Positions 1 through 64,000 of a stretch of DNA of 64,000 bases are shown in pieces. The position numbers and the translations under genes are program-made. The DNA comes from an uncultured Bacteroidales bacterium (GTDB taxonomy: Bacteria; Bacteroidota; Bacteroidia; Bacteroidales; UBA932): contig CAMBRR010000002.1 in the NCBI GenBank assembly GCA_945870315.1, positions 32,909-96,908 of the forward strand, read 5' to 3'. Positions within the stretch are counted from its first letter, which is position 1; each line of letters opens with the position of its first letter. Below the pieces are notes generated by a model. The model searched no databases, was not told where the DNA came from, and was given only the letters and a program-made list of their open reading frames with translations.

Positions 1-51
1 CAATAGCACTGCGGCAATGCAGACTAATATTCTATATGTATTTTTCATCAT
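1..51 (-). CDS. N-terminus of a secreted/lipoprotein-type protein, truncated by window start (MMKNTYRILVCIAAVLL...)
   Basis: Reverse complement of 51..1 reads ATGATGAAAAATACATATAGAATATTAGTCTGC..., a signal-peptide-like start 18 bp downstream of the DUF4958-like gene stop, same strand. Confidence 0.55.
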   Translation of the reverse strand, partial: MMKNTYRILVCIAAVLL

Positions 52-69
52 TTCTGTGGTTTCAGATTA

Positions 70-2241
70 TTAGAATTGAGTGTCAAACCATACGAAGAGC
101 GGGAAGAGCCTGAACGGATCACCTGCTCCAGCAGGGTCTGTGCCAGTGTCAGCGAATGTAATCTGGCCAGTGAAGATACCGTTGGCATAACCGTCGTCAT
201 CCACGAATTTTTCAGGAGCTATATACAAGGCCCTGGTGTCCTGTTTTACATATCCTACTGTCTTGGAAATATGTTTCGGTCTTCCATAGCTTGAAATCGG
301 ATCTCTTGAGCCCTTGTTGTATGCAACTTTGATTGCAGTATAGTATGCATTCCATACATGGCCGAGGAATGTTAACTTATCAGTATCCGGTGCTCCGTTT
401 TTATGGGCTGAAGGACCGTTGATATTCCAGTAGTTGAATGAACGTCTGAAGTCCATTGTAATCTTTGACAGTTCATCTGCAGTGAGTTCAGCTCCATTCT
501 TCTTGATTACAGGAGGATTGGATGTCGTTCCTTCCTTCGGATTGCAAAGGATTGCAAACGGAGTATATTCAATTGTATAATCTCCTCTCAAAGTATTGAA
601 ATCGAAGAATACCGGTATCTTCATCGATGTCTCTCCCGATGTGCCGACTCCGGCCTTGACTGTCACGAAGACAAAATGCGCACGCATATCGGCGACCTTA
701 CCAGCGGCATACGAAGGATCTGTGGTTATGGTTCCGGTCTGGGCATCAATAGTTGCACACTTGGTATTGCTGCCTCCGCTGATTGCATAGGTTACCTCAA
801 CCCCTTCCTTGATGTCGGTGGCAGCAACAGGGATTTCGAGAGGGTCAGTGACTGAAACCCTGAACTGGTCTGCGTAATTTTCAGCAGGAGTAAGGCCGAG
901 GTTGTTGCCCCAACGCACGTATGTGAATGCATAAGGGTTCTCTATGGTATTCCAATTGATTTCGGCAACCATGGAGCCTTTAGGGTTTTCGGCCTTAACC
1001 TTGAATGTGTAGTTTCCAAGTGCGATGGCATTCTTCTTAGCAACTGAAATTACACCTGTAGAAGCATCGATGGACATTTCTGAAAGTGTCTCAGGAAGGT
1101 CTTCGAAAGAGTATGTCACCTCGTCTCCGTCTTTTGCCAGAGGTTTGAGAGTAACCTTGGTACCCTGCCAAACTGTTGTATCGTTGTATTCAAATTTGGT
1201 GATAGGCGCTATATATTCCACAATCGTCAGTTTTAACACCTGATCAAAATCACGGCTGCCATAACTATTCTTTGCTGATACCGAAATGACGATTTCCTCT
1301 CCTACGGCCAGGTCGTGGCCTTCTGCAAGAGTTATGACACCATTTGTCTTGTCTATGCTAACATATTCAGTCTGAGGGACGATGGACTTGATGCTGAATT
1401 CAAGGTCTGTTGCCGAACCCATGAATTCAGGCACATTGGAAACAAATGCACGTTCTGCCTCAACCTTTGAGGACGAAGGTGTGTATGCAAGAGAGATTGG
1501 AGGTGATGCGATTTCTACAGTAAGAGCATCGGTGAAGATTCCCTCACTTGAATCCATTCCTACAACCATCGTAGTAAGCTTGAAATCAATCACATATATA
1601 CCAGCTTTGAAGGCACTGTTCTTGAGAATGCTAAATTTGCCAGTCTTGTCAATGCTAAAGAGTCCGCTCCAATCCTCGACAGGGGTGCCGTCCCTGCGGA
1701 CACCGCATATAGTGTAGTTCTTGATGGAAATATGTTCTCCTTCAGTCTTTATCTGTGCGGTAGGCAATGCTTCATCAGAACCGATATTGGTAACCTGGGA
1801 AAGCAAAAGGAGAATATTGTCAGGTTCCGCCGTAATTCCTTCCGGAATCGCCGGCATCATATTCACCACAATAGCATCCGGGAATTCATATCTCTGTCCT
1901 CTTACTGAGCAGGCTATGCTTATGCTGTATTTGCCGACAGCAGCAGCATCACTCTTCCTGATTTGGAATACTCCGTTATCCGGATCTATTGAAAAGAAAT
2001 CAGCAGTAACTGGCTCTCCGTCAAGAGTCACTTTATAAACTTCAAAACTGCCTGGAGTGCCACCGTGCCAACTTGGAGTAAGGTCCATATTTGTGGACGG
2101 GCCTATGTCAGTAATGCCGGGATAGTAGAGAGCAAACTCTCCCGTGTCTGTCAGTGCCGAAGTACAGGACACAGCAGCCGAGATAATGGTCAGCAGGGCT
2201 ATAATCGTGCCTGCAACCTTTCTGGTCATTGTTGTCAACAT
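70..2241 (-). CDS. Surface glycan-binding lipoprotein, DUF4958-like with repeated cadherin/Ig-like modules
   Basis: 723 aa; lipoprotein signal (AAVSC); repeated 'FSIDKTNGVITL / SIDASTGVISV' putative-Ig/cadherin motifs; adjacent to heparinase. Confidence 0.65.
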   Translation of the reverse strand: MLTTMTRKVAGTIIALLTIISAAVSCTSALTDTGEFALYYPGITDIGPSTNMDLTPSWHGGTPGSFEVYKVTLDGEPVTADFFSIDPDNGVFQIRKSDAAAVGKYSISIACSVRGQRYEFPDAIVVNMMPAIPEGITAEPDNILLLLSQVTNIGSDEALPTAQIKTEGEHISIKNYTICGVRRDGTPVEDWSGLFSIDKTGKFSILKNSAFKAGIYVIDFKLTTMVVGMDSSEGIFTDALTVEIASPPISLAYTPSSSKVEAERAFVSNVPEFMGSATDLEFSIKSIVPQTEYVSIDKTNGVITLAEGHDLAVGEEIVISVSAKNSYGSRDFDQVLKLTIVEYIAPITKFEYNDTTVWQGTKVTLKPLAKDGDEVTYSFEDLPETLSEMSIDASTGVISVAKKNAIALGNYTFKVKAENPKGSMVAEINWNTIENPYAFTYVRWGNNLGLTPAENYADQFRVSVTDPLEIPVAATDIKEGVEVTYAISGGSNTKCATIDAQTGTITTDPSYAAGKVADMRAHFVFVTVKAGVGTSGETSMKIPVFFDFNTLRGDYTIEYTPFAILCNPKEGTTSNPPVIKKNGAELTADELSKITMDFRRSFNYWNINGPSAHKNGAPDTDKLTFLGHVWNAYYTAIKVAYNKGSRDPISSYGRPKHISKTVGYVKQDTRALYIAPEKFVDDDGYANGIFTGQITFADTGTDPAGAGDPFRLFPLFVWFDTQF

Positions 2242-2277
2242 AAATATAGAGGTTATTTGTTATCTAATATGTAGTTC

Positions 2278-4413
2278 TTAATTAAGCTTGTAGCTGAGGC
2301 TCTGAGAAACTCCGTTTACCGTTACCTTGAGGGATACTCCTTCTGGGTGGAAAGTTCCTGCTGTTTCAGCTGTATTGTCCGTGAATTCAGCCTGTACGCT
2401 CTGTGACTCGAAACTGCCGCTGTAAGGAAGAAGGACGCTGATCATACGCACAGCTTTCCCTGCCTTCTTGTCCACATTGAACCTGTACCACCATCTCTGC
2501 ACCTTCTTGTCAATCTCATTTGAGAAATATCCTGTGCCGCTTTCAAGGGAGAGGTTATCGGAAGTCTCTGAGAACGATTTGATCAAGAGATTGTTTTTGT
2601 CATCAAAAGTTGAATGGGCTCCGGCACAATTGCCTTCTAGAGCATCAATAACCGTATAGTTCTTGCCGCTCTCCTCGGCGGTTTTTCCGCCCCAAAGCTT
2701 GAAGTTGAGGTTGAGCTGGGTATCGGCACAGTCGCCATAAGCCTCATCAACAATCACATAATAGGTATTATCCACAAAGAAGATGGCCCTGCGGATTGTC
2801 AGGTCGCTGTATGAAGGGTTTTCTGTCACAAGAACCTCATATCCTGAAGTATTTTCTGCAAGCAGCATCTTTCCTTCCCTCTTCTCATAGCTCTTGCGGG
2901 CCTTGGTCAGCACATTATGCATTTCAGTAGAAGCATAGGTTCTTCTCTCGCCGCCGTCGTTATAGGTGTAGCATCCTGCATCCGGGAGGAATCGCCTTCC
3001 ATTGACATACAGTCCAACGGTGCCGTTATCACTCTGGTTGTGCCACTTGTTGTCAAGGTCATAATTGCTCTTGTGAACAAGCATAGTAGAGGTGGAAGTC
3101 CAGCCGTTACGCATCATATAATAGCCTGAAACAGGGTAAGTTACAAGAGTTGCAGTCGGTTTGGTTCCATAAAGTCCCTCAGTTGCGAGCCACTTCATCT
3201 GCTCATCGTCCGGGAACATTTCAGAATATTTTCTGAGATTCTTCAGAAGAACACTCTTGGTCATCCTTGCAGAACGGGTATCATTGAAGTTATCAGTAGA
3301 GTAGTCAGGATAGATTACGTCCTTGATGAATCCAGCAGCTTTCTTCAGGCATTCCGTATAATTGGAAGGAAGCTCTGATATTCTTCCGTTGACCTGGGCT
3401 ATCTTATATATTGAAATGAAATCTGAAACGACTCCCAGATGATAGCTGATGTCAAATTCGTTGTGAACTCCGTCTTCGTTGAACTGAGCTGTAAGCTGAT
3501 CGGAAACAGCTTGAGCGCCTTCTTCGAACCATTCCGAAGATTTCTTGAACTCAGGCATAAGGAGGCCGGCAGTAACGATTGCCTGCTCCTGAGAGAGTCT
3601 GATGTTGCTTGTATAATCGTCAGTCAGATTCTTGCGGATGGACTCGATGTGGTCATAGGATGTTCTGAGTACATAAAAGAGGACCTCGGGTGTAAAGTTT
3701 TCAGAATGTATATAATAAGGTAGTACATTCTGAAGGTCGTTCATCCTGCAGCAAGGCTGGAGTCCAGACCACTCGACAGCGGAAGTTGTGCCATCGGGAA
3801 CAGGAAATGCAGTGTTGTATGATTTCCAGGCCTCTATCCAGGCAAGCACATACTTTTCATCTTTGGTAAATCCATAAGCCTTGGCCTGAGGGAGCATCCA
3901 TTGAAGACGGTGCTTCTGGCTGAGAAACTCCTTCTCGCTTTCAAGACCGGCGGGAACCATATTCCAGTCGATTGCACCGTTCTCACCGGCAAAAGACCAA
4001 TACTGCTCTTGCCCCGCTGGGACATCCGCAGCACTTTCAGTATAGACTGCAACCTTGAATCTCCAACCGCCTTCAGCAGTCGCCTGATTTGCGATATTCT
4101 GCTCTGAATCCGTTGCTGATGGGGAAAGCACATCCACATCCGGATTATAAACAGGTCTTGTACGCCAATACTCCAGCAGTGACTGGGCGGCATTGAACAA
4201 GTCCTCGCTTTCGTAATAGGATTTTACTTTTTCCAAACCTGGATAATCCAGATTCAAGATTTCGAACACACTTTCATCCAGACCATCAACGGTTCCTATC
4301 TCTTCGGATGGTCTCAGATCAATATTCCCAATCTGTTTGTCGGAAAAATTATCCTTGCTGCACCCCGCAGCCACAATTACAATTGAAAGAAATAAAGTTA
4401 GATACTGTTTCAT
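2278..4413 (-). CDS. Heparinase II/III family polysaccharide lyase (PL12-like), lipoprotein
   Basis: 711 aa; signal with lipobox-like AAGC; N-terminal 'NLDYPGLEKVKSYYES', C-terminal 'ENPSYSDLTIRRAIFFVDNTYYVIVDEAYG' typical of PL12 heparinases. Confidence 0.85.
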   Translation of the reverse strand: MKQYLTLFLSIVIVAAGCSKDNFSDKQIGNIDLRPSEEIGTVDGLDESVFEILNLDYPGLEKVKSYYESEDLFNAAQSLLEYWRTRPVYNPDVDVLSPSATDSEQNIANQATAEGGWRFKVAVYTESAADVPAGQEQYWSFAGENGAIDWNMVPAGLESEKEFLSQKHRLQWMLPQAKAYGFTKDEKYVLAWIEAWKSYNTAFPVPDGTTSAVEWSGLQPCCRMNDLQNVLPYYIHSENFTPEVLFYVLRTSYDHIESIRKNLTDDYTSNIRLSQEQAIVTAGLLMPEFKKSSEWFEEGAQAVSDQLTAQFNEDGVHNEFDISYHLGVVSDFISIYKIAQVNGRISELPSNYTECLKKAAGFIKDVIYPDYSTDNFNDTRSARMTKSVLLKNLRKYSEMFPDDEQMKWLATEGLYGTKPTATLVTYPVSGYYMMRNGWTSTSTMLVHKSNYDLDNKWHNQSDNGTVGLYVNGRRFLPDAGCYTYNDGGERRTYASTEMHNVLTKARKSYEKREGKMLLAENTSGYEVLVTENPSYSDLTIRRAIFFVDNTYYVIVDEAYGDCADTQLNLNFKLWGGKTAEESGKNYTVIDALEGNCAGAHSTFDDKNNLLIKSFSETSDNLSLESGTGYFSNEIDKKVQRWWYRFNVDKKAGKAVRMISVLLPYSGSFESQSVQAEFTDNTAETAGTFHPEGVSLKVTVNGVSQSLSYKLN

Positions 4414-4719
4414 CAGTTTCGTGTTTAGTGGTTTTTTACTGATGCAAAATTACATCATCAATCCCGCTAAGGCTTTATGCTTTGTGCAGGCTTATTATAC
4501 ATTGTTATCAACGATTTAAATTATGTTGAAAATTATATCAAATTTCTCCAAAAGGGACCACAAGCTGCATAAAACTGATAAAAATTTAGACAAAAATAAA
4601 ACAATATACACAGCAAGCGAATAAGTTTCCACAAACAAAAACAGAGACGATGCAAATGTCAAGTAATTTTGCATTATCAAAAAATGCCACATAATTCGAA
4701 CAAATAAACATAACAGAAT

Positions 4720-6006
4720 ATGAAATTCACTAAACTGATTACCGCTATCTGCACCTTGGGTGCAACGTTCGCAGGAGTATCCTGCCAGAGTCAACAGGAA
4801 GATTACGGATGGTTGAAAAACGGGATTGACACCTCGGTCAGCCAGCTTCTTTCAACATCTAAGGAAATTGAAGGAACAGGAAAGATGCCTCGTTCAATAT
4901 GGGTTGGTTATGACCTTGATTTCCTTGGATGGCAGCTTGACATAGATCCAATGACCATCAAAGACTCACTTAGGGCACAGCCTTCAGCAGACAGACTAGG
5001 CCACAGACGTCTGTGCGACATCTATGATTGGACAAGCGGATTCTTTCCTGGTTCCCTTTGGTATGCATATGAACTCACCGGAAACTCAGAATTACAAACA
5101 GAAGCGTCCAAATTCACCAATCTTCTGAATCCAATCAGATATTATAAAGGGACGCACGACCTTGGCTTTATGATGAATTGCAGCTATGGCAATGCATTGA
5201 GACTCAGCCCCAATGACACGATTCCGGCAGTACTGACAGAGACGGCTGACAATCTTTGCTCCCGTTTTGACGAGGGAATCGGAGCAATCCGTTCCTGGGA
5301 CTTCGGTACTTGGAACTTCCCTGTCATCATCGACAATATGATGAACCTTGACCTGCTTTTTGAAGCAGCAAAGCTCACCGGTGACAGCAAATATCTGGAG
5401 GTAGCAAAACGTCACGCAGACAAGACAATGTCCTGCCATTTCCGTCCTGACAGAACCAGCTGGCATGTCGTGAGCTACAACAACGATGGCACCGTCGAAT
5501 GCCGCCAGACCTTCCAAGGAAAGAATGACGACTCAGCCTGGGCACGCGGACAGGCTTGGGGTGTTTACGGTTACACGGCCTGCTATCGTCAGTTCAAGGA
5601 CGAAAAATATCTTGATTTCGCCTGCTCGATTGCGGATATGATAATGTCAAAAGTTACTACCGAAGATGCTATTCCTTATTGGGACTATGATGCTCCCGCA
5701 GATGAGCGCACTCCTCGTGATGCTTCTGCCGCTGCCGTCACAGCATCTGCACTTTTCGAATTGAGCACCTTTGCAAAAGATGGACAAAAGTATTTTGATT
5801 ACGCCGAGAAGATTCTCAAGAGTCTCTCTTCTTCTGATTATCTTGCTGAACCGGGAACCAACGAAGGATTCATCCTCAAACACTCTGTAGGTTCCCTTCA
5901 TCACGGTTCCGAAATCGATGTTCCGCTGAACTATGCCGACTATTACTATCTTGAGGCAATTCAGCGGTATATGAATCTTAAGAACTTGAAATACAACAAA
6001 TTATAA
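4720..6006 (+). CDS. GH88 unsaturated glucuronyl hydrolase
   Basis: 428 aa; 'DWTSGFFPGSLWYAYELTG', 'DSAWARGQAWGVYGYTACYR' GH88 signatures; lipoprotein signal. Confidence 0.92.
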   Translation: MKFTKLITAICTLGATFAGVSCQSQQEDYGWLKNGIDTSVSQLLSTSKEIEGTGKMPRSIWVGYDLDFLGWQLDIDPMTIKDSLRAQPSADRLGHRRLCDIYDWTSGFFPGSLWYAYELTGNSELQTEASKFTNLLNPIRYYKGTHDLGFMMNCSYGNALRLSPNDTIPAVLTETADNLCSRFDEGIGAIRSWDFGTWNFPVIIDNMMNLDLLFEAAKLTGDSKYLEVAKRHADKTMSCHFRPDRTSWHVVSYNNDGTVECRQTFQGKNDDSAWARGQAWGVYGYTACYRQFKDEKYLDFACSIADMIMSKVTTEDAIPYWDYDAPADERTPRDASAAAVTASALFELSTFAKDGQKYFDYAEKILKSLSSSDYLAEPGTNEGFILKHSVGSLHHGSEIDVPLNYADYYYLEAIQRYMNLKNLKYNKL

Positions 6007-6017
6007 AAAGTAGCATA

Positions 6018-8024
6018 ATGAAAAGGATATATTTGGTCCTGGCGGCAGCCCTCACATTTGCTTCAGCCGTCAATGGCCAGGAACTCAAAAGCGAAGCATT
6101 TGACCTGCTTAATCTGGACAGAAAGGGTCTTGAACAGGTAAAAATAGCCCACCAAAGCGGCGACGATCAGGCAGCTGCAGCAGCCTTGCTTGAATATTAC
6201 AGAAACAGAAAAGACATCAGCACGCCTGAAATCCAGAATGTCGCAAAGGTAAAAATCAACAAGGAGCAACAGAAATGGGCCGATGAAGCCCTCGAACACA
6301 AGTTCTTCTCTCACAAGGGCTACCAGCCGTCATATTTTTATGGTGATGACATCGACTGGAAATATTGGCCTGTACAGGACAATGAACTCCGCTGGCAACT
6401 ACACCGTCACAAATGGTTTATGCCTATGGGTCTAGCCTATCGCACAAGCGGTGACGAGAAATATGCGATTGAATGGACCAAACAATATATTGATTGGATT
6501 CGCAAAAACCCTTATGTCAAAATAAGCAAGGCAGAATATGAGATAACGGAAGACTCTCAACTGAAAGCCGATGCAGAAAACGCGCGTTATGCCTGGAGAC
6601 CGCTTGAGGTAAGCCACAGGCTTCAGGACCAGTGCCTCCAGTTCCAACTCTTCATTGACTCCCCTGCCTTTACACCTGAATTCCTCACAGAATTTCTGGT
6701 AAATTACCACAGGCACGCAGACCATATCATCAACAACTACTCCAAACAAGGCAACCACCTGCTGTTTGAAGCTCAGAGGATGCTTTACGCTGGCTCATTC
6801 TTCCCTGAATTCAAGGAAGCTGAGACCTGGAGACAGAGCGGAGTGAAGGTGCTCAATGAAGAAATTGAGAAACAGGTGCTTCCTGACGGCGGCCAGTACG
6901 AACTCTGCCCTCACTACCACCTTGCAGCCATAGAAATCTTCTACAAGGCCCTCCAGATTGCTGACCTGAACCATTTCAGAAACGAGTTTCCTCAGAGCTA
7001 CCTTGACAAAGTCGAGGATATGATAATGTTCTATATCAATATAATGTATCCGGATTACACCAATCCTTGCTTCAGCGATGCAAAAATCACCAAAAAGAAC
7101 ACGATGATCGGACATTTCAAGAAATGGACAAAGGTATTCCCTGATAATCAGGTCATCAAGTATTTTGCAACGGAAGGTGCTGAGGGTCAGCTTCCTGACT
7201 ATCTGTCCAAAGGATTCAAGGATACGGGCTATTTCGTATTCCGCAACGGCTGGGGCAGCGATGCTCTCCAGATGGTTGTAAAGGCTGGTCCTGCGGGTGA
7301 ATGGCACGCTCAGCCGGACTTCGGAACCTTCGAGATGTGGTACAATGGGAAATGTCTCTTCCAAGATTCAGGTTCATATGTGTATGAAGGCAAAGATCCT
7401 GAGATTATGGAATGGAGGAAATGGTTCCGGGCAACAGCTCACCACAATACCCTCGTGATGAACAATGAGGACGTGGATAAAGTTGCATCAGAGACTCTTC
7501 TCTGGAAGGAGGACGGAGACGTGCAGATTCTTGTCACCGAGCACCCAAGCTACAAGAACCTCACCCACAGACGTTCCATCTTCTTTGTTGACAATTCCTA
7601 CTTTGTGATCGTTGATGAGGCTGTCGGAAGCAAGAAAGGTTGGGTTAACCTCCATTACCAGATGCCACGCGGAGAAGTGCCTAACAGCCGCGAGGACATG
7701 CATTTCGAGTCAAATTTTGAAGGAGGAAGCAATTTCTATCTCCAGTGTTTCTGCGAAGACATGTCCAAAATGACAATGACCAAGAACAAAGGCTGGCAAT
7801 CAAGCGATTATATGAAGAAAGTACAAAGGATTGATGCCAGCTTCTCGCAAAAGAAGGACAGCAACAATCCAGTCCGCTTCATAACTGTCATTGTTCCGAA
7901 AGAGGAACCGGGAAGTATGAATGTGACTGCGAAATTCACCGACGGGGGCTACTCCCTCAGCGGACTTTCAGTTCAGGTAAAGGTTGGAAAGAACAAGAAG
8001 AAGACTCTGTCATACAAGTTATAA
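6018..8024 (+). CDS. Heparinase II/III family lyase (PL12, heparin-sulfate lyase-like), periplasmic
   Basis: 668 aa; 'FDLLNLDRKGLEQVK', 'WHAQPDFGTFEMWYNGKCLFQDSGSYVY', 'EHPSYKNLTHRRSIFFVDNSYFVIVDEAVG'; SPI-type signal. Confidence 0.92.
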   Translation: MKRIYLVLAAALTFASAVNGQELKSEAFDLLNLDRKGLEQVKIAHQSGDDQAAAAALLEYYRNRKDISTPEIQNVAKVKINKEQQKWADEALEHKFFSHKGYQPSYFYGDDIDWKYWPVQDNELRWQLHRHKWFMPMGLAYRTSGDEKYAIEWTKQYIDWIRKNPYVKISKAEYEITEDSQLKADAENARYAWRPLEVSHRLQDQCLQFQLFIDSPAFTPEFLTEFLVNYHRHADHIINNYSKQGNHLLFEAQRMLYAGSFFPEFKEAETWRQSGVKVLNEEIEKQVLPDGGQYELCPHYHLAAIEIFYKALQIADLNHFRNEFPQSYLDKVEDMIMFYINIMYPDYTNPCFSDAKITKKNTMIGHFKKWTKVFPDNQVIKYFATEGAEGQLPDYLSKGFKDTGYFVFRNGWGSDALQMVVKAGPAGEWHAQPDFGTFEMWYNGKCLFQDSGSYVYEGKDPEIMEWRKWFRATAHHNTLVMNNEDVDKVASETLLWKEDGDVQILVTEHPSYKNLTHRRSIFFVDNSYFVIVDEAVGSKKGWVNLHYQMPRGEVPNSREDMHFESNFEGGSNFYLQCFCEDMSKMTMTKNKGWQSSDYMKKVQRIDASFSQKKDSNNPVRFITVIVPKEEPGSMNVTAKFTDGGYSLSGLSVQVKVGKNKKKTLSYKL

Positions 8025-8030
8025 TAAACT

Positions 8031-9659
8031 ATGAATCATATACTTCCAAACAAATTAAAAGCCCTGTATGCTCTTCCTCTGGCTGCAGCTGTACTTCCCT
8101 CCTGCAGCCAAGGCGGGGAGAGTGAGCAGCAGCGTCCGAACATCATATTTATAATGACGGACGACCACACAACCCAGGCAATGTCCTGTTACGGGGGAAA
8201 TCTTCTCCAGACTCCGAATATGGACAGGATTGCGAACGAGGGCATCAGGATGGACAACTGTTACGCTACCAATGCCCTGTCAGGGCCGTCACGAGCCTGC
8301 ATTCTAACAGGTAAATTCGGACACGTCAACGGATTTACCGACAATGCCTGCCGTTTTGATTCCACCCAGGTTACATTCCCGAAACTGCTTCAGGCAGAAG
8401 GCTACAGAACGGGAATAGTCGGCAAATGGCACTTGATTTCAGAGCCACAGGGATTCGATTTCTGGAGTATACTCACCGGGCAGGAAGAGCAGGGTGACTA
8501 TTATAATCCGGATTTCAATGAAAACGGGGTTGCCATCCAGGAAAAGGGATATGCCACCGACATCATCACAGACAAGGCTCTGTCCTTCATAGATGAGGCG
8601 ACATCCGAGGGCAAGCCATACTGCCTGATGTTCCATCACAAGGCTCCTCACCGCAACTGGATGCCGTCACCTGAGAATCTCGGCATTTTCAACGACAGAG
8701 TCTTTCCGGAGCCTGAAAATCTCTTCGATGACTATTCTTCGAGGACTCAGGCAGCCAGCAGTCAGGATATGTCAATAGCCTCAACTCTCAAGGAGGATTG
8801 GGACTTGAAGGTTCTCACTCGTGAGGAGATTCTCGCCGGCGGAAACAGGCTGCTTGGGGTATATTCCCGTATGCCTGAGGAGGTTCAGCACAAATGGGAC
8901 AGCGTCTATGCTCCGAGGATTGCCGAGTACCGCAGCGGAAAGCTGAAGGGAAAGGAACTGGTTAGCTGGAAATACCAGCAGTATATGAGAGACTACCTTG
9001 CTACCGTACTGAGCGTTGACCAAAGCATAGGAAGGCTGCTTGAGCATCTGGAAAAGAACGGGACTCTTGACAATACCATCATCGTCTATACCTCCGATCA
9101 GGGATTCTTCCTCGGGGAGCACGGATGGTTCGACAAGAGGTTCATGTACGAGGAGTGCCAGCGTATGCCTCTGATTATCAGATATCCAAAGGCCATAAGA
9201 CCAGGCTCTACGAGCAACGCAATCTGTATGAATGTGGACTTTGCACCTACTTTCCTTGATTTTGCCGGAGTTGACATTCCTGAAGATATGCAGGGCAGGT
9301 CGCTTAAGGAGGTGCTGGAAAACGAAGGAAAAACTCCGGAAGATTGGAGAAAGGCCGCTTATTACCATTATTATGAATACCCGGCAGAGCATTCCGTTAA
9401 GCGCCACTACGGCATCCGCACTGCCGACTTCAAGCTCATCCATTTCTACAACGACATCGACAGCTGGGAGATGTATGATGAGAAGGCGGATCCTCGTGAG
9501 ATGAACAATATATATGATGATCCGGCATATTCTGCTCAGAGAGAAAGACTTACAGCTCTGCTAAGGCAGATTCAGCAGGAATATGGCGACACTGACCCGG
9601 ACGAAAGGGAACGCGTTCTTTTCCACGGCGACAGGCGCTTTATAGGCCGCTCGAAATGA
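8031..9659 (+). CDS. Sulfatase, Ser-type formylglycine site (S1_11-like, GlcN/GlcNAc 6-O-sulfatase candidate)
   Basis: 542 aa; 'NIIFIMTDDHTTQAMSCYG', LSGPSRACILTGK active-site motif; architecture resembles the sulfatase of the B. thetaiotaomicron heparin PUL. Confidence 0.9.
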   Translation: MNHILPNKLKALYALPLAAAVLPSCSQGGESEQQRPNIIFIMTDDHTTQAMSCYGGNLLQTPNMDRIANEGIRMDNCYATNALSGPSRACILTGKFGHVNGFTDNACRFDSTQVTFPKLLQAEGYRTGIVGKWHLISEPQGFDFWSILTGQEEQGDYYNPDFNENGVAIQEKGYATDIITDKALSFIDEATSEGKPYCLMFHHKAPHRNWMPSPENLGIFNDRVFPEPENLFDDYSSRTQAASSQDMSIASTLKEDWDLKVLTREEILAGGNRLLGVYSRMPEEVQHKWDSVYAPRIAEYRSGKLKGKELVSWKYQQYMRDYLATVLSVDQSIGRLLEHLEKNGTLDNTIIVYTSDQGFFLGEHGWFDKRFMYEECQRMPLIIRYPKAIRPGSTSNAICMNVDFAPTFLDFAGVDIPEDMQGRSLKEVLENEGKTPEDWRKAAYYHYYEYPAEHSVKRHYGIRTADFKLIHFYNDIDSWEMYDEKADPREMNNIYDDPAYSAQRERLTALLRQIQQEYGDTDPDERERVLFHGDRRFIGRSK

Positions 9660-9699
9660 CATCAGGGACAAAACATGTAAACAACTAATTACCAATAGA

Positions 9700-11325
9700 A
9701 TGGATAGAAGAAATTTCATTAAAGCCACAGGCTGGTCAATGGTAGGACTAGCAGCCACCGGCAGCCTGCTCGGAGCCTGCACACCAGGATCAAAGAAAGC
9801 AAAAATGATAGTGCCAACCCCGGATTCACGCAAAATGTACTGGGGAGACCTGCACAACCACTGTAACATCACATACGGGCACGGAGATATGAGGGATGCC
9901 TTCGAAGCGGCCAAAGAGCAACTGGACTTCGTGAGCGTCACACCTCACGCGATGTGGCCTGACATCAACCTGCTGAACAAGGAGCCTAGGCTCAAATGGG
10001 TAATCGGCTACCACACCGATGCCTTCGGAAGACTCCGCAGGGGCGGATATGAGAAATATTCAGCCATGACCAAGGAGTACAACAAGGAAGGAGAATTCCT
10101 TACATTCATCGGATATGAGGCCCACAGCATGATTTACGGTGACCACGTGGCACTCCACAAGGACCTCGATGCACCGCTGGTAAACTGCTCATCCATAGAG
10201 AATTGGAAAGAGAAGTTCAAAGGTCAGGATGTTTTTGTCACACCTCACCACATGGGCTATCAGGAAGGCTACAGGGGATATAATTGGAAATATTTCACCG
10301 AAGGTGACCAGACTCCGTTCGTGGAAATGTATTCCCGCCACGGTCTTGCCGAAGGGGATATGGGAGATTATCCGTACCTTCACGACATGGGACCTCGCCA
10401 GTGGGAAGGAACCATCCAATATGGTCTGCTTCAGGGACATAAGTTCGGTATTATGGGTTCAACAGACCAGCATTCCGGCTATCCTGGAAGCTACGGTGAC
10501 GGTCGCGTGGGCGTTCTTGCCGACAGTCTTACAAGGGATGAAATATGGAACGGCCTGAAAAGTCGCAACGTGTGCTGCGCAACCGGTGACAAGATTGTCG
10601 TGGACTTCCGTATCGGTGATGCCGTGATGGGAGATGTCATCAAGGCAGATAAGAGGAAAATCTATGTCAATGTGCAGGGACAGAGCTGCATAGACTATGT
10701 GGACATTGTCAAGAACGGCCAGATTATCGCCCGTCTGAACGGTCCTCTCATCCCGCAGATGCCGACAGGTGATATGGTCCGCTGCAAAATCAAGATGGAA
10801 TATGGATGGAATCGTGAAGAAAATTACGTATCTTGGAACGGCAAAGTGAGTGTTAGCAAGGGACGCATCCTCAGCGTTACTCCTTGTTTCCGCGGAGCAG
10901 CCTTCACATCACCACAGGAGGGCGAGACTGAGTTCCATACTCACGTAAACAGAATACGTTCAGTTTCAGACACTTCCACAGAACTGGAGCTCTATACGTC
11001 GAAGAACCCTAACACCACTACTCCTGCAACCCAGGCGGTGATTCTGGACGTTGAGATGCCTCTTGACGGAGTCATCACATCGGATTTCAACGGTAAGGCC
11101 TTCAGTCACTCCCTGGCAGAACTGCTGGAAGGCTCACGCACACATTTCATGCGCGGCTGGCTCAGCGAGGCTGTACTTTTCAACAGGGCAATGCCGGAGA
11201 GTTGCTTCACGGTTGAGCACTATATGGAAGATTCGCAAAAGGAGAAAGACACTGACTGGTACTATGTTCGCGTACGCCAGAGAGACGGTCAGTGGTTATG
11301 GACATCACCGATTTGGGTTGAATAG
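9700..11325 (+). CDS. PHP-domain / DUF3604-like putative metal-dependent hydrolase with RR-type signal and lipobox-like Cys
   Basis: 541 aa; 'YWGDLHNHCNITYGHG', 'TPHHMGY', 'GSTDQHSGYPGSYGDG' PHP-like His/Asp motifs; N-term MDRRNFIKATGWSMVGLAATGSLLGAC. Confidence 0.8.
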   Translation: MDRRNFIKATGWSMVGLAATGSLLGACTPGSKKAKMIVPTPDSRKMYWGDLHNHCNITYGHGDMRDAFEAAKEQLDFVSVTPHAMWPDINLLNKEPRLKWVIGYHTDAFGRLRRGGYEKYSAMTKEYNKEGEFLTFIGYEAHSMIYGDHVALHKDLDAPLVNCSSIENWKEKFKGQDVFVTPHHMGYQEGYRGYNWKYFTEGDQTPFVEMYSRHGLAEGDMGDYPYLHDMGPRQWEGTIQYGLLQGHKFGIMGSTDQHSGYPGSYGDGRVGVLADSLTRDEIWNGLKSRNVCCATGDKIVVDFRIGDAVMGDVIKADKRKIYVNVQGQSCIDYVDIVKNGQIIARLNGPLIPQMPTGDMVRCKIKMEYGWNREENYVSWNGKVSVSKGRILSVTPCFRGAAFTSPQEGETEFHTHVNRIRSVSDTSTELELYTSKNPNTTTPATQAVILDVEMPLDGVITSDFNGKAFSHSLAELLEGSRTHFMRGWLSEAVLFNRAMPESCFTVEHYMEDSQKEKDTDWYYVRVRQRDGQWLWTSPIWVE

Positions 11326-11339
11326 ATTTTTTGAACACT

Positions 11340-13727
11340 ATGAAAACAATATCTATAATTACAGCCACTCTGTTTTCTGCAGCAATGTGCCTTACAAGCA
11401 TCCCCGCACAAGCTCAGCAAGCTGTTGAACGTCAGGAGAAAGAGGTGGTATGGACTCAGATGGGGCAGGTTTCAGTACCCCTTCCACCGAAAGAGCATCC
11501 CCGCTTGTATATACGCAGCGGAGAAATTCCTGCCTTGAAGGAGAAAATGGCTACCGATCAGGGCAGGAAAATCCTTGGCCAGATTCGCAAGGCTGCCATT
11601 CCACGCACCCCAGCAGAAGAAGCCAAGGTAACTGACCACGGTTTCCGCTACTACGCTCAGATGCGCGGAGTGACCTCACAGGTCCAGCTTGACGCATTGG
11701 AATACCTCACCCAGGGCGACGAGAAGATGGCACGCAGAGCAATAACTTCTATGCTTGACACCCTCAAAAGGACCAATTTCGGTACAAAGAACGACCTCTC
11801 CCGTGCCAGTGGTTCGATGCTTATGGTAGGCGCCATCGTCTATGACTGGTGCTATGACAAAATGAGCACGGATGAACGTGAGGCCTATATCAAGGAGTTC
11901 GTGCGGATTGCAGGAACTATGGAGTGCCACTATCCGCCGAAGAGGACGGAGCCTATTGCGGGCCATAGTTCGGAATGGATGATCCTCAGGGATATGCTCT
12001 CCTGCGGAATCGCTATCTATGATGAATATCCTGATATGTACAACTATGTAATCCAGATGATATACGAGGATTATATCCCTGTCAGGAACTTTATCTACAA
12101 GGGTAAGAACTACCACCAGGGCTCCGGCTATGTTACAGTCCGTTTCCTCAATGACTTGAACAGCCTGTGGATTCTGGACAAGATGGGAGCAGGGGCAATC
12201 TATAACCCTGACCAGCAATATGTCCTTTATGATTTCATCTACCGCAGACGCCCTGATGGACAGGTACTTCCTGCCGGAGATGTGAATCCGGCCCCGAGAA
12301 ACAGACCGCAGACCTACTCCATGCCGGCAATGCTTGCAGCCAGCTACTATCACGACCCATATCTGATGTATGAATATGAGCGCAAGCCATCCACCGAGCA
12401 GCATATGCTCATTCTGGAGTTGCTCTGGAGGGACTTCGACCTGAAGGGAAAAGCTCCGGTTGACCTTCCTCTTACCCGCTTCAGCGGTACTCCTTTCGGC
12501 TGGATGATTGCACGCACAGGATGGGACTCAAACAGTGTCGTAGCTGAGATGAAGATCAACGAAAATTTCGTTGGAAACCACCAGCATCTGGACGGGGGTT
12601 CCTTCCAGATATATTACAAAGGCCCGCTTGCAATTGACTCAGGTTCATACCAGGGCTCATCCGGTGGCTACAACAGCCCTCACTGCAAGAATTATTTCAA
12701 AAGGACCATCGCCCACAATTCACTCCTGATCTATGACCCGGACGAGAAATTTGCCTGCTGGAACTATGGTGGAGGCGACAAGACAGAATTCGCAAGCAAC
12801 GATGGTGGCCAAAGAATGCCTGGTGACAGGTGGGATACCTGCCGCAGCTTTGAGGATCTTCTTAGTGAGGATTACACTGTAGGTCAGACACTTGCACACG
12901 GCTTTGGACCAGAAACCCAAGAACCTGAATGGTCATACCTTAAAGGCGATATCACAAAGGCCTATTCTGCCAAAGTCAAGGATGTTCGCAGGAGCTTTGC
13001 CTTCCTCAACCTCGGTCTAGAGGAGCATCCGGCTGCAATGGTGATCTACGACCACGTCGTTTCATCGGATCCTTCATTCCGTAAATACTTCCTGCTTCAT
13101 AGCATCGAAGAGCCTGCCCTTTACCCAGCAAAAGGCAAGAAAACCTTACCTTCATTCAGGATTGCCCGCACCCGGGACGGGGACTCCGGCCAGATGCTTT
13201 GCAGCGTGCTTCTGCCTCAGGCTCAGAACCTTTCAATGGAAAAGGTCGGAGGGAAAGGCAAGGAGTTCTGGGTATTCGGAGAAAACTATCCAAATAAAGC
13301 AACATCTCGTCCCGATCCATGCAACGAGCGCGGGGAATGGAGGGTTGAGCTTTGTCCAAAGAACCCTGCCGATGAAGATTGCTTCCTGAACGTGATCCAG
13401 GTTGGCGATGCAGGATGCAAGGACCTCCCTGTTCAAAGGATTGATGCACAGGAGGTTGTAGGAGCCATCATTGCCGACAGAGCTGTGCTTTTCTGCCGTG
13501 ATTCAAAGACCCTAGACAAGGCATTCTCCTTCACCCTTTCAGACAAGGACATCCATGTAGCTGGCAAAATGACAAAAGAACTGAAGGTTCTGGTAACTGA
13601 CCTTGCAGCTGGAAACTGGAAGGTAATGCGTGACGGGAAGGTATTCCTGGAAAGCATCAAGGTCAATGCCACAGACGGCACCCTTTACCTCACACTCCCT
13701 GCTGGAGAGTACCAGTTCCTAAAATAG
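11340..13727 (+). CDS. Heparinase II-like polysaccharide lyase (PL21)
   Basis: Close resemblance along its length to Pedobacter heparinus heparinase II: 'PLPPKEHPRLYIR', 'SSEWMILRDMLSCGIAIYDEYPDMYN', 'GGYNSPHCKNYFKRTIAHNSLLIYDP'. ORF track start is TTG 11331; ATG at 11340 is more likely. Confidence 0.93.
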   Translation: MKTISIITATLFSAAMCLTSIPAQAQQAVERQEKEVVWTQMGQVSVPLPPKEHPRLYIRSGEIPALKEKMATDQGRKILGQIRKAAIPRTPAEEAKVTDHGFRYYAQMRGVTSQVQLDALEYLTQGDEKMARRAITSMLDTLKRTNFGTKNDLSRASGSMLMVGAIVYDWCYDKMSTDEREAYIKEFVRIAGTMECHYPPKRTEPIAGHSSEWMILRDMLSCGIAIYDEYPDMYNYVIQMIYEDYIPVRNFIYKGKNYHQGSGYVTVRFLNDLNSLWILDKMGAGAIYNPDQQYVLYDFIYRRRPDGQVLPAGDVNPAPRNRPQTYSMPAMLAASYYHDPYLMYEYERKPSTEQHMLILELLWRDFDLKGKAPVDLPLTRFSGTPFGWMIARTGWDSNSVVAEMKINENFVGNHQHLDGGSFQIYYKGPLAIDSGSYQGSSGGYNSPHCKNYFKRTIAHNSLLIYDPDEKFACWNYGGGDKTEFASNDGGQRMPGDRWDTCRSFEDLLSEDYTVGQTLAHGFGPETQEPEWSYLKGDITKAYSAKVKDVRRSFAFLNLGLEEHPAAMVIYDHVVSSDPSFRKYFLLHSIEEPALYPAKGKKTLPSFRIARTRDGDSGQMLCSVLLPQAQNLSMEKVGGKGKEFWVFGENYPNKATSRPDPCNERGEWRVELCPKNPADEDCFLNVIQVGDAGCKDLPVQRIDAQEVVGAIIADRAVLFCRDSKTLDKAFSFTLSDKDIHVAGKMTKELKVLVTDLAAGNWKVMRDGKVFLESIKVNATDGTLYLTLPAGEYQFLK

Positions 13728-13751
13728 AAGCACGACCAACACCGTAAAAAC

Positions 13752-15098
13752 ATGAATAAGAAACTACTGTATGCAGCCACTTTGGCGGCGGTTCCGGCAG
13801 CCCTTGCAGCCCAGCAGAAACCGAATGTGATTTATATCATGACCGACCAGCACTGGGCCGGAGCGATGAGCTGTGCAGGCAATACCGACCTGCACACTCC
13901 GAATATGGACCGTCTGGCAGAGCACGGAGTCCGTTTCACCAATGCCTATTGCTCCTTCCCTCTCAGTGGCCCATCCCGCGCAGCAATGTTCACGGGCTAC
14001 ATGCCTTCCCAAAGCGGGATGGACGAGAACGAGATGCCGCTTGTAGATTCGCTCAGGCACAATACATTGGGGCAAGTTGTCGCAGATGCGGGCTACGACT
14101 GCGTATATGCCGGGAAATGGCATGTGAATACCATTTCAATCCCCGACGGAGAGTTCGGTTTCAGGAACATCAAGGACAACGGTGACCAGGGCCTTGCAGA
14201 AGCGTGCGTTGACTATCTGCGTACCAGGAAGAAAAACAAGCCTTTCTTCCTGGTCGCTTCATACATCAACCCTCACAACATATGTGAATTTGCACGCGGC
14301 CAGAGAACTCCTCACGCTGATGTGCCTACAGCCGCTGTCAAAGACTGCCCGAATCTTCCGGACAATTTCAATGTCGGCCCTTATGACGCCAAGGTCCTCC
14401 GCTATGAGCAAGGACTCAGGTATGCTCTCTACCCTAGCGTGGACTACAGTCCCGACGACTGGAGACTTTACCGCAATGCATATTGCAGGCTGATTGAAGC
14501 TGTCGATGCTCAAATCGGAGTCATCGTCGATGAAATCGACAGGCAGAATCTCTGGAAGAACACCGTCATCGTGTTCACATCTGACCACGGAGACGGCTAC
14601 GGAGCCCACCAATGGAATCAGAAAACTGCTCTGTATGAGGAAGTTGCGAATGTCCCTATGATTGTATGCCTCCCTAACGGGAAAAACGCAGGAGAGGTCA
14701 ATGATGCGCTTATCAACGGCGGAATTGACCTTATGCCCTCGATATGCGATTTCACCGGAGCTGAGCTTCCTCACGGCAGAAAGGGCGTCAGCTGGCGCAG
14801 TGCAGCAGAGGAGCTTACATCCACCCAGGAATATATCATTACCGAAACCAATTTCAAGCAAACCTCCGGAACCGTAGGCTGGATGGTCCGTACTCCACGC
14901 TACAAATACGTACTTTATGACAAAGGCCTCTACCGCGAACAGCTCTATGACATGGAAAATGACCGAGGTGAAACGGTCAACCTTGCCGTTGAGTCCAGAT
15001 ACGAAGATATCCTCAACCAGATGAGGGAAATCCTGCGTAACTGGCTCAAGACCACACCTGGTCCGAACCGAAATCACCATCTGAAGTATATTCCGTAG
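13752..15098 (+). CDS. Sulfatase, Ser-type formylglycine site
   Basis: 448 aa; 'NVIYIMTDQHWAGAMSCAG', 'FPLSGPSRAAMFTGYMPSQSGM', 'VFTSDHGDGYGAHQW'. Confidence 0.9.
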   Translation: MNKKLLYAATLAAVPAALAAQQKPNVIYIMTDQHWAGAMSCAGNTDLHTPNMDRLAEHGVRFTNAYCSFPLSGPSRAAMFTGYMPSQSGMDENEMPLVDSLRHNTLGQVVADAGYDCVYAGKWHVNTISIPDGEFGFRNIKDNGDQGLAEACVDYLRTRKKNKPFFLVASYINPHNICEFARGQRTPHADVPTAAVKDCPNLPDNFNVGPYDAKVLRYEQGLRYALYPSVDYSPDDWRLYRNAYCRLIEAVDAQIGVIVDEIDRQNLWKNTVIVFTSDHGDGYGAHQWNQKTALYEEVANVPMIVCLPNGKNAGEVNDALINGGIDLMPSICDFTGAELPHGRKGVSWRSAAEELTSTQEYIITETNFKQTSGTVGWMVRTPRYKYVLYDKGLYREQLYDMENDRGETVNLAVESRYEDILNQMREILRNWLKTTPGPNRNHHLKYIP

Positions 15099-15161
15099 TC
15101 ATTGTGTGACATCTGAATTTTGCCTCATCTTTGCTAAAACATAATTTTACTTATAAATAAA

Positions 15162-15192
15162 TTTGCCATATATATAAAATTCCCTATCTTTG
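15162..15192 (+). promoter_or_regulatory. Bacteroidota-type promoter (TTTG - N19 - TATCTTTG) for the XRE/PIN module
   Basis: TTTG at 15162-15165, TATCTTTG at 15185-15192; matches the -33/-7 consensus TTTG-N19-21-TAnnTTTG. Confidence 0.6.
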
Positions 15193-15201
15193 CAGAACTG
15201 T

Positions 15202-15255
15202 AAACTTGTGAAACTTGTGAAACTTGCGAAACTTGCGAAACTTGCGAAACTTGTG
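15202..15255 (+). repeat. Tandem 9-bp repeat AAACTTGYG, 6 copies
   Basis: Direct reading: aaacttgtg|aaacttgtg|aaacttgcg|aaacttgcg|aaacttgcg|aaacttgtg, ending 8 bp before the antitoxin ATG. Confidence 0.98.
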
Positions 15256-15263
15256 TCGATAGT

Positions 15264-15791
15264 ATGAAAGATAGGGATTTATCAAGGCAAAAGATTGCTG
15301 CAGAGCAGATTGAGGCAGCGATGAAGGAATGCGGACTTGGGAAAAAGCAATTCGCTGAATTGATGCACAAAAATCCTTCTGAGGTGACCAAATGGCTCAG
15401 TGGGAAGCATAATTTCACAATAGCACTGCTGGAGGAGATTTCAAAGGTTCTTGGTGTCCGGATAACAGGTGTGGAAGACGTAAGTGGACTTGTATGTGGA
15501 TACACAGAGAATAGTGAGCCGTCACAGTTGGAAGACTCTGGTGCGACGTATAGTCTGGACCTCTGCCTGAGCAGAAAAATCAGGCAGAGGTCTTCCGTGC
15601 TTGGAATAAGCGCAAAACATTATCTTGAACTACTTGTAGATGAGGATATCAGAAAATCCACTTCCCTTCCGAGGGTAAGTCTGCCGTCGGTCTATGACGA
15701 TGTCGTTCATAAATATGCCGGCATCGCCTCTTGCCCGAAGGTGGAAGATTTGGATAATGATGAAAGGCTAGCAAGAATATGGAACCGGTAA
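15264..15791 (+). CDS. XRE-family HTH antitoxin-like protein
   Basis: 175 aa; HTH 'KKQFAELMHKNPSEVTKWLSGKHNFTIALLEEISKVLGV'; 13-bp overlap with downstream PIN gene. Confidence 0.8.
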   Translation: MKDRDLSRQKIAAEQIEAAMKECGLGKKQFAELMHKNPSEVTKWLSGKHNFTIALLEEISKVLGVRITGVEDVSGLVCGYTENSEPSQLEDSGATYSLDLCLSRKIRQRSSVLGISAKHYLELLVDEDIRKSTSLPRVSLPSVYDDVVHKYAGIASCPKVEDLDNDERLARIWNR

Positions 15792-16192
15792 AAGTATTCA
15801 TCGACACAAATGTAGTTCTGGATTATTTCACCGGAAGGATGGGCGACAATAATGCAGAAACCATAGTTCAGATTGGACAGAATCCGCAGTTTGATTTATG
15901 CATCTCACTGCTTTCTGCCGTTAATGTGCTTTATGTCACACATAAATATGCTCCTTCTCTGAAGCCATCGGACATTGCACGGCTGTTTACCATTCTTCCA
16001 CAGGACTATCAGCAATATTGCAATGCCCAGACATATAACCTGGACGATTTCGAAGATGCAGTTCAGATTGCCTGTGCCACGCAGAACGGATGCAAGGCAA
16101 TTGTTTCCCGCGACAGGCACCTGCTTGAATTATCTAGCATCAGCTACCCTGCAATTTATTCCCCCGAAGAGTTTATAAATGCAGTCACATAA
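15779..16192 (+). CDS. PIN-domain toxin-like ribonuclease
   Basis: 137 aa; 'VFIDTNVVLDYFTGR', 'DDFEDAVQIACATQNGCKAIVSRDRHLL'. Confidence 0.87.
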   Translation: MEPVKVFIDTNVVLDYFTGRMGDNNAETIVQIGQNPQFDLCISLLSAVNVLYVTHKYAPSLKPSDIARLFTILPQDYQQYCNAQTYNLDDFEDAVQIACATQNGCKAIVSRDRHLLELSSISYPAIYSPEEFINAVT

Positions 16193-16247
16193 TCAAAAAA
16201 AACATAACTTTGTCAGAGTGAATTAAGTAATCCACAAACCACCAGAA

Positions 16248-17759
16248 ATGACACTGAAAAAATATCTATTGCCTCTGTCGTCACTGGCCGCTGTCGGATG
16301 CGCGGCCTCACAGCAGCAACAACCCAACATCATCTATGTATTTCCGGACCAGTTCAGGAACCAGGCCATGGCATTTTGGAACGAGCCTGAATTCTCGTCA
16401 AACGTCGAATGGAAGGCAGACCCGGTACACACACCGAACCTTGACTCATTCGCAAAAGAAAGCGTTGTGCTCTCTCACGCGATGAGCAACTGCCCACTCA
16501 GCAGTCCCTACAGAGGAATCTTTCTGACAGGAATGTATCCGGAAAGAAGCGGAATCACACTCAACTGTATGGCCGAAAGACCAGAAAGCAGCCTCAGAGA
16601 GGATGCGATATGCATCAGCGACGTATTGTCCGCCAACGGGTACAGCTGCGGTTACATCGGTAAACTCCACGCAGACTTCCCTACTCCGAACGATCCCGAG
16701 CATCCTGGAGAATATGTCAGCAGCCGAAGGCCCGAATGGGATGCATATACACCGCCAGAAAAAAGGCACGGCTTTTCTTACTGGTACTCATACGGTACCT
16801 TTGACGTCCACAAGGAACCACATTACTGGGACACAGAAGGTAAACGTCACGACATAAAAGAATATTCCGTAAAACACGAGACAGACAAGGCCATCGAGTT
16901 TCTAAGGAACACCTCAGGTCAGCGGAATCCTGAAGCCCCATTCTTCCTCGCTCTTGCATACAATCCTCCACACAGCCCATACGAAAGCCTCGATGACTGT
17001 ATGGAAGAAGATTACAATCTATATAAAGACTTGTCGTACAAAGACTTATATGTAAGGGCGAATGCCGACACCACTCTTGAAAAGGCTCCAGCGGCAAGAT
17101 ACTATTTTGCAAATGTAACCGGAGTGGACAGAGAATTCGGCAGACTTCTGGACGAAGTCAAAAGACTAGGTCTTGACAAGAACACCATCATAGTCTTCAC
17201 CTCAGACCATGGAGAAACAATGTGCAGCCAGGGCACAAGCGATCCGAAGAATTCCATTTATACCGAATCCTTCAATGTCCCGTTTATCGTCAGATATCCC
17301 GGCAAGTTGCGCCCTCACGTTGACCGCACCCTGCTCAGTTCCATAGACATATACCCTACACTCCTGTCACTTGCCGGACTTGGAGACAAGATTCCGGAAA
17401 GCGCTGAAGGAAGAGACCTTTCAGGCATCCTTCTGGAGAACGGGCAAGAATGCGATGCACCTGAATCCGTGCTCTATATCAGGAATGTCAATGGTGAAAA
17501 AGATGAAAACGGACTGGTGCGTGGCTTCTTCCCTGTCGCCAGAGGCATAAAGACCGCAACTCACACGATGGAAATTGCAATCAACAGGGACAAAGCCATC
17601 AGCAGAGTACTCCTGTTCAACGACTTGGAAGACCCTTATCAGATGAACAACCTGGATATCAACGAGAACAAGGAACTTTTCGACAGCCTTTGCGTAATCC
17701 TCTCCTCAAAACTTGAAGAGGCCAACGACATCTGGTTCCGCGAAAAGATCCTCAAGTAA
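16248..17759 (+). CDS. Sulfatase, Ser-type formylglycine site
   Basis: 503 aa; 'NIIYVFPDQFRNQAMAFWNE', 'NCPLSSPYRGIFLTGMYPERSG', 'VFTSDHGETM'. Confidence 0.9.
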   Translation: MTLKKYLLPLSSLAAVGCAASQQQQPNIIYVFPDQFRNQAMAFWNEPEFSSNVEWKADPVHTPNLDSFAKESVVLSHAMSNCPLSSPYRGIFLTGMYPERSGITLNCMAERPESSLREDAICISDVLSANGYSCGYIGKLHADFPTPNDPEHPGEYVSSRRPEWDAYTPPEKRHGFSYWYSYGTFDVHKEPHYWDTEGKRHDIKEYSVKHETDKAIEFLRNTSGQRNPEAPFFLALAYNPPHSPYESLDDCMEEDYNLYKDLSYKDLYVRANADTTLEKAPAARYYFANVTGVDREFGRLLDEVKRLGLDKNTIIVFTSDHGETMCSQGTSDPKNSIYTESFNVPFIVRYPGKLRPHVDRTLLSSIDIYPTLLSLAGLGDKIPESAEGRDLSGILLENGQECDAPESVLYIRNVNGEKDENGLVRGFFPVARGIKTATHTMEIAINRDKAISRVLLFNDLEDPYQMNNLDINENKELFDSLCVILSSKLEEANDIWFREKILK

Positions 17760-17762
17760 AAA

Positions 17763-19124
17763 TCAGAATGCGTGACGGTAGCCCTGGACCTTGTTCCAGC
17801 TACCGCGCGTAAAATCAGGGAATTCCACAGGAGCACAACCGTTCTCTAGAGAAATCTGGGACAGTTCCCCAATGCAACTCCATTCAGCGAGGTCATATAC
17901 ATCCATATCCAGCGGGAGGCCATTGCGGAGACAGTAAATCAGACGGGCATCCATAATGTAGTCCATTCCGCCGTGTCCGCCGACTCTGCGGGCCTCCTGT
18001 TCATAGTATTCCAGAAGAGGATGTTTGTAAACCTGCATCAGCTTCTGCCTCACGTCATCAGGAACGAAACTGTGGGCATTGAGGTTCTCAATGTCAATTT
18101 CGCCTTCAGGGGCAGCCTGAGAATTGATCATAAAGCCCTGAATCGGGTATTTATTGGCATAACCCTCCGTACCTGTAAGGGAATACAGACGGCTGTATGG
18201 CCTTGGAGTCAGGACATCGTGCTCCAGAAGAATGGTCTTGCCCTTTTCGGTAGCAATCAAAGTGGTCGTGAAGTCGCCGTTTGCGAAATCTACATCTTCC
18301 CCGTGCTTCTGTTTCCAGGTTTTCTTTCCGTTGAATGAATCCGTATCCATACTTACAAGACGTGTCATCCTATCTCCCCTGTGGATGTTAAGGGCCTGAC
18401 AGACAGGGCCTAGGCCGTGGGTAGGATACCAGTCTCCGCGATGGGTACGGTTGAACTCAAGCCTCCAGTTGTTCCAATATTCATCCCAATACATATCAAG
18501 ATTGTGGATATATGCTCCTTCAGCGTGTACTATCTCACCGAAAAGTCCCTTCTGGGCCATATTCAGGGCAGTCAGTTCAAAATAGTCGTAGCAGCAGTTC
18601 TCAAGCATCATACAATGCTTTCTGGTCTTCTCAGAGGCATTGATCAGCTCCCAACACTGCTCCAGGCTCACCGCAGCAGGAACTTCTATTGCGCAATGCT
18701 TTCCCTGCTCCATTGCATAGAGAGCAATCTTGGCGTGACTTTCCCAGTCAGTGCATATATACACGAGGTCAATGTCTTCCCTCTCACAAAGTTCCTTCCA
18801 TCCATTCTCCCCACAATATTCTGCAGCGGCGGGACAGCCCCTTCCTGAAAGAATCTGCTGTGAATAGTCTATCCTGTCCTGACGAAGGTCGCACAGAGCG
18901 ACTGTCCTGGCCCCTTCGATATATGTCATTCTCCTGACAGCATCCGGTCCACGCATACCCAGGCCCACAAAACCAATCCTGACCGTATCCAGGGCAGGAG
19001 CCGCAAAACCGACCATATCCTCCTGACCTGCAGGACGTTTCGGGCATTCAACCTTGATGATGTTTTCATTCGAACAAGAAACAAGAGCCAGAACCCCAGC
19101 TAGCAAACAAATCAATCTTTTCAT
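17763..19124 (-). CDS. Gfo/Idh/MocA-fold, GH109-like NAD-dependent glycosidase/oxidoreductase, lipoprotein
   Basis: 453 aa; 'RIGFVGLGMRGPDAVRRM' Rossmann motif; 'MLENCCYDYFELTALNM', 'HRGDWYPTHGLGPVCQALNIHRGD' GH109-type. Confidence 0.82.
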   Translation of the reverse strand: MKRLICLLAGVLALVSCSNENIIKVECPKRPAGQEDMVGFAAPALDTVRIGFVGLGMRGPDAVRRMTYIEGARTVALCDLRQDRIDYSQQILSGRGCPAAAEYCGENGWKELCEREDIDLVYICTDWESHAKIALYAMEQGKHCAIEVPAAVSLEQCWELINASEKTRKHCMMLENCCYDYFELTALNMAQKGLFGEIVHAEGAYIHNLDMYWDEYWNNWRLEFNRTHRGDWYPTHGLGPVCQALNIHRGDRMTRLVSMDTDSFNGKKTWKQKHGEDVDFANGDFTTTLIATEKGKTILLEHDVLTPRPYSRLYSLTGTEGYANKYPIQGFMINSQAAPEGEIDIENLNAHSFVPDDVRQKLMQVYKHPLLEYYEQEARRVGGHGGMDYIMDARLIYCLRNGLPLDMDVYDLAEWSCIGELSQISLENGCAPVEFPDFTRGSWNKVQGYRHAF

Positions 19125-19157
19125 TCCGTATAAATTTTTGTATAAAATTTTTAATTA

Positions 19158-20174
19158 TTACCTGACCGCGAATTTAACAATCATTTCCGAAACAAACGAC
19201 TCCCCCGCAGATACTTCATATCCCCCACGAGAAGGAAAACGCTTGTAATATTTCGCATAATTGGCCGTATCCCAGATAAACGACCTGGTCTGAAGGTCTG
19301 TAGCGCCTTCAAGGACGTGATCCTGAATGAAGACCTCAACTCCGTTGATGTCGTGCCAAGCGTAGAATTCGCACTTGCCTTCGGCATCCAGCTTATTATC
19401 TCCGCTAGAATCAAATGTTACCATTTTCATATCCTCATTACAGCCTCTGTCCGCAAGGTTGTGACCGATGCAGCAAATCCCACAGTACCAGTACATAGGA
19501 AGAGACTCGCTAAAAGTAAGTGAATTGCGGGTTGCATATGAAGACGATTCGAATGTAGTGACCTTTTCGTGAATGGCAATCTTCCGATGATCAGAAGCGA
19601 CAAAGGAGCCATTGATTTTGGAACCGGTCTTGTGAAGCGTAGATAACTGACGATAACTAAACTTGCTGCAAGGAAGCCATTCGAAAGAGGCAGAAGTATC
19701 TACAGGCTTCCCGTCAGCAAGGAACTCCACGCCGCATCCTTCCTCGATGTCAATGCGTTCGTCACCGTGAAATCCTCCTGTAAAATCTGCCATTGTGGAC
19801 TCGTCAGAATAATCCCGGATAACGCACTCATTTTCCCCATCGGTAAGCAACCTGTCCACAAGAGTGGTAAAGTTGCCGTCCTTCCAAAGGGCGAGGACTG
19901 CTCCGTTGATGCGCCACAGGTTCATATATTTTTCTTCCGACAAATCCTTGTAGTGGTTCAGAGAGACTATGAAATATTTGCTTGGTACAGTCTCATCCTG
20001 AAGAGCAATCTGGAAGGTTTCTTTGGAGCCTTCAGAGATAAATTTCACCATCACTTCAGGAAGATCTTCTGTCTCCTTCCCGTTTGAAGGGACTTCCTTT
20101 CCCGAACAAGAACAAAGACAGGAACAAAATAGGACAAAAGCCCCGGCAAATGAATATAAAGTCTTCATATTCAA
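19158..20174 (-). CDS. Lipoprotein of unknown function within PUL operon
   Basis: 338 aa; lipoprotein signal (FCSCLCSCSG); no family recognised; 4-bp overlap with upstream GH31 stop indicates operon membership. Confidence 0.75.
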   Translation of the reverse strand: MNMKTLYSFAGAFVLFCSCLCSCSGKEVPSNGKETEDLPEVMVKFISEGSKETFQIALQDETVPSKYFIVSLNHYKDLSEEKYMNLWRINGAVLALWKDGNFTTLVDRLLTDGENECVIRDYSDESTMADFTGGFHGDERIDIEEGCGVEFLADGKPVDTSASFEWLPCSKFSYRQLSTLHKTGSKINGSFVASDHRKIAIHEKVTTFESSSYATRNSLTFSESLPMYWYCGICCIGHNLADRGCNEDMKMVTFDSSGDNKLDAEGKCEFYAWHDINGVEVFIQDHVLEGATDLQTRSFIWDTANYAKYYKRFPSRGGYEVSAGESFVSEMIVKFAVR

Positions 20175-23002
20175 TCAAATTTAACTATTATTGATTTACC
20201 CTCATATCTGACATCTTCAGCCGCAATTACTCCTTCCGGAGTATGTAGCCTGCATCTGAATGTCCTCCATTCCGGATCACCGGTATATTGACCTTCAGAA
20301 GTTCCGACAGTCAGTGTCCTGCCTGCATCATTCCACTTGAAAGGAATGAGACGGCTTTCTCCTTCCTCGTAAGCATAGTCAAGTCCATTGTCTTCATACA
20401 GAGTGAATTGTCCGTCATTGCCCGCATAAACATCGATTGTCATTGACTCTGGCAGGAATTCATCCACATACTGCATAGGCTCAACCTTAGGAATTATTGC
20501 TCCGGACGGTACATAAACAGGTATTCTGTCATATGGGGCATCCACAAGGGCCCATTTACCTCCTTCAAGGACTGTAGAACCTTCCAACTGATACCACAAC
20601 CTTCCGGCAGGGAAATACATCCGTCTTTCCCTCTGACCATACTCACATACAGGAGCGACCATAAATGAAGGCCCAAACATAAACTGGTCGGAGATATCGC
20701 CTACTGCCGCATCATACTGAAAGTCCATAAAAAGAGGACGCATAATGGTATAATCCTCATAATGGACAAGCCCTGCAAGAGAATAGATATAAGGCATCAA
20801 GGCATATCTCATCCGTGTGTATTTTTCGAAGGACTCATAACAAGGATGACCCTGAGGAGCTATATTCCATATCTCTCGGAAAGGATATTGGCCATGCCCT
20901 CGGTACAAAGGACAGAATACGCCGAACTGGTACCACCTGGCATTGAGTTCACGCCATTCTTCCTCATCAGGAGTGACTTCTCCTGTGCGATTGAAAAGAT
21001 TCTGAGCTGCAATATATCGGCTTTCGACGGTAAATCCGCCCAAATCCTGAGTCCAGTATGGGATACCGCAGATTGAAAAGTTCAGACCTGCTGCTATCTG
21101 AGCCCGCATTTCTTCCCAGCGGGCAGCTATGTCCCCACTCCACACAGCAGTGGAATAGTTCTGGATGCCGGCAAAGGCAGACCTTGTCAGGATGAACACC
21201 CTCGAATCTCCATCCCGTCTTTGACCGTTATAGACAGCCTTGGCATTCTCAAGCGGATAAGCATTAAAATATTTGGTTGAACTTCCACAGGATGTCGGCC
21301 CACAAAGATCTTTTCGATATTGGATATCAGTGCATTTGCACACGCCCGCCTCACTTGCATCAAGCCACCAGGCATCGAAACCAAGGGGAACCAGATGGTC
21401 TGATATCTGCTTCCAAAACAATTTCTTGGCGCCATCGTCATATGCATCATAGAACGAATACATATAACCTGGACCAATCCAATCCCTGATGCTGTCACGC
21501 ACTGCCTGAGGGTACATCCATCCCTTTGAATCAAATTCGTTGAAATGTTCTGTACCTACATAAAACTTCGGCCACACAGATATCATTATGTTAATATTCA
21601 TCCCATGCAGGGAATCCACCATAGCCTTAGGATCAGGGAAGCGCAGTGAATCAAACTCGTGAGTACCCCAGGCATCATCCTTCCAGTAATTCCAATCAAG
21701 AACGATATTATCCAACGGGAGTCTCCTCTTCCTGAATTCTGCAGCAGTCTGGAGAATCTGGTCCTGAGTTTTGTACCTTTCACGGCTCTGCCAATAGCCA
21801 AGTGCCCATTTCGGCATCATCTGAGCCTTACCGGTAAGAGTTCTGTAACCCTTAACCACCTGGTCAGCAGTCTCTCCGGCTATGAAATACCAGTCAATGC
21901 AATCCGCGGCCTCGAAAGTCCACCTTTGAAGTCCCCGTTCAGCTTCAGATATAGGTAGTTTAGCCTTCAGGCTGCAATAGGAATCCTTTGAATCCGGTCT
22001 CCACTCAATGCGAAGATGTTTAGTTTCACCTTTATTGAAGTCAACTGAGAACTTCCAGGTATTCGGATTCCAGGCAGCGCGCCATCTCTCCGGCACCACT
22101 TCTTCCGAATCCAACAACACCCTCACATATCCACCATAATACAAAGAAAAATCATATCTTCCTGACTCCAACGCCTTCACATCTCCCTCAAACACGACTG
22201 AAGCACCTTTCAGCCTTACCTCATCGGGGACATTCTCCACGTGGGAGAGCTTATCTTCGCGGCTCAGGAAACTGAAATCCACAATCGATTCCCTGCGGAC
22301 ATATACACTTCCGTTCTGCTGAGTGTAGGTTCCTGTCAAAGCACCAGGGACTCCATCCGTGTCACTCACAGCAAAAACATCCGTAAGTTGCAGATAATCA
22401 GCAGGATTACCCCATTTTGCAAGGGAATAGTTATCAAAGTAGAGACCATATCCCTTGTTTGAATATATATAAGGTATGGACACCTTGGAGTTATATTGGA
22501 ACAAGATTTCATCCCTTCCCTTGTAGTTATATTCTCCGCTCTGGTGCTGTCCCAGTCCATAAAAAGCCTCGTCGTCTGGGGACTCAAAGGTACAAGTAAA
22601 CCCGAAACGGGCATCCGGAGCGGCTGAAGGCAAGAATGTTTTTCCTCCACCCGACATCTCTTTCAAAAGGAGCTTTCCATCTGAAGAGAAGAAAGAAACC
22701 GCACCGGTTGACTTCAGCACTGATGCAGTTGCCTTCGATGTAGAGACAAACACCGTATCGCCATTTTCGCTTACCTTATATTCAGAAAAACGAGGTTGTT
22801 CCTTTATTACGAGAGACTTGGTCTTCGGGAAACTCGCAGCATCAGTAGCCGATATGCGAAAAATCCCATCTGCAACCGGCTGTACCCTCACCTTATGGGC
22901 TGGAGTATCTCCCTCCGGCTTCACATTGATGATAACTCCTCCCCTGGTGCATGACAGCACCAGAAGAGGAATCATCGCATACATTACTAACCGAAAACTC
23001 AT
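20171..23002 (-). CDS. GH31 family glycosidase with PA14-like insert, probable alpha-xylosidase, lipoprotein
   Basis: 943 aa; 'YGLGQHQSGEYNYKG', 'DNIVLDWNYWKDDAWGTHEFDSLRFPDP', 'DAWWLDASEAG', 'RSAFAGIQNYSTAVWSGDI'; inserted beta-rich PA14-like segment before the catalytic barrel. Confidence 0.85.
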   Translation of the reverse strand: MSFRLVMYAMIPLLVLSCTRGGVIINVKPEGDTPAHKVRVQPVADGIFRISATDAASFPKTKSLVIKEQPRFSEYKVSENGDTVFVSTSKATASVLKSTGAVSFFSSDGKLLLKEMSGGGKTFLPSAAPDARFGFTCTFESPDDEAFYGLGQHQSGEYNYKGRDEILFQYNSKVSIPYIYSNKGYGLYFDNYSLAKWGNPADYLQLTDVFAVSDTDGVPGALTGTYTQQNGSVYVRRESIVDFSFLSREDKLSHVENVPDEVRLKGASVVFEGDVKALESGRYDFSLYYGGYVRVLLDSEEVVPERWRAAWNPNTWKFSVDFNKGETKHLRIEWRPDSKDSYCSLKAKLPISEAERGLQRWTFEAADCIDWYFIAGETADQVVKGYRTLTGKAQMMPKWALGYWQSRERYKTQDQILQTAAEFRKRRLPLDNIVLDWNYWKDDAWGTHEFDSLRFPDPKAMVDSLHGMNINIMISVWPKFYVGTEHFNEFDSKGWMYPQAVRDSIRDWIGPGYMYSFYDAYDDGAKKLFWKQISDHLVPLGFDAWWLDASEAGVCKCTDIQYRKDLCGPTSCGSSTKYFNAYPLENAKAVYNGQRRDGDSRVFILTRSAFAGIQNYSTAVWSGDIAARWEEMRAQIAAGLNFSICGIPYWTQDLGGFTVESRYIAAQNLFNRTGEVTPDEEEWRELNARWYQFGVFCPLYRGHGQYPFREIWNIAPQGHPCYESFEKYTRMRYALMPYIYSLAGLVHYEDYTIMRPLFMDFQYDAAVGDISDQFMFGPSFMVAPVCEYGQRERRMYFPAGRLWYQLEGSTVLEGGKWALVDAPYDRIPVYVPSGAIIPKVEPMQYVDEFLPESMTIDVYAGNDGQFTLYEDNGLDYAYEEGESRLIPFKWNDAGRTLTVGTSEGQYTGDPEWRTFRCRLHTPEGVIAAEDVRYEGKSIIVKFD

Positions 23003-23004
23003 AT

Positions 23005-25143
23005 TTACCTATTGTCGGTGTCTTTCTGACACCTTACCGGGGCTGCGAACGCCCTGTTCAATTGTTTCATTGCAAATGTATTTCCATCTACTGTAAAATG
23101 GAACTCATATGGCTGATTCATAGTCGCACCACCTATCCTGTTAGTCCATCTAACGCCATATGATGTCACTCCGTTTACACCTGTCGATTCGGTTTTCCAA
23201 TAATAGTCTGTGCCGTTCGATGCAAGTTGCATATTGTTGGCATATCTTCCGCAGGCGATAAAGAAATTGCCATCAGCTCTGACACCGTACCTTCCCTTAT
23301 TGGTCGAATCAAATTGGCGGGAGGAATCATTTAGGACATCAGTATAAGAAATCTGATCTGCTACCCTCCATCCTTTCGGACAAGGGTCAAAAATTGTCTT
23401 CTTTCCAACAGCATCCGCTTTTGAAGAAACACAGCCCCAAAGGTCTCCGACTTCATCCGTCTGCCACTGCAGAATCGGAGTCCCTGTTTTATCTGATTCT
23501 TTGTAGATAATACCGACAGGATGAGCAATCGACTCCTCCACAGACAGTGGTCCTGGCACACCAGGTACACTGCCTTTGGTGTAGACTCCATAATACTCGC
23601 AAGGCTTTGCATCATTTGCATAGAAGATTGGCATCGGACGTCCCCAAACATAATAGTTGATGGTCCTGTATGCCACATCTACATTTCCGTCCGCTCTATT
23701 GTTCTTCGTCCAGATTTCAATGTTAGTTGTAGCCTGTCCTATGTCCATATTGGCAAGAGAATACTTTCCTACCGCCTGCAGGGTTGTTCCATCTGCCGCA
23801 ATGTTCCAGAATGTCCAGGACCACAGTATTTTATTGTCCTTAATCATCAGCAGGATAGGAGAACCTGCAATGGCATAGGAATTCTCAATGGTTACTTCTG
23901 CATTTTCAGATGTTTTGATTTTATATCCCGTAGGCTTGATATCATTCGATTTGTAATTGTAAACTGCACAAGTATAAGTATTACTTCCTGTACCGTTCCC
24001 ATTTTCTCCAGCTACTCCCACCTTAGCCCACTCGAAGGATGCGCCCCGAGGGTCCACGACTTTTCTGAAGTCTCCCCTAGCCTTTGTACTTATGGTCACA
24101 GATCCCGGATATTCATCTTTCGGAGTGTAAGTAGCATTTGTAATCGTCAACCCGTTTTTGCATTGGATGATATATGTATTGGCATCTCCATATGCATAAC
24201 CAAGGCAGGAATATCCCCTCGTTTCAACGGATTCAAACCACTGTGAGGCATCGTTGTCATTCAGGGTAAGGTCCTTGAGTACAATCTCATTGATACATCC
24301 GCCCTTAAGGTTGACATTGGAGAATTTGAGTGGAAGAGTTACAGATGTAGCTGTAGCGTCCTCATACAGATTCAAGGCCAGCCATACTTCAGAGCCTGCA
24401 AAATCAGCTGGAAAACTTGAGAACCAGAATGTCTGGGAACCATCTGACAATGGTTTAGGAGAGGAGACATTGAGTTGCACCCAAGGCTTAGCGTTTTTCG
24501 TAGGTTCCAGAGAGGATGTTGACCAGTCGAATTTGAATTCTCCTGAAAGCGGTTTAGGAGAGGCGCTCTTATCTACAAGGCAGAGAGAAACGACCTTATA
24601 TGAGGCCAGTGCGGAAGAACTCACATCCACTTTGAAATATGCCAAAGGATGCTCGAGAGAAAAATCAACCTGTCCGTCAGAAACGGTACCCACAGCATAG
24701 GCAAATCCATTCGAAAACATTCCAGCACTTTCCCCTAAAATGCTCTGTATCTGCTCCGGAGCAAGTTCTGAAGTCATTATCCCACCTTCAACGGAAGCCG
24801 CATCTTTGTAAGGATAATAAATATTGACAGACTCTCCTTCAGAAACCAATGCCGGAGCCTCGAACACTCCGCTCTCAGCTTCAGTAATCTCTGCCTTTGA
24901 ATTCTGTGTTTTAGATGCAAATATTCCAAGCGCATCTTCCGCAGACCAGTTGAACTTATAGAAATTATTCTCCTGGTCCTTGTCAGAAACGGTTATTTTA
25001 GTCATTGGATTATGGCTAACTAGGCGCAAAGTACTGTAATCCAACTCCCCTACGGCCCCATTGTCTGCAATTTCCTCATTGATACAAGAAACTATAGAGA
25101 CAGCAAAGGCGACTACCAAAGTTATATCCAGTAATTTTTTCAT
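23005..25143 (-). CDS. Fimbrillin-like lipoprotein with C-terminal FISUMP (Fibrobacter paralogous) domain; candidate surface glycan-binding protein
   Basis: 712 aa; SCINEE lipobox; fimbrillin-type N-half; 'KTIFDPCPKGWRVADQISY' and terminal 'APVRCQKDTDNR'. Confidence 0.7.
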   Translation of the reverse strand: MKKLLDITLVVAFAVSIVSCINEEIADNGAVGELDYSTLRLVSHNPMTKITVSDKDQENNFYKFNWSAEDALGIFASKTQNSKAEITEAESGVFEAPALVSEGESVNIYYPYKDAASVEGGIMTSELAPEQIQSILGESAGMFSNGFAYAVGTVSDGQVDFSLEHPLAYFKVDVSSSALASYKVVSLCLVDKSASPKPLSGEFKFDWSTSSLEPTKNAKPWVQLNVSSPKPLSDGSQTFWFSSFPADFAGSEVWLALNLYEDATATSVTLPLKFSNVNLKGGCINEIVLKDLTLNDNDASQWFESVETRGYSCLGYAYGDANTYIIQCKNGLTITNATYTPKDEYPGSVTISTKARGDFRKVVDPRGASFEWAKVGVAGENGNGTGSNTYTCAVYNYKSNDIKPTGYKIKTSENAEVTIENSYAIAGSPILLMIKDNKILWSWTFWNIAADGTTLQAVGKYSLANMDIGQATTNIEIWTKNNRADGNVDVAYRTINYYVWGRPMPIFYANDAKPCEYYGVYTKGSVPGVPGPLSVEESIAHPVGIIYKESDKTGTPILQWQTDEVGDLWGCVSSKADAVGKKTIFDPCPKGWRVADQISYTDVLNDSSRQFDSTNKGRYGVRADGNFFIACGRYANNMQLASNGTDYYWKTESTGVNGVTSYGVRWTNRIGGATMNQPYEFHFTVDGNTFAMKQLNRAFAAPVRCQKDTDNR

Positions 25144-25295
25144 AATATATTCATTTCATCATTTTCAACATCGAATTGACTTAAAAATGACCTTTGGATA
25201 GAATTTCCATAAGCACCTCCTGCTGAGGCAGAAAGGACAGCCGAATCTATTTCGAAATTCAGTGTATGAATTTCAGGAGTCATATAAGTGCTCAT
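25140..25295 (-). CDS. Unannotated 51-aa small protein with GG-type leader: MSTYMTPEIHTLNFEIDSAVLSASAGGAYGNSIQRSFLSQFDVENDEMNIL
   Basis: Read from the reverse complement; stop TGA overlaps the downstream FISUMP start (ATGA), AT-rich upstream region, 53 bp after the preceding gene's stop. Confidence 0.65.
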   Translation of the reverse strand: MSTYMTPEIHTLNFEIDSAVLSASAGGAYGNSIQRSFLSQFDVENDEMNIL

Positions 25296-25348
25296 ATAGT
25301 ATTTTTATCTGAATTGTTTATTCTATGCATTTTATTACACTCGGGACT

Positions 25349-27508
25349 TTACCTATTGTCGGTGTCAAGTACACAGCGGACTGGAGCGCTGACACTCTTG
25401 TTGTAGGTGGCGCGTCTCGGAGCTGCCTTGGAAGCTGAACTTCTGACATACAGAGCATTGCCCTGAGTATTTCCGGACACATTGGTCCATAACAAGCCGT
25501 GTGACGAAGTAGAAGCGGAACCATTCTCACCGCCTCCCATAGTTGCAAGACGTCCGTTTGTACTTGTCTTTCCATTTCCATAACCGCAGCAAACAAACTG
25601 AACACCGCCGATCTTTACTCCAGGATAACCTGCATTATCCACATACTCAATGGAATTGGCATCTGGATATTCTTCACCAATCCTAGTCGCCCAGATGGCA
25701 TCCGGAACCCTCCAGCCCTTAGGGCAAGGGTCGTAAATAGACTTGATACCCTCTTTTTCAAGATCACCCGAAGTACTACCCCAGAACTTGTTGTTAGGCT
25801 CAGAACACCAGTTTGCCTGGTCAGTTGCATCAACAGGACTGAGAATCAGTCCAACAGGATTTTCAAGAGACTGAGCAATTGTCAGAGGATCTGACAATAT
25901 AGCCATGCACTGCTCGCTTGTAACAGGATTCGAGCCATCGTGGCCACCTGTCAAAGTCCAATATGAAGTCCAGAACACAGGCATAGACCTTCCCCACTGA
26001 TAATAATTAGCTGTTCTGTAGATAACATCCGGATTGGTTCCCTTCTTGTTCGCAGTCCAAGTATCGTACTGGGTTGAAGAAATACCGATTTCCATAGGAG
26101 CCACCTTGTAGCCACATAGGTCATAAGCCTCAACCTTGGTTCCGTCAGCAGCGATATTCCAGAACGTCCAGGCCCAAAGAGTCTTGCCATCTTTCTTCAT
26201 CAGAAGGATAGGAGAACCAGCAAGAGCACTGACATTCTTCACTGTTACAGTATAATTTCCGTCATAGCTGAACTCATAGCCATCTGGACTAATTACAGAG
26301 TCATATCCGGCAGTTCTGCAGGTATATACAACTCCAGCGGCATTGGTCGCCCATTCGAAAGTAGCTCCGCGTGGATCCACTGCATTGTAGAAGTTTCCAC
26401 GGGCACGGATATCTATCTTAACTTCATCAGGGATGTCAGGATTAGGAGTATAGGTTGCACCAGTGTAGGTAGTTCCATTCTTGCACTGGATGAAATATGT
26501 ATTGGCATCACCGTAAGCGACTCCATTGCCTGCGAGGTAACGGGTTTCCGAAGCGACATACCAGTCACCTGCACCGTTCATCGAAGTATTGAGGCCAGAA
26601 AGGTCAATCTTTGTAGTCTGTCCGGCAACAAACTTGAGGTCTTTCTGTTTGGTAGGGATGGTAAGGCTGCTGCCGTCCTGGTTCTGGAGTTCAACGATAA
26701 CCCACAATTCCTTGCCTGTAAAATCTACTGGAAGAATGTTCAGATAGATATTCTGAACGGCTCCGGAGGTCAATGCAACAGGCTGGTCCACAGTTACTGA
26801 CACCCTATTGAGAGGCTCTCCAGTCTGTATGATTTCCAAAGTTTCAGGATTGAGGTTGAATCCTCCAGCCATAGGGGTGTTGTTATCATCATAAATCGAC
26901 ACCCTTGTAGGTGAATAACCTGTAAGTTCAGTCGTGGTAATGGAAACCTGGGCAAGAGCCGTAACCGGGTTGAGTTCAAACTTGAAAGTCTCGTCAACTC
27001 CAGGGATGGCTGTGCAATATGCCATTGCAAAGCAGTCTGCCGCCACATTCGGAGCAACTTGCTTCTGAGCATCATCAATACTCAAACCATAAATGATTCC
27101 CTTGTTATAGACAAGGTCCTTACTGTAAGGAGAATAGATCATAAATTTATTCTCTCCCTGGACCAGGTCCATCGGCTGCGAGTTGAATACTCCGATATTT
27201 TTCCCATCGTAAGGAGAAGGAGTATAGTTATTGATGTTCTCTCCCGTTTCCTCATCAATGACAGGAGCGATATTTTCAACATATCCTTCGATGTAGGCTG
27301 GTTTGTTGATGATTTTAACATCCTCCATAGCAGAATAGACTCCAATTGCGGAATTTGTCTTCCAGGTGAAGCCTTCAGTTGCTACCGTACCTTCAAATTT
27401 GTAGGTGGTGTTTGGTTCAGGAACCGGATAAACAGGTCCTTTTGGCTCTTTTTGGCAAGAAACTGCTAATGCAGCCATTGCACAGAATAACAAAACTGAT
27501 TTTTTCAT
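25349..27508 (-). CDS. Fimbrillin-like lipoprotein with C-terminal FISUMP domain (paralog of 23005-25143)
   Basis: 719 aa; AVSCQKE lipobox; 'KSIYDPCPKGWRVPDAIWATR', 'APVRCVLDTDNR'; shared central 'GVAYGDANTYFIQCKNGTTYTGATYTP' with paralog. Confidence 0.72.
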   Translation of the reverse strand: MKKSVLLFCAMAALAVSCQKEPKGPVYPVPEPNTTYKFEGTVATEGFTWKTNSAIGVYSAMEDVKIINKPAYIEGYVENIAPVIDEETGENINNYTPSPYDGKNIGVFNSQPMDLVQGENKFMIYSPYSKDLVYNKGIIYGLSIDDAQKQVAPNVAADCFAMAYCTAIPGVDETFKFELNPVTALAQVSITTTELTGYSPTRVSIYDDNNTPMAGGFNLNPETLEIIQTGEPLNRVSVTVDQPVALTSGAVQNIYLNILPVDFTGKELWVIVELQNQDGSSLTIPTKQKDLKFVAGQTTKIDLSGLNTSMNGAGDWYVASETRYLAGNGVAYGDANTYFIQCKNGTTYTGATYTPNPDIPDEVKIDIRARGNFYNAVDPRGATFEWATNAAGVVYTCRTAGYDSVISPDGYEFSYDGNYTVTVKNVSALAGSPILLMKKDGKTLWAWTFWNIAADGTKVEAYDLCGYKVAPMEIGISSTQYDTWTANKKGTNPDVIYRTANYYQWGRSMPVFWTSYWTLTGGHDGSNPVTSEQCMAILSDPLTIAQSLENPVGLILSPVDATDQANWCSEPNNKFWGSTSGDLEKEGIKSIYDPCPKGWRVPDAIWATRIGEEYPDANSIEYVDNAGYPGVKIGGVQFVCCGYGNGKTSTNGRLATMGGGENGSASTSSHGLLWTNVSGNTQGNALYVRSSASKAAPRRATYNKSVSAPVRCVLDTDNR

Positions 27509-27535
27509 TTTAGTATTGATTGATTGGTTATTATT

Positions 27536-29452
27536 TTATTCCGATACGACAGCTCCCCATCCGGCATTCTGTGAAAGCTTATGGTTTACGCCTATCTGTT
27601 CTTCCGAAATCGGAAGCCATATCTTGTAATTTGTCTTTGTATTGTCAAAATATACATCAGTATTCCAATTGCGTCTCAACACAGGAATGCTCATATGAAG
27701 GTAACCGTCACTTTGAAGTTTCAAGAATTTATCATCCACTTCTCCACGTTTTTCGACCACCATATCCTCGTCCAGGGAAGCAATCTTTTCATTTATGATA
27801 TTGTATCTTATGAGATCGAATTTACGGGAACACTCGAAAATGAGTTCTCGCTCGCGGCTTTCAAGAAGTTCATCGATAAAATCATCGCGATGGTAGCTCG
27901 CCTTGATTTCATTGAAGAGAACAGGATCCTTTACGGAACGAGAAAGCACGACATCCAGCTGACTGCGCGCACCAGACTCATCTCCCGTCCAGTAAAGAGC
28001 CTCTGCATACATAAGGTAAACGTCAGCAAGTCTCATAAGAGGAATTGACACAGCGTGCTGCTGATAGTTGTGCTGAACCTCCGAGAAATTACAGAGACGA
28101 TACTTGCCCGGACATAACTGAATGCCAGAAATCGGCAGATAGGTCTGCGTCTCAAGATTATCATAAAGGGGATGGATGATTTCCTTGGTTTCAGTCTGAG
28201 GTTCACCCGTTACCGGATCAAGAACAGGATTTCCTGAATTATCGACAATAGGGACAGAAGCTATCACAGTCTGCTGTTTGTTAGGCTTCCAGTAGGTATA
28301 TCCGTCCACCGTCACAGCCTCTTTTCCATCAGAAAGACGGCCGGTGAAGTTATGATCCCTGCGAGGATCTTTCGGATGGTACATATAGAAGGCCCTCGGA
28401 GTAGGCACGTGACGACCTCCATAGACATTCGGAGAATCCATTCCATTGTTGACCGGAGTTGGCAGATAGTATGAGTTAGGCCAATAACCCTCGGTACCAG
28501 AAAGAGGCTGCTCCGCAAGCAAGAGACATTCCTCATACTGTTCTGACTTTGTGGTTTCCCGGAACAGGTTTGTATAATCAGGAATGAGCCTGTACGGAGA
28601 ATTCATTATGACATCTTCGCATGCTGCCTTAGATTTCTCCCACAGTTCCTGTTCCATAATCTTTCCGCTTGTTCCCGTCTTTTCCACAAAAGAGAAATCG
28701 TTCAGAGGCTGCTCAGCGACAAGGTCGGCGCCTACCTTATTGTGCCCACAGGCTGCTAGATAATTGCAGATTCTTGCAATGTAGGCCGCAGCAGTGTACT
28801 TATTGGCTGAAGATGTCTGAAGTATGCCCGTGGTCTCAAGATTTTGATAGGCATAATCCAGGTCATCGAGGATGAACGAATACACTTGCTCAAGAGAAGA
28901 CCGTGGTTCGTCTCCTGCAGAATCATATTCAGTAACAATCGGGACTCCACCGAAAAGCCAGGCAAGATGATAGTAGAAGAAAGCCCTGCAAAACCTCGCC
29001 TCAGCTTTGTACTGCACCTTGGTCTCATCGCTCATTTGAGGAAAATCCACATAGTGAAGAATGGTATTGCACCTGTTTATGCCGGTGTACATCACCTTCC
29101 ATACATCTCTCACACAACGCGTACTTTCTATATAGTTAGCCCAGTACATTTCCAGGCCTTCGTCTGATGACGAGGTCGCAGCGACGATGTCATCGGAAGG
29201 TCCGTTCATCACATACAGGAGTCCCTGTCCGTAACTTCCTCTCTGGACATAGGATGCACCAGGAATCTTATGTCCATTGATTACTTCATAACAGGAAATC
29301 AGTGCAGAACGCATATCGCTCTCCGTTTTATAGAAATTCTCAGGAGAAGTCTGGGAATATGGATTCTGCTCAAGGAAAGGAGCATTCTCACATGAGACCG
29401 CCATCATTGCACAGAGTATGTAAAGAAAAATCAATCGTTTCATAACCACCAC
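27536..29452 (-). CDS. SusD/RagB family nutrient-binding outer membrane lipoprotein
   Basis: 638 aa; 'FLEQNPYSQTSPENFYKTESDMRSALISCYE', 'EARFCRAFFYYHLAWLFGGVPIV', 'LMRLADVYLMYAEALY'; immediately follows SusC. Confidence 0.95.
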   Translation of the reverse strand: MVVMKRLIFLYILCAMMAVSCENAPFLEQNPYSQTSPENFYKTESDMRSALISCYEVINGHKIPGASYVQRGSYGQGLLYVMNGPSDDIVAATSSSDEGLEMYWANYIESTRCVRDVWKVMYTGINRCNTILHYVDFPQMSDETKVQYKAEARFCRAFFYYHLAWLFGGVPIVTEYDSAGDEPRSSLEQVYSFILDDLDYAYQNLETTGILQTSSANKYTAAAYIARICNYLAACGHNKVGADLVAEQPLNDFSFVEKTGTSGKIMEQELWEKSKAACEDVIMNSPYRLIPDYTNLFRETTKSEQYEECLLLAEQPLSGTEGYWPNSYYLPTPVNNGMDSPNVYGGRHVPTPRAFYMYHPKDPRRDHNFTGRLSDGKEAVTVDGYTYWKPNKQQTVIASVPIVDNSGNPVLDPVTGEPQTETKEIIHPLYDNLETQTYLPISGIQLCPGKYRLCNFSEVQHNYQQHAVSIPLMRLADVYLMYAEALYWTGDESGARSQLDVVLSRSVKDPVLFNEIKASYHRDDFIDELLESRERELIFECSRKFDLIRYNIINEKIASLDEDMVVEKRGEVDDKFLKLQSDGYLHMSIPVLRRNWNTDVYFDNTKTNYKIWLPISEEQIGVNHKLSQNAGWGAVVSE

Positions 29453-29453
29453 T

Positions 29454-32400
29454 TTAGAAAGACATATTTATACCGAAAGTAAATGTTCTGGCCTTCGGAT
29501 AGGACATCCTGTCGAAGCCGGTGAACAATGGATTTGAAGTACTGACATCTGGATCCATTCCGCTGTATTTGGTAATGACAAAGAGATTCTCTCCATTGAG
29601 ATACAGTTTGATGGAACTTATCCTGGCCTTCCTGAGCTTCGGAGTATCAAAGACATAGCCGAATGAGAAATTCTTCATCCTCAGGTAAGACCCATCCTCA
29701 ACATAATAGGATGACACCCAGGTATTGGTCTGATTGAGAAGGCGGGAATATGTATTTGTCGGATTCTCAGGCGTCCATCTGTTATACCAGGAGTCTTTCG
29801 TGAGGTTGTTGAATTGGGTGCCGCCGGAGAGGCCGGACTCTGACCTCATCTTGAATTCGTTCATAATATCCCGTCCAACCACCGACTCGAAGAAGAAGGA
29901 CAACTCGAATCCTTTGAAATTGAATGTATTGCCAAATCCCAATGTAAAATCCGGATTCGAATCACTGATTACTTGTCTATCCGCAGACGTGATGTCATTG
30001 TTTCCGTCAAGGTCCTTGTACTTGCGGTCTCCTGGCTGGACTGCTACAGAATTGATGGTGGTAACTCCCTCCTTGAGAGTATACTTGAAAGAATCATAGT
30101 TATCTGAAGTCACAATCTCCGATGGAGTATCAAAGACATTGCCCCATTTGTCCGTTGCAATGAAATCATCCAGCTGATAGTTTCCGTCCCATACATATCC
30201 ATATCCAACACCGATAGGCTGCCCGACCATTATTCTTGATATGTCATTGGCCATCACGCCGTGGGCGATATTGACGCTTGTGAATGGAGTACCTCCGATG
30301 TCCATAACTTTGTTTCTGGACAAATCGAAAGTGATGTTCGTGGACCACTGGAAATTCTTCCTGTCGATATTGTGAGTATTGAGACTTATTTCAATACCCT
30401 TGTTGGTCACCCTTCCAAGATTCTGCCACTGCTGGGTAAATCCGGACTGGGCAGAAATTGTTGCAAGGTAAAGCATATCCCTAGTATCCTTGAAATACAC
30501 GTCGGCTGACAAATCTATTCTATTGTGGAAGAAACTTAGGTCCAGACCAAGGTCATACTGCCAGGTAGTCTCCCATTTGAGTTTCCTGTTTGCGGAACTC
30601 GACATTGCCATACCCATTACCTCTGTTCCATTGATTGCATAATAATTGGTGGACATTAAGGCCATTGGGGCATAATTTGCAATCCTGTCATTCCCTGAAG
30701 AACCTGCACTTGCCCTTATTTTGAACTGATCCATCCATAAGACATTCTCCATAAAAGGTTCCTCGGACAACCTCCATGCAATTGAGACAGAAGGGAAATA
30801 TGCCCAGCGGCTTCCGCTCATAAATTTGGATGAACCGTCAGCCCTCATATTGAATCCGATATAGTAACGCTGCGCATAATTGTAGTTTACCCTTCCGAAC
30901 ACGGACATTCTTGAACTAGTAGCATAATTCTCGTCAACTCTTTCCTGAACACCACCTTTGCCAATGTCGAAAACACCTGTTGATGCCTCTGAAAAGTCAT
31001 ATGCTCCATTGGTGATATTCTCACTATGATAGGCACTCAATTCCCCTCCGAGCATTGCATCGAAATTATGTACATCATTCCAAGTCTTGCGATAAGTCAG
31101 GGTTGCAGAAGCGTTGTAATTCCAAGTATCTACCTGCTTGATTCTAGCATAACCGTTCTTGGAATAGCCCCAGACAGTGTTTTTAGTATAGAACTCCATT
31201 CCTTTTGAATTGGAAGTCGCTCCGGAAGCCTGAGCCCTGAATACCAGATCCGGAATTATCTTCCACTCAACATAAGCATTGCCGGTAACCTTCGAATAAA
31301 CTGTTTTCTTATAAGTCTCACCTGTGACACAGTCAGTAAGAAGATAGCCGTTGGTATTTTCAGAAGTATCCGAATCTGTATAGAATTCAAGCGGTCTCTT
31401 GAGATAAATCAGCTGAATGAGTCCGCTGTAGCCAAGTTCTCCACCACCTGAAGAAACAGCACCGTTGGAAATGTTGCGCCCATAGTTGACACTTGCACCG
31501 ACCTTGACGCGACTTCCTATAGCGTGGTCAAATTTCAGTCTGCCCGTGTAACGAATAAAGTCATTGTTTCGAATCAGTCCCTGTTGGTTCAGATAGCCGA
31601 AACTTGCCACAAGCTGAGTTCTCTGGTTGGCTATGGCGTTAACAGAAATATTGTAGTTCTGAGTCACCGCTGTACGATACAGCTCCTTTTGCCAATCGTA
31701 ATACTTGTATTGGCTCGCATCCATCGGAGCATCATCCTTAATTCCATCTCCGTTCAAATCCACTCCATATCCTGTCCATCCATAGTCACGGCGGTTGAAC
31801 CTATAATCTACATATTCCTGTGCATCAAGCATTTCAATATATTTCGGAACATTGGATATTCCGACACTGGCATCGAAATTAACGATAGTCTTATCCGTGC
31901 CTGTGGCCCCGCTCTTGGTTGTGATGATTACGACTCCGTTTGCTCCCCTGGCTCCATAGATAGCAGTTGCAGTCGCGTCCTTCAGCACCTCGATCGACTC
32001 TATGTCGTTAGGATTTAGGAAAGCAAGTGGGTCGAAACTGCCTGTACCCGTTGAGGAAGTAGTTGCAACCTCCGAAGAAGAAACATCCATCTGCATTCCG
32101 TCAATTACAAAAAGCGGAGTCGTACCAGCATTTATGGAGTTATTGCCACGGATCTTGATATTGAAACCAGCTCCTGGCTCTCCCGACTGGGATGTAATGC
32201 TCAATCCTGCAACATGTCCCTGCAGGGCGTTCACCATACTGTTGCTTCCGGTTTTCACAAGGTCCTCGGACTTGACTGAACTGACGGAACTGGTAAGATC
32301 CCTTTTTGAAAGAGAGCCATATCCAATGACAACGGCATCTTCAATCACAAGTTTGTCCTCAGCCATCACCACATCCAATGAAGTCTGTTTGTCAATCAGA

Positions 32401-32645
32401 ATGCTCTGGGATACCATTCCGAAGAAAGTGAAATTCAACTTCTTTCCTGGAAGCTGCTTGATTGAGTATTTTCCGTCAATGTCAGTGACATCACCTATAT
32501 TGGTTCCGGAATAAGAGACACCTACGCCGATGAGAGGTTCACCGTTAGTATCAGTGACGGTTCCACTTACCATATTCTGGGCAAACATATCTGCACAAAG
32601 CAACGAGAAAAACACTGCTATGGCTATTTTCAAGACCTTCATCAT
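29454..32645 (-). CDS. SusC/RagA family TonB-dependent transporter
   Basis: 1063 aa; carboxypeptidase-like domain 'VSGTVTDTNGEPLIGVGVSYSGTNIGDVTDIDGKYSI', plug 'LFVIDGMQMD', 'ATAIYGARGANGVVIITTK'. Confidence 0.97.
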   Translation of the reverse strand: MMKVLKIAIAVFFSLLCADMFAQNMVSGTVTDTNGEPLIGVGVSYSGTNIGDVTDIDGKYSIKQLPGKKLNFTFFGMVSQSILIDKQTSLDVVMAEDKLVIEDAVVIGYGSLSKRDLTSSVSSVKSEDLVKTGSNSMVNALQGHVAGLSITSQSGEPGAGFNIKIRGNNSINAGTTPLFVIDGMQMDVSSSEVATTSSTGTGSFDPLAFLNPNDIESIEVLKDATATAIYGARGANGVVIITTKSGATGTDKTIVNFDASVGISNVPKYIEMLDAQEYVDYRFNRRDYGWTGYGVDLNGDGIKDDAPMDASQYKYYDWQKELYRTAVTQNYNISVNAIANQRTQLVASFGYLNQQGLIRNNDFIRYTGRLKFDHAIGSRVKVGASVNYGRNISNGAVSSGGGELGYSGLIQLIYLKRPLEFYTDSDTSENTNGYLLTDCVTGETYKKTVYSKVTGNAYVEWKIIPDLVFRAQASGATSNSKGMEFYTKNTVWGYSKNGYARIKQVDTWNYNASATLTYRKTWNDVHNFDAMLGGELSAYHSENITNGAYDFSEASTGVFDIGKGGVQERVDENYATSSRMSVFGRVNYNYAQRYYIGFNMRADGSSKFMSGSRWAYFPSVSIAWRLSEEPFMENVLWMDQFKIRASAGSSGNDRIANYAPMALMSTNYYAINGTEVMGMAMSSSANRKLKWETTWQYDLGLDLSFFHNRIDLSADVYFKDTRDMLYLATISAQSGFTQQWQNLGRVTNKGIEISLNTHNIDRKNFQWSTNITFDLSRNKVMDIGGTPFTSVNIAHGVMANDISRIMVGQPIGVGYGYVWDGNYQLDDFIATDKWGNVFDTPSEIVTSDNYDSFKYTLKEGVTTINSVAVQPGDRKYKDLDGNNDITSADRQVISDSNPDFTLGFGNTFNFKGFELSFFFESVVGRDIMNEFKMRSESGLSGGTQFNNLTKDSWYNRWTPENPTNTYSRLLNQTNTWVSSYYVEDGSYLRMKNFSFGYVFDTPKLRKARISSIKLYLNGENLFVITKYSGMDPDVSTSNPLFTGFDRMSYPKARTFTFGINMSF

Positions 32646-34129
32646 TATTCAAAATTTATTTCGGAATAATACTTTTTCGTTTTCCATACATTGTCTTGCA
32701 ATGAAAGGATATCGCGGTCCAAATAACGGAAACCACTGAATGTAACATCGGACACCAGATGGGAATCATCATATCCAAGAAGAACGCAATATCCTTTGGA
32801 AGGCCTGACGTTCAAAACATTGACATTCTTCAAGCTTACACCTTTGATATGTCCCGGACTGTAAAGCAATGCCTGTCCGTTGTCATCATAACCAATGTTG
32901 TAGTTATGTTTTAGACAAGCGATGAAGATTGCAAACTCCTGAACATCATCCATATAAACATTTTCGTATGTTACATTTGAGATTGTACCGGCACCTCCAT
33001 TATGAATACCAATTGCAGCACGTCTCATATCCGTTCCGGAAGTTCCGGAATGGATTGCATATATATTCTTATAATGGACATTCTTTATGTCAATCTGAGT
33101 CTCGTATCCGATTTCGAAAGTATTACCTGCATCAACATTCCAGCCTATGCAGTCTTCATAATAAATTCCATCCACATCTCCTTTGAGCTTGAATTTCTGA
33201 GATTTAAGGCAGTAGCAGTCATCGTGTCCGCGAAGGAAGCATTTTGAAACATGTACATTCTTCCCTCCGATTATATCCATCGAATCATTGTTTGTCTTCT
33301 GCCCTTCTGTCTTATTGATACCCAGGGATTTCACATTGGTGATATAAGAATCATCGCAATTGGTATACAGGCTCACCCAACCTCCTGAATTCGAAATGTT
33401 CGTAATGTCCTTTACGACAGATCCTTTGCATCCGTTAAGTGCTATGGAGAAAGGCTGGTAGAAATCTGTGTGGCTGCGAGCGCAATCAATTGTCCTCAGG
33501 AAGCCGCCTCCAGCTATCTCCACTCCATCTACATCCTTTGCGAAAATAGTCCCGTCAACGATGGCACCAGGAGCAATATAGACCCTTTTGCACTCATCTG
33601 TAAGGGTTATTTGTCCCGCTGCGTGCACCTTCCCACCTTCAAAGAATTTGACTTGTGGATCATCCTTCGCTGGCATATTTTCGTCAATAGGATTGGCGAA
33701 TATCATCAGAGGTTGTTCAATCGAGCCATTGAATTCAACGCATACCCTGTCATACTGCTTCAAATAGAGTATCAGTTTATTATTCTCGATGGTGCTCTGG
33801 TAATCTATTGCAAAAGGATGTACATCGGCCTTGTTTATCTTCTGTCCCTGAAGGGAAACCTCAACTCTCACATATCCGTCATCAGAAACTCCGAACCAGC
33901 AAATATGCTCTTCATAAGTAGGATAGACATAGGCAAATTCATCCGCAACCTTTACAGTGTACAACTGCGAATCCTGCAGTGAAGGTTCGAAAACATAATG
34001 TTCGACCTTTGTGGCAGAAGGAAGCGAATCGTCCACAGGTTGGTTTCCTCCAACATTCTTGTTGCAGGAGCAGGCCCATATGGACAAAAGGGCCGGCAAC
34101 AAATAACAATGTCTGAGCTTTTTCATCAT
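32645..34129 (-). CDS. Right-handed beta-helix glycosidase, GH28/GH49-like, lipoprotein
   Basis: 494 aa; 'NNDSMDIIGGKNVHVSKCFLRGHDDCYCLKSQ' resembles GH28 NxD...DDC motifs; lipoprotein signal (SIWACSC). Confidence 0.72.
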   Translation of the reverse strand: MMKKLRHCYLLPALLSIWACSCNKNVGGNQPVDDSLPSATKVEHYVFEPSLQDSQLYTVKVADEFAYVYPTYEEHICWFGVSDDGYVRVEVSLQGQKINKADVHPFAIDYQSTIENNKLILYLKQYDRVCVEFNGSIEQPLMIFANPIDENMPAKDDPQVKFFEGGKVHAAGQITLTDECKRVYIAPGAIVDGTIFAKDVDGVEIAGGGFLRTIDCARSHTDFYQPFSIALNGCKGSVVKDITNISNSGGWVSLYTNCDDSYITNVKSLGINKTEGQKTNNDSMDIIGGKNVHVSKCFLRGHDDCYCLKSQKFKLKGDVDGIYYEDCIGWNVDAGNTFEIGYETQIDIKNVHYKNIYAIHSGTSGTDMRRAAIGIHNGGAGTISNVTYENVYMDDVQEFAIFIACLKHNYNIGYDDNGQALLYSPGHIKGVSLKNVNVLNVRPSKGYCVLLGYDDSHLVSDVTFSGFRYLDRDILSLQDNVWKTKKYYSEINFE

Positions 34130-35544
34130 TTTATGATATAATCGGTTCTGTATGATTTGAAATAAGAAATGAAATTGGTTTCATCAATCTTGATGTCGCC
34201 TATATTGATATTGTCAAGGACAAGATTCCTGATCTTATGTTCAGAGTCATCGTAGCCGGAAAACATATTGCCGAGTTTGGCATTTTTCAGAAATGCGACA
34301 TTGCGCAAAGTCACTCCGTCAATCGTACCGGGAGCATATTCAACTCCAGTACCTATATCATAACTTGACTTGCGGATATCTATATAGATGCCATATTCCT
34401 TGCAGTCTTCCAGAACGATGTTTTCAAAAAGGATATCGCTCACCAATCCCGCGGCACAATTGTGTATTGAAACACCACCACGGAAGAAAGGATACGGGTC
34501 TGTGGCCCCCGCACTGTGGATGCTTACACAGTTGCGATATGTCACATTTGATACATTCTGGTTGAGTTCGGCTCCAATCACGAACGAATTGCCGCTGAGG
34601 TAGTTCCACGCGATGCAGTCGTCAAAGACGACGTTCCGGACTTCGCCCTGGTATGACCACTTATGACTCTTGATGCAAAAGACATCATCGTGACAATAGC
34701 CGAAACAACCCTTCACGGATACATCCGTACATCCCAGGATGTCCAGGACATCATTCTCGTTACCGTTGTTCTTTTCAGTTGCAGTCGCAACAACCTTGTA
34801 ATTCGAGATTTCAACATCTGAAGATTGGGAAATGAATGTGGACCAGTTGACATTGTTCAAAAGAGTCACACCATCGATTCTGACATTTGAACACTTGTCA
34901 AAAGTGATGCCCCTGGCTTCCACGCCTCTTGAATCCAGGATTCCATAACCTTCGACAGAAACATTGGAAGCATCAACGGTCTTTACCGCACCTTTGCACA
35001 CTGCCCCGCCCTCCACTAGCAGAGTTTGTCCATCTTTCAGGGAAACGGTCCCCAAATCGACAACAGTACCTTCCTTAACACGGATTATTTCCTGGTCGGA
35101 AGAAGGTACGGGTTCGTCTAAAGGATTGGCAAATACAAACAGATTGTTTTCTTCGCTTCCATTGATTTCCACAACTGCCCTCTCGCCAGGTTCCATATGG
35201 AAAACAACTTTTCCATCAACAATCTTACAGTCATATTCACTGGAAAGAGGCAGGACCCTTGCTGAAGATATGTTCTCAGCAAGCGGATTGACTTCTACCT
35301 TTACGGGGCCATCACAAGAGAATACGGTCAGATGATGTTCATCGGTAGGAAGGACAAAAGACCATTGTTCATTTACCTTTACATCATATAAGGTGGAAGG
35401 TATAACTGAAGGGGCATATTCATATACCCTGACATTCGAATTGTCATCTTCTGTCGGTAGTTTTGCCCCCCCCTGGACATTGCAGGAAGGCAAAGCAAGG
35501 AGCCCTGACAGCATCAAACAGAATATGTTCATCGGATAATTCAT
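34126..35544 (-). CDS. Right-handed beta-helix glycosidase, GH28/GH49-like (paralog), lipoprotein
   Basis: 'NDVLDILGCTDVSVKGCFGYCHDDVFCIKSH'; ORF track starts at 35592, but MNYPMNIFCLMLSGLLALPSC at 35544 gives a proper signal peptide and avoids overlap with GH3. Confidence 0.72.
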   Translation of the reverse strand: MNYPMNIFCLMLSGLLALPSCNVQGGAKLPTEDDNSNVRVYEYAPSVIPSTLYDVKVNEQWSFVLPTDEHHLTVFSCDGPVKVEVNPLAENISSARVLPLSSEYDCKIVDGKVVFHMEPGERAVVEINGSEENNLFVFANPLDEPVPSSDQEIIRVKEGTVVDLGTVSLKDGQTLLVEGGAVCKGAVKTVDASNVSVEGYGILDSRGVEARGITFDKCSNVRIDGVTLLNNVNWSTFISQSSDVEISNYKVVATATEKNNGNENDVLDILGCTDVSVKGCFGYCHDDVFCIKSHKWSYQGEVRNVVFDDCIAWNYLSGNSFVIGAELNQNVSNVTYRNCVSIHSAGATDPYPFFRGGVSIHNCAAGLVSDILFENIVLEDCKEYGIYIDIRKSSYDIGTGVEYAPGTIDGVTLRNVAFLKNAKLGNMFSGYDDSEHKIRNLVLDNINIGDIKIDETNFISYFKSYRTDYIIK

Positions 35545-35551
35545 TTTACTG

Positions 35552-38398
35552 TCATTTGATTGCATCACACTCAATGGACTCGAAGAAAACAAGACCTTCG
35601 GTTATTGAAATCTTGATTTCGGATGCCTTCACCGCGTCAAATTCATATTCATAAGTTCCTGATTTTATCTGTGAAGAGAAGACAGGTTTGAACTGTCCTC
35701 CGCCATCAGTAACCGAAATTTCGAATGATGAACCTGGCTGTACACGACTCCATCCAATTTTCAATTTTGAGATTTGCTCGCCTTCCTTGACTGCAAAAAT
35801 CAGGTCCTCGCCCTTCTTGTATTTGAAAGGGAAACGGAGAGAAGACAAATTGCTCAGGTCGTATCTCATATTTTCAGGCAGACTGCCATCCGGATTTGTA
35901 ACCACGAGAGTCGAGACAAGCCTATGGTCCTTCGACGAAGCAGCAGCAATAATCTCAAATTCACCTGGTTCTACGACCTTTTTGAAATCCTTGTCCAGCA
36001 AACTAAGATGTTTGTCTGCATCAAGATGGAAGGAAAGAGTTTTGCTTTCTCCTGGTTTCAAGCTGACCCTTTCAAAGCCACGCAGCTGGAGTTCATATAC
36101 GGTTATGGAACTGATTTTGTCCCGCACATAAAGCTGGACGACCTCATCGCCTTCCCTGCTTCCTGTATTGGTTACGGTAAAACTCACATCAACTTTCCCA
36201 TCAGGGAGAATGCTTGACGAAGAAAGCTTCAAGTCAGAGTATTCGAAAGTAGTATAACTGAGACCATATCCGAAATCATAAAGAGCTGAGTTGACACGGC
36301 TTTGGTTTCCTTTCAATCCAGGAGTGACTCCTCCATCAACCTGTGAAGATGGTTTGTATGGGAAGTTGAACGGAATCTGTCCGACAGTTTTCGGGAATGT
36401 CACCGTGAGTTTTCCGCCAGGATTGTAGTCTCCGCACAGGACTTCAGCCACAGCACGGCCTCCTTGTGAACCTGGATACCAGGCCTCGATTATCGCATCT
36501 GCATATTTGTCAGCCCAATTGATGGAAAGAGGGCGACCATTGATCAGAACTACTATCATCGGTTTCCCTGTGGCGTGGACAGCTTCGAGCAATTTCTGCT
36601 GATGTCCCGGAAGGTCCAGACTAGAACGACTCTTATTTTCGCCACAGGTCCGGATTCCACCTCCTACGACAACAATGGCAACATCACTCTTTGCAGCTAG
36701 TTCAACTGCACGGCTCATCATCCTGTATTCATCTTCAGTCATAGCGACCGGCATTATTTCTGATTCCGGCCAGGACTCATCAACAAGTTCGCATCCTTTT
36801 TCATAAGCGACCTCTACAGACGGTTCCAGTCTATCTTTCAGGCCTTTGAGCACGGATGTAACCTCCACTCCACAAGGGCCATAATGTGTCAGTGCAAAGG
36901 AAGTCTCATCAGCATTCGGTCCTATCACTGCAACCTTCTTGAGGTTTTCAACATTCAACGGGAGACATTTACCATCAGAAGAGAACGGAGTTGAGCTGTT
37001 TGCATTCTTCAAAAGTACGATTGACTCCCTGGATGCCTTGAGAGCCACTTCGTTATGCTCAGAACTATTGACCTCTGCATCAGCTGTGGCATAATCTCTT
37101 TGATAAGGATCATCGAAAAGTCCTACGATGAATTTAACTCTGAGAATATCCCTTACTCTTTCATCTATCACAGAAATCGGAATCGCACCTTCATTCACGA
37201 GTTCCCGAAGCGGGAGGACATAACTATCCGGACTACGGAATGTGCACCTGACATTCAAGCCAGCCATAACAGACTGATAGACAGACTCCTTCATATTTTT
37301 GGAAACGTGATGCTTAGAGTGCAGATACTCCACGGCATCCGAATCCGACACTACATAACCCTTGAATCCGAAATCATTGCGGAGTCTGTCTGTCAACCAG
37401 TACGAACTACCTTGAACCGGGGATCCGTCATAATCGTTATATGAACTCATCACACCCAGAAGACCTCCTCTAGATATAACTTCACGCCACGGATATACGT
37501 GAATATTCTCGACTTCGTGAGGAGACATCTGAGGATCTGTCCTTGCCATTCCCTCCCGAGCTCCCTTGTTGTTGGAGTAGGCGATGAAATGTTTGCCGGT
37601 TGCAGCAACCTGGTGATCTGTCTGAAGTCCCAAGGCCATATTCACTCCCAATTCAGCCACGAGGAAAGGAGATTCTCCATATACTTCCTCATATCGTCCC
37701 CAACGCTGGTCCCTTCCCACATCCAGGATAGGAGCATAGACATTTGTATATCCTAGAAGACGCCCCTCACGTCCGGTAATATATCCTATCTGACGGACAA
37801 GTTCCTTGTCCCAGGTGTGACCGATGCCCAATTGCGTAGGAAAATTTGTTGCCACCAGGGCTTCCACACCACGTATTCCCTCATTGGTAAAGTCAACAGG
37901 GATTCCAAGACGGGTTCCCTCTACGAAGAATCTCTGTACCTGATTCAGCGCCCAGGCGTGTCTGGAAGCAGGGAAACAATTTTCATTTTCTCCTGTTGGC
38001 AGGCCCCAACCGTAGAAACCATTCAGATGTTCATCGATAGCACCTATTCCGTCCTTCCATAATTGCTGTTTCCATTGCTCGGTAGGAAGATCATCCCTCA
38101 GGACTCTGCGGTAACCATAAAGAGTGACCATCTGGCAGGTTTTCTCGTCAACAGTCATCTGCGAAAGCAAGTCCTCGATTCTTGCGTCCAGGTCAGCCGT
38201 CGGGTCTTCATATATATCCTTCACCCCGTTCTTATTGAAGTCAATCCATCCTTTCTTGTACATTTTGTTGGAAGGAAGGGTGAATTTCTTCACCTGTTCA
38301 CCAGCTTTCGGCATTTTTTCTGGCACATAGTCAACAGTGGCGCCAAGAGAGAAGGCGCTGCCCAACATTATCACGGAAGTCAATATAGCCCTATTCAT
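35552..38398 (-). CDS. GH3 family beta-glycosidase (beta-xylosidase/beta-glucosidase type)
   Basis: 948 aa; 'KHFIAYSNNKGAREGMAR', 'GYVVSDSDAVEYLHSKH', 'IVLLKNANSS', C-terminal fibronectin III-like 'GDEVVQLYVRD'. Confidence 0.93.
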   Translation of the reverse strand: MNRAILTSVIMLGSAFSLGATVDYVPEKMPKAGEQVKKFTLPSNKMYKKGWIDFNKNGVKDIYEDPTADLDARIEDLLSQMTVDEKTCQMVTLYGYRRVLRDDLPTEQWKQQLWKDGIGAIDEHLNGFYGWGLPTGENENCFPASRHAWALNQVQRFFVEGTRLGIPVDFTNEGIRGVEALVATNFPTQLGIGHTWDKELVRQIGYITGREGRLLGYTNVYAPILDVGRDQRWGRYEEVYGESPFLVAELGVNMALGLQTDHQVAATGKHFIAYSNNKGAREGMARTDPQMSPHEVENIHVYPWREVISRGGLLGVMSSYNDYDGSPVQGSSYWLTDRLRNDFGFKGYVVSDSDAVEYLHSKHHVSKNMKESVYQSVMAGLNVRCTFRSPDSYVLPLRELVNEGAIPISVIDERVRDILRVKFIVGLFDDPYQRDYATADAEVNSSEHNEVALKASRESIVLLKNANSSTPFSSDGKCLPLNVENLKKVAVIGPNADETSFALTHYGPCGVEVTSVLKGLKDRLEPSVEVAYEKGCELVDESWPESEIMPVAMTEDEYRMMSRAVELAAKSDVAIVVVGGGIRTCGENKSRSSLDLPGHQQKLLEAVHATGKPMIVVLINGRPLSINWADKYADAIIEAWYPGSQGGRAVAEVLCGDYNPGGKLTVTFPKTVGQIPFNFPYKPSSQVDGGVTPGLKGNQSRVNSALYDFGYGLSYTTFEYSDLKLSSSSILPDGKVDVSFTVTNTGSREGDEVVQLYVRDKISSITVYELQLRGFERVSLKPGESKTLSFHLDADKHLSLLDKDFKKVVEPGEFEIIAAASSKDHRLVSTLVVTNPDGSLPENMRYDLSNLSSLRFPFKYKKGEDLIFAVKEGEQISKLKIGWSRVQPGSSFEISVTDGGGQFKPVFSSQIKSGTYEYEFDAVKASEIKISITEGLVFFESIECDAIK

Positions 38399-38428
38399 AT
38401 TAAATTGGTTATCAGTTATATATCTCTT

Positions 38429-39592
38429 CTACACTCCCATTCCGCCGATGATGCCGGCCTGAATTCCGCGCAGTTCAGCAAGGGAACGGAGACGACCGTA
38501 GCAGGAGTAGCCTGGGTTGGATTTGCGGGTTAGGTCATCGCACATCTGGTGACCGTGATCCGGACGAAGAGGCAGACGAACCTTGCGACGCTGTTCCACC
38601 TCAAGGACGGCCTTCATCATCTCATAGACATCCACATCACCCTCCAGAAGGTTGGCTTCATAGAAATTGCCCTCTGCATCGCGTTTGGTGCTGCGAAGAT
38701 GCACAAAGCCTACGCGGTCGCCGAATTCCCGCATCATTGCAGGGCAATCATTGTCTCCCCTCACTCCAAACGAGCCGGTACACAGACAGAGCCCGTTGGA
38801 AGGATTCGGAACGGAAGCTACCAACTTGCGAAAATCCTCAGCGGTGGAAAGGATGCGAGGCAGCCCGAGAATCGGATAAGGAGGGTCATCAGGGTGGATG
38901 ACCATTTCTGTGCCACATTCATCAGCAACAGGACATATCTGCTGCAGGAAGAAAACCAAGTTGGAGCGAAGTTGCTCTGCATCAATACCGTCATATCGGG
39001 AAAGTGCCTGGCGGAACTGCTCCAGGGTAAAGCTTTCCTCACTGCCTGGAAGACCAGCTATCATATTGCGGGTAATCAGATTGACCTCCTCAGGAGTCAT
39101 AGCCTCGTATCTCGCCCTGGCCTTGGCGATATCCTCCTCTGAATATTCCTGCATCGCTGCCGGCCTCTTGAGAATGAACAGGTCAAAGGCTAAGAAAGCT
39201 GCCCTTTCAAACCGCAATGCACGGCTTCCATCCGGCATTTCATAAGCCAGATCGGTCCTTGTCCAGTCAAGCACAGGCATAAAATTGTAGGTAATGCAGT
39301 GAATACCGCACTCGGCAAGATTGCGGATGGTCTGTTTGTAATTGTCTATATATCTGAGATATTCACCTTCGCGGGTTTTTATGTGCTCATGAACAGGCAC
39401 ACTCTCCACGACACTCCACACCATACCCTTTTCAGCCACCATATTCTGCCGGGCACGAATTTCCTCCACCGGCCATACCTCTCCGTTAGGAATATGATGC
39501 AGGGCGTGAACGATATCCGTCACACCGGCCTGTTTTATATTGTCGAGGCTCACCGGGTCGTTCGGCCCGTACCACCTCCAGCTTTCTTTCAT
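38429..39592 (-). CDS. uxuA: D-mannonate dehydratase
   Basis: '[40 protein letters not shown]', '[18 protein letters not shown]', 'RPDHGHQM'; start taken at MKESW (39592). Confidence 0.95.
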
Positions 39593-39606
39593 CAAATACA
39601 TAACTA

Positions 39607-40431
39607 CTATATTGAAAATGAATCAAATCCTCCATCAACTATGGCGACGGTGCCAGTCACGGCAGCCGAAGCGTCGCTGGCCAAATAATGCAATGTGCCG
39701 AACAGTTCTTCAGGTTCGAGAAAACGATCGAAAGGGGTGTGGCCGAGTATGGCACGCGAACGGTCAGTCAGGCTCCCGTCCGGATTGGTCAGAAGCGTGC
39801 GGTTCTGGTCGGTCAGAAGGAATCCAGGAGCTATTGCATTGACTCTCAAGCCCTCACCGAACTTGATAGCCAGTTCCGAACTGAGATATTTAGTCCAGTT
39901 GTTGATCGCTGCCTTGGCAACTCCATAGCCTGCAACCCTCGTAAGAGGACGGAAAGACGACATACTCGAAAAATTGATGATCGAACCTTTGCCCTGCTGC
40001 ACCATAGCCTTTGCAAAAACTGTGGTAGGCAAGATGGTACCGAAAAGATTCAGCTCTGTAACCTTCCTTACTGCATCGATGTCCAGGTCAAAAATAGTCT
40101 TGTCTGGCGGAACCGTAGCCGCAGGCATATTGCCACCTGCCGCATTCAGAAGGACGTCAATCCTCCCGTATTTTTCCATAATCTGGTCGTAATTTTTCTC
40201 AAGCGAGGCTCTGTCAAGCACATCTGTCGGGAAATAACAAGCTTCACCTCCGTCAGCCTTGATTTCATCAACCAAAGTCCCGGCAAGTTCAGCTGACCTT
40301 TCACGGCTCAGAAGAACGACCTTGGCTCCCTGTGCTGCAAAATACTTTACGATGGAACGTCCGAGGACTCCGCACGCTCCCGTCATAACGACAACTCTGT
40401 CAGTAAGATCAAACAAATTTCCTTTATTCAT
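39607..40431 (-). CDS. SDR-family oxidoreductase, probable D-mannonate oxidoreductase/fructuronate reductase (UxuB-type SDR)
   Basis: 274 aa; '[20 protein letters not shown]', '[16 protein letters not shown]', '[17 protein letters not shown]'; next to uxuA. Confidence 0.87.
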
Positions 40432-40448
40432 AAACTTTTTTCATCAAC

Positions 40449-40462
40449 TGTGTTCGTACACA
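40449..40462. promoter_or_regulatory. Candidate LacI-family operator TGTGTTCGTACACA
   Basis: 12/14 palindromic with central CG, between divergent uxu operon and LacI gene, overlapping the predicted start region of the uxu promoter. Confidence 0.55.
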
Positions 40463-40470
40463 TTTTTTCA

Positions 40471-40500
40471 CAAAAATATAAATAAATATTGAATTGTCAA
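40471..40500 (-). promoter_or_regulatory. Bacteroidota-type promoter for the uxu/PUL operon (TTG-N19-TATTTTTG on minus strand)
   Basis: Plus strand CAAAAATA 40471-40478 and CAA 40498-40500, 19 nt apart. Confidence 0.55.
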
Positions 40501-40548
40501 TATATTTTGCAATATTTGCACAAACACAGGATACACATTTCCACACCT

Positions 40549-41616
40549 ATGGCAAAACAAATAAAGATAAAAGACATCGCCAGAATGGCGGGGGTTTCAG
40601 CAGGTACGGTTGACAGGATTCTTCACAACAGAGGAAATGTATCGGCATCTAGCAGGGCTGCCGTTGAAAAAGTCCTTGCTGAGGTTGACTATAAATACAA
40701 CATTCACGCTTCCGCCATATCTCTCAGGAAAGAATACAAAATCGACATTGTCATCCCGACTGCACTGGGAGGGGAATACTGGGGAGCCGTCCAGAACGGG
40801 TTCGAGCACGCGCTCCACGAATATCGGGACATCAGTATAGACTGTCGGTTTCACTATTACAATCAGTTTGACGTCTATTCCTGCCGGAGTGCATATTCCG
40901 AATTGAAAGGCAGCGAACCAGATGCGGTTATCATAGGTCCGACATTCGTTGAGGAAACTATAGTCTTGTGCAGGGGGCTCGAAGAAAAGAATATTCCATA
41001 TATATTCGTGGATTCCAGAATCGAAGGGACCAGCCCTCTTACCACATACACCACCGACCAATATGCCTGTGGGTGCATCCTCGGACGGCTTCTTGGAAGT
41101 CTGACTCCGAAAGAAAGCGGGATTGCCATATTTGGAGCAAAACGTATAGGCAACAGGAAAGCCAACAACTCTTTGGAACGGAAGAAGGGGTTTCTCGACT
41201 ATTTCTCTTCATCTGGGGATAAAAGGAGCGTGAAGGAGGCCTCATATTCAGTTCTTAACCCTGATGACAACGAAGAGGAGGTAATGACTTTCCTGAAGGA
41301 AAATCCGGATATCAAAGGAATTGCAGTGCTCAATTCCAGGGGTTATATTATTGCAGACCTGCTGAAAGCCAAAGGGATACGAAATATCATCGTTGTATCG
41401 TTCGACTTGACCGGGAACAACCGCAGATGCCTCGAAGACGGGAGCATATCCGCCCTGCTTTGCCAAAGGCCCGAACTACAAGGTTTCAACGCAATCAAAT
41501 CCACCATCAACCATCTTCTTTACAAGCAGGACGAGCCCCAGGTCAACCACCTGATGCCAATCGACATCCTTATGAAAGAAAATCTTCCTTTCTACCGCGA
41601 ACTGTTTGAAATCTAA
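40549..41616 (+). CDS. LacI-family transcriptional regulator
   Basis: 'IKIKDIARMAGVSAGTVDRILHNRGNVSASSRAAVEKVLAEVDYKYN' LacI HTH plus periplasmic-binding-like domain; start taken at MAKQIK (40549). Confidence 0.92.
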   Translation: MAKQIKIKDIARMAGVSAGTVDRILHNRGNVSASSRAAVEKVLAEVDYKYNIHASAISLRKEYKIDIVIPTALGGEYWGAVQNGFEHALHEYRDISIDCRFHYYNQFDVYSCRSAYSELKGSEPDAVIIGPTFVEETIVLCRGLEEKNIPYIFVDSRIEGTSPLTTYTTDQYACGCILGRLLGSLTPKESGIAIFGAKRIGNRKANNSLERKKGFLDYFSSSGDKRSVKEASYSVLNPDDNEEEVMTFLKENPDIKGIAVLNSRGYIIADLLKAKGIRNIIVVSFDLTGNNRRCLEDGSISALLCQRPELQGFNAIKSTINHLLYKQDEPQVNHLMPIDILMKENLPFYRELFEI

Positions 41617-41668
41617 AGCCTTCCGGTAAGTAATCCTCAAATATTACTAAATTCTGATTAACACAAGT

Positions 41669-41814
41669 CGAAAATCACCTGCCATAGGAGGATGCCACTC
41701 AGGCCGCTTTGATGGGGGTGACTATGGCAGGTTCGGCCAAAATGTCCTCACCTGCCATAGGAAGGCAGCCTCTCAGAAACATGTAGGGCACATTGCCATG
41801 GCAGGTGATTTTCG
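41669..41814. repeat. Nested inverted-repeat cluster built on CACCTGCCATAG
   Basis: 17-nt perfect outer arms CGAAAATCACCTGCCAT (41669-41685) / ATGGCAGGTGATTTTCG (41798-41814); inner CTATGGCAGGT (41722-41732) / ACCTGCCATAG (41750-41760). Confidence 0.95.
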
Positions 41815-41844
41815 GGTTCAAGCAATGAAGACAAAAAAGAGTAT

Positions 41845-41873
41845 TTTCTTATGCAAGATTTACGTATAACCGG
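41845..41873 (+). repeat. Direct repeat copy 1: TTTCTTATGCAAGATTTACGTATAACCGG
   Basis: 27/29 identical to 43736-43764. Confidence 0.95.
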
Positions 41874-42060
41874 AAAATGAACAAAGCAATCATCATCTTC
41901 AGCGTGACGGCGCTCTGCATCTTCGGGCAGGGTTGCCCGCAAGTTCACCCTTTACATCCGCCAGAACTACCTACGATAAAATGATGTAATTATTTCCGAT
42001 AATTGGTTTACATTTGATTAATTTTTGTAATTTTGCAAACCGGAATACAAATCCCAAAAG

Positions 42061-43113
42061 ATGGAACTTAAAGATATATTCAAATTAAGATTAAAGAGCG
42101 CCCGTGAAATGAATGGGCTTTCAATGGCTGCCTTAGCAGCAAAGATGGATGGCATCGTATCTCCTCAGGCTGTGTACAAGTATGAGGCAGGTAAGATGTT
42201 ACCCAACAGCACCGTGCTTAATGCTTTGTGTGATGTGCTGGGTGTTGATCCTGATTATTTTTTCAAACCGGTCACTGTCGCTTTGCAAGGTATTTCGTTT
42301 CGCAAAAAAGCAAAAATGACTGAGACTGAAAAGAAAATGATTATCGGGAAAATCAAGGATGGTATTGAGAGATACTACGAAATTGAAGATTTGTGTGGCA
42401 TTTCACGCAGTTTTTCAATGAACTTTCACGATACGGTTGTATCGGATGAAGACACTGTATATAAACTTGCAGAGCGTCTTCGCAGGGAATGGAACCTTGG
42501 TTCAAGCGGCATCAGCAATGTGATCGGTCTTCTTGAGGAACACGGCATATTGGTGGTGGAGACTGAGGCCTCTGAAGATTTTGATGGATTGAGTGGTAGC
42601 GCAGACGGAAGCCCGGTAATTGTTCTGAATAAGAACTTCACCCCTGAGAGAAAAAGGTTTACTGCTCTTCACGAATTGGGGCATATTCTTATGAAATTCT
42701 CGGATAACCTTACTCAAAAGAAAATTGAATCTTTGTGCCATCTGTTCGCCAATGAGGTATTGATTCCAAGAAACACCTTCAAAGATGCAGTTGGTGATAT
42801 ATCAAGCAAGCCGATTCATATAGATCAGTTTGTAGATCTTCAGATGCTGTACGGTGTGTCAATTGATGCGCTTATGTACAAGGCAATGAAACTTGAAATG
42901 ATACCGCAGAGCCGTTATATCAGATACCGTCAACGCAAGAATAAGGATGCTCGTTTCAAACAGATTATTGATGAATCCCGCATAGGAGACGAGAAGTCAG
43001 ATAGATTTGAAAGTCTTGTTTATAAAGCTTATGCTGGTGATATAATATCTCTTTCCAAGGCAGCCTCTCTTCTTCAGGTTCCGGAAAGTGACATTCGTCA
43101 GGTTTATGTGTAG
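42061..43113 (+). CDS. XRE-family HTH plus ImmA/IrrE (COG2856) metallopeptidase-domain protein
   Basis: 350 aa; N-term HTH 'MAALAAKMDGIVSPQAVYKYEAGKMLPNSTVLNALCDVLGV'; zinc motif 'RFTALHELGHILMKF'. Confidence 0.92.
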   Translation: MELKDIFKLRLKSAREMNGLSMAALAAKMDGIVSPQAVYKYEAGKMLPNSTVLNALCDVLGVDPDYFFKPVTVALQGISFRKKAKMTETEKKMIIGKIKDGIERYYEIEDLCGISRSFSMNFHDTVVSDEDTVYKLAERLRREWNLGSSGISNVIGLLEEHGILVVETEASEDFDGLSGSADGSPVIVLNKNFTPERKRFTALHELGHILMKFSDNLTQKKIESLCHLFANEVLIPRNTFKDAVGDISSKPIHIDQFVDLQMLYGVSIDALMYKAMKLEMIPQSRYIRYRQRKNKDARFKQIIDESRIGDEKSDRFESLVYKAYAGDIISLSKAASLLQVPESDIRQVYV

Positions 43114-43119
43114 TGAGAT

Positions 43120-43638
43120 ATGGGAAAACTTGTTGTCAGTGATACGAACATATTCATCGACCTCATTCACATGGGGTTGCTTAGGGATTTCTTTCTTCTT
43201 CCGTTTGACATAACAACCGTTGATTTTGTCATCAGAGAGTTAAAAAAAGCAGGACAGAAGGAAACTGTTTTGGAATATGAGGCGAGAAGAGAATTGAAAG
43301 TTATTGAGTTTTCTGAAGCTGAAATCGAAGATATTTTCAATCTGAAGCAATCCACTAGGGGAAACGTGTCGTATCAGGATTGTGCGGTATGGTTCTGTGC
43401 CAAGAAAATAAATGCAGCAATATTAACCGGTGATAAGTCTCTGACTATTCGAGCCAAAAATGACAATATTGAAGTACACGGTTTGTTGTATGTTCTGGAC
43501 CAGATAGTCTTGAACAAGATTATCCCGGCATATCTTGCAGCTGACAAATTAGAAGAATTGGCCAAAGAAAACAAAAGGCTCCCTGAGGATATTATTAAAG
43601 ACCTCATTCTCAAGTGGCGAAGTTCAACCTCTAAATAA
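43120..43638 (+). CDS. PIN-domain-like protein, putative toxin partner of the XRE-ImmA/IrrE gene
   Basis: 172 aa; 'LVVSDTNIFIDLIH', 'SYQDCAVWFCAKKINAAILTGDKSLTIRAK'; 6 bp downstream of the metallopeptidase stop. Confidence 0.8.
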   Translation: MGKLVVSDTNIFIDLIHMGLLRDFFLLPFDITTVDFVIRELKKAGQKETVLEYEARRELKVIEFSEAEIEDIFNLKQSTRGNVSYQDCAVWFCAKKINAAILTGDKSLTIRAKNDNIEVHGLLYVLDQIVLNKIIPAYLAADKLEELAKENKRLPEDIIKDLILKWRSSTSK

Positions 43639-43665
43639 ATACGAATATGATGTGATTGAACAATA

Positions 43666-43704
43666 GTTCGGGCTTTTTCCGAACGTTGAAAATATTCGTT
43701 CAAC
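43666..43704 (+). terminator. Two adjacent short hairpins after the PIN gene (possible terminator)
   Basis: GTTCGG-gcttttt-CCGAAC (43666-43684) then GTTGAA-aatattcg-TTCAAC (43685-43704). Confidence 0.35.
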
Positions 43705-43735
43705 CATTACAGCATTATGTAGGAGCATTTTGAGA

Positions 43736-43764
43736 TTTCTGATGCAAGATTTCCGTATAACCGG
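43736..43764 (+). repeat. Direct repeat copy 2: TTTCTGATGCAAGATTTCCGTATAACCGG
   Basis: 27/29 identical to 41845-41873. Confidence 0.95.
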
Positions 43765-43897
43765 GATTTATATATGTGGCGGAGGAAGAAATTATTCCTG
43801 CGCCCTATAAAGGACTGATATTTGTTATCAATCAAGAATGCATAAGATACCTGAATTGAAAATCATTAAGGAAAAGTAATTATAAAGCATCAGAATT

Positions 43898-44596
43898 ATG
43901 AAAAGTACAATCAAAAGAATGGCTATCACAGCAATTACAGTTCTGCCGCTGATAACAGCCTGCAACCATCAAGACAATTCCGGGATGGAACTTCTCTATC
44001 CGAACGCAATGGTGACTATCAAGACCACCGAGGATGCGTCATCTTCCTATTTCCAGCTCGATGACGAGACCACCCTCAAGGTTACAAACCTGACAAAACC
44101 ACTCTATGGAGGAAAAGAAGTGAGGGCGTTCGTGAATTTCACCGAAGTGGACGAGGATCCGACCCCTTATGACAAGGCAGTGAAAATGAATTGGACTGAC
44201 AGCATAAGGACAAAGAACGCGGTACCTTATCCAGTTTTAGAGGAAGAAGACAAATACGGCAACGATCCGATTGAAATCCTCAGGGACTGGACAACGGTAG
44301 TGGAGGACGGATATTTTACAATGCGTTTCCAGACCTATTTCGGAAACCCGTCCATTGCCCACGAACTGAACCTTCTTTATGGAGGAAATCCAGAGAACCC
44401 ATACGAGATTGAACTCCGGCACAATGCCCACGGAGACTGGAACGACAGACTGGGTGATGGATACATCGCATTCAGGCTCAAAGACTTACCTGATACAAAA
44501 GGCGAAACAGTGAAACTCACCTTAAAATGGAATTCATTCAGTGGAGAGAAGACTTACCAGTTCGATTATTGCACAAGAGAGGGTGACGGAATCTGA
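43898..44596 (+). CDS. NigD-like lipoprotein
   Basis: 232 aa; lipoprotein signal (LITAC), 'AMVTIKTTEDASSSYFQLDDETTLKVTN...GKEVRAFVNFTEVDED' typical of NigD-like N domain. Confidence 0.75.
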   Translation: MKSTIKRMAITAITVLPLITACNHQDNSGMELLYPNAMVTIKTTEDASSSYFQLDDETTLKVTNLTKPLYGGKEVRAFVNFTEVDEDPTPYDKAVKMNWTDSIRTKNAVPYPVLEEEDKYGNDPIEILRDWTTVVEDGYFTMRFQTYFGNPSIAHELNLLYGGNPENPYEIELRHNAHGDWNDRLGDGYIAFRLKDLPDTKGETVKLTLKWNSFSGEKTYQFDYCTREGDGI

Positions 44597-44623
44597 GTAA
44601 AACACCGGAGGGCTTGGACCTGA

Positions 44624-45172
44624 ATGGCAACTTCTGACAAAGATTTGATTGAATTCATCCGGAAAGGTGACAGGGTGGCGATGAAGCAGCTATATGATCG
44701 CTTTATCGGCTCCCTGTCTTTTATATGCTCACGCTATATAAGTGATAATGAGGAAGTCAAGGACATTCTTCACGACTGTTTCATAAAAATTTTTTCATCG
44801 ATAGACAAATTCAGGTGGCAGGGTGAGGGATCTCTTAAAGCGTGGATGACGAGGATAGTCATCAACGAATCGCTGAAACATCTGAAAACCAAGGAGAAAA
44901 GTCCATTGATGAGATATGATGATATCCAGCAGGACATTCCTGAAGAGGATGCGAATCCTGAAAGAATTCCCCTAGATGTACTGCTTGGATTCATCAGAGA
45001 GCTTCCGCCCGGATACAGGGCTGTGTTCAATCTCGTAGTGTTCGACGGCTATTCACACAAACAGGCGGCTGCAGAACTCGGTATCAGCGAAAGCACCTCC
45101 GCATCGCAACTTCATAGGGCAAAGGCAATTCTCGCAAAAAGGATAAACGAATATGGAAGATTGGAGCAATAG
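44624..45172 (+). CDS. ECF-type RNA polymerase sigma-70 factor
   Basis: 182 aa; 'EEVKDILHDCFIKIFSSIDKFRWQGEGSLKAWMTRIVINESLKHLK', 'GYSHKQAAAELGISESTSASQLHRAK'. Confidence 0.93.
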   Translation: MATSDKDLIEFIRKGDRVAMKQLYDRFIGSLSFICSRYISDNEEVKDILHDCFIKIFSSIDKFRWQGEGSLKAWMTRIVINESLKHLKTKEKSPLMRYDDIQQDIPEEDANPERIPLDVLLGFIRELPPGYRAVFNLVVFDGYSHKQAAAELGISESTSASQLHRAKAILAKRINEYGRLEQ

Positions 45173-46355
45173 GATCAGCGACAGATTCAAAGGGTATGAA
45201 ATACCGGAGTCGGAAGGGCTTTGGGAGGACATTAATGCCACTATGACAAGAAAAAGGAGGGTTAGGTCCATTTTGATGTGGAGCGGAGTGGCAGGAAGTG
45301 TCGTTGCGGCTGCTATGGCTATATTCGTGCTTCTGGATGTATCGGGAAATGGATATGAAGAACGAATTGACGATGATAGGATAGAGGTTCTTAGTAACAA
45401 TGGGCAAAATAGGGTATGGAATGAGGAGATTCCGACAGCCAAGAAACTCCTGGCGATGAATGTTCGGAATGATGCTGCCGTTGTGGAGGAAATTACCAAA
45501 GACGATGAAGACATTTTAGTAGCCGGAGAAGAAATTCTTGAGGACGAAGAAGAAATAACTGAAAATAAAGAGAATAACGATGGAAGAAATATTCAGAACC
45601 CAATGATTTCAGAGGAGAGCCATCCTATAAATGAAGAATTCCATCGCTATGACATACCATATAAAAAGGAAAGAAAGGGCAAAATATCCACTAGCCTGTC
45701 ATATGGCAACGGGGTTGGAAGCAACAGCACTTCACATGGCTACAAGACCTTCTTTCTTTCCAGAAACGATGGTCTGGAGTTGAATACCAATGGCGCAACG
45801 GCAGGTATAATGAGCCTCAACGGGAAAGAGATGCCGGTTATGACACAAACCAAGCATCATATGCCTTTGCGAGCGGGATTGAACGTAAGATGGGAGTTTT
45901 TCCCAAAGCTTTCTCTTGAAACCGGACTTGTTTACACCCTTCTTTCATCAGAATTGACATCCGGAAGCGATAAATACACTTATGTATCCAAACAGAAACT
46001 CAATTATATAGGAATCCCTCTCAATTTGAATTACACTTTCCTTGAAACCAGATTCATCGGGCTTTATGTCAGCACAGGAGGAATGATGGAGAAATGTGTA
46101 GGAGGAAAACTCTCGACTGATTATATATCAAATGGGAAAGTCATTGACAAAACTGCAGAGAGCCTGAGAGTGGTTCCTCTCCAATGGTCAGTCAATCTCA
46201 GTGCAGGATTTCAATTCAATATAATAAGGTCAACAGGAATATTCATCCAGCCGGGAATCAGTTGGTATTTCGACAACAAGAGTCCTGTGGAAACCATCTA
46301 CAGGACAAAGCCACTTAATTTCGATCTGAGATTCGGCATTCGCTATTCATTCTGA
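45153..46355 (+). CDS. Putative membrane-anchored protein with short N-terminal (anti-sigma-like) segment, one TM, acidic linker and outer-membrane beta-barrel-like C-terminus
   Basis: 400 aa; overlaps sigma gene by 20 bp; TM 'ILMWSGVAGSVVAAAMAIFVLL'; C-terminal 'FDLRFGIRYSF' barrel ending. Confidence 0.65.
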   Translation: MEDWSNRISDRFKGYEIPESEGLWEDINATMTRKRRVRSILMWSGVAGSVVAAAMAIFVLLDVSGNGYEERIDDDRIEVLSNNGQNRVWNEEIPTAKKLLAMNVRNDAAVVEEITKDDEDILVAGEEILEDEEEITENKENNDGRNIQNPMISEESHPINEEFHRYDIPYKKERKGKISTSLSYGNGVGSNSTSHGYKTFFLSRNDGLELNTNGATAGIMSLNGKEMPVMTQTKHHMPLRAGLNVRWEFFPKLSLETGLVYTLLSSELTSGSDKYTYVSKQKLNYIGIPLNLNYTFLETRFIGLYVSTGGMMEKCVGGKLSTDYISNGKVIDKTAESLRVVPLQWSVNLSAGFQFNIIRSTGIFIQPGISWYFDNKSPVETIYRTKPLNFDLRFGIRYSF

Positions 46356-46388
46356 GAATACACGATGCATTACTGTCAATGACAACAG

Positions 46389-46422
46389 TTGCCTGTTGAG
46401 GGAAGATTTGCTATCTTTGCCG
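46389..46422 (+). promoter_or_regulatory. Promoter module copy 1 (TTGCCTGTTGAGGGAAGATTTGCTATCTTTGCCG)
   Basis: 33/34 identical to 52781-52814; TTG-N20-TATCTTTG layout. Confidence 0.7.
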
Positions 46423-46509
46423 GGAGGAATCCAACTTTTATGATTTTTGCGTGGGAAAATGTAGTTTTTAGGAGAAATGCGCGTCTAATGAGCAAAATAA
46501 AAAACAAGA

Positions 46510-46980
46510 ATGACTGAAACTGAATTTGAAATGACTATCAGAAAGCATAAGGGGACCATATATACGGTCTGCTATATGTTTTCATCCGACAAGGACGAGG
46601 TTGCTGACCTCTTCCAGGAGATCCTCATCAACTTGTGGAAAGGCGCCGACTCTTTCAGAGGCGATGCAGCAATCAGTTCGTGGATATGGAAGGTATCCCT
46701 GAATACGTGCATCTCCTACGAGCGCAAACAGAAACGCAGACTGCGGACTGAGCAGTTGGATATGGACATCGACCTTTTCGACGAGACCAATACACAGTCC
46801 CGACAGGCAGCAATGTTGAGGGAAAGGATTGCCAAGCTGGGACCTTTTGACAGAGCAATCGTCCTGCTCTGGCTTGAGAACCTGAGCTATGAAGAAATCG
46901 GCCAGATCGTCGGGATATCGACAAAAAATGTTTCAATCCGTCTTGTAAGGATTCGTGAACAACTTAAAAAAATGCAGTAA
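46510..46980 (+). CDS. ECF-type RNA polymerase sigma-70 factor
   Basis: 156 aa; 'DKDEVADLFQEILINLWKGADSFRGDAAISSWIWKVSLNTCIS', 'LSYEEIGQIVGISTKNVSIRLVRIREQLKK'. Confidence 0.93.
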   Translation: MTETEFEMTIRKHKGTIYTVCYMFSSDKDEVADLFQEILINLWKGADSFRGDAAISSWIWKVSLNTCISYERKQKRRLRTEQLDMDIDLFDETNTQSRQAAMLRERIAKLGPFDRAIVLLWLENLSYEEIGQIVGISTKNVSIRLVRIREQLKKMQ

Positions 46981-46981
46981 G

Positions 46982-47575
46982 ATGGACAACAACGATACTT
47001 TGCTCGAAATGAAGGAGCAGATGCAGGAACTCCGCAGAATCATTGACAATCAAACGATTATCAACAAGAAAATGTTTCGGAAGGCATACCAGACAAGCCT
47101 GTCATCCCTGAAAAGGCAATCTTCTATGGCCTATATTTTTGCAGCCATTGCAATAATCCTCTCTCCAAGCCTATATTACTCAGGACTCAGCATCTGGTTC
47201 GTCATCCTTACCGACCTGATGATGGTAATATGCGTCATTGCAACAGTGCTTTGCAACAGACACCTTCCTGATATGAACAGCGATATGGTCACAGCAGCAA
47301 AAGGACTGACAGAGTTCAAGATGTTCTATGTCAACTGGTTGAAATACGGGATTATTATGATACTCTTCTGGATAGGTTTCGGAGTTACGGAGATCATAAT
47401 GAGCGATTCCACCAAGGGAATGGAACTTCCTTTCATCTGCGGAATGGGAGTTGGCGTAATCATAGGAGGAGCCATCGGACTCAAGATCCGCCGCAAGATA
47501 ATCCTCTCAACTGAAGAACTTATCGAGCAGATCGAAAGCATCCGGTCAGAGTCCGAGGCAACCCCAGGGATGTAG
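46982..47575 (+). CDS. Multi-TM membrane protein, possible regulator of the adjacent ECF sigma
   Basis: ATG at 46982 immediately after sigma stop (ORF track uses GTG 46955); about four hydrophobic segments. Confidence 0.65.
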   Translation: MDNNDTLLEMKEQMQELRRIIDNQTIINKKMFRKAYQTSLSSLKRQSSMAYIFAAIAIILSPSLYYSGLSIWFVILTDLMMVICVIATVLCNRHLPDMNSDMVTAAKGLTEFKMFYVNWLKYGIIMILFWIGFGVTEIIMSDSTKGMELPFICGMGVGVIIGGAIGLKIRRKIILSTEELIEQIESIRSESEATPGM

Positions 47576-47588
47576 CAGGGCGATTCCG

Positions 47589-49004
47589 TCAATGCGAACG
47601 CCAGAGGGCAGACATATCTTCCAGTGTTTTGCCCTTGGTCTCCGGAACCATCTTCCAGACAAAGAGGGCTGACAGGAACGACATAACTGCATAGATGCAG
47701 TAAGTTCCACCGACGGACCAGTCGCACAGATATGGGAAAGTACTGGAAACCAAGAAGTTGGATATCCACTGTGCAGCTACTGCGATAGCAACTGCCTGTG
47801 AGCGGATTGTATTCGGGAATATTTCCGAAATGAGTACCCAGCAAATCGGTCCCCAGGACATCATAAAGGAAGCCGTGTAGATTATGATGAAAATCAAAGC
47901 GCCGACTCCGATAAGCTCGCAGAAGGACAGCACGGACAACGCAGCCATACCGATTGTCATACCGACCGATCCGATAATCAGCAGAGGCTTTCTTCCGAAC
48001 TTGTCCACCGTGAATATGGCCACAAGAGTGAAAATGATGTTCACTATGCCCATCACCACGGTCTGCACCATCGAAGCATCACCGCTCGATCCGAGACTTG
48101 CAAAAATGCGAGGGGCATAATACAGAACCACATTGATGCCGATTGCCTGCTGGAAAAACGAGAGGAGCACACCCACCAGAATGACCCCAATGCCATAGGA
48201 GAGGACTTTCTCCTTCTTTTCCACTACCGTCGAACGGATTTCCTCAAGCACCGAAGCACCCTCTACCTCCCCGTTGATACGGTTCAGAATCACTGCGGCC
48301 TCAGCATCCCTGCCTCTTATGACAAGATAACGCGGAGTCTCCGGCACAAGGAAAATCAGGAGGAAAAACGCCCCGGCAGGAAAAGCTTCACTCAGGAACA
48401 TCTTCCTCCACCCCACCTGAACCATTGCAGCCTGAATAGCGTCAGCCCCATCGGCGAGATTGTTCCGTATGAGATAATTGACAAAATATACCACCAGCAT
48501 ACCGAAGATGATGGCAAACTGATTGCAGGAAACCAGGGTTCCTCTGATGGAAGAAGGGGCTACCTCCGCTATATACATCGGACACACCGCAGATGCCAGT
48601 CCAACACCTATTCCACCGATTATCCTATAGATATTGAATACTATAAGGAGAGTAAGAGAAGGCTCACCATAAGGAAGAATACCGCTTTCAGGGCACCAGG
48701 AACCCACTGCAGAAACGAAAAAGAGAACAGCAGCAATCAGCAAGGATTTCTTACGGCCCAGCCGGGAAGCGAGGAAACCGGAGATTGCACCTCCGATGAC
48801 ACAGCCAATCAAAGCACTTGATGCCGTAAAGCCGTGAAGGAGATTGGAATAGGTAAAATCCTTCGCCCCGGCAAAGAACTGGCTGAGAGCCTGCTCCGCT
48901 CCGGATACGACTGCTGTGTCGTATCCGAAGAGCAGACCTCCGATGACAGCCACCAGAACAATGAAAAACAGATAGAGACGGCTCTCCTTAGCGTGACTAT
49001 TCAT
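47589..49004 (-). CDS. MFS sugar porter (xylose:H+ symporter type)
   Basis: 471 aa; 'GGLLFGYDTAVVSGAEQAL', 'GRKKSLL', 'DKFGRKPLLIIGSVGM', 'VPETKGKTLEDM'; downstream of xylA. Confidence 0.92.
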   Translation of the reverse strand: MNSHAKESRLYLFFIVLVAVIGGLLFGYDTAVVSGAEQALSQFFAGAKDFTYSNLLHGFTASSALIGCVIGGAISGFLASRLGRKKSLLIAAVLFFVSAVGSWCPESGILPYGEPSLTLLIVFNIYRIIGGIGVGLASAVCPMYIAEVAPSSIRGTLVSCNQFAIIFGMLVVYFVNYLIRNNLADGADAIQAAMVQVGWRKMFLSEAFPAGAFFLLIFLVPETPRYLVIRGRDAEAAVILNRINGEVEGASVLEEIRSTVVEKKEKVLSYGIGVILVGVLLSFFQQAIGINVVLYYAPRIFASLGSSGDASMVQTVVMGIVNIIFTLVAIFTVDKFGRKPLLIIGSVGMTIGMAALSVLSFCELIGVGALIFIIIYTASFMMSWGPICWVLISEIFPNTIRSQAVAIAVAAQWISNFLVSSTFPYLCDWSVGGTYCIYAVMSFLSALFVWKMVPETKGKTLEDMSALWRSH

Positions 49005-49018
49005 CTTTGTAACCGTGT

Positions 49019-50335
49019 TTAAATGTGAAGATTTACGATTGCCTCGAACAATTCCTGCTTGCCGCTGACAAGTTCAGGCTCTCCATTGGCGCGGGCATAG
49101 TCAGCAACCTGCTCAAGAGTGAGTTCTCCATTCTCGAACCTGCGTCCCATTCCATCGTCATATGAAGCATATCTATCCTTGAGCATCTGTGGATATTGAG
49201 AATTCTCCAGAATATCTACAGCAATCAGCAGGGCCCTTGCCATAGCGTCCATTCCGGAAATATGGGCAATGAAAATATCCTCAAGGTCGGTCGAATTCCT
49301 GCGTGTTTTTGCATCAAAGTTGGTACCTCCTCCCATCAGGCCGCCTCCTCTTACAATCACTAGCATTGCCTGCACGAGTTCATACAGGTCAATAGGGAAC
49401 TGGTCTGTATCCCAGCCGTTCTGGTAATCTCCCCTGTTGGCATCGATAGAGCCGAGCATTCCGGCATCCACTGCACACTGGAGTTCGTGCTCGAAAGTGT
49501 GACCGGCAAGAGTAGCATGATTAACCTCGATATTCACCTTGAAATCCTTGTCAAGTCCATTTGCTCTAAGAAAACCAATAACAGTCTCGGTATCAACGTC
49601 ATACTGATGTTTCATAGGTTCCATAGGCTTAGGCTCCACAAGGAAATTACCCTTGAACCCCTTTGAACGAGCATAATCGCGGGCCATACGGAGCATCGTT
49701 GCCATATGGAATTTTTCCCTCTTCATATCGGTATTCAACAAAGACATATAGCCCTCACGGCCACCCCAGAACACATAATTCTCTCCGCCTAGAGCGATGG
49801 TAGCATCAATCGCATTCTTTATCTGAAGCATAGCCCTCGCTGCAACAGAGAAATCAGGATTGGTGGAAGCACCGTTCATATATCTCTTGTTGCCGAACAC
49901 GTTGGCAGTTCCCCAAAGCAGTTTGATACCGGTTTCCTCCTGTTTCTGACGGGCATATTCTACGATAGCCTTAAGATTGGACTCATATTCTTCTATGCTC
50001 GAACCCTCTTCAATAAGATCGACATCATGGAAACAATAATAGTTGATACCTAGTTTCTGCATTATCTCGAAACCAGCATCCATCTTGTTCTTTGACCTTT
50101 CAAGAGGTGTGGCACCCTCGTTCCAAGGGAAGGTCTTGGTGCCGCCGCCGAACTGATCACCGCCTTCGGCACAGAGTGTATGCCACCAGGCCATAGAAAA
50201 TTTGAACCAATCCTTCATCTTCCTGCCGTGGACCATTCTTTCTGGTTCATAATAGTGGAATGCCATTGGATTTTTCGATGCTGTTCCCTCAAACTTGATC
50301 TTTCCAATTTGTGGGAAGAATTCTTTTGTTGCCAT
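49019..50335 (-). CDS. xylA: Xylose isomerase
   Basis: 438 aa; '[10 protein letters not shown]', '[20 protein letters not shown]', '[27 protein letters not shown]', '[20 protein letters not shown]'. Confidence 0.98.
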
Positions 50336-50349
50336 AATAGTATTGATTA

Positions 50350-51837
50350 TTAGAGATTTATTAACTTCCTTTCAAGTTCATTCTTCCATTTGCAGTAGGC
50401 TTCTTCAAGCCTCTGTCTTTCTTCAGGACAAGGAGTTATGCACTCGACTTTCCTTAAGAAGGCAAAGGTCTCCTGACGAGTCCGGTAGAAGCCTGCCCCA
50501 AGCGCTGCTCCCCTTGCGGCTCCAAGCGAGCCATCCGTATTGAAAAGCTCGATAGAAGCATCCGTAAGGGTAGAAAGTGTCTGCCTGAATATAGGGGAAA
50601 GGAACAGATTCGCCTTGCCGGCTCTGATGACATTAGGTTTCAGACCGATTTCTCTCATTATGTCTATGCCATATCTGAACGAAAATGCAATTCCTTCCTG
50701 CGTAGCCCTGAATATGTGGGCTGAGGAATGTCTGTTTAAGTTCAGACCGGAAACGGAACCTCCCGTACTCCGGTTGCACAACATTCTTTCAGCTCCGTTT
50801 CCGAATGGGAGCACGATTACCCCGTCGGAGCCCACTGGAATGGAAGCAGCGGCGGCATTCATCTGCTCATAATCCATATTCTGTCCCAGGTTCCGCCTTG
50901 CCCAGGCGTTCATAATTCCGGTTCCATTGATGCACAGCAGAACTCCATAGCGAGGATTTGCACTTGTATGATTCACGTGCACAAAGGTGTTTACACGCGA
51001 AAGTTTGTCTGCCTCAGGAACATCGGTCACTCCATAAACCACCCCGCTGGTGCCTCCGGTTGCTGCGATTTCCCCTGCATCCAGAACATTGAGCGAGAAT
51101 GCATTGTTGGGCTGGTCACCAGCCCTGTAGGATATCGGGGTTCCCTTCCTGATTCCGAGCAACTGCTCTGTCTTTGCATCAGTCCTCGCCTGAATGCCTG
51201 TCATAGGGACCAGTTCCGGAATCTTGCAAGGGTCAATGCCGTAATACTCAGCTACGAAATCGGCCCTCGAATCTTCTTTGAAATCCCAAAGAATCTGCTC
51301 AGAGAGGCCGGTTTGAGTCGTGGAAAGTTCTCCGGAAAGCATATAGGCGATAAAATCTCCGGGAAGACAGAATTTTTCGATTCTGTCATATAGCTCTGAT
51401 TCATTGCGTTTTACCCAGGCTAGTTTTGACGCGGTGAAATTACCTGGAGAATTCAAAAGATGCTCAAGACATTTTTCCTTTCCTATGGTCTGAAGAGCCT
51501 CATCTCCGATAGATACCGCCCTGGAGTCGCACCAGATTATGGACTTTCTTACAGGCTTATAATCCTTGTCAAGGGTCACAAGTCCGTGCATCTGGTATGT
51601 AATTCCGATGCATGCGATTTCCGATGCCTTGTGCGAAACCGTCACGGAGCGGATTCCCTCACAGACATATTTCCACCACATCATCGGGTCCTGCTCCGCC
51701 CAGCCATCATTAAGTGCATCAATAGGCATTTCAGAAGACGGATTGGTTGCACTGGCAACGCACTCCCCCGTTTCGATTTCCATCAATGAAACTTTCACCG
51801 ATGAAGACCCAACGTCTATTCCCAAACTGTATCTCAT
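50350..51837 (-). CDS. xylB: Xylulokinase
   Basis: 495 aa FGGY kinase; '[18 protein letters not shown]', '[11 protein letters not shown]', '[22 protein letters not shown]'; in xyl operon. Confidence 0.95.
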
Positions 51838-51865
51838 AATTATCTCAAGTTTCGACAGTATTACT

Positions 51866-51883
51866 ATATTGTTATATCAATAT
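51866..51883. promoter_or_regulatory. Palindromic operator-like site ATATTG-TTATAT-CAATAT upstream of xylB
   Basis: Inverted arms ATATTG/CAATAT; the internal TTATATCAATA has an exact reverse-complement copy at 52705-52715 upstream of the NUDIX gene. Confidence 0.4.
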
Positions 51884-52635
51884 GCCCAGTTGTTGATGAA
51901 CTCAAGGCCCGTTCTTTCTTTCATTGCCTTTTTGTATGAGCTGCGGTTGAACTCATAGTACATTGCCGGCTTATGGGCGACTCCCCTCTCCTTCTCTCCA
52001 GTTGCTTTGAGCAGACCTGAGGAAAGAATCTTCTTTCTGAAATTGCGGTTATCCATCCCGATTCCGGTAACAGCGCTGAAAAGATTCTGCAACTGACTGA
52101 TTGTAAACTTTTTAGGTAAAAGTTCAAAAGCAATCGGGGACAATATCATCTCCTTTTGCAAAGCCAGAAGAGCCTCTGCCAGAATCTTCTTATGGTCCAT
52201 TACAAGATAATGGATATCATCCACCCTCACCCAAGAAGCGCCTCTTCTGAGCGTATAGGAGATAATCCGGTCGGTCAGTTTGACCAGAGCGTAATAGCCA
52301 ACCGTAACTACCCTTTCCGTCTTGATATTGTGATACTTGCATATCCAGTCCAATTCTTCCGGACTCACCCTGTCCGGGTCTGAAAATATGCCTACTTGCT
52401 TGAGGTATATCTGGCTGAGTCCCGTGCTTTCTTCCAACACACGGGAAGCAGCCTGAGGAATGGTTTCATTTTCAAGAATCATTGCGCCCGGCAACTTCGG
52501 GTCCTCGGCAGACAAGCCTTCAACTGGATATTTCCTTTTGATAAGGAGGACTTTCAAATCCTTTCCGTCAAATCCGAAAACCACGCAATCCACGGAAATG
52601 CCGGAATTCATCTGTACGGTCATACGTAGTGTCAT
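51877..52635 (-). CDS. NUDIX-domain transcriptional regulator (NrtR family, xylose-regulator type)
   Basis: 'ISVDCVVFGFDGKDLKVLLIKRKYP', degenerate NUDIX box, C-terminal winged-helix-like 'KKFTISQLQNLFSAVTGIGMDNRNFRKKIL'; start ambiguous among 52668/52635/52623/52611. Confidence 0.87.
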   Translation of the reverse strand: MTLRMTVQMNSGISVDCVVFGFDGKDLKVLLIKRKYPVEGLSAEDPKLPGAMILENETIPQAASRVLEESTGLSQIYLKQVGIFSDPDRVSPEELDWICKYHNIKTERVVTVGYYALVKLTDRIISYTLRRGASWVRVDDIHYLVMDHKKILAEALLALQKEMILSPIAFELLPKKFTISQLQNLFSAVTGIGMDNRNFRKKILSSGLLKATGEKERGVAHKPAMYYEFNRSSYKKAMKERTGLEFINNWAY

Positions 52636-52649
52636 TCTTTTGGTCAATG

Positions 52650-52681
52650 CAAAGGTATGACAATTCAAACAGAAACGGCAA
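52650..52681 (-). promoter_or_regulatory. Bacteroidota-type promoter (TTG-N21-TACCTTTG, minus strand) for NUDIX-xylB-xylA-xylT
   Basis: Plus strand CAAAGGTA 52650-52657 and CAA 52679-52681. Confidence 0.45.
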
Positions 52682-52780
52682 CAATGCGTAATAAATACGC
52701 TAACTATTGATATAATATACTATATACCAATATATTGCATAGATATTTAAAATATTGATTCAGTGCCTAAGTTCTGCCAT

Positions 52781-52814
52781 TTGCCTGTTGAGGGAAGATT
52801 TGCTATATTTGCCG
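52781..52814 (+). promoter_or_regulatory. Promoter module copy 2 (TTGCCTGTTGAGGGAAGATTTGCTATATTTGCCG)
   Basis: 33/34 identical to 46389-46422. Confidence 0.7.
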
Positions 52815-52831
52815 TTCAAAACAGAACAGAT

Positions 52832-53437
52832 ATGGACAAGAATTCTTACGCATTGGGTATGAGCATAGCCCACAATATGCTCTCTTCCGGCATCAAGACC
52901 ATCAGTTTCGATGACTTCGTTGCAGGTGTAAAAGCTATTTTGACCGGGGCACAGCCTGAGATTTCATTCCAGGAGGCAAGCCAGCTGCTTGACAAATATT
53001 TCACAGAAATAGAGAAACAGCAGAAAGCAGAGCAGGCTGCCATGGGTGCTGCAATGAGGGAGGAAGGAGAGATTTTCCTCGCTGACAACAGCAAGAAACA
53101 AGGTGTAGTCACCCTACCAAGCGGCCTTCAGTACAAGGTCATCAAGGAAGGTACCGGCAAAAAGCCAAAGGCTACCGACAAGGTAAAATGCCACTACGAA
53201 GGCACATTTGTGGACGGAACCAAATTTGACAGTTCATATGACCGCAAAGAACCGGCAGTATTCGGTCTGAATCAGGTGATTGCAGGTTGGACAGAAGGTC
53301 TCCAGCTGATGGCAGAAGGCTCAAAATATGAGCTCTACATTCCTTACACCCTTGGCTATGGCGAAAGTGGTGCACCTGGTGCAATTCCTCCGTATGCCGC
53401 TCTCAAATTCGTTGTAGAACTCATCGAGGTCCTCTGA
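52832..53437 (+). CDS. FKBP-type peptidyl-prolyl isomerase (FkpA/Mip-like)
   Basis: 'MDKNSYALGMSIAHNM' N-domain, 'GVVTLPSGLQYKVIKEGTGKKPKATDKVKCHYEGTFVDGTKFDSSYDR' FKBP domain. Confidence 0.93.
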   Translation: MDKNSYALGMSIAHNMLSSGIKTISFDDFVAGVKAILTGAQPEISFQEASQLLDKYFTEIEKQQKAEQAAMGAAMREEGEIFLADNSKKQGVVTLPSGLQYKVIKEGTGKKPKATDKVKCHYEGTFVDGTKFDSSYDRKEPAVFGLNQVIAGWTEGLQLMAEGSKYELYIPYTLGYGESGAPGAIPPYAALKFVVELIEVL

Positions 53438-53452
53438 TAAGACCTTCAAATT

Positions 53453-54064
53453 ATGGATTATATGGAAATATTCACCCTCGTTACGGGGGTGATTTATATT
53501 ATTCTGGAGATTCGTCAGAAGAATCTGATGTGGGTAGTTGGTATTCTGACCAGCGTCGCCGCAATGGTGGTGTTTTTCCGTCAGGGACTGTATGCATCCT
53601 TCGGCCTAAATACATATTACCTTGTGATGTCCTTCATCGGAATCTTCCAATGGAGCAAGGACCGCCGCAAACTCAAAGGTGAATCCCCGCTCGATGAGAA
53701 TTCTCATTCTGCGGAAATTCACCTCAATAGACTGACGCCTAATGCATTGGCCATTTCGGCTCTGATAACGGCCGGGGGCATTTTCCTGCTGAGTTACCTT
53801 ATGAAACTGCTGGAAAACCCGATGTCCTGGATAGACTCATCCATTGCCGTCCTGAGCGCTGTCGCCACCTGGTGGCTTGCCAAAGCCTATCTGGAGCAAT
53901 GGTGGATATGGATATTGGCAGACCTCCTCAGCACAATAATGTGCGCCGTGTCCGGACTCTGGTGGATGTCCGCCCTATATGCCGCCTACACCATCTCTGC
54001 TATCATAGGCCTTTCCTACTGGAAACGCCACGGCACATACATTACAGATAGGCGTCCTCAATAA
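53453..54064 (+). CDS. pnuC: PnuC-family nicotinamide riboside/mononucleotide transporter
   Basis: 203 aa; multi-TM with 'MWVVGILTSVAAMVVFF', 'YYLVMSFIGIFQWSK', 'WIWILADLLSTIM'. Confidence 0.85.
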   Translation: MDYMEIFTLVTGVIYIILEIRQKNLMWVVGILTSVAAMVVFFRQGLYASFGLNTYYLVMSFIGIFQWSKDRRKLKGESPLDENSHSAEIHLNRLTPNALAISALITAGGIFLLSYLMKLLENPMSWIDSSIAVLSAVATWWLAKAYLEQWWIWILADLLSTIMCAVSGLWWMSALYAAYTISAIIGLSYWKRHGTYITDRRPQ

Positions 54065-56036
54065 CTTTTGCACTTCGGCTGATGAAATCGCTCAAAGCCT
54101 TTCCGGTCAGAAGTCCGTTGGACAGGAGAGCAAGGTCTGTAATCTGCTTGAGAATCTCGTTTGACCTGGCAAAGGACTGCAATTCTGTCCTGTGAGCCTG
54201 GGATGCCGCTGCCTTTGCATCCTCAACGGTTTTCTTAACCTCCTCGGACGCATCCTTGTCAGCATCAGGAATGACATCTTCTGGTTTGACCTGAGCCATC
54301 TTTGCCTCCATTATCTTGGCAATGAGAGGGTTCTGCATATTCACGGTCACATTGTATGAAGATGGCATCTCGCCATAGAAATTCATACCGCCACCCATTG
54401 CAGACATTTCACGGTAACGACGCATAAACTCATTCTGAGTCAGCAGAACAGGAGCCGCCGTCTCACCAAGATTGTCAGCCTGCACGAAATATTCGTTGCC
54501 TTCAGGAAGCACTGTCTTGAAGATTACTCCAAGGTCTGCGTTTTCAGCTTCTGAGAGCTCCGGACGGATTTTCTCCTCCTTCAGGATGAGGTTGTCGATG
54601 CTGTCAGAGTCAACCCTAGCGAACTTGACATTCTCCAGCTTGGTCTCCAAAAGGTTGACAAAGTGGCTGTCCAGCTGACAATCCAGCAGAAGGACATCAT
54701 AGCCCTTACCTTTTGCAGCCTCGATGAAGGAGTACTGTGCCTGAGCATCAGTTGCATAGAGGAAAACGACCTTCTTGTCCTTGTCGGTCTGCTCCGTCTC
54801 GATGGCCTTGCGATAGTCCTCGATTCCGAAGTACTTGCCTTCCGTATTTTTGAGAAGGCAGAATTTCATTGCCCTGTCACAGAACTTCTCGTCTGAAAGC
54901 ATACCATATTCAATGAAAAGCTTCAGATTGTCCCATTTTTCCTCAAGAGCCTGCCTCTCATTCTTGAAAATATCATCCAGGCGGTCAGCAACCTTCTTGG
55001 TGATATAAGTGGATATCTTCTTGACATTGGCATCGCTCTGGAGATAGCTCCTTGAAACGTTGAGCGGGATGTCCGGAGAGTCGATTACACCATGCAGAAG
55101 GGTGAGGAAGTCCGGCACGATATTGTCCACAGAGTCAGTCACGAACATCTGGTTGCAGTAAAGCTGGATTTTATTGCGGGAAATCTCCACATTGTTCTTA
55201 ATTTTCGGGAAGTAGAGGATTCCGGTAAGATTGAACGGATAATCCACATTGAGATGGATGTAGAAAAGCGGATCCTCCTGCATCGGATAGAGGTTACGGT
55301 AGAACTCCATATAATCCTCTTCCTTCAGCTCAGAAGGCTTCTTCGCCCACAGAGGCTCAATCTTATTGATTACATTATCCTTCTCAGTATCAACGTATTT
55401 GCCATCCTTCCACTCCTGCTCTTTTCCGAATACCACCGGCACCGGCATAAACTTGCAGTATTTGTTCAGAAGTCCCTGGATACGACCTTTCTCAGCATAT
55501 TCCTTCTCCTCTTCGTCTATCTGAAGGGTGATGACAGTTCCCCTGTCAGCCTTCTCACAAGACTCCATCTTATATTCTGGAGAGCCATCGCATGTCCACT
55601 TGACACCCTTGGCGCCATCCTTCCAGGACAGGGTTTCGATGGTCACCGTCTTTGCAACCATAAATGCTGAATAGAAGCCAAGACCGAAGTGGCCTATGAT
55701 GCTGGAAAGCTGGTCCTTGTATTTCTCAAGGAATTCCCCAGCTGAAGAAAAGGCAATCTGGTTGATGTATTTATCCACTTCCTCCTCGGTCATACCGATA
55801 CCGTTATCTATGATTTTCAGAACTTTAGCATCCTCGTCGAGTTGGATTTCAACCTGGAGGTTACCAAGTTCGCCCTTGAATTCTCCAGAGGAAGCAAGGG
55901 CTTTCATCTTTTGCGTTGCATCCACTGCGTTTGCCACAAGTTCGCGAAGGAAGATTTCGTGATCAGAATAAAGAAACTTTTTGATGACCGGGAATATATT
56001 CTCGGTAGTCACTCCTATTTTTCCTGTTGTTGACAT
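54042..56036 (-). CDS. htpG: Molecular chaperone HtpG (Hsp90)
   Basis: 664 aa; 'FLRELVANAVDATQKMKAL', 'IIDNGIGMTEEEVDKYINQIAFSSAGEFLEKY', 'IGHFGLGFYSAFMVA'. Confidence 0.98.
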   Translation of the reverse strand: MSTTGKIGVTTENIFPVIKKFLYSDHEIFLRELVANAVDATQKMKALASSGEFKGELGNLQVEIQLDEDAKVLKIIDNGIGMTEEEVDKYINQIAFSSAGEFLEKYKDQLSSIIGHFGLGFYSAFMVAKTVTIETLSWKDGAKGVKWTCDGSPEYKMESCEKADRGTVITLQIDEEEKEYAEKGRIQGLLNKYCKFMPVPVVFGKEQEWKDGKYVDTEKDNVINKIEPLWAKKPSELKEEDYMEFYRNLYPMQEDPLFYIHLNVDYPFNLTGILYFPKIKNNVEISRNKIQLYCNQMFVTDSVDNIVPDFLTLLHGVIDSPDIPLNVSRSYLQSDANVKKISTYITKKVADRLDDIFKNERQALEEKWDNLKLFIEYGMLSDEKFCDRAMKFCLLKNTEGKYFGIEDYRKAIETEQTDKDKKVVFLYATDAQAQYSFIEAAKGKGYDVLLLDCQLDSHFVNLLETKLENVKFARVDSDSIDNLILKEEKIRPELSEAENADLGVIFKTVLPEGNEYFVQADNLGETAAPVLLTQNEFMRRYREMSAMGGGMNFYGEMPSSYNVTVNMQNPLIAKIMEAKMAQVKPEDVIPDADKDASEEVKKTVEDAKAAASQAHRTELQSFARSNEILKQITDLALLSNGLLTGKALSDFISRSAKVIEDAYL

Positions 56037-56133
56037 AACTTATAATTTTTTACATATATTTTCTTTTAGATCCCTTGACTATCCGGGGATGGCTGTTGGT
56101 CAAGCCGGCAATGACTAGTCAAAATGCGTTCCA

Positions 56134-56165
56134 ATAAAAAAAAGACTGACGAAATGTCAGTCTTT
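56134..56165 (-). terminator. Rho-independent terminator-like hairpin after the acyl-CoA ligase gene
   Basis: 10-bp perfect stem AAAGACTGAC-gaaat-GTCAGTCTTT (56141-56165), followed on the minus strand by a T-run. Confidence 0.75.
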
Positions 56166-56190
56166 CAGAAATATATGTCAAAAATGTGAC

Positions 56191-57825
56191 TTATTTGTAC
56201 ATAAACCTCTTGATACTCATCTTCGGAGTCTTCTCAAACGGTTGGTCAACACTCTCTGCCTTTGCAAGTTTGCTGTATGAAGGCATATCCTTGTTTACCT
56301 GGGCAACGATGTTTGCAAGCACTGCCGTCTCATCTGCGCCATCTGCAGCCATCTTGTCACCATCCAGATATACAAGGGCAACGAGTCTTGTACCCCTGTC
56401 AACAACCACAGATTCATTGACATACTGCTGATTATTGACAACTGCCTCAATTTCCTCAGGATAGATATTCTGGCCATTGGCTGAAAGAATCATATTCTTG
56501 CTGCGACCACGGATGAAGATATTTCCATCAGCATCAATCACTCCAAGGTCACCGGTATTCATCCAGCCATCTGCCGTAAAAGCAGCCTTGGTTGCCTCTT
56601 CATTCTTGAAATAGCCGCTCATTATGTTGGTGCCCTTGGCCTGAATCTCGCCTACTACGTTGCAAGGATCCTCAGAGTCGATACGCACCTGCGCACAATT
56701 CACAGCCTTGCCGCAAGAGTGAGGAACAAAGGACTGCCAAGGAGAATATGCAAGCAAAGGAGCAGCCTCTGTCATTCCGTAACCGACTGTAAACGGCAGC
56801 TTGAACTTCTTGAACCATTTCTCCACATCAGGGTTGAGCGCTGCACCACCCATAATGATACTGCGGAGATTGCCACCGAATGCGCTGAGGAGAGTCTTGC
56901 GTATCTTTCCGTAAATCAAGCAATTGACCCCAGGGATAGCAGTCAGGACCTTCATCACCGGTTTGTTCAGCACGGGAAGGACCTTGGTCTTGAATACCTT
57001 TTCCATTACAAGAGGAACCGTAATCATAAGGTATGGCTTGACCTCCGCCATTGCAGCCAGAAGCAGGGCCGGAGTAGGGGTCTTGCCAAGATAATATACA
57101 GAAGACCCGCCGCATACAGGGTAGATGCATTCGAACATCATTCCATACATATGGGCCATAGGAAGCATCGAAACAATCTTATCCTCAGGGTATGAAGGAA
57201 GATTTGTCTGACCGAATTCCACATTTGCGCTTATGCACTCATAGCGAAGCATTACTCCCTTCGGAGCGCTGGTTGTTCCGGAGGTATAGTTGATGATTGC
57301 AAGTTCTTTGTCATTGCCGTCAGGATAGCAGACATCTTCCTTTGAGAATCCATTCGGATACTTCTGAGAAAAATGCTCCTCAAGGCAGTCGTGAGCCTGC
57401 GAGATAGCCTCGGATGCAGAATACAAAAGAGAAAAATCAGCAGTGGACACAACGGCCTTAATATTTGGCATCTTCTTGATATCCAGCTTTTTCCAAATGT
57501 CAGTATCTGTAATCAGAGCTATACTTTCCGAGTGGTCCACCAGCGAGTTTACACTTTCGGGATGAAAGTCTGCAAGAATAGGAACTGCAACCGCACCAAA
57601 GGTGTTGATTGAAAAGAGAGAAATGGCCCATCTGGCAGAATTCTTTGCACAGATAGCGACCTTCATTCCCGGCTTCAGGCCAGCAGATTCGTAAAAAATG
57701 TGTAGTCTGGCAATTTGCTCGGCAGTCTGGCCGAATGTGAATGTTTCTCCACGGTAATTGCAAAAACAAGGTCTGTCCCAGTTTAGTTTGACAGCCTCTT
57801 CAAATCTTTTGAGATAATGTTGCAT
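56191..57825 (-). CDS. AMP-dependent synthetase/long-chain fatty acid-CoA ligase
   Basis: 'NYTSGTTSAPKGVMLRYE', 'VGYGMTEAAPLLAYSP', 'GWMNTGDLGVID'; start taken at MQHYLKRFEEAVK (57825), ORF-track extension to 58098 overlaps the HAD gene. Confidence 0.93.
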   Translation of the reverse strand: MQHYLKRFEEAVKLNWDRPCFCNYRGETFTFGQTAEQIARLHIFYESAGLKPGMKVAICAKNSARWAISLFSINTFGAVAVPILADFHPESVNSLVDHSESIALITDTDIWKKLDIKKMPNIKAVVSTADFSLLYSASEAISQAHDCLEEHFSQKYPNGFSKEDVCYPDGNDKELAIINYTSGTTSAPKGVMLRYECISANVEFGQTNLPSYPEDKIVSMLPMAHMYGMMFECIYPVCGGSSVYYLGKTPTPALLLAAMAEVKPYLMITVPLVMEKVFKTKVLPVLNKPVMKVLTAIPGVNCLIYGKIRKTLLSAFGGNLRSIIMGGAALNPDVEKWFKKFKLPFTVGYGMTEAAPLLAYSPWQSFVPHSCGKAVNCAQVRIDSEDPCNVVGEIQAKGTNIMSGYFKNEEATKAAFTADGWMNTGDLGVIDADGNIFIRGRSKNMILSANGQNIYPEEIEAVVNNQQYVNESVVVDRGTRLVALVYLDGDKMAADGADETAVLANIVAQVNKDMPSYSKLAKAESVDQPFEKTPKMSIKRFMYK

Positions 57826-57937
57826 ATTGGTAGGATTGAATTTATCAAATTGGAGTAACAAAATTAACAAAAAAAAGACACCACTATTCATTATTATTAT
57901 ATATTTGTGGCGAAAGACATTATAATTAGGTGAATTT

Positions 57938-58774
57938 ATGAGACAGGTACCTATAGTTGCCCTCATATATGATTTTGACGGCACCCTTTCTCCAGGCAAC
58001 ATGCAGGAATTTGGATTCATCCAGGCCATCGGAAAGAAGCCGCAGGAATTCTGGCAGGAAAGCGATGAAATAGCGGTAGGCCAGGATGCCAGCAACATTC
58101 TCAGCTATATGAAACTGATGTTCGACGAGGCCAAGGGTGCAGGAATCAAACTCCGCCGTTCCGATTTCAAGAAATTCGGGAAAAGCATTGAACTCTTCGA
58201 TGGAGTGCTGGAGTGGTTCGACCTGATCAATGCCTACGGGCGCTCAAAGGGAGTCAGGGTGGAACATTACATCAATTCATCCGGACTTGCAGAAATGATA
58301 GAAGGTACTCCCATAGCAAAGAAGTTCAAGCGCATCTTCGCCTGCTCATTCCTCTACAACAAGGACGGCGAGGCAGAGTGGCCCGGAGTTGCCGTGGATT
58401 ATACTGCCAAGACGCAATTTCTGTTCAAGATTAACAAGGGCATCCTCAGCATCCGCGACAACAAGTTGGTAAACGAAAGTCAGGCGGAAGAAAACAAGAG
58501 GATTCCATTCCCGCATATGATATATTTCGGCGATGGGGAAACCGATGTGCCTTGTATGAAAATCGTGAAGATGTTCGGCGGACATTCCATTGCGGTCTAC
58601 AACCAGAAGAACAGCCACAAGAAAGAAGTTGCCAAGACACTTTTCCGTCAGGGGCGAGTCAATTTCACCACACCAGCCGTCTATACTAAAGAAAGTCGCA
58701 CATACGAAATCGTATGCGCGATAATAGACAAAATCAAGGCTGACTATTCCCTGGCGAAACTTGCCAGAAAATGA
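57938..58774 (+). CDS. HAD-family hydrolase
   Basis: 278 aa; 'ALIYDFDGTLSPGNMQEFG', 'YFGDGETDVPCMKIVK'. Confidence 0.85.
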   Translation: MRQVPIVALIYDFDGTLSPGNMQEFGFIQAIGKKPQEFWQESDEIAVGQDASNILSYMKLMFDEAKGAGIKLRRSDFKKFGKSIELFDGVLEWFDLINAYGRSKGVRVEHYINSSGLAEMIEGTPIAKKFKRIFACSFLYNKDGEAEWPGVAVDYTAKTQFLFKINKGILSIRDNKLVNESQAEENKRIPFPHMIYFGDGETDVPCMKIVKMFGGHSIAVYNQKNSHKKEVAKTLFRQGRVNFTTPAVYTKESRTYEIVCAIIDKIKADYSLAKLARK

Positions 58775-58793
58775 CAGCCTTGCATAATCCTGA

Positions 58794-59978
58794 TTACAAG
58801 CAATTTACCTTTAGTTTTGAATAGGCCCTTTCCACTTTGGCGAGGGCTTTTTCTACGGTTTCATCAGTTGCGAGCAGCACTCCTACCCTGCGGTGACCGA
58901 CAATTTCAGGCTTTCCGAACATTCTGATTTGCACTCCGGGCTCTTCCAAAACTTTCTCAAGGTCACAGAATTCATATTCCTTCGTATTTCCCTCAACCAC
59001 AATGGCTTTTGAAGCAGAAGGTCCAAAAAAGCGGATTTCCGGAACCGGTAGCCCCAGAATGGCACGGGCGTGAAGGGCAAATTCAGACATATCCTGTGAA
59101 ATCATAGTTACCATACCTGTATCGTGTGGACGCGGAGAGACTTCACTGAAGATGACATCGTTGCCCTGGACGAACAGTTCCACTCCGAATATGCCCCATC
59201 CGCCGAGAGCATCGGTAATGGTCTTGGCAATATGCTGAGCCTTTTTCAAGGCATCATAAGTCATTGCCTGAGGCTGCCAGGATTCACGATAGTCTCCGTC
59301 AACCTGATGGTGACCGATGGGATTGAGGAAAGTGGTTCCTGCACAATGACGGACAGTCAGCAAGGTAATTTCATAATCGAATTTGACAAATCCCTCGACT
59401 ATCACCTTTCCGCTTCCAGCACGTCCCCCTTCCTGGGATATATGCCAGGCACGGTCTATATCTTCTTCCGACTTAATCGTACTCTGTCCGTGACCGGAAG
59501 AACTCATTACTGGCTTTACAACGCACGGGATACCGATTTCCGCCACTGCAGCATCGAATTCTTCCCTTGTGGCAGCAAAGCGGTAGGGAGATGTCGGAAG
59601 ACCAAGAGTTTCCGCAGCCAGTCTCCTGATACCTTCCCTGTTCATAGTCAGGCGGGTTGCCTGTGCTGTTGGAACAACCTTGAAACCATCATTCTCAAGT
59701 TTGACCAGACGGTCTGTCGCAATAGCTTCAATTTCGGGAATGATATAATCCGGATTCTCCTTCCTGATGACATCTTCGAGGGCATCGCCGTCAAGCATAG
59801 AGAGTACATGACAACTGTTTGCAACCTGCATAGCCGGTGCAGAAGCATATTTGTCAAGAGCTACCACTTGAACGCCGTAACGTTCAAGTTCGATTGCGAC
59901 TTCTTTTCCGAGTTCTCCGGAGCCGCACAGAAGGGCTTTCTTGCCGGATTTTGTGAATGGTGTTCCGATTTTTGTCAT
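58794..59978 (-). CDS. purT: Formate-dependent phosphoribosylglycinamide formyltransferase
   Basis: 394 aa ATP-grasp; '[39 protein letters not shown]', '[16 protein letters not shown]', '[27 protein letters not shown]'. Confidence 0.97.
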
Positions 59979-60054
59979 TGTTTCTTGTCTATATTATAAA
60001 TAGTATATCTCGACTCAGTAATCCTCAAATAATAATCTGCATCAGCTGTGAAGA

Positions 60055-60972
60055 TTATTTGCCGTAACGTTTGAGGATGGTCTCGCCATAAGCATCGATC
60101 CTCCTGTCACGGAAGAACGGCCAGCCCCTGCGGACATATTCGGTCCTTCCCAAATCTATTTCGACCACTTTGACACCTTCCTCATCCTTGCCGAACTCAG
60201 CCAGGAGTTCCCCTTGCGGCCCGGTTGCAAATGAACGGCCCCAGAACTGGATTCCCTCGGTATTGCCAGTCGGATCATCCTCGTGACCGGTTCTATTGAC
60301 TGTGACCACAGGCAGTCCGTTGGCAACGGAATGTCCCCTCTGTACAAGTTGCCAGGCATCGCTCTGAACCTTCTGTTCCTCCAGAGGGTCAGTTGCAACG
60401 CCACCGATTGCAGTAGGATAGATTAGAATCTGAGCCCCGTTAAGAGCCATACAACGAGCTGCTTCCGGATACCACTGATCCCAGCACACAAGCACTCCGA
60501 GTGTGCCAACTGAGGTCTCAATAGGCTGAAAACCAAGATCTCCCGGTGTGAAATAGAACTTTTCATAGTAGCAAGGATCATCCGGAATATGCATCTTGCG
60601 GTATTTTCCTGCAATGCTTCCATCCTTCTCTATCACGACTGCAGTGTTATGGTAAATGCCGGCTGTCCTGCGTTCAAAAAGCGACAAGACGATGACTATG
60701 CCCAGTTCTTTTGCAAGGGCTCCATAACTCTCGGTAGAAGGCCCTGGAATCGGTTCTGCCAAATCACACAAAGACGCATCCTCGCTCTGGCAGAAATAAA
60801 CGGAATTGTGGAGTTCCTGCAATACGACAAGCTGAGCTCCCATCTGTGCGCATTTGCGGATGTTTGCCTGCAGTTTTGAAATATTGGACGGGATGTCCGT
60901 AGAGCAACTCTGCTGGATCATTCCCACTTTCAAGATGTTCGATGTCATTCTGTTATCTGTTTGATAATTCAT
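60055..60972 (-). CDS. aguB: Carbon-nitrogen hydrolase, N-carbamoylputrescine amidase
   Basis: 305 aa; 'LVVLQELHNSVYFCQ', 'GKYRKMHIPDDPCYYEKFYFTPGD', 'LGVLVCWDQWYPEAAR'; adjacent to aguA. Confidence 0.93.
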   Translation of the reverse strand: MNYQTDNRMTSNILKVGMIQQSCSTDIPSNISKLQANIRKCAQMGAQLVVLQELHNSVYFCQSEDASLCDLAEPIPGPSTESYGALAKELGIVIVLSLFERRTAGIYHNTAVVIEKDGSIAGKYRKMHIPDDPCYYEKFYFTPGDLGFQPIETSVGTLGVLVCWDQWYPEAARCMALNGAQILIYPTAIGGVATDPLEEQKVQSDAWQLVQRGHSVANGLPVVTVNRTGHEDDPTGNTEGIQFWGRSFATGPQGELLAEFGKDEEGVKVVEIDLGRTEYVRRGWPFFRDRRIDAYGETILKRYGK

Positions 60973-60988
60973 AAATCATAGCGACTCA

Positions 60989-62032
60989 CTAATTGCGAAG
61001 GTAGCCCTGAGGGAACTGCATCGTGACGCAGTGAAGGGAACCGTGTCCAGAGAGCAGAGCCTTTGCATCCACCAGGACCACTTCCCTGTCCGGAAAGGCC
61101 TCCTGAAGACGTTTGCGTGCCACTTCATCAGTTTCCTGACCAGCCCCTGGCAGAAGGACTCCGCCATTGACTATCAAGAAGTTGGCATATGATGCCGGGA
61201 GGCGGTAGTCATCCAGATAGATAGGTTCCGGAAGAGGAAGAGGTATGAGTTTGTATGGCTTGCCCTCAAGTGTCTTGAACCCGCGCAGCTGTTTTTCCAT
61301 AGCAGCAAGCGTATCATAGTGAGGGTCCTCAGGATCAGTGCACTGCATATATGCTATGGTATCCTTGGAACAGAAACGGGCGAGGATATCTACGTGGCTA
61401 TCCGTATCATCTCCGATGATGGTGCCGTAATCGAGCCAGAGGATACGCTCCAGGCCGAAAGCGCCGCAGAGTTCCTGCTCAATCTCTTCCTTGGAAAGAT
61501 ATTCATTGCGGTTCAGAGAGCAAAGGCATTCGGTTGTAGTGAGCATAGTTCCGGCGCCGTCGCTGTCGATACTGCCTCCTTCTAGAACATACGGTCTCAT
61601 ATCCACCCCTATCACATCCGGGGCGAAGGCTCCCTGATTGAAGAGATTTCGGGTTATCTGGTTGTCGAGGTTGGATGCGAATTTAAGGCCCCAGCCGTTG
61701 AACACGAAGTCATAGAGATACTTCTGTCCTTCATCCCCATACACTGAAATGCCACCGTGGTCCCTGGCCCAGGTGTCGTTGAGAGGAGTCTGGAAGAAAC
61801 TGATTCGGTCATAATCCAGTTCGATTCCCTTAGCTGCCGATATTCTCTCAAGGTCACCTCTACATTCATCGATATCCCTTGTTGCAATGATAAGTTTCTC
61901 GAATCTGGTTATCTGATATGCTATGTCCACATAACAGTCCAGGACCTTGTCAAGTTCAAACCATTCAGTGTCGCAGTGCGGCCAAGTCAGCTGGACGCCA
62001 TCCTGCATCTCCCATTCTGCCGGTAGTCTCAT
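60989..62032 (-). CDS. aguA: Agmatine deiminase
   Basis: 'MRLPAEWEMQDGVQLTWPHCDTEW', 'DTWARDHGGISVY', 'GTIIGDDTDSHVDILARF', C-terminal 'GHGSLHCVTMQFP'. Confidence 0.95.
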   Translation of the reverse strand: MRLPAEWEMQDGVQLTWPHCDTEWFELDKVLDCYVDIAYQITRFEKLIIATRDIDECRGDLERISAAKGIELDYDRISFFQTPLNDTWARDHGGISVYGDEGQKYLYDFVFNGWGLKFASNLDNQITRNLFNQGAFAPDVIGVDMRPYVLEGGSIDSDGAGTMLTTTECLCSLNRNEYLSKEEIEQELCGAFGLERILWLDYGTIIGDDTDSHVDILARFCSKDTIAYMQCTDPEDPHYDTLAAMEKQLRGFKTLEGKPYKLIPLPLPEPIYLDDYRLPASYANFLIVNGGVLLPGAGQETDEVARKRLQEAFPDREVVLVDAKALLSGHGSLHCVTMQFPQGYLRN

Positions 62033-62175
62033 AAAAGTTTTGCAAATAGTAAAATTTTCCTCAAAACATACAGCCGGCAAAATTAGTAAAAAAAGCAAGA
62101 TGCACCGACACGGATGCGAAAAAGTTTCCGATTTGGAAAAGCGGGCATATTTGCGTATTTTTGCAGGTTCGGAAT

Positions 62176-63531
62176 ATGAAAGGGATTATCACAGAACAGG
62201 AAATGGAAATGGCGCGCCTGTGCATCAGATACGCCATTGGGGAAGGTGCGTCCGGATGCAGGGTTTCACTTAACAAATCCATCAATGACTCCGTGACTTT
62301 CTTCAACGGAGAATTCGACAAGGTCACACACTCAAGCGACAGGTCTGTCTTTATTTATATTTTTGCAGACAACCGCTACGGCACATTTTCGACCAACAGG
62401 CTGGACGAGGAAGAACTCTCCATCTTTGTAAAAAAGGCCGTCGAGACGGTCAGGATGCTTGAGCAAGACTGTTTCCGCAAGCTCCCGCCCCCGGAAAGGC
62501 TGGTAAGGGATGCAGGCACAGGTCTGGAAGCTGGTCTGTATGATGAGGAATATTTCAACGAAGACATCAATTCCAGGATGGACAAGGCCAGCAGGATGTC
62601 CATATTCAAGACATTGAATCCTGCAGGGGAATATGTTCCCATCAGTGAGGAATGCGAATATTCCGACTCCATCGAGGATAACTATTTGATTGACTCCAAC
62701 GGGCTGGAAGCCAGACATATAGAAACTACCGCAGGAACTTTCTGCGAATACAATGTAGCGGATTGCCAGGGCAACAAATACAGCGACTATGCCAACAAGA
62801 CAGCGGTCAGGGCATCTGACCTCGACCTTGGGTTCTGCAGCCGCAAAGCCCTGTCAAAGGTTCTGAGGTGTTTCAATCCAGCACCCTCCAGAGGAGGCAG
62901 ACACAGGATGGTGGTGGACAAGGATGTTGCATCCAGGCTTATATCTCCTGTTTTTTCGGCTCTGAGCAGCTATTCTCTCCAGCAGAAAGTTTCATTCCTG
63001 AATGATTCGCTCGGGAAGAAAATCTTTCCGGAAAAGCTCACAATCATCGATTATGCCAGGCAGGTCGGGAAGGCCGGATGTCGGCTGTTCGACTCGGAAG
63101 GAGTTGCCACCAAGGATAGTCCGATTATCCTAAACGGGGTTGTAAAGACCTATTTCACAGACACATATATGGCCGGAAAAACAGGATTTGAGGCCACTAT
63201 AGAAGACATCTCAAGACCTACAATCCTGTCCACGGCTCCGCAGGGAATGGAATTCGGGGCGGAGCAAATGATTAAGTCATTCCGCAACGGAATCTATGTC
63301 ACGGGCTTCAACGGAGGCAACTGCAATTCTGTGACAGGAGATTTTTCATTTGCAATCGAGGGATTCAAATTCTCAGGCGGAAAGATTGTACACCCGGTGA
63401 AGGAGATGCTCATAACAGGCAATCTCATTGACTTATGGAACTCCTTCGAGGCTGCCGGAAACGACTGGCGCGACTACACCAGATGGCAGGTTCCGTCACT
63501 TGTCTTCAACGATGTAACTTTTTCAGCATAA
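62176..63531 (+). CDS. pmbA: TldD/PmbA (TldE) family metallopeptidase-like protein
   Basis: 'GEGASGCRVSLNKSINDSVTFFNGEFDKV', 'YFTDTYMAGKTGF', 'GFNGGNCNSVTGDFSFAIEGFKFSGGKIVHPVKEMLITGNLIDLW'. Confidence 0.88.
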   Translation: MKGIITEQEMEMARLCIRYAIGEGASGCRVSLNKSINDSVTFFNGEFDKVTHSSDRSVFIYIFADNRYGTFSTNRLDEEELSIFVKKAVETVRMLEQDCFRKLPPPERLVRDAGTGLEAGLYDEEYFNEDINSRMDKASRMSIFKTLNPAGEYVPISEECEYSDSIEDNYLIDSNGLEARHIETTAGTFCEYNVADCQGNKYSDYANKTAVRASDLDLGFCSRKALSKVLRCFNPAPSRGGRHRMVVDKDVASRLISPVFSALSSYSLQQKVSFLNDSLGKKIFPEKLTIIDYARQVGKAGCRLFDSEGVATKDSPIILNGVVKTYFTDTYMAGKTGFEATIEDISRPTILSTAPQGMEFGAEQMIKSFRNGIYVTGFNGGNCNSVTGDFSFAIEGFKFSGGKIVHPVKEMLITGNLIDLWNSFEAAGNDWRDYTRWQVPSLVFNDVTFSA

Positions 63532-63548
63532 AACAAATACAATATATT

Positions 63549-64000
63549 ATGACAATCAATCAGAACAAAGTTGTGGAGTTCATCTATGAACTCGAAGTGG
63601 AGGGAAATATCGTAGATCATGCCACTGAAGAAAGGCCATTGGACTATATCCAGGGCACAAACAGCATCTTGCCGAAACTCGAGGCTGAGTTCGAGGGGAA
63701 ACAGGCCGGCTATGAGTTTGACATAACCCTGGCTCCGGCAGACGCCTATGGAGAGGTGGATCCTAACAGGATAATCGACCTTCCGAAGGCTGCCTTTGAG
63801 GTCAATGGAGAGATTCGTGAAGACCTGCTAGTCGTGGGGACTACGATACCGCTGATCAATCAGGCCGGACAGGTCGTCCCGGGAGTTGTGATTCAGGTGG
63901 ACGAAGCTTCCGTCAGGATGGATCTCAACAGCCGTATGGCCGGAAAGACCTTGCATTTTACCGGCAAGATTGTCTCCGTACGCGAAGCCACTGAAAAGGA
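63549..64000 (+). CDS. SlyD-like FKBP-type peptidyl-prolyl isomerase, truncated by window end
   Basis: Translated from ATG 63549: MTINQNKVVEFIYELEVEGNIVDHATEERPLDYIQGTNSILPKLEAEFEGKQAGYEFDITLAPADAYGEVDPN...; not in the ORF track. Confidence 0.88.
   Translation, partial: MTINQNKVVEFIYELEVEGNIVDHATEERPLDYIQGTNSILPKLEAEFEGKQAGYEFDITLAPADAYGEVDPNRIIDLPKAAFEVNGEIREDLLVVGTTIPLINQAGQVVPGVVIQVDEASVRMDLNSRMAGKTLHFTGKIVSVREATEK

Follow-up and report, generated by a model that had tools for sequence, protein, structure and literature searches.

Two groups of phosphorylated peptides are the closest described counterparts of the gene reported here. Precursors of BsfA-type lasso peptides carry Tyr-17, Pro-14, a hydrophobic residue at -12, Ile or Val at -2 and a phosphorylated Ser3 (PMC10368454). 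The LPP precursors have a YxxPxV leader and a phosphorylated Ser3, with a leader consensus of YxxPxVLxHQxIxFETxxS (PMC13381572). In the sources covered here, two curated libraries and a limited selection of open-access literature, this RRE/HprK-guided LPP form is reported only for Bacillota. We analysed a stretch of 64,000 nucleotides from an uncultured Bacteroidales bacterium ('the window'), in which a short open reading frame lies between two lipoprotein genes.

The peptide gene and its operon

The minus-strand ORF at 25140..25295 encodes a candidate precursor peptide of 51 amino acids (MSTYMTPEIHTLNFEIDSAVLSASAGGAYGNSIQRSFLSQFDVENDEMNIL), assigned as such by the reading frame and by family membership. 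A preliminary description of this DNA had given exactly this translation, and its account of the surroundings also holds: the gap of 205 bp from 25143 to 25349 is filled by the ORF, whose stop codon TGA shares bases with the start codon of the following lipoprotein gene in the sequence ATGA. The minus-strand operon comprises, in this order, genes for a SusC-like protein, a SusD-like protein, a lipoprotein, the peptide, a second lipoprotein, an unassigned protein and a GH31-like protein. The first is a SusC/RagA-type TonB-dependent receptor (29454..32645, TIGR04056), the second a SusD-like protein (27536..29452, PF07980 and PF14322).

The two lipoproteins, all of whose coding sequence is likewise on the minus strand, have 719 (25349..27508) and 712 residues (23005..25143), are 38% identical and share the C-terminal end APVRC..DTDNR. 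They flank the peptide in tandem, and the peptide precedes only the second of them, the 712-residue partner to which the ATGA couples it translationally and in which a lipobox (SIVSC) and an MTK..W motif were recognized by inspection. Both had been described as FISUMP proteins. For the upstream one this survives as a weak match (15.8 bits, where the cut-off is 41.65); the partner does not match the model. A search of the genome collection with the window lipoprotein found no relative.

The peptide itself has no signal peptide. Its proposed leader comprises residues 1-21 (MSTYMTPEIHTLNFEIDSAVL; 25233..25295, minus strand), with a putative boundary placed by column conservation, and contains the YxxPxI motif as YMTPEI at residues 4-9 (numbering after PMC10368454 and PMC13381572). 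The proposed core, residues 22-51, forms a variable acidic tail and, together with the stop codon, extends over 25140..25232 on the same strand. The window copy belongs to a subclass with a leader longer by one residue, and Ser24 (codon 25224..25226, minus strand) may be the equivalent of Ser3 in LPP and phospho-lasso precursors, the residue phosphorylated by HprK.

That the ORF is a real gene, beyond chance, was confirmed by profile searches. When a profile was built from six further members of the long-leader type, leaving out the window copy, and run on the 6,425 small ORFs from the host genome, it recovered this copy at E = 1.7e-5, cleanly separated from the background. With the whole-family profile, again built without it, it ranked eighth of these 6,425 ORFs (E 0.055), and the top eight were all family members. 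The preliminary description had proposed a dN/dS comparison across homologues. It was carried out on close pairs of other family members, since the searches yielded no orthologue close to the window copy, and gave values mostly between 0.1 and 0.7; of the first thirty pairs, one was an exception. Judged by these ratios, the family is under purifying selection.

An unnamed family of small proteins

Searches with the 51-residue sequence alone were too weak, and only genome G021 proved informative. The window peptide matched neither phage sequences nor PADLOC. The first clue to a family was a weak match in one congener, which revealed the block YISPEMEIVNIEVEQAILSAS; a second copy in the host genome was then found by a DNA pattern. 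With a stricter DNA pattern, 11 matches were obtained in 200 congeners, whereas the reversed control had none. When the pattern was applied to the whole order, most matches were unrelated, and this approach was dropped. Profile searches found matches in 157 of the 200 congeners at E values up to 0.5, the better ones almost all inside open frames of 36-93 amino acids, and 96 distinct family members were extracted. A scan of 57 members against Pfam-A and NCBIfam revealed no family model, only scattered single matches at chance level.

The host genome has at least 11 members, on contigs C1, C2 (the window), C4, C9, C10, C12, C22, C23 (a cut copy), C29, C34 and C51. A wider small-protein family with an 'x-T/S-PE-I' start, suspected in the preliminary description, therefore does exist: an unnamed family of gut Bacteroidales whose genes are mostly placed just 5' of surface-lipoprotein genes. 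Related loci with named records come from Bacteroidales of ruminant and other animal guts. At four loci (L161, L170, L174 and L191) at least two different family peptides lie close together. A few members are present in other Bacteroidales families, located beside different genes. In one of them (genomes G309 and G493; loci L205, L206, L209, L210 and L212-L214) the peptides lie directly downstream of large proteins with VNGKK.I.K-like tails and not upstream of lipoproteins.

The members have in common the block YxSPE(V/I)..EGV(I/L)CxS and, behind it, a short acidic tail. Pro at Y+3 is present in all 101 members with [YF]xxP, Cys or Ala at Y+17 in 95, Ser at Y+19 in 95 and Val or Ile at Y+15 in 87 of these 101. 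Conservation extends from the Tyr to the Ser 19 residues on, with none beyond. The tails vary in sequence and length, contain 432 Asp or Glu against 48 Lys or Arg residues, and have an aromatic residue among the last six positions in 84 of 101 cases. In the subclass of the window copy the Ser is at Y+20; the window copy has no Cys at the expected site, and its conserved stretch stops at the Ser just before a GG pair. By spacing and residues, the block looks like the leaders that are read by RRE (PqqD-like) domains.

This GG pair had suggested a GG-type leader, cut off and exported by an ABC transporter with a C39 peptidase. The window copy has the sequence AGG/A at residues 25-28, and RiPP clusters of other kinds in Bacteroidales often have GG leaders together with PCAT (PMC10352776). 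Within the family, however, GG near position 26 occurs in only seven of 102 members, and among ten full-length host copies tabulated only in the window copy. In the 62% of the genome covered, a regular-expression motif, itself a weak tool, detected no ABC exporter of the C39 type. We rejected the GG/C39 leader, as GG is not conserved, and regard this route as very improbable; the block fits RRE-read leaders instead. The notion of a leader followed by a polar cargo was right in spirit, with the boundary at GG being the unsupported part.

Coupling to a surface lipoprotein, in contrast, turned out to hold for most members. Among the 86 members with enough downstream sequence, 76 have a lipoprotein gene directly 3', compared with 59 of 1,475 control ORFs from the same loci (Fisher 6e-80). 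It usually starts less than 30 nt from the peptide gene (median spacing about 13 nt). A lipoprotein with the TK..W..GD pattern follows in 63 cases against 17 for the control ORFs. Some of the downstream genes encode FISUMP, BspA-type LRR, Ig-like or lectin-like domains. The lipoproteins downstream of the peptides are usually fimbrillin-like, a term based here on the lipobox, the TK..W..GD pattern, one Mfa_like_1 match and four weak Mfa1 matches. A lipoprotein profile compared with the PDB gave two borderline matches to nanobodies, which were disregarded. Most lipoproteins of the host genome with the TK..W..GD pattern have no peptide.

Enzyme genes and the proposed pathway

The host genome contains a gene for an RRE on contig C3 (PF05402, 56.7 bits), for an HprK-like kinase on C11 (E 3e-115 with a profile of the RRE-linked kinases of the genus) with an MsbA-like ABC exporter gene directly downstream, and for an archaeal-type (Ser/His/Asp) signal peptidase on C17 (E 9e-49), in which the SxMxP, HR and GD motifs are kept. 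Enzymes and substrates are thus scattered. On C3 (81-2409) the RRE gene is followed by genes for a YhhN-family and a further membrane protein, not by other pathway genes. Of 200 congeners, 173 have an RRE, mostly in single copy; by sequence, the RRE had no match in the PDB. The NTP-transferase (PF14907) scores above the cut-off in 119 of the 200 congeners and was not found in the host genome.

In three other genomes the peptide and pathway genes lie together. In G021, peptide and lipoprotein adjoin genes for a TPR regulator, an HprK-like kinase, an S24/signal peptidase, a PqqD-type RRE, an NTP-transferase and an ABC exporter, which is the LPP gene set (PMC13381572). In G149 (contig C33, 5030-8269), peptide, RRE, kinase, signal peptidase and ABC exporter form a compact operon in one direction, the peptide gene being located 79 bp before the RRE gene. 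The G149 peptide has 34 residues, among them FFTPEVEV, and the RRE is divergent; this operon offers a ready test system. In G213 (contig C107, 2-2614), a peptide with YETV, a lipoprotein, an RRE and an NTP-transferase are encoded in one direction. Peptides near RRE genes number three where 0.5 are expected (p 0.02), a weak enrichment. Among 80 high-quality congeners, the RRE is present in all 28 with a strong peptide match and absent from nine of the 52 others (p 0.016, a value that takes no account of kinship). Some incomplete genomes (e.g. G007, G106 and G117) contain peptides with no RRE detected.

In LppB, the kink at the leader Pro is held in place by Asn33, and the leader Tyr forms a bond with Asp70. 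Each of these residues is kept in 15 of 16 RREs that were aligned or listed. The RRE that has no Asn, in G213, adjoins the only peptide without Pro (YETV), and the one that has no Asp, in G149, adjoins the only peptide with Phe for Tyr. The chance that both odd peptides fall among the three RRE-adjacent ones is 6e-4, for two cases picked after the fact.

We consider it probable that the window peptide is a precursor in an LPP-like RiPP pathway whose substrates are dispersed and each have a surface lipoprotein as partner. From motif and gene content we infer the following steps. The peptide would have its leader at the N-terminus, followed by a short acidic core. A stand-alone RRE (PqqD-like), encoded elsewhere in the genome, would bind the leader Y-x-x-P-x-(I/V/L) as an extra beta-strand and hand the peptide to the HprK-like kinase for phosphorylation of the conserved Ser. 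It would also present it to the archaeal-type signal peptidase for a cut next to the conserved (C/A/S)xS, and the MsbA-like exporter would carry the product out. A single scattered enzyme set would serve at least 11 precursors, and each of these would be produced along with a surface lipoprotein of its own. The lipoprotein from the same message may hold or display the mature peptide, a role suggested by gene coupling alone. Counter to the LPP-like reading are the scattered enzyme genes of the host with its missing NTP-transferase, the absence of the LPP residues HQ and FET from the family, the longer leader and missing Cys of the window copy, the incomplete genomes with peptides but no RRE detected, the weak enrichment of peptides near RRE genes, the small number of cases behind the matched changes in peptides and RREs, and the different partner genes of the peptides in other families.

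The tight coupling to lipoprotein genes, with its short spacing and the ATGA overlap in the window, and the missing signal peptide would also suit a small cytoplasmic protein that assists the lipoprotein as partner or chaperone, such as a factor for secretion or assembly, and is unconnected to an RRE pathway. We think this unlikely: only a leader-like block that ends at one Ser is conserved, whereas the tail, the part expected to touch a specific partner, differs between members in both length and sequence. In addition, many fimbrillin-like lipoproteins of the host genome do without such a peptide, and a chaperone leaves the RRE/kinase/peptidase operon of G149 and the matched RRE changes unexplained. 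The overlapping or nearly overlapping stop and start codons could also mark a regulatory upstream ORF, whose translation controls the lipoprotein gene and whose product is not used. This is less likely still, since Tyr, Pro, the hydrophobic pattern and Ser are conserved as protein in more than 100 diverse copies, dN/dS is below 1 in almost all close pairs, and the G149 copy precedes an RRE gene, not a lipoprotein gene.

If the LPP-like reading is true, peptide modification guided by RRE and HprK extends to the dominant gut Bacteroidales, a large unannotated small-protein family gains a testable role, and a peptide-modification pathway is tied to the surface lipoproteins with which gut Bacteroidales adhere and handle glycans. 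More speculatively, and with rather less confidence, there may be a genome-wide surface-peptide system of Bacteroidales, in which one scattered RRE/kinase/peptidase/exporter set processes a dozen or more different phosphopeptides, and the gene of each forms an exchangeable two-gene surface cassette with that of the lipoprotein by which the peptide is received or displayed. For annotation, small ORFs with Y..P...(C/A/S)xS just 5' of such lipoprotein genes should be regarded as genes.

Comparison with known systems

In marine cyanobacteria, one set of modifying enzymes acts on the many prochlorosin precursors, which are encoded away from these enzymes. Prochlorosins differ from the window family in their lanthipeptide chemistry, in having no RRE/HprK and in being unpaired with surface lipoproteins. 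The GG/PCAT peptides of Bacteroidales (PMC10352776) are alike in being small leader-core peptides from the same bacterial order; theirs is a GG leader with a C39 exporter, neither of which is a feature of the window family.

Phosphorylated lasso precursors of the BsfA and paeninodin type (PMC10368454) are closer. The family matches their spacing of Tyr-17, Pro-14, hydrophobic-12, Ile/Val-2 and Ser3, the lasso leader pattern YxxPxL (Tyr-17, Pro-14, Leu-12) being represented by YMTPEI in the window copy, and the lasso systems have an RRE and an HprK-like kinase, as does the host genome. However, core position +1 is mostly Cys or Ala here and Gly there. Inspection of family members revealed no fixed Asp or Glu at core position 8 and no fixed position for a ring-forming one at core 7-9, and no macrolactam cyclase or B2 peptidase was seen by eye in the RRE loci examined.

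The LPP systems of Bacillota (PMC13381572) have the same discrete RRE, HprK-like kinase, archaeal-type signal peptidase and MsbA-like exporter. Their precursors are also short, with a conserved N-terminus, YxxPx(V/I), a Ser just past the leader and a variable C-terminus. The family differs in phylum, in precursors that are scattered in the genome and paired with surface-lipoprotein genes, in the position of the Ser (Y+19 or Y+20, against Y+18 in LPP), and in the absence of an HQ or FET motif and, in the host, of the NTP-transferase. A single cluster that includes the precursor is not seen in the host genome, is seen in G149 minus the NTP-transferase, and in part in G213. As the NTP-transferase and a single cluster are missing from the host and the leader consensus is matched only in part, we did not file the family as a member of the LPP or phosphorylated lasso groups. 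By gene content and leader pattern, its pathway may nevertheless work like one or the other.
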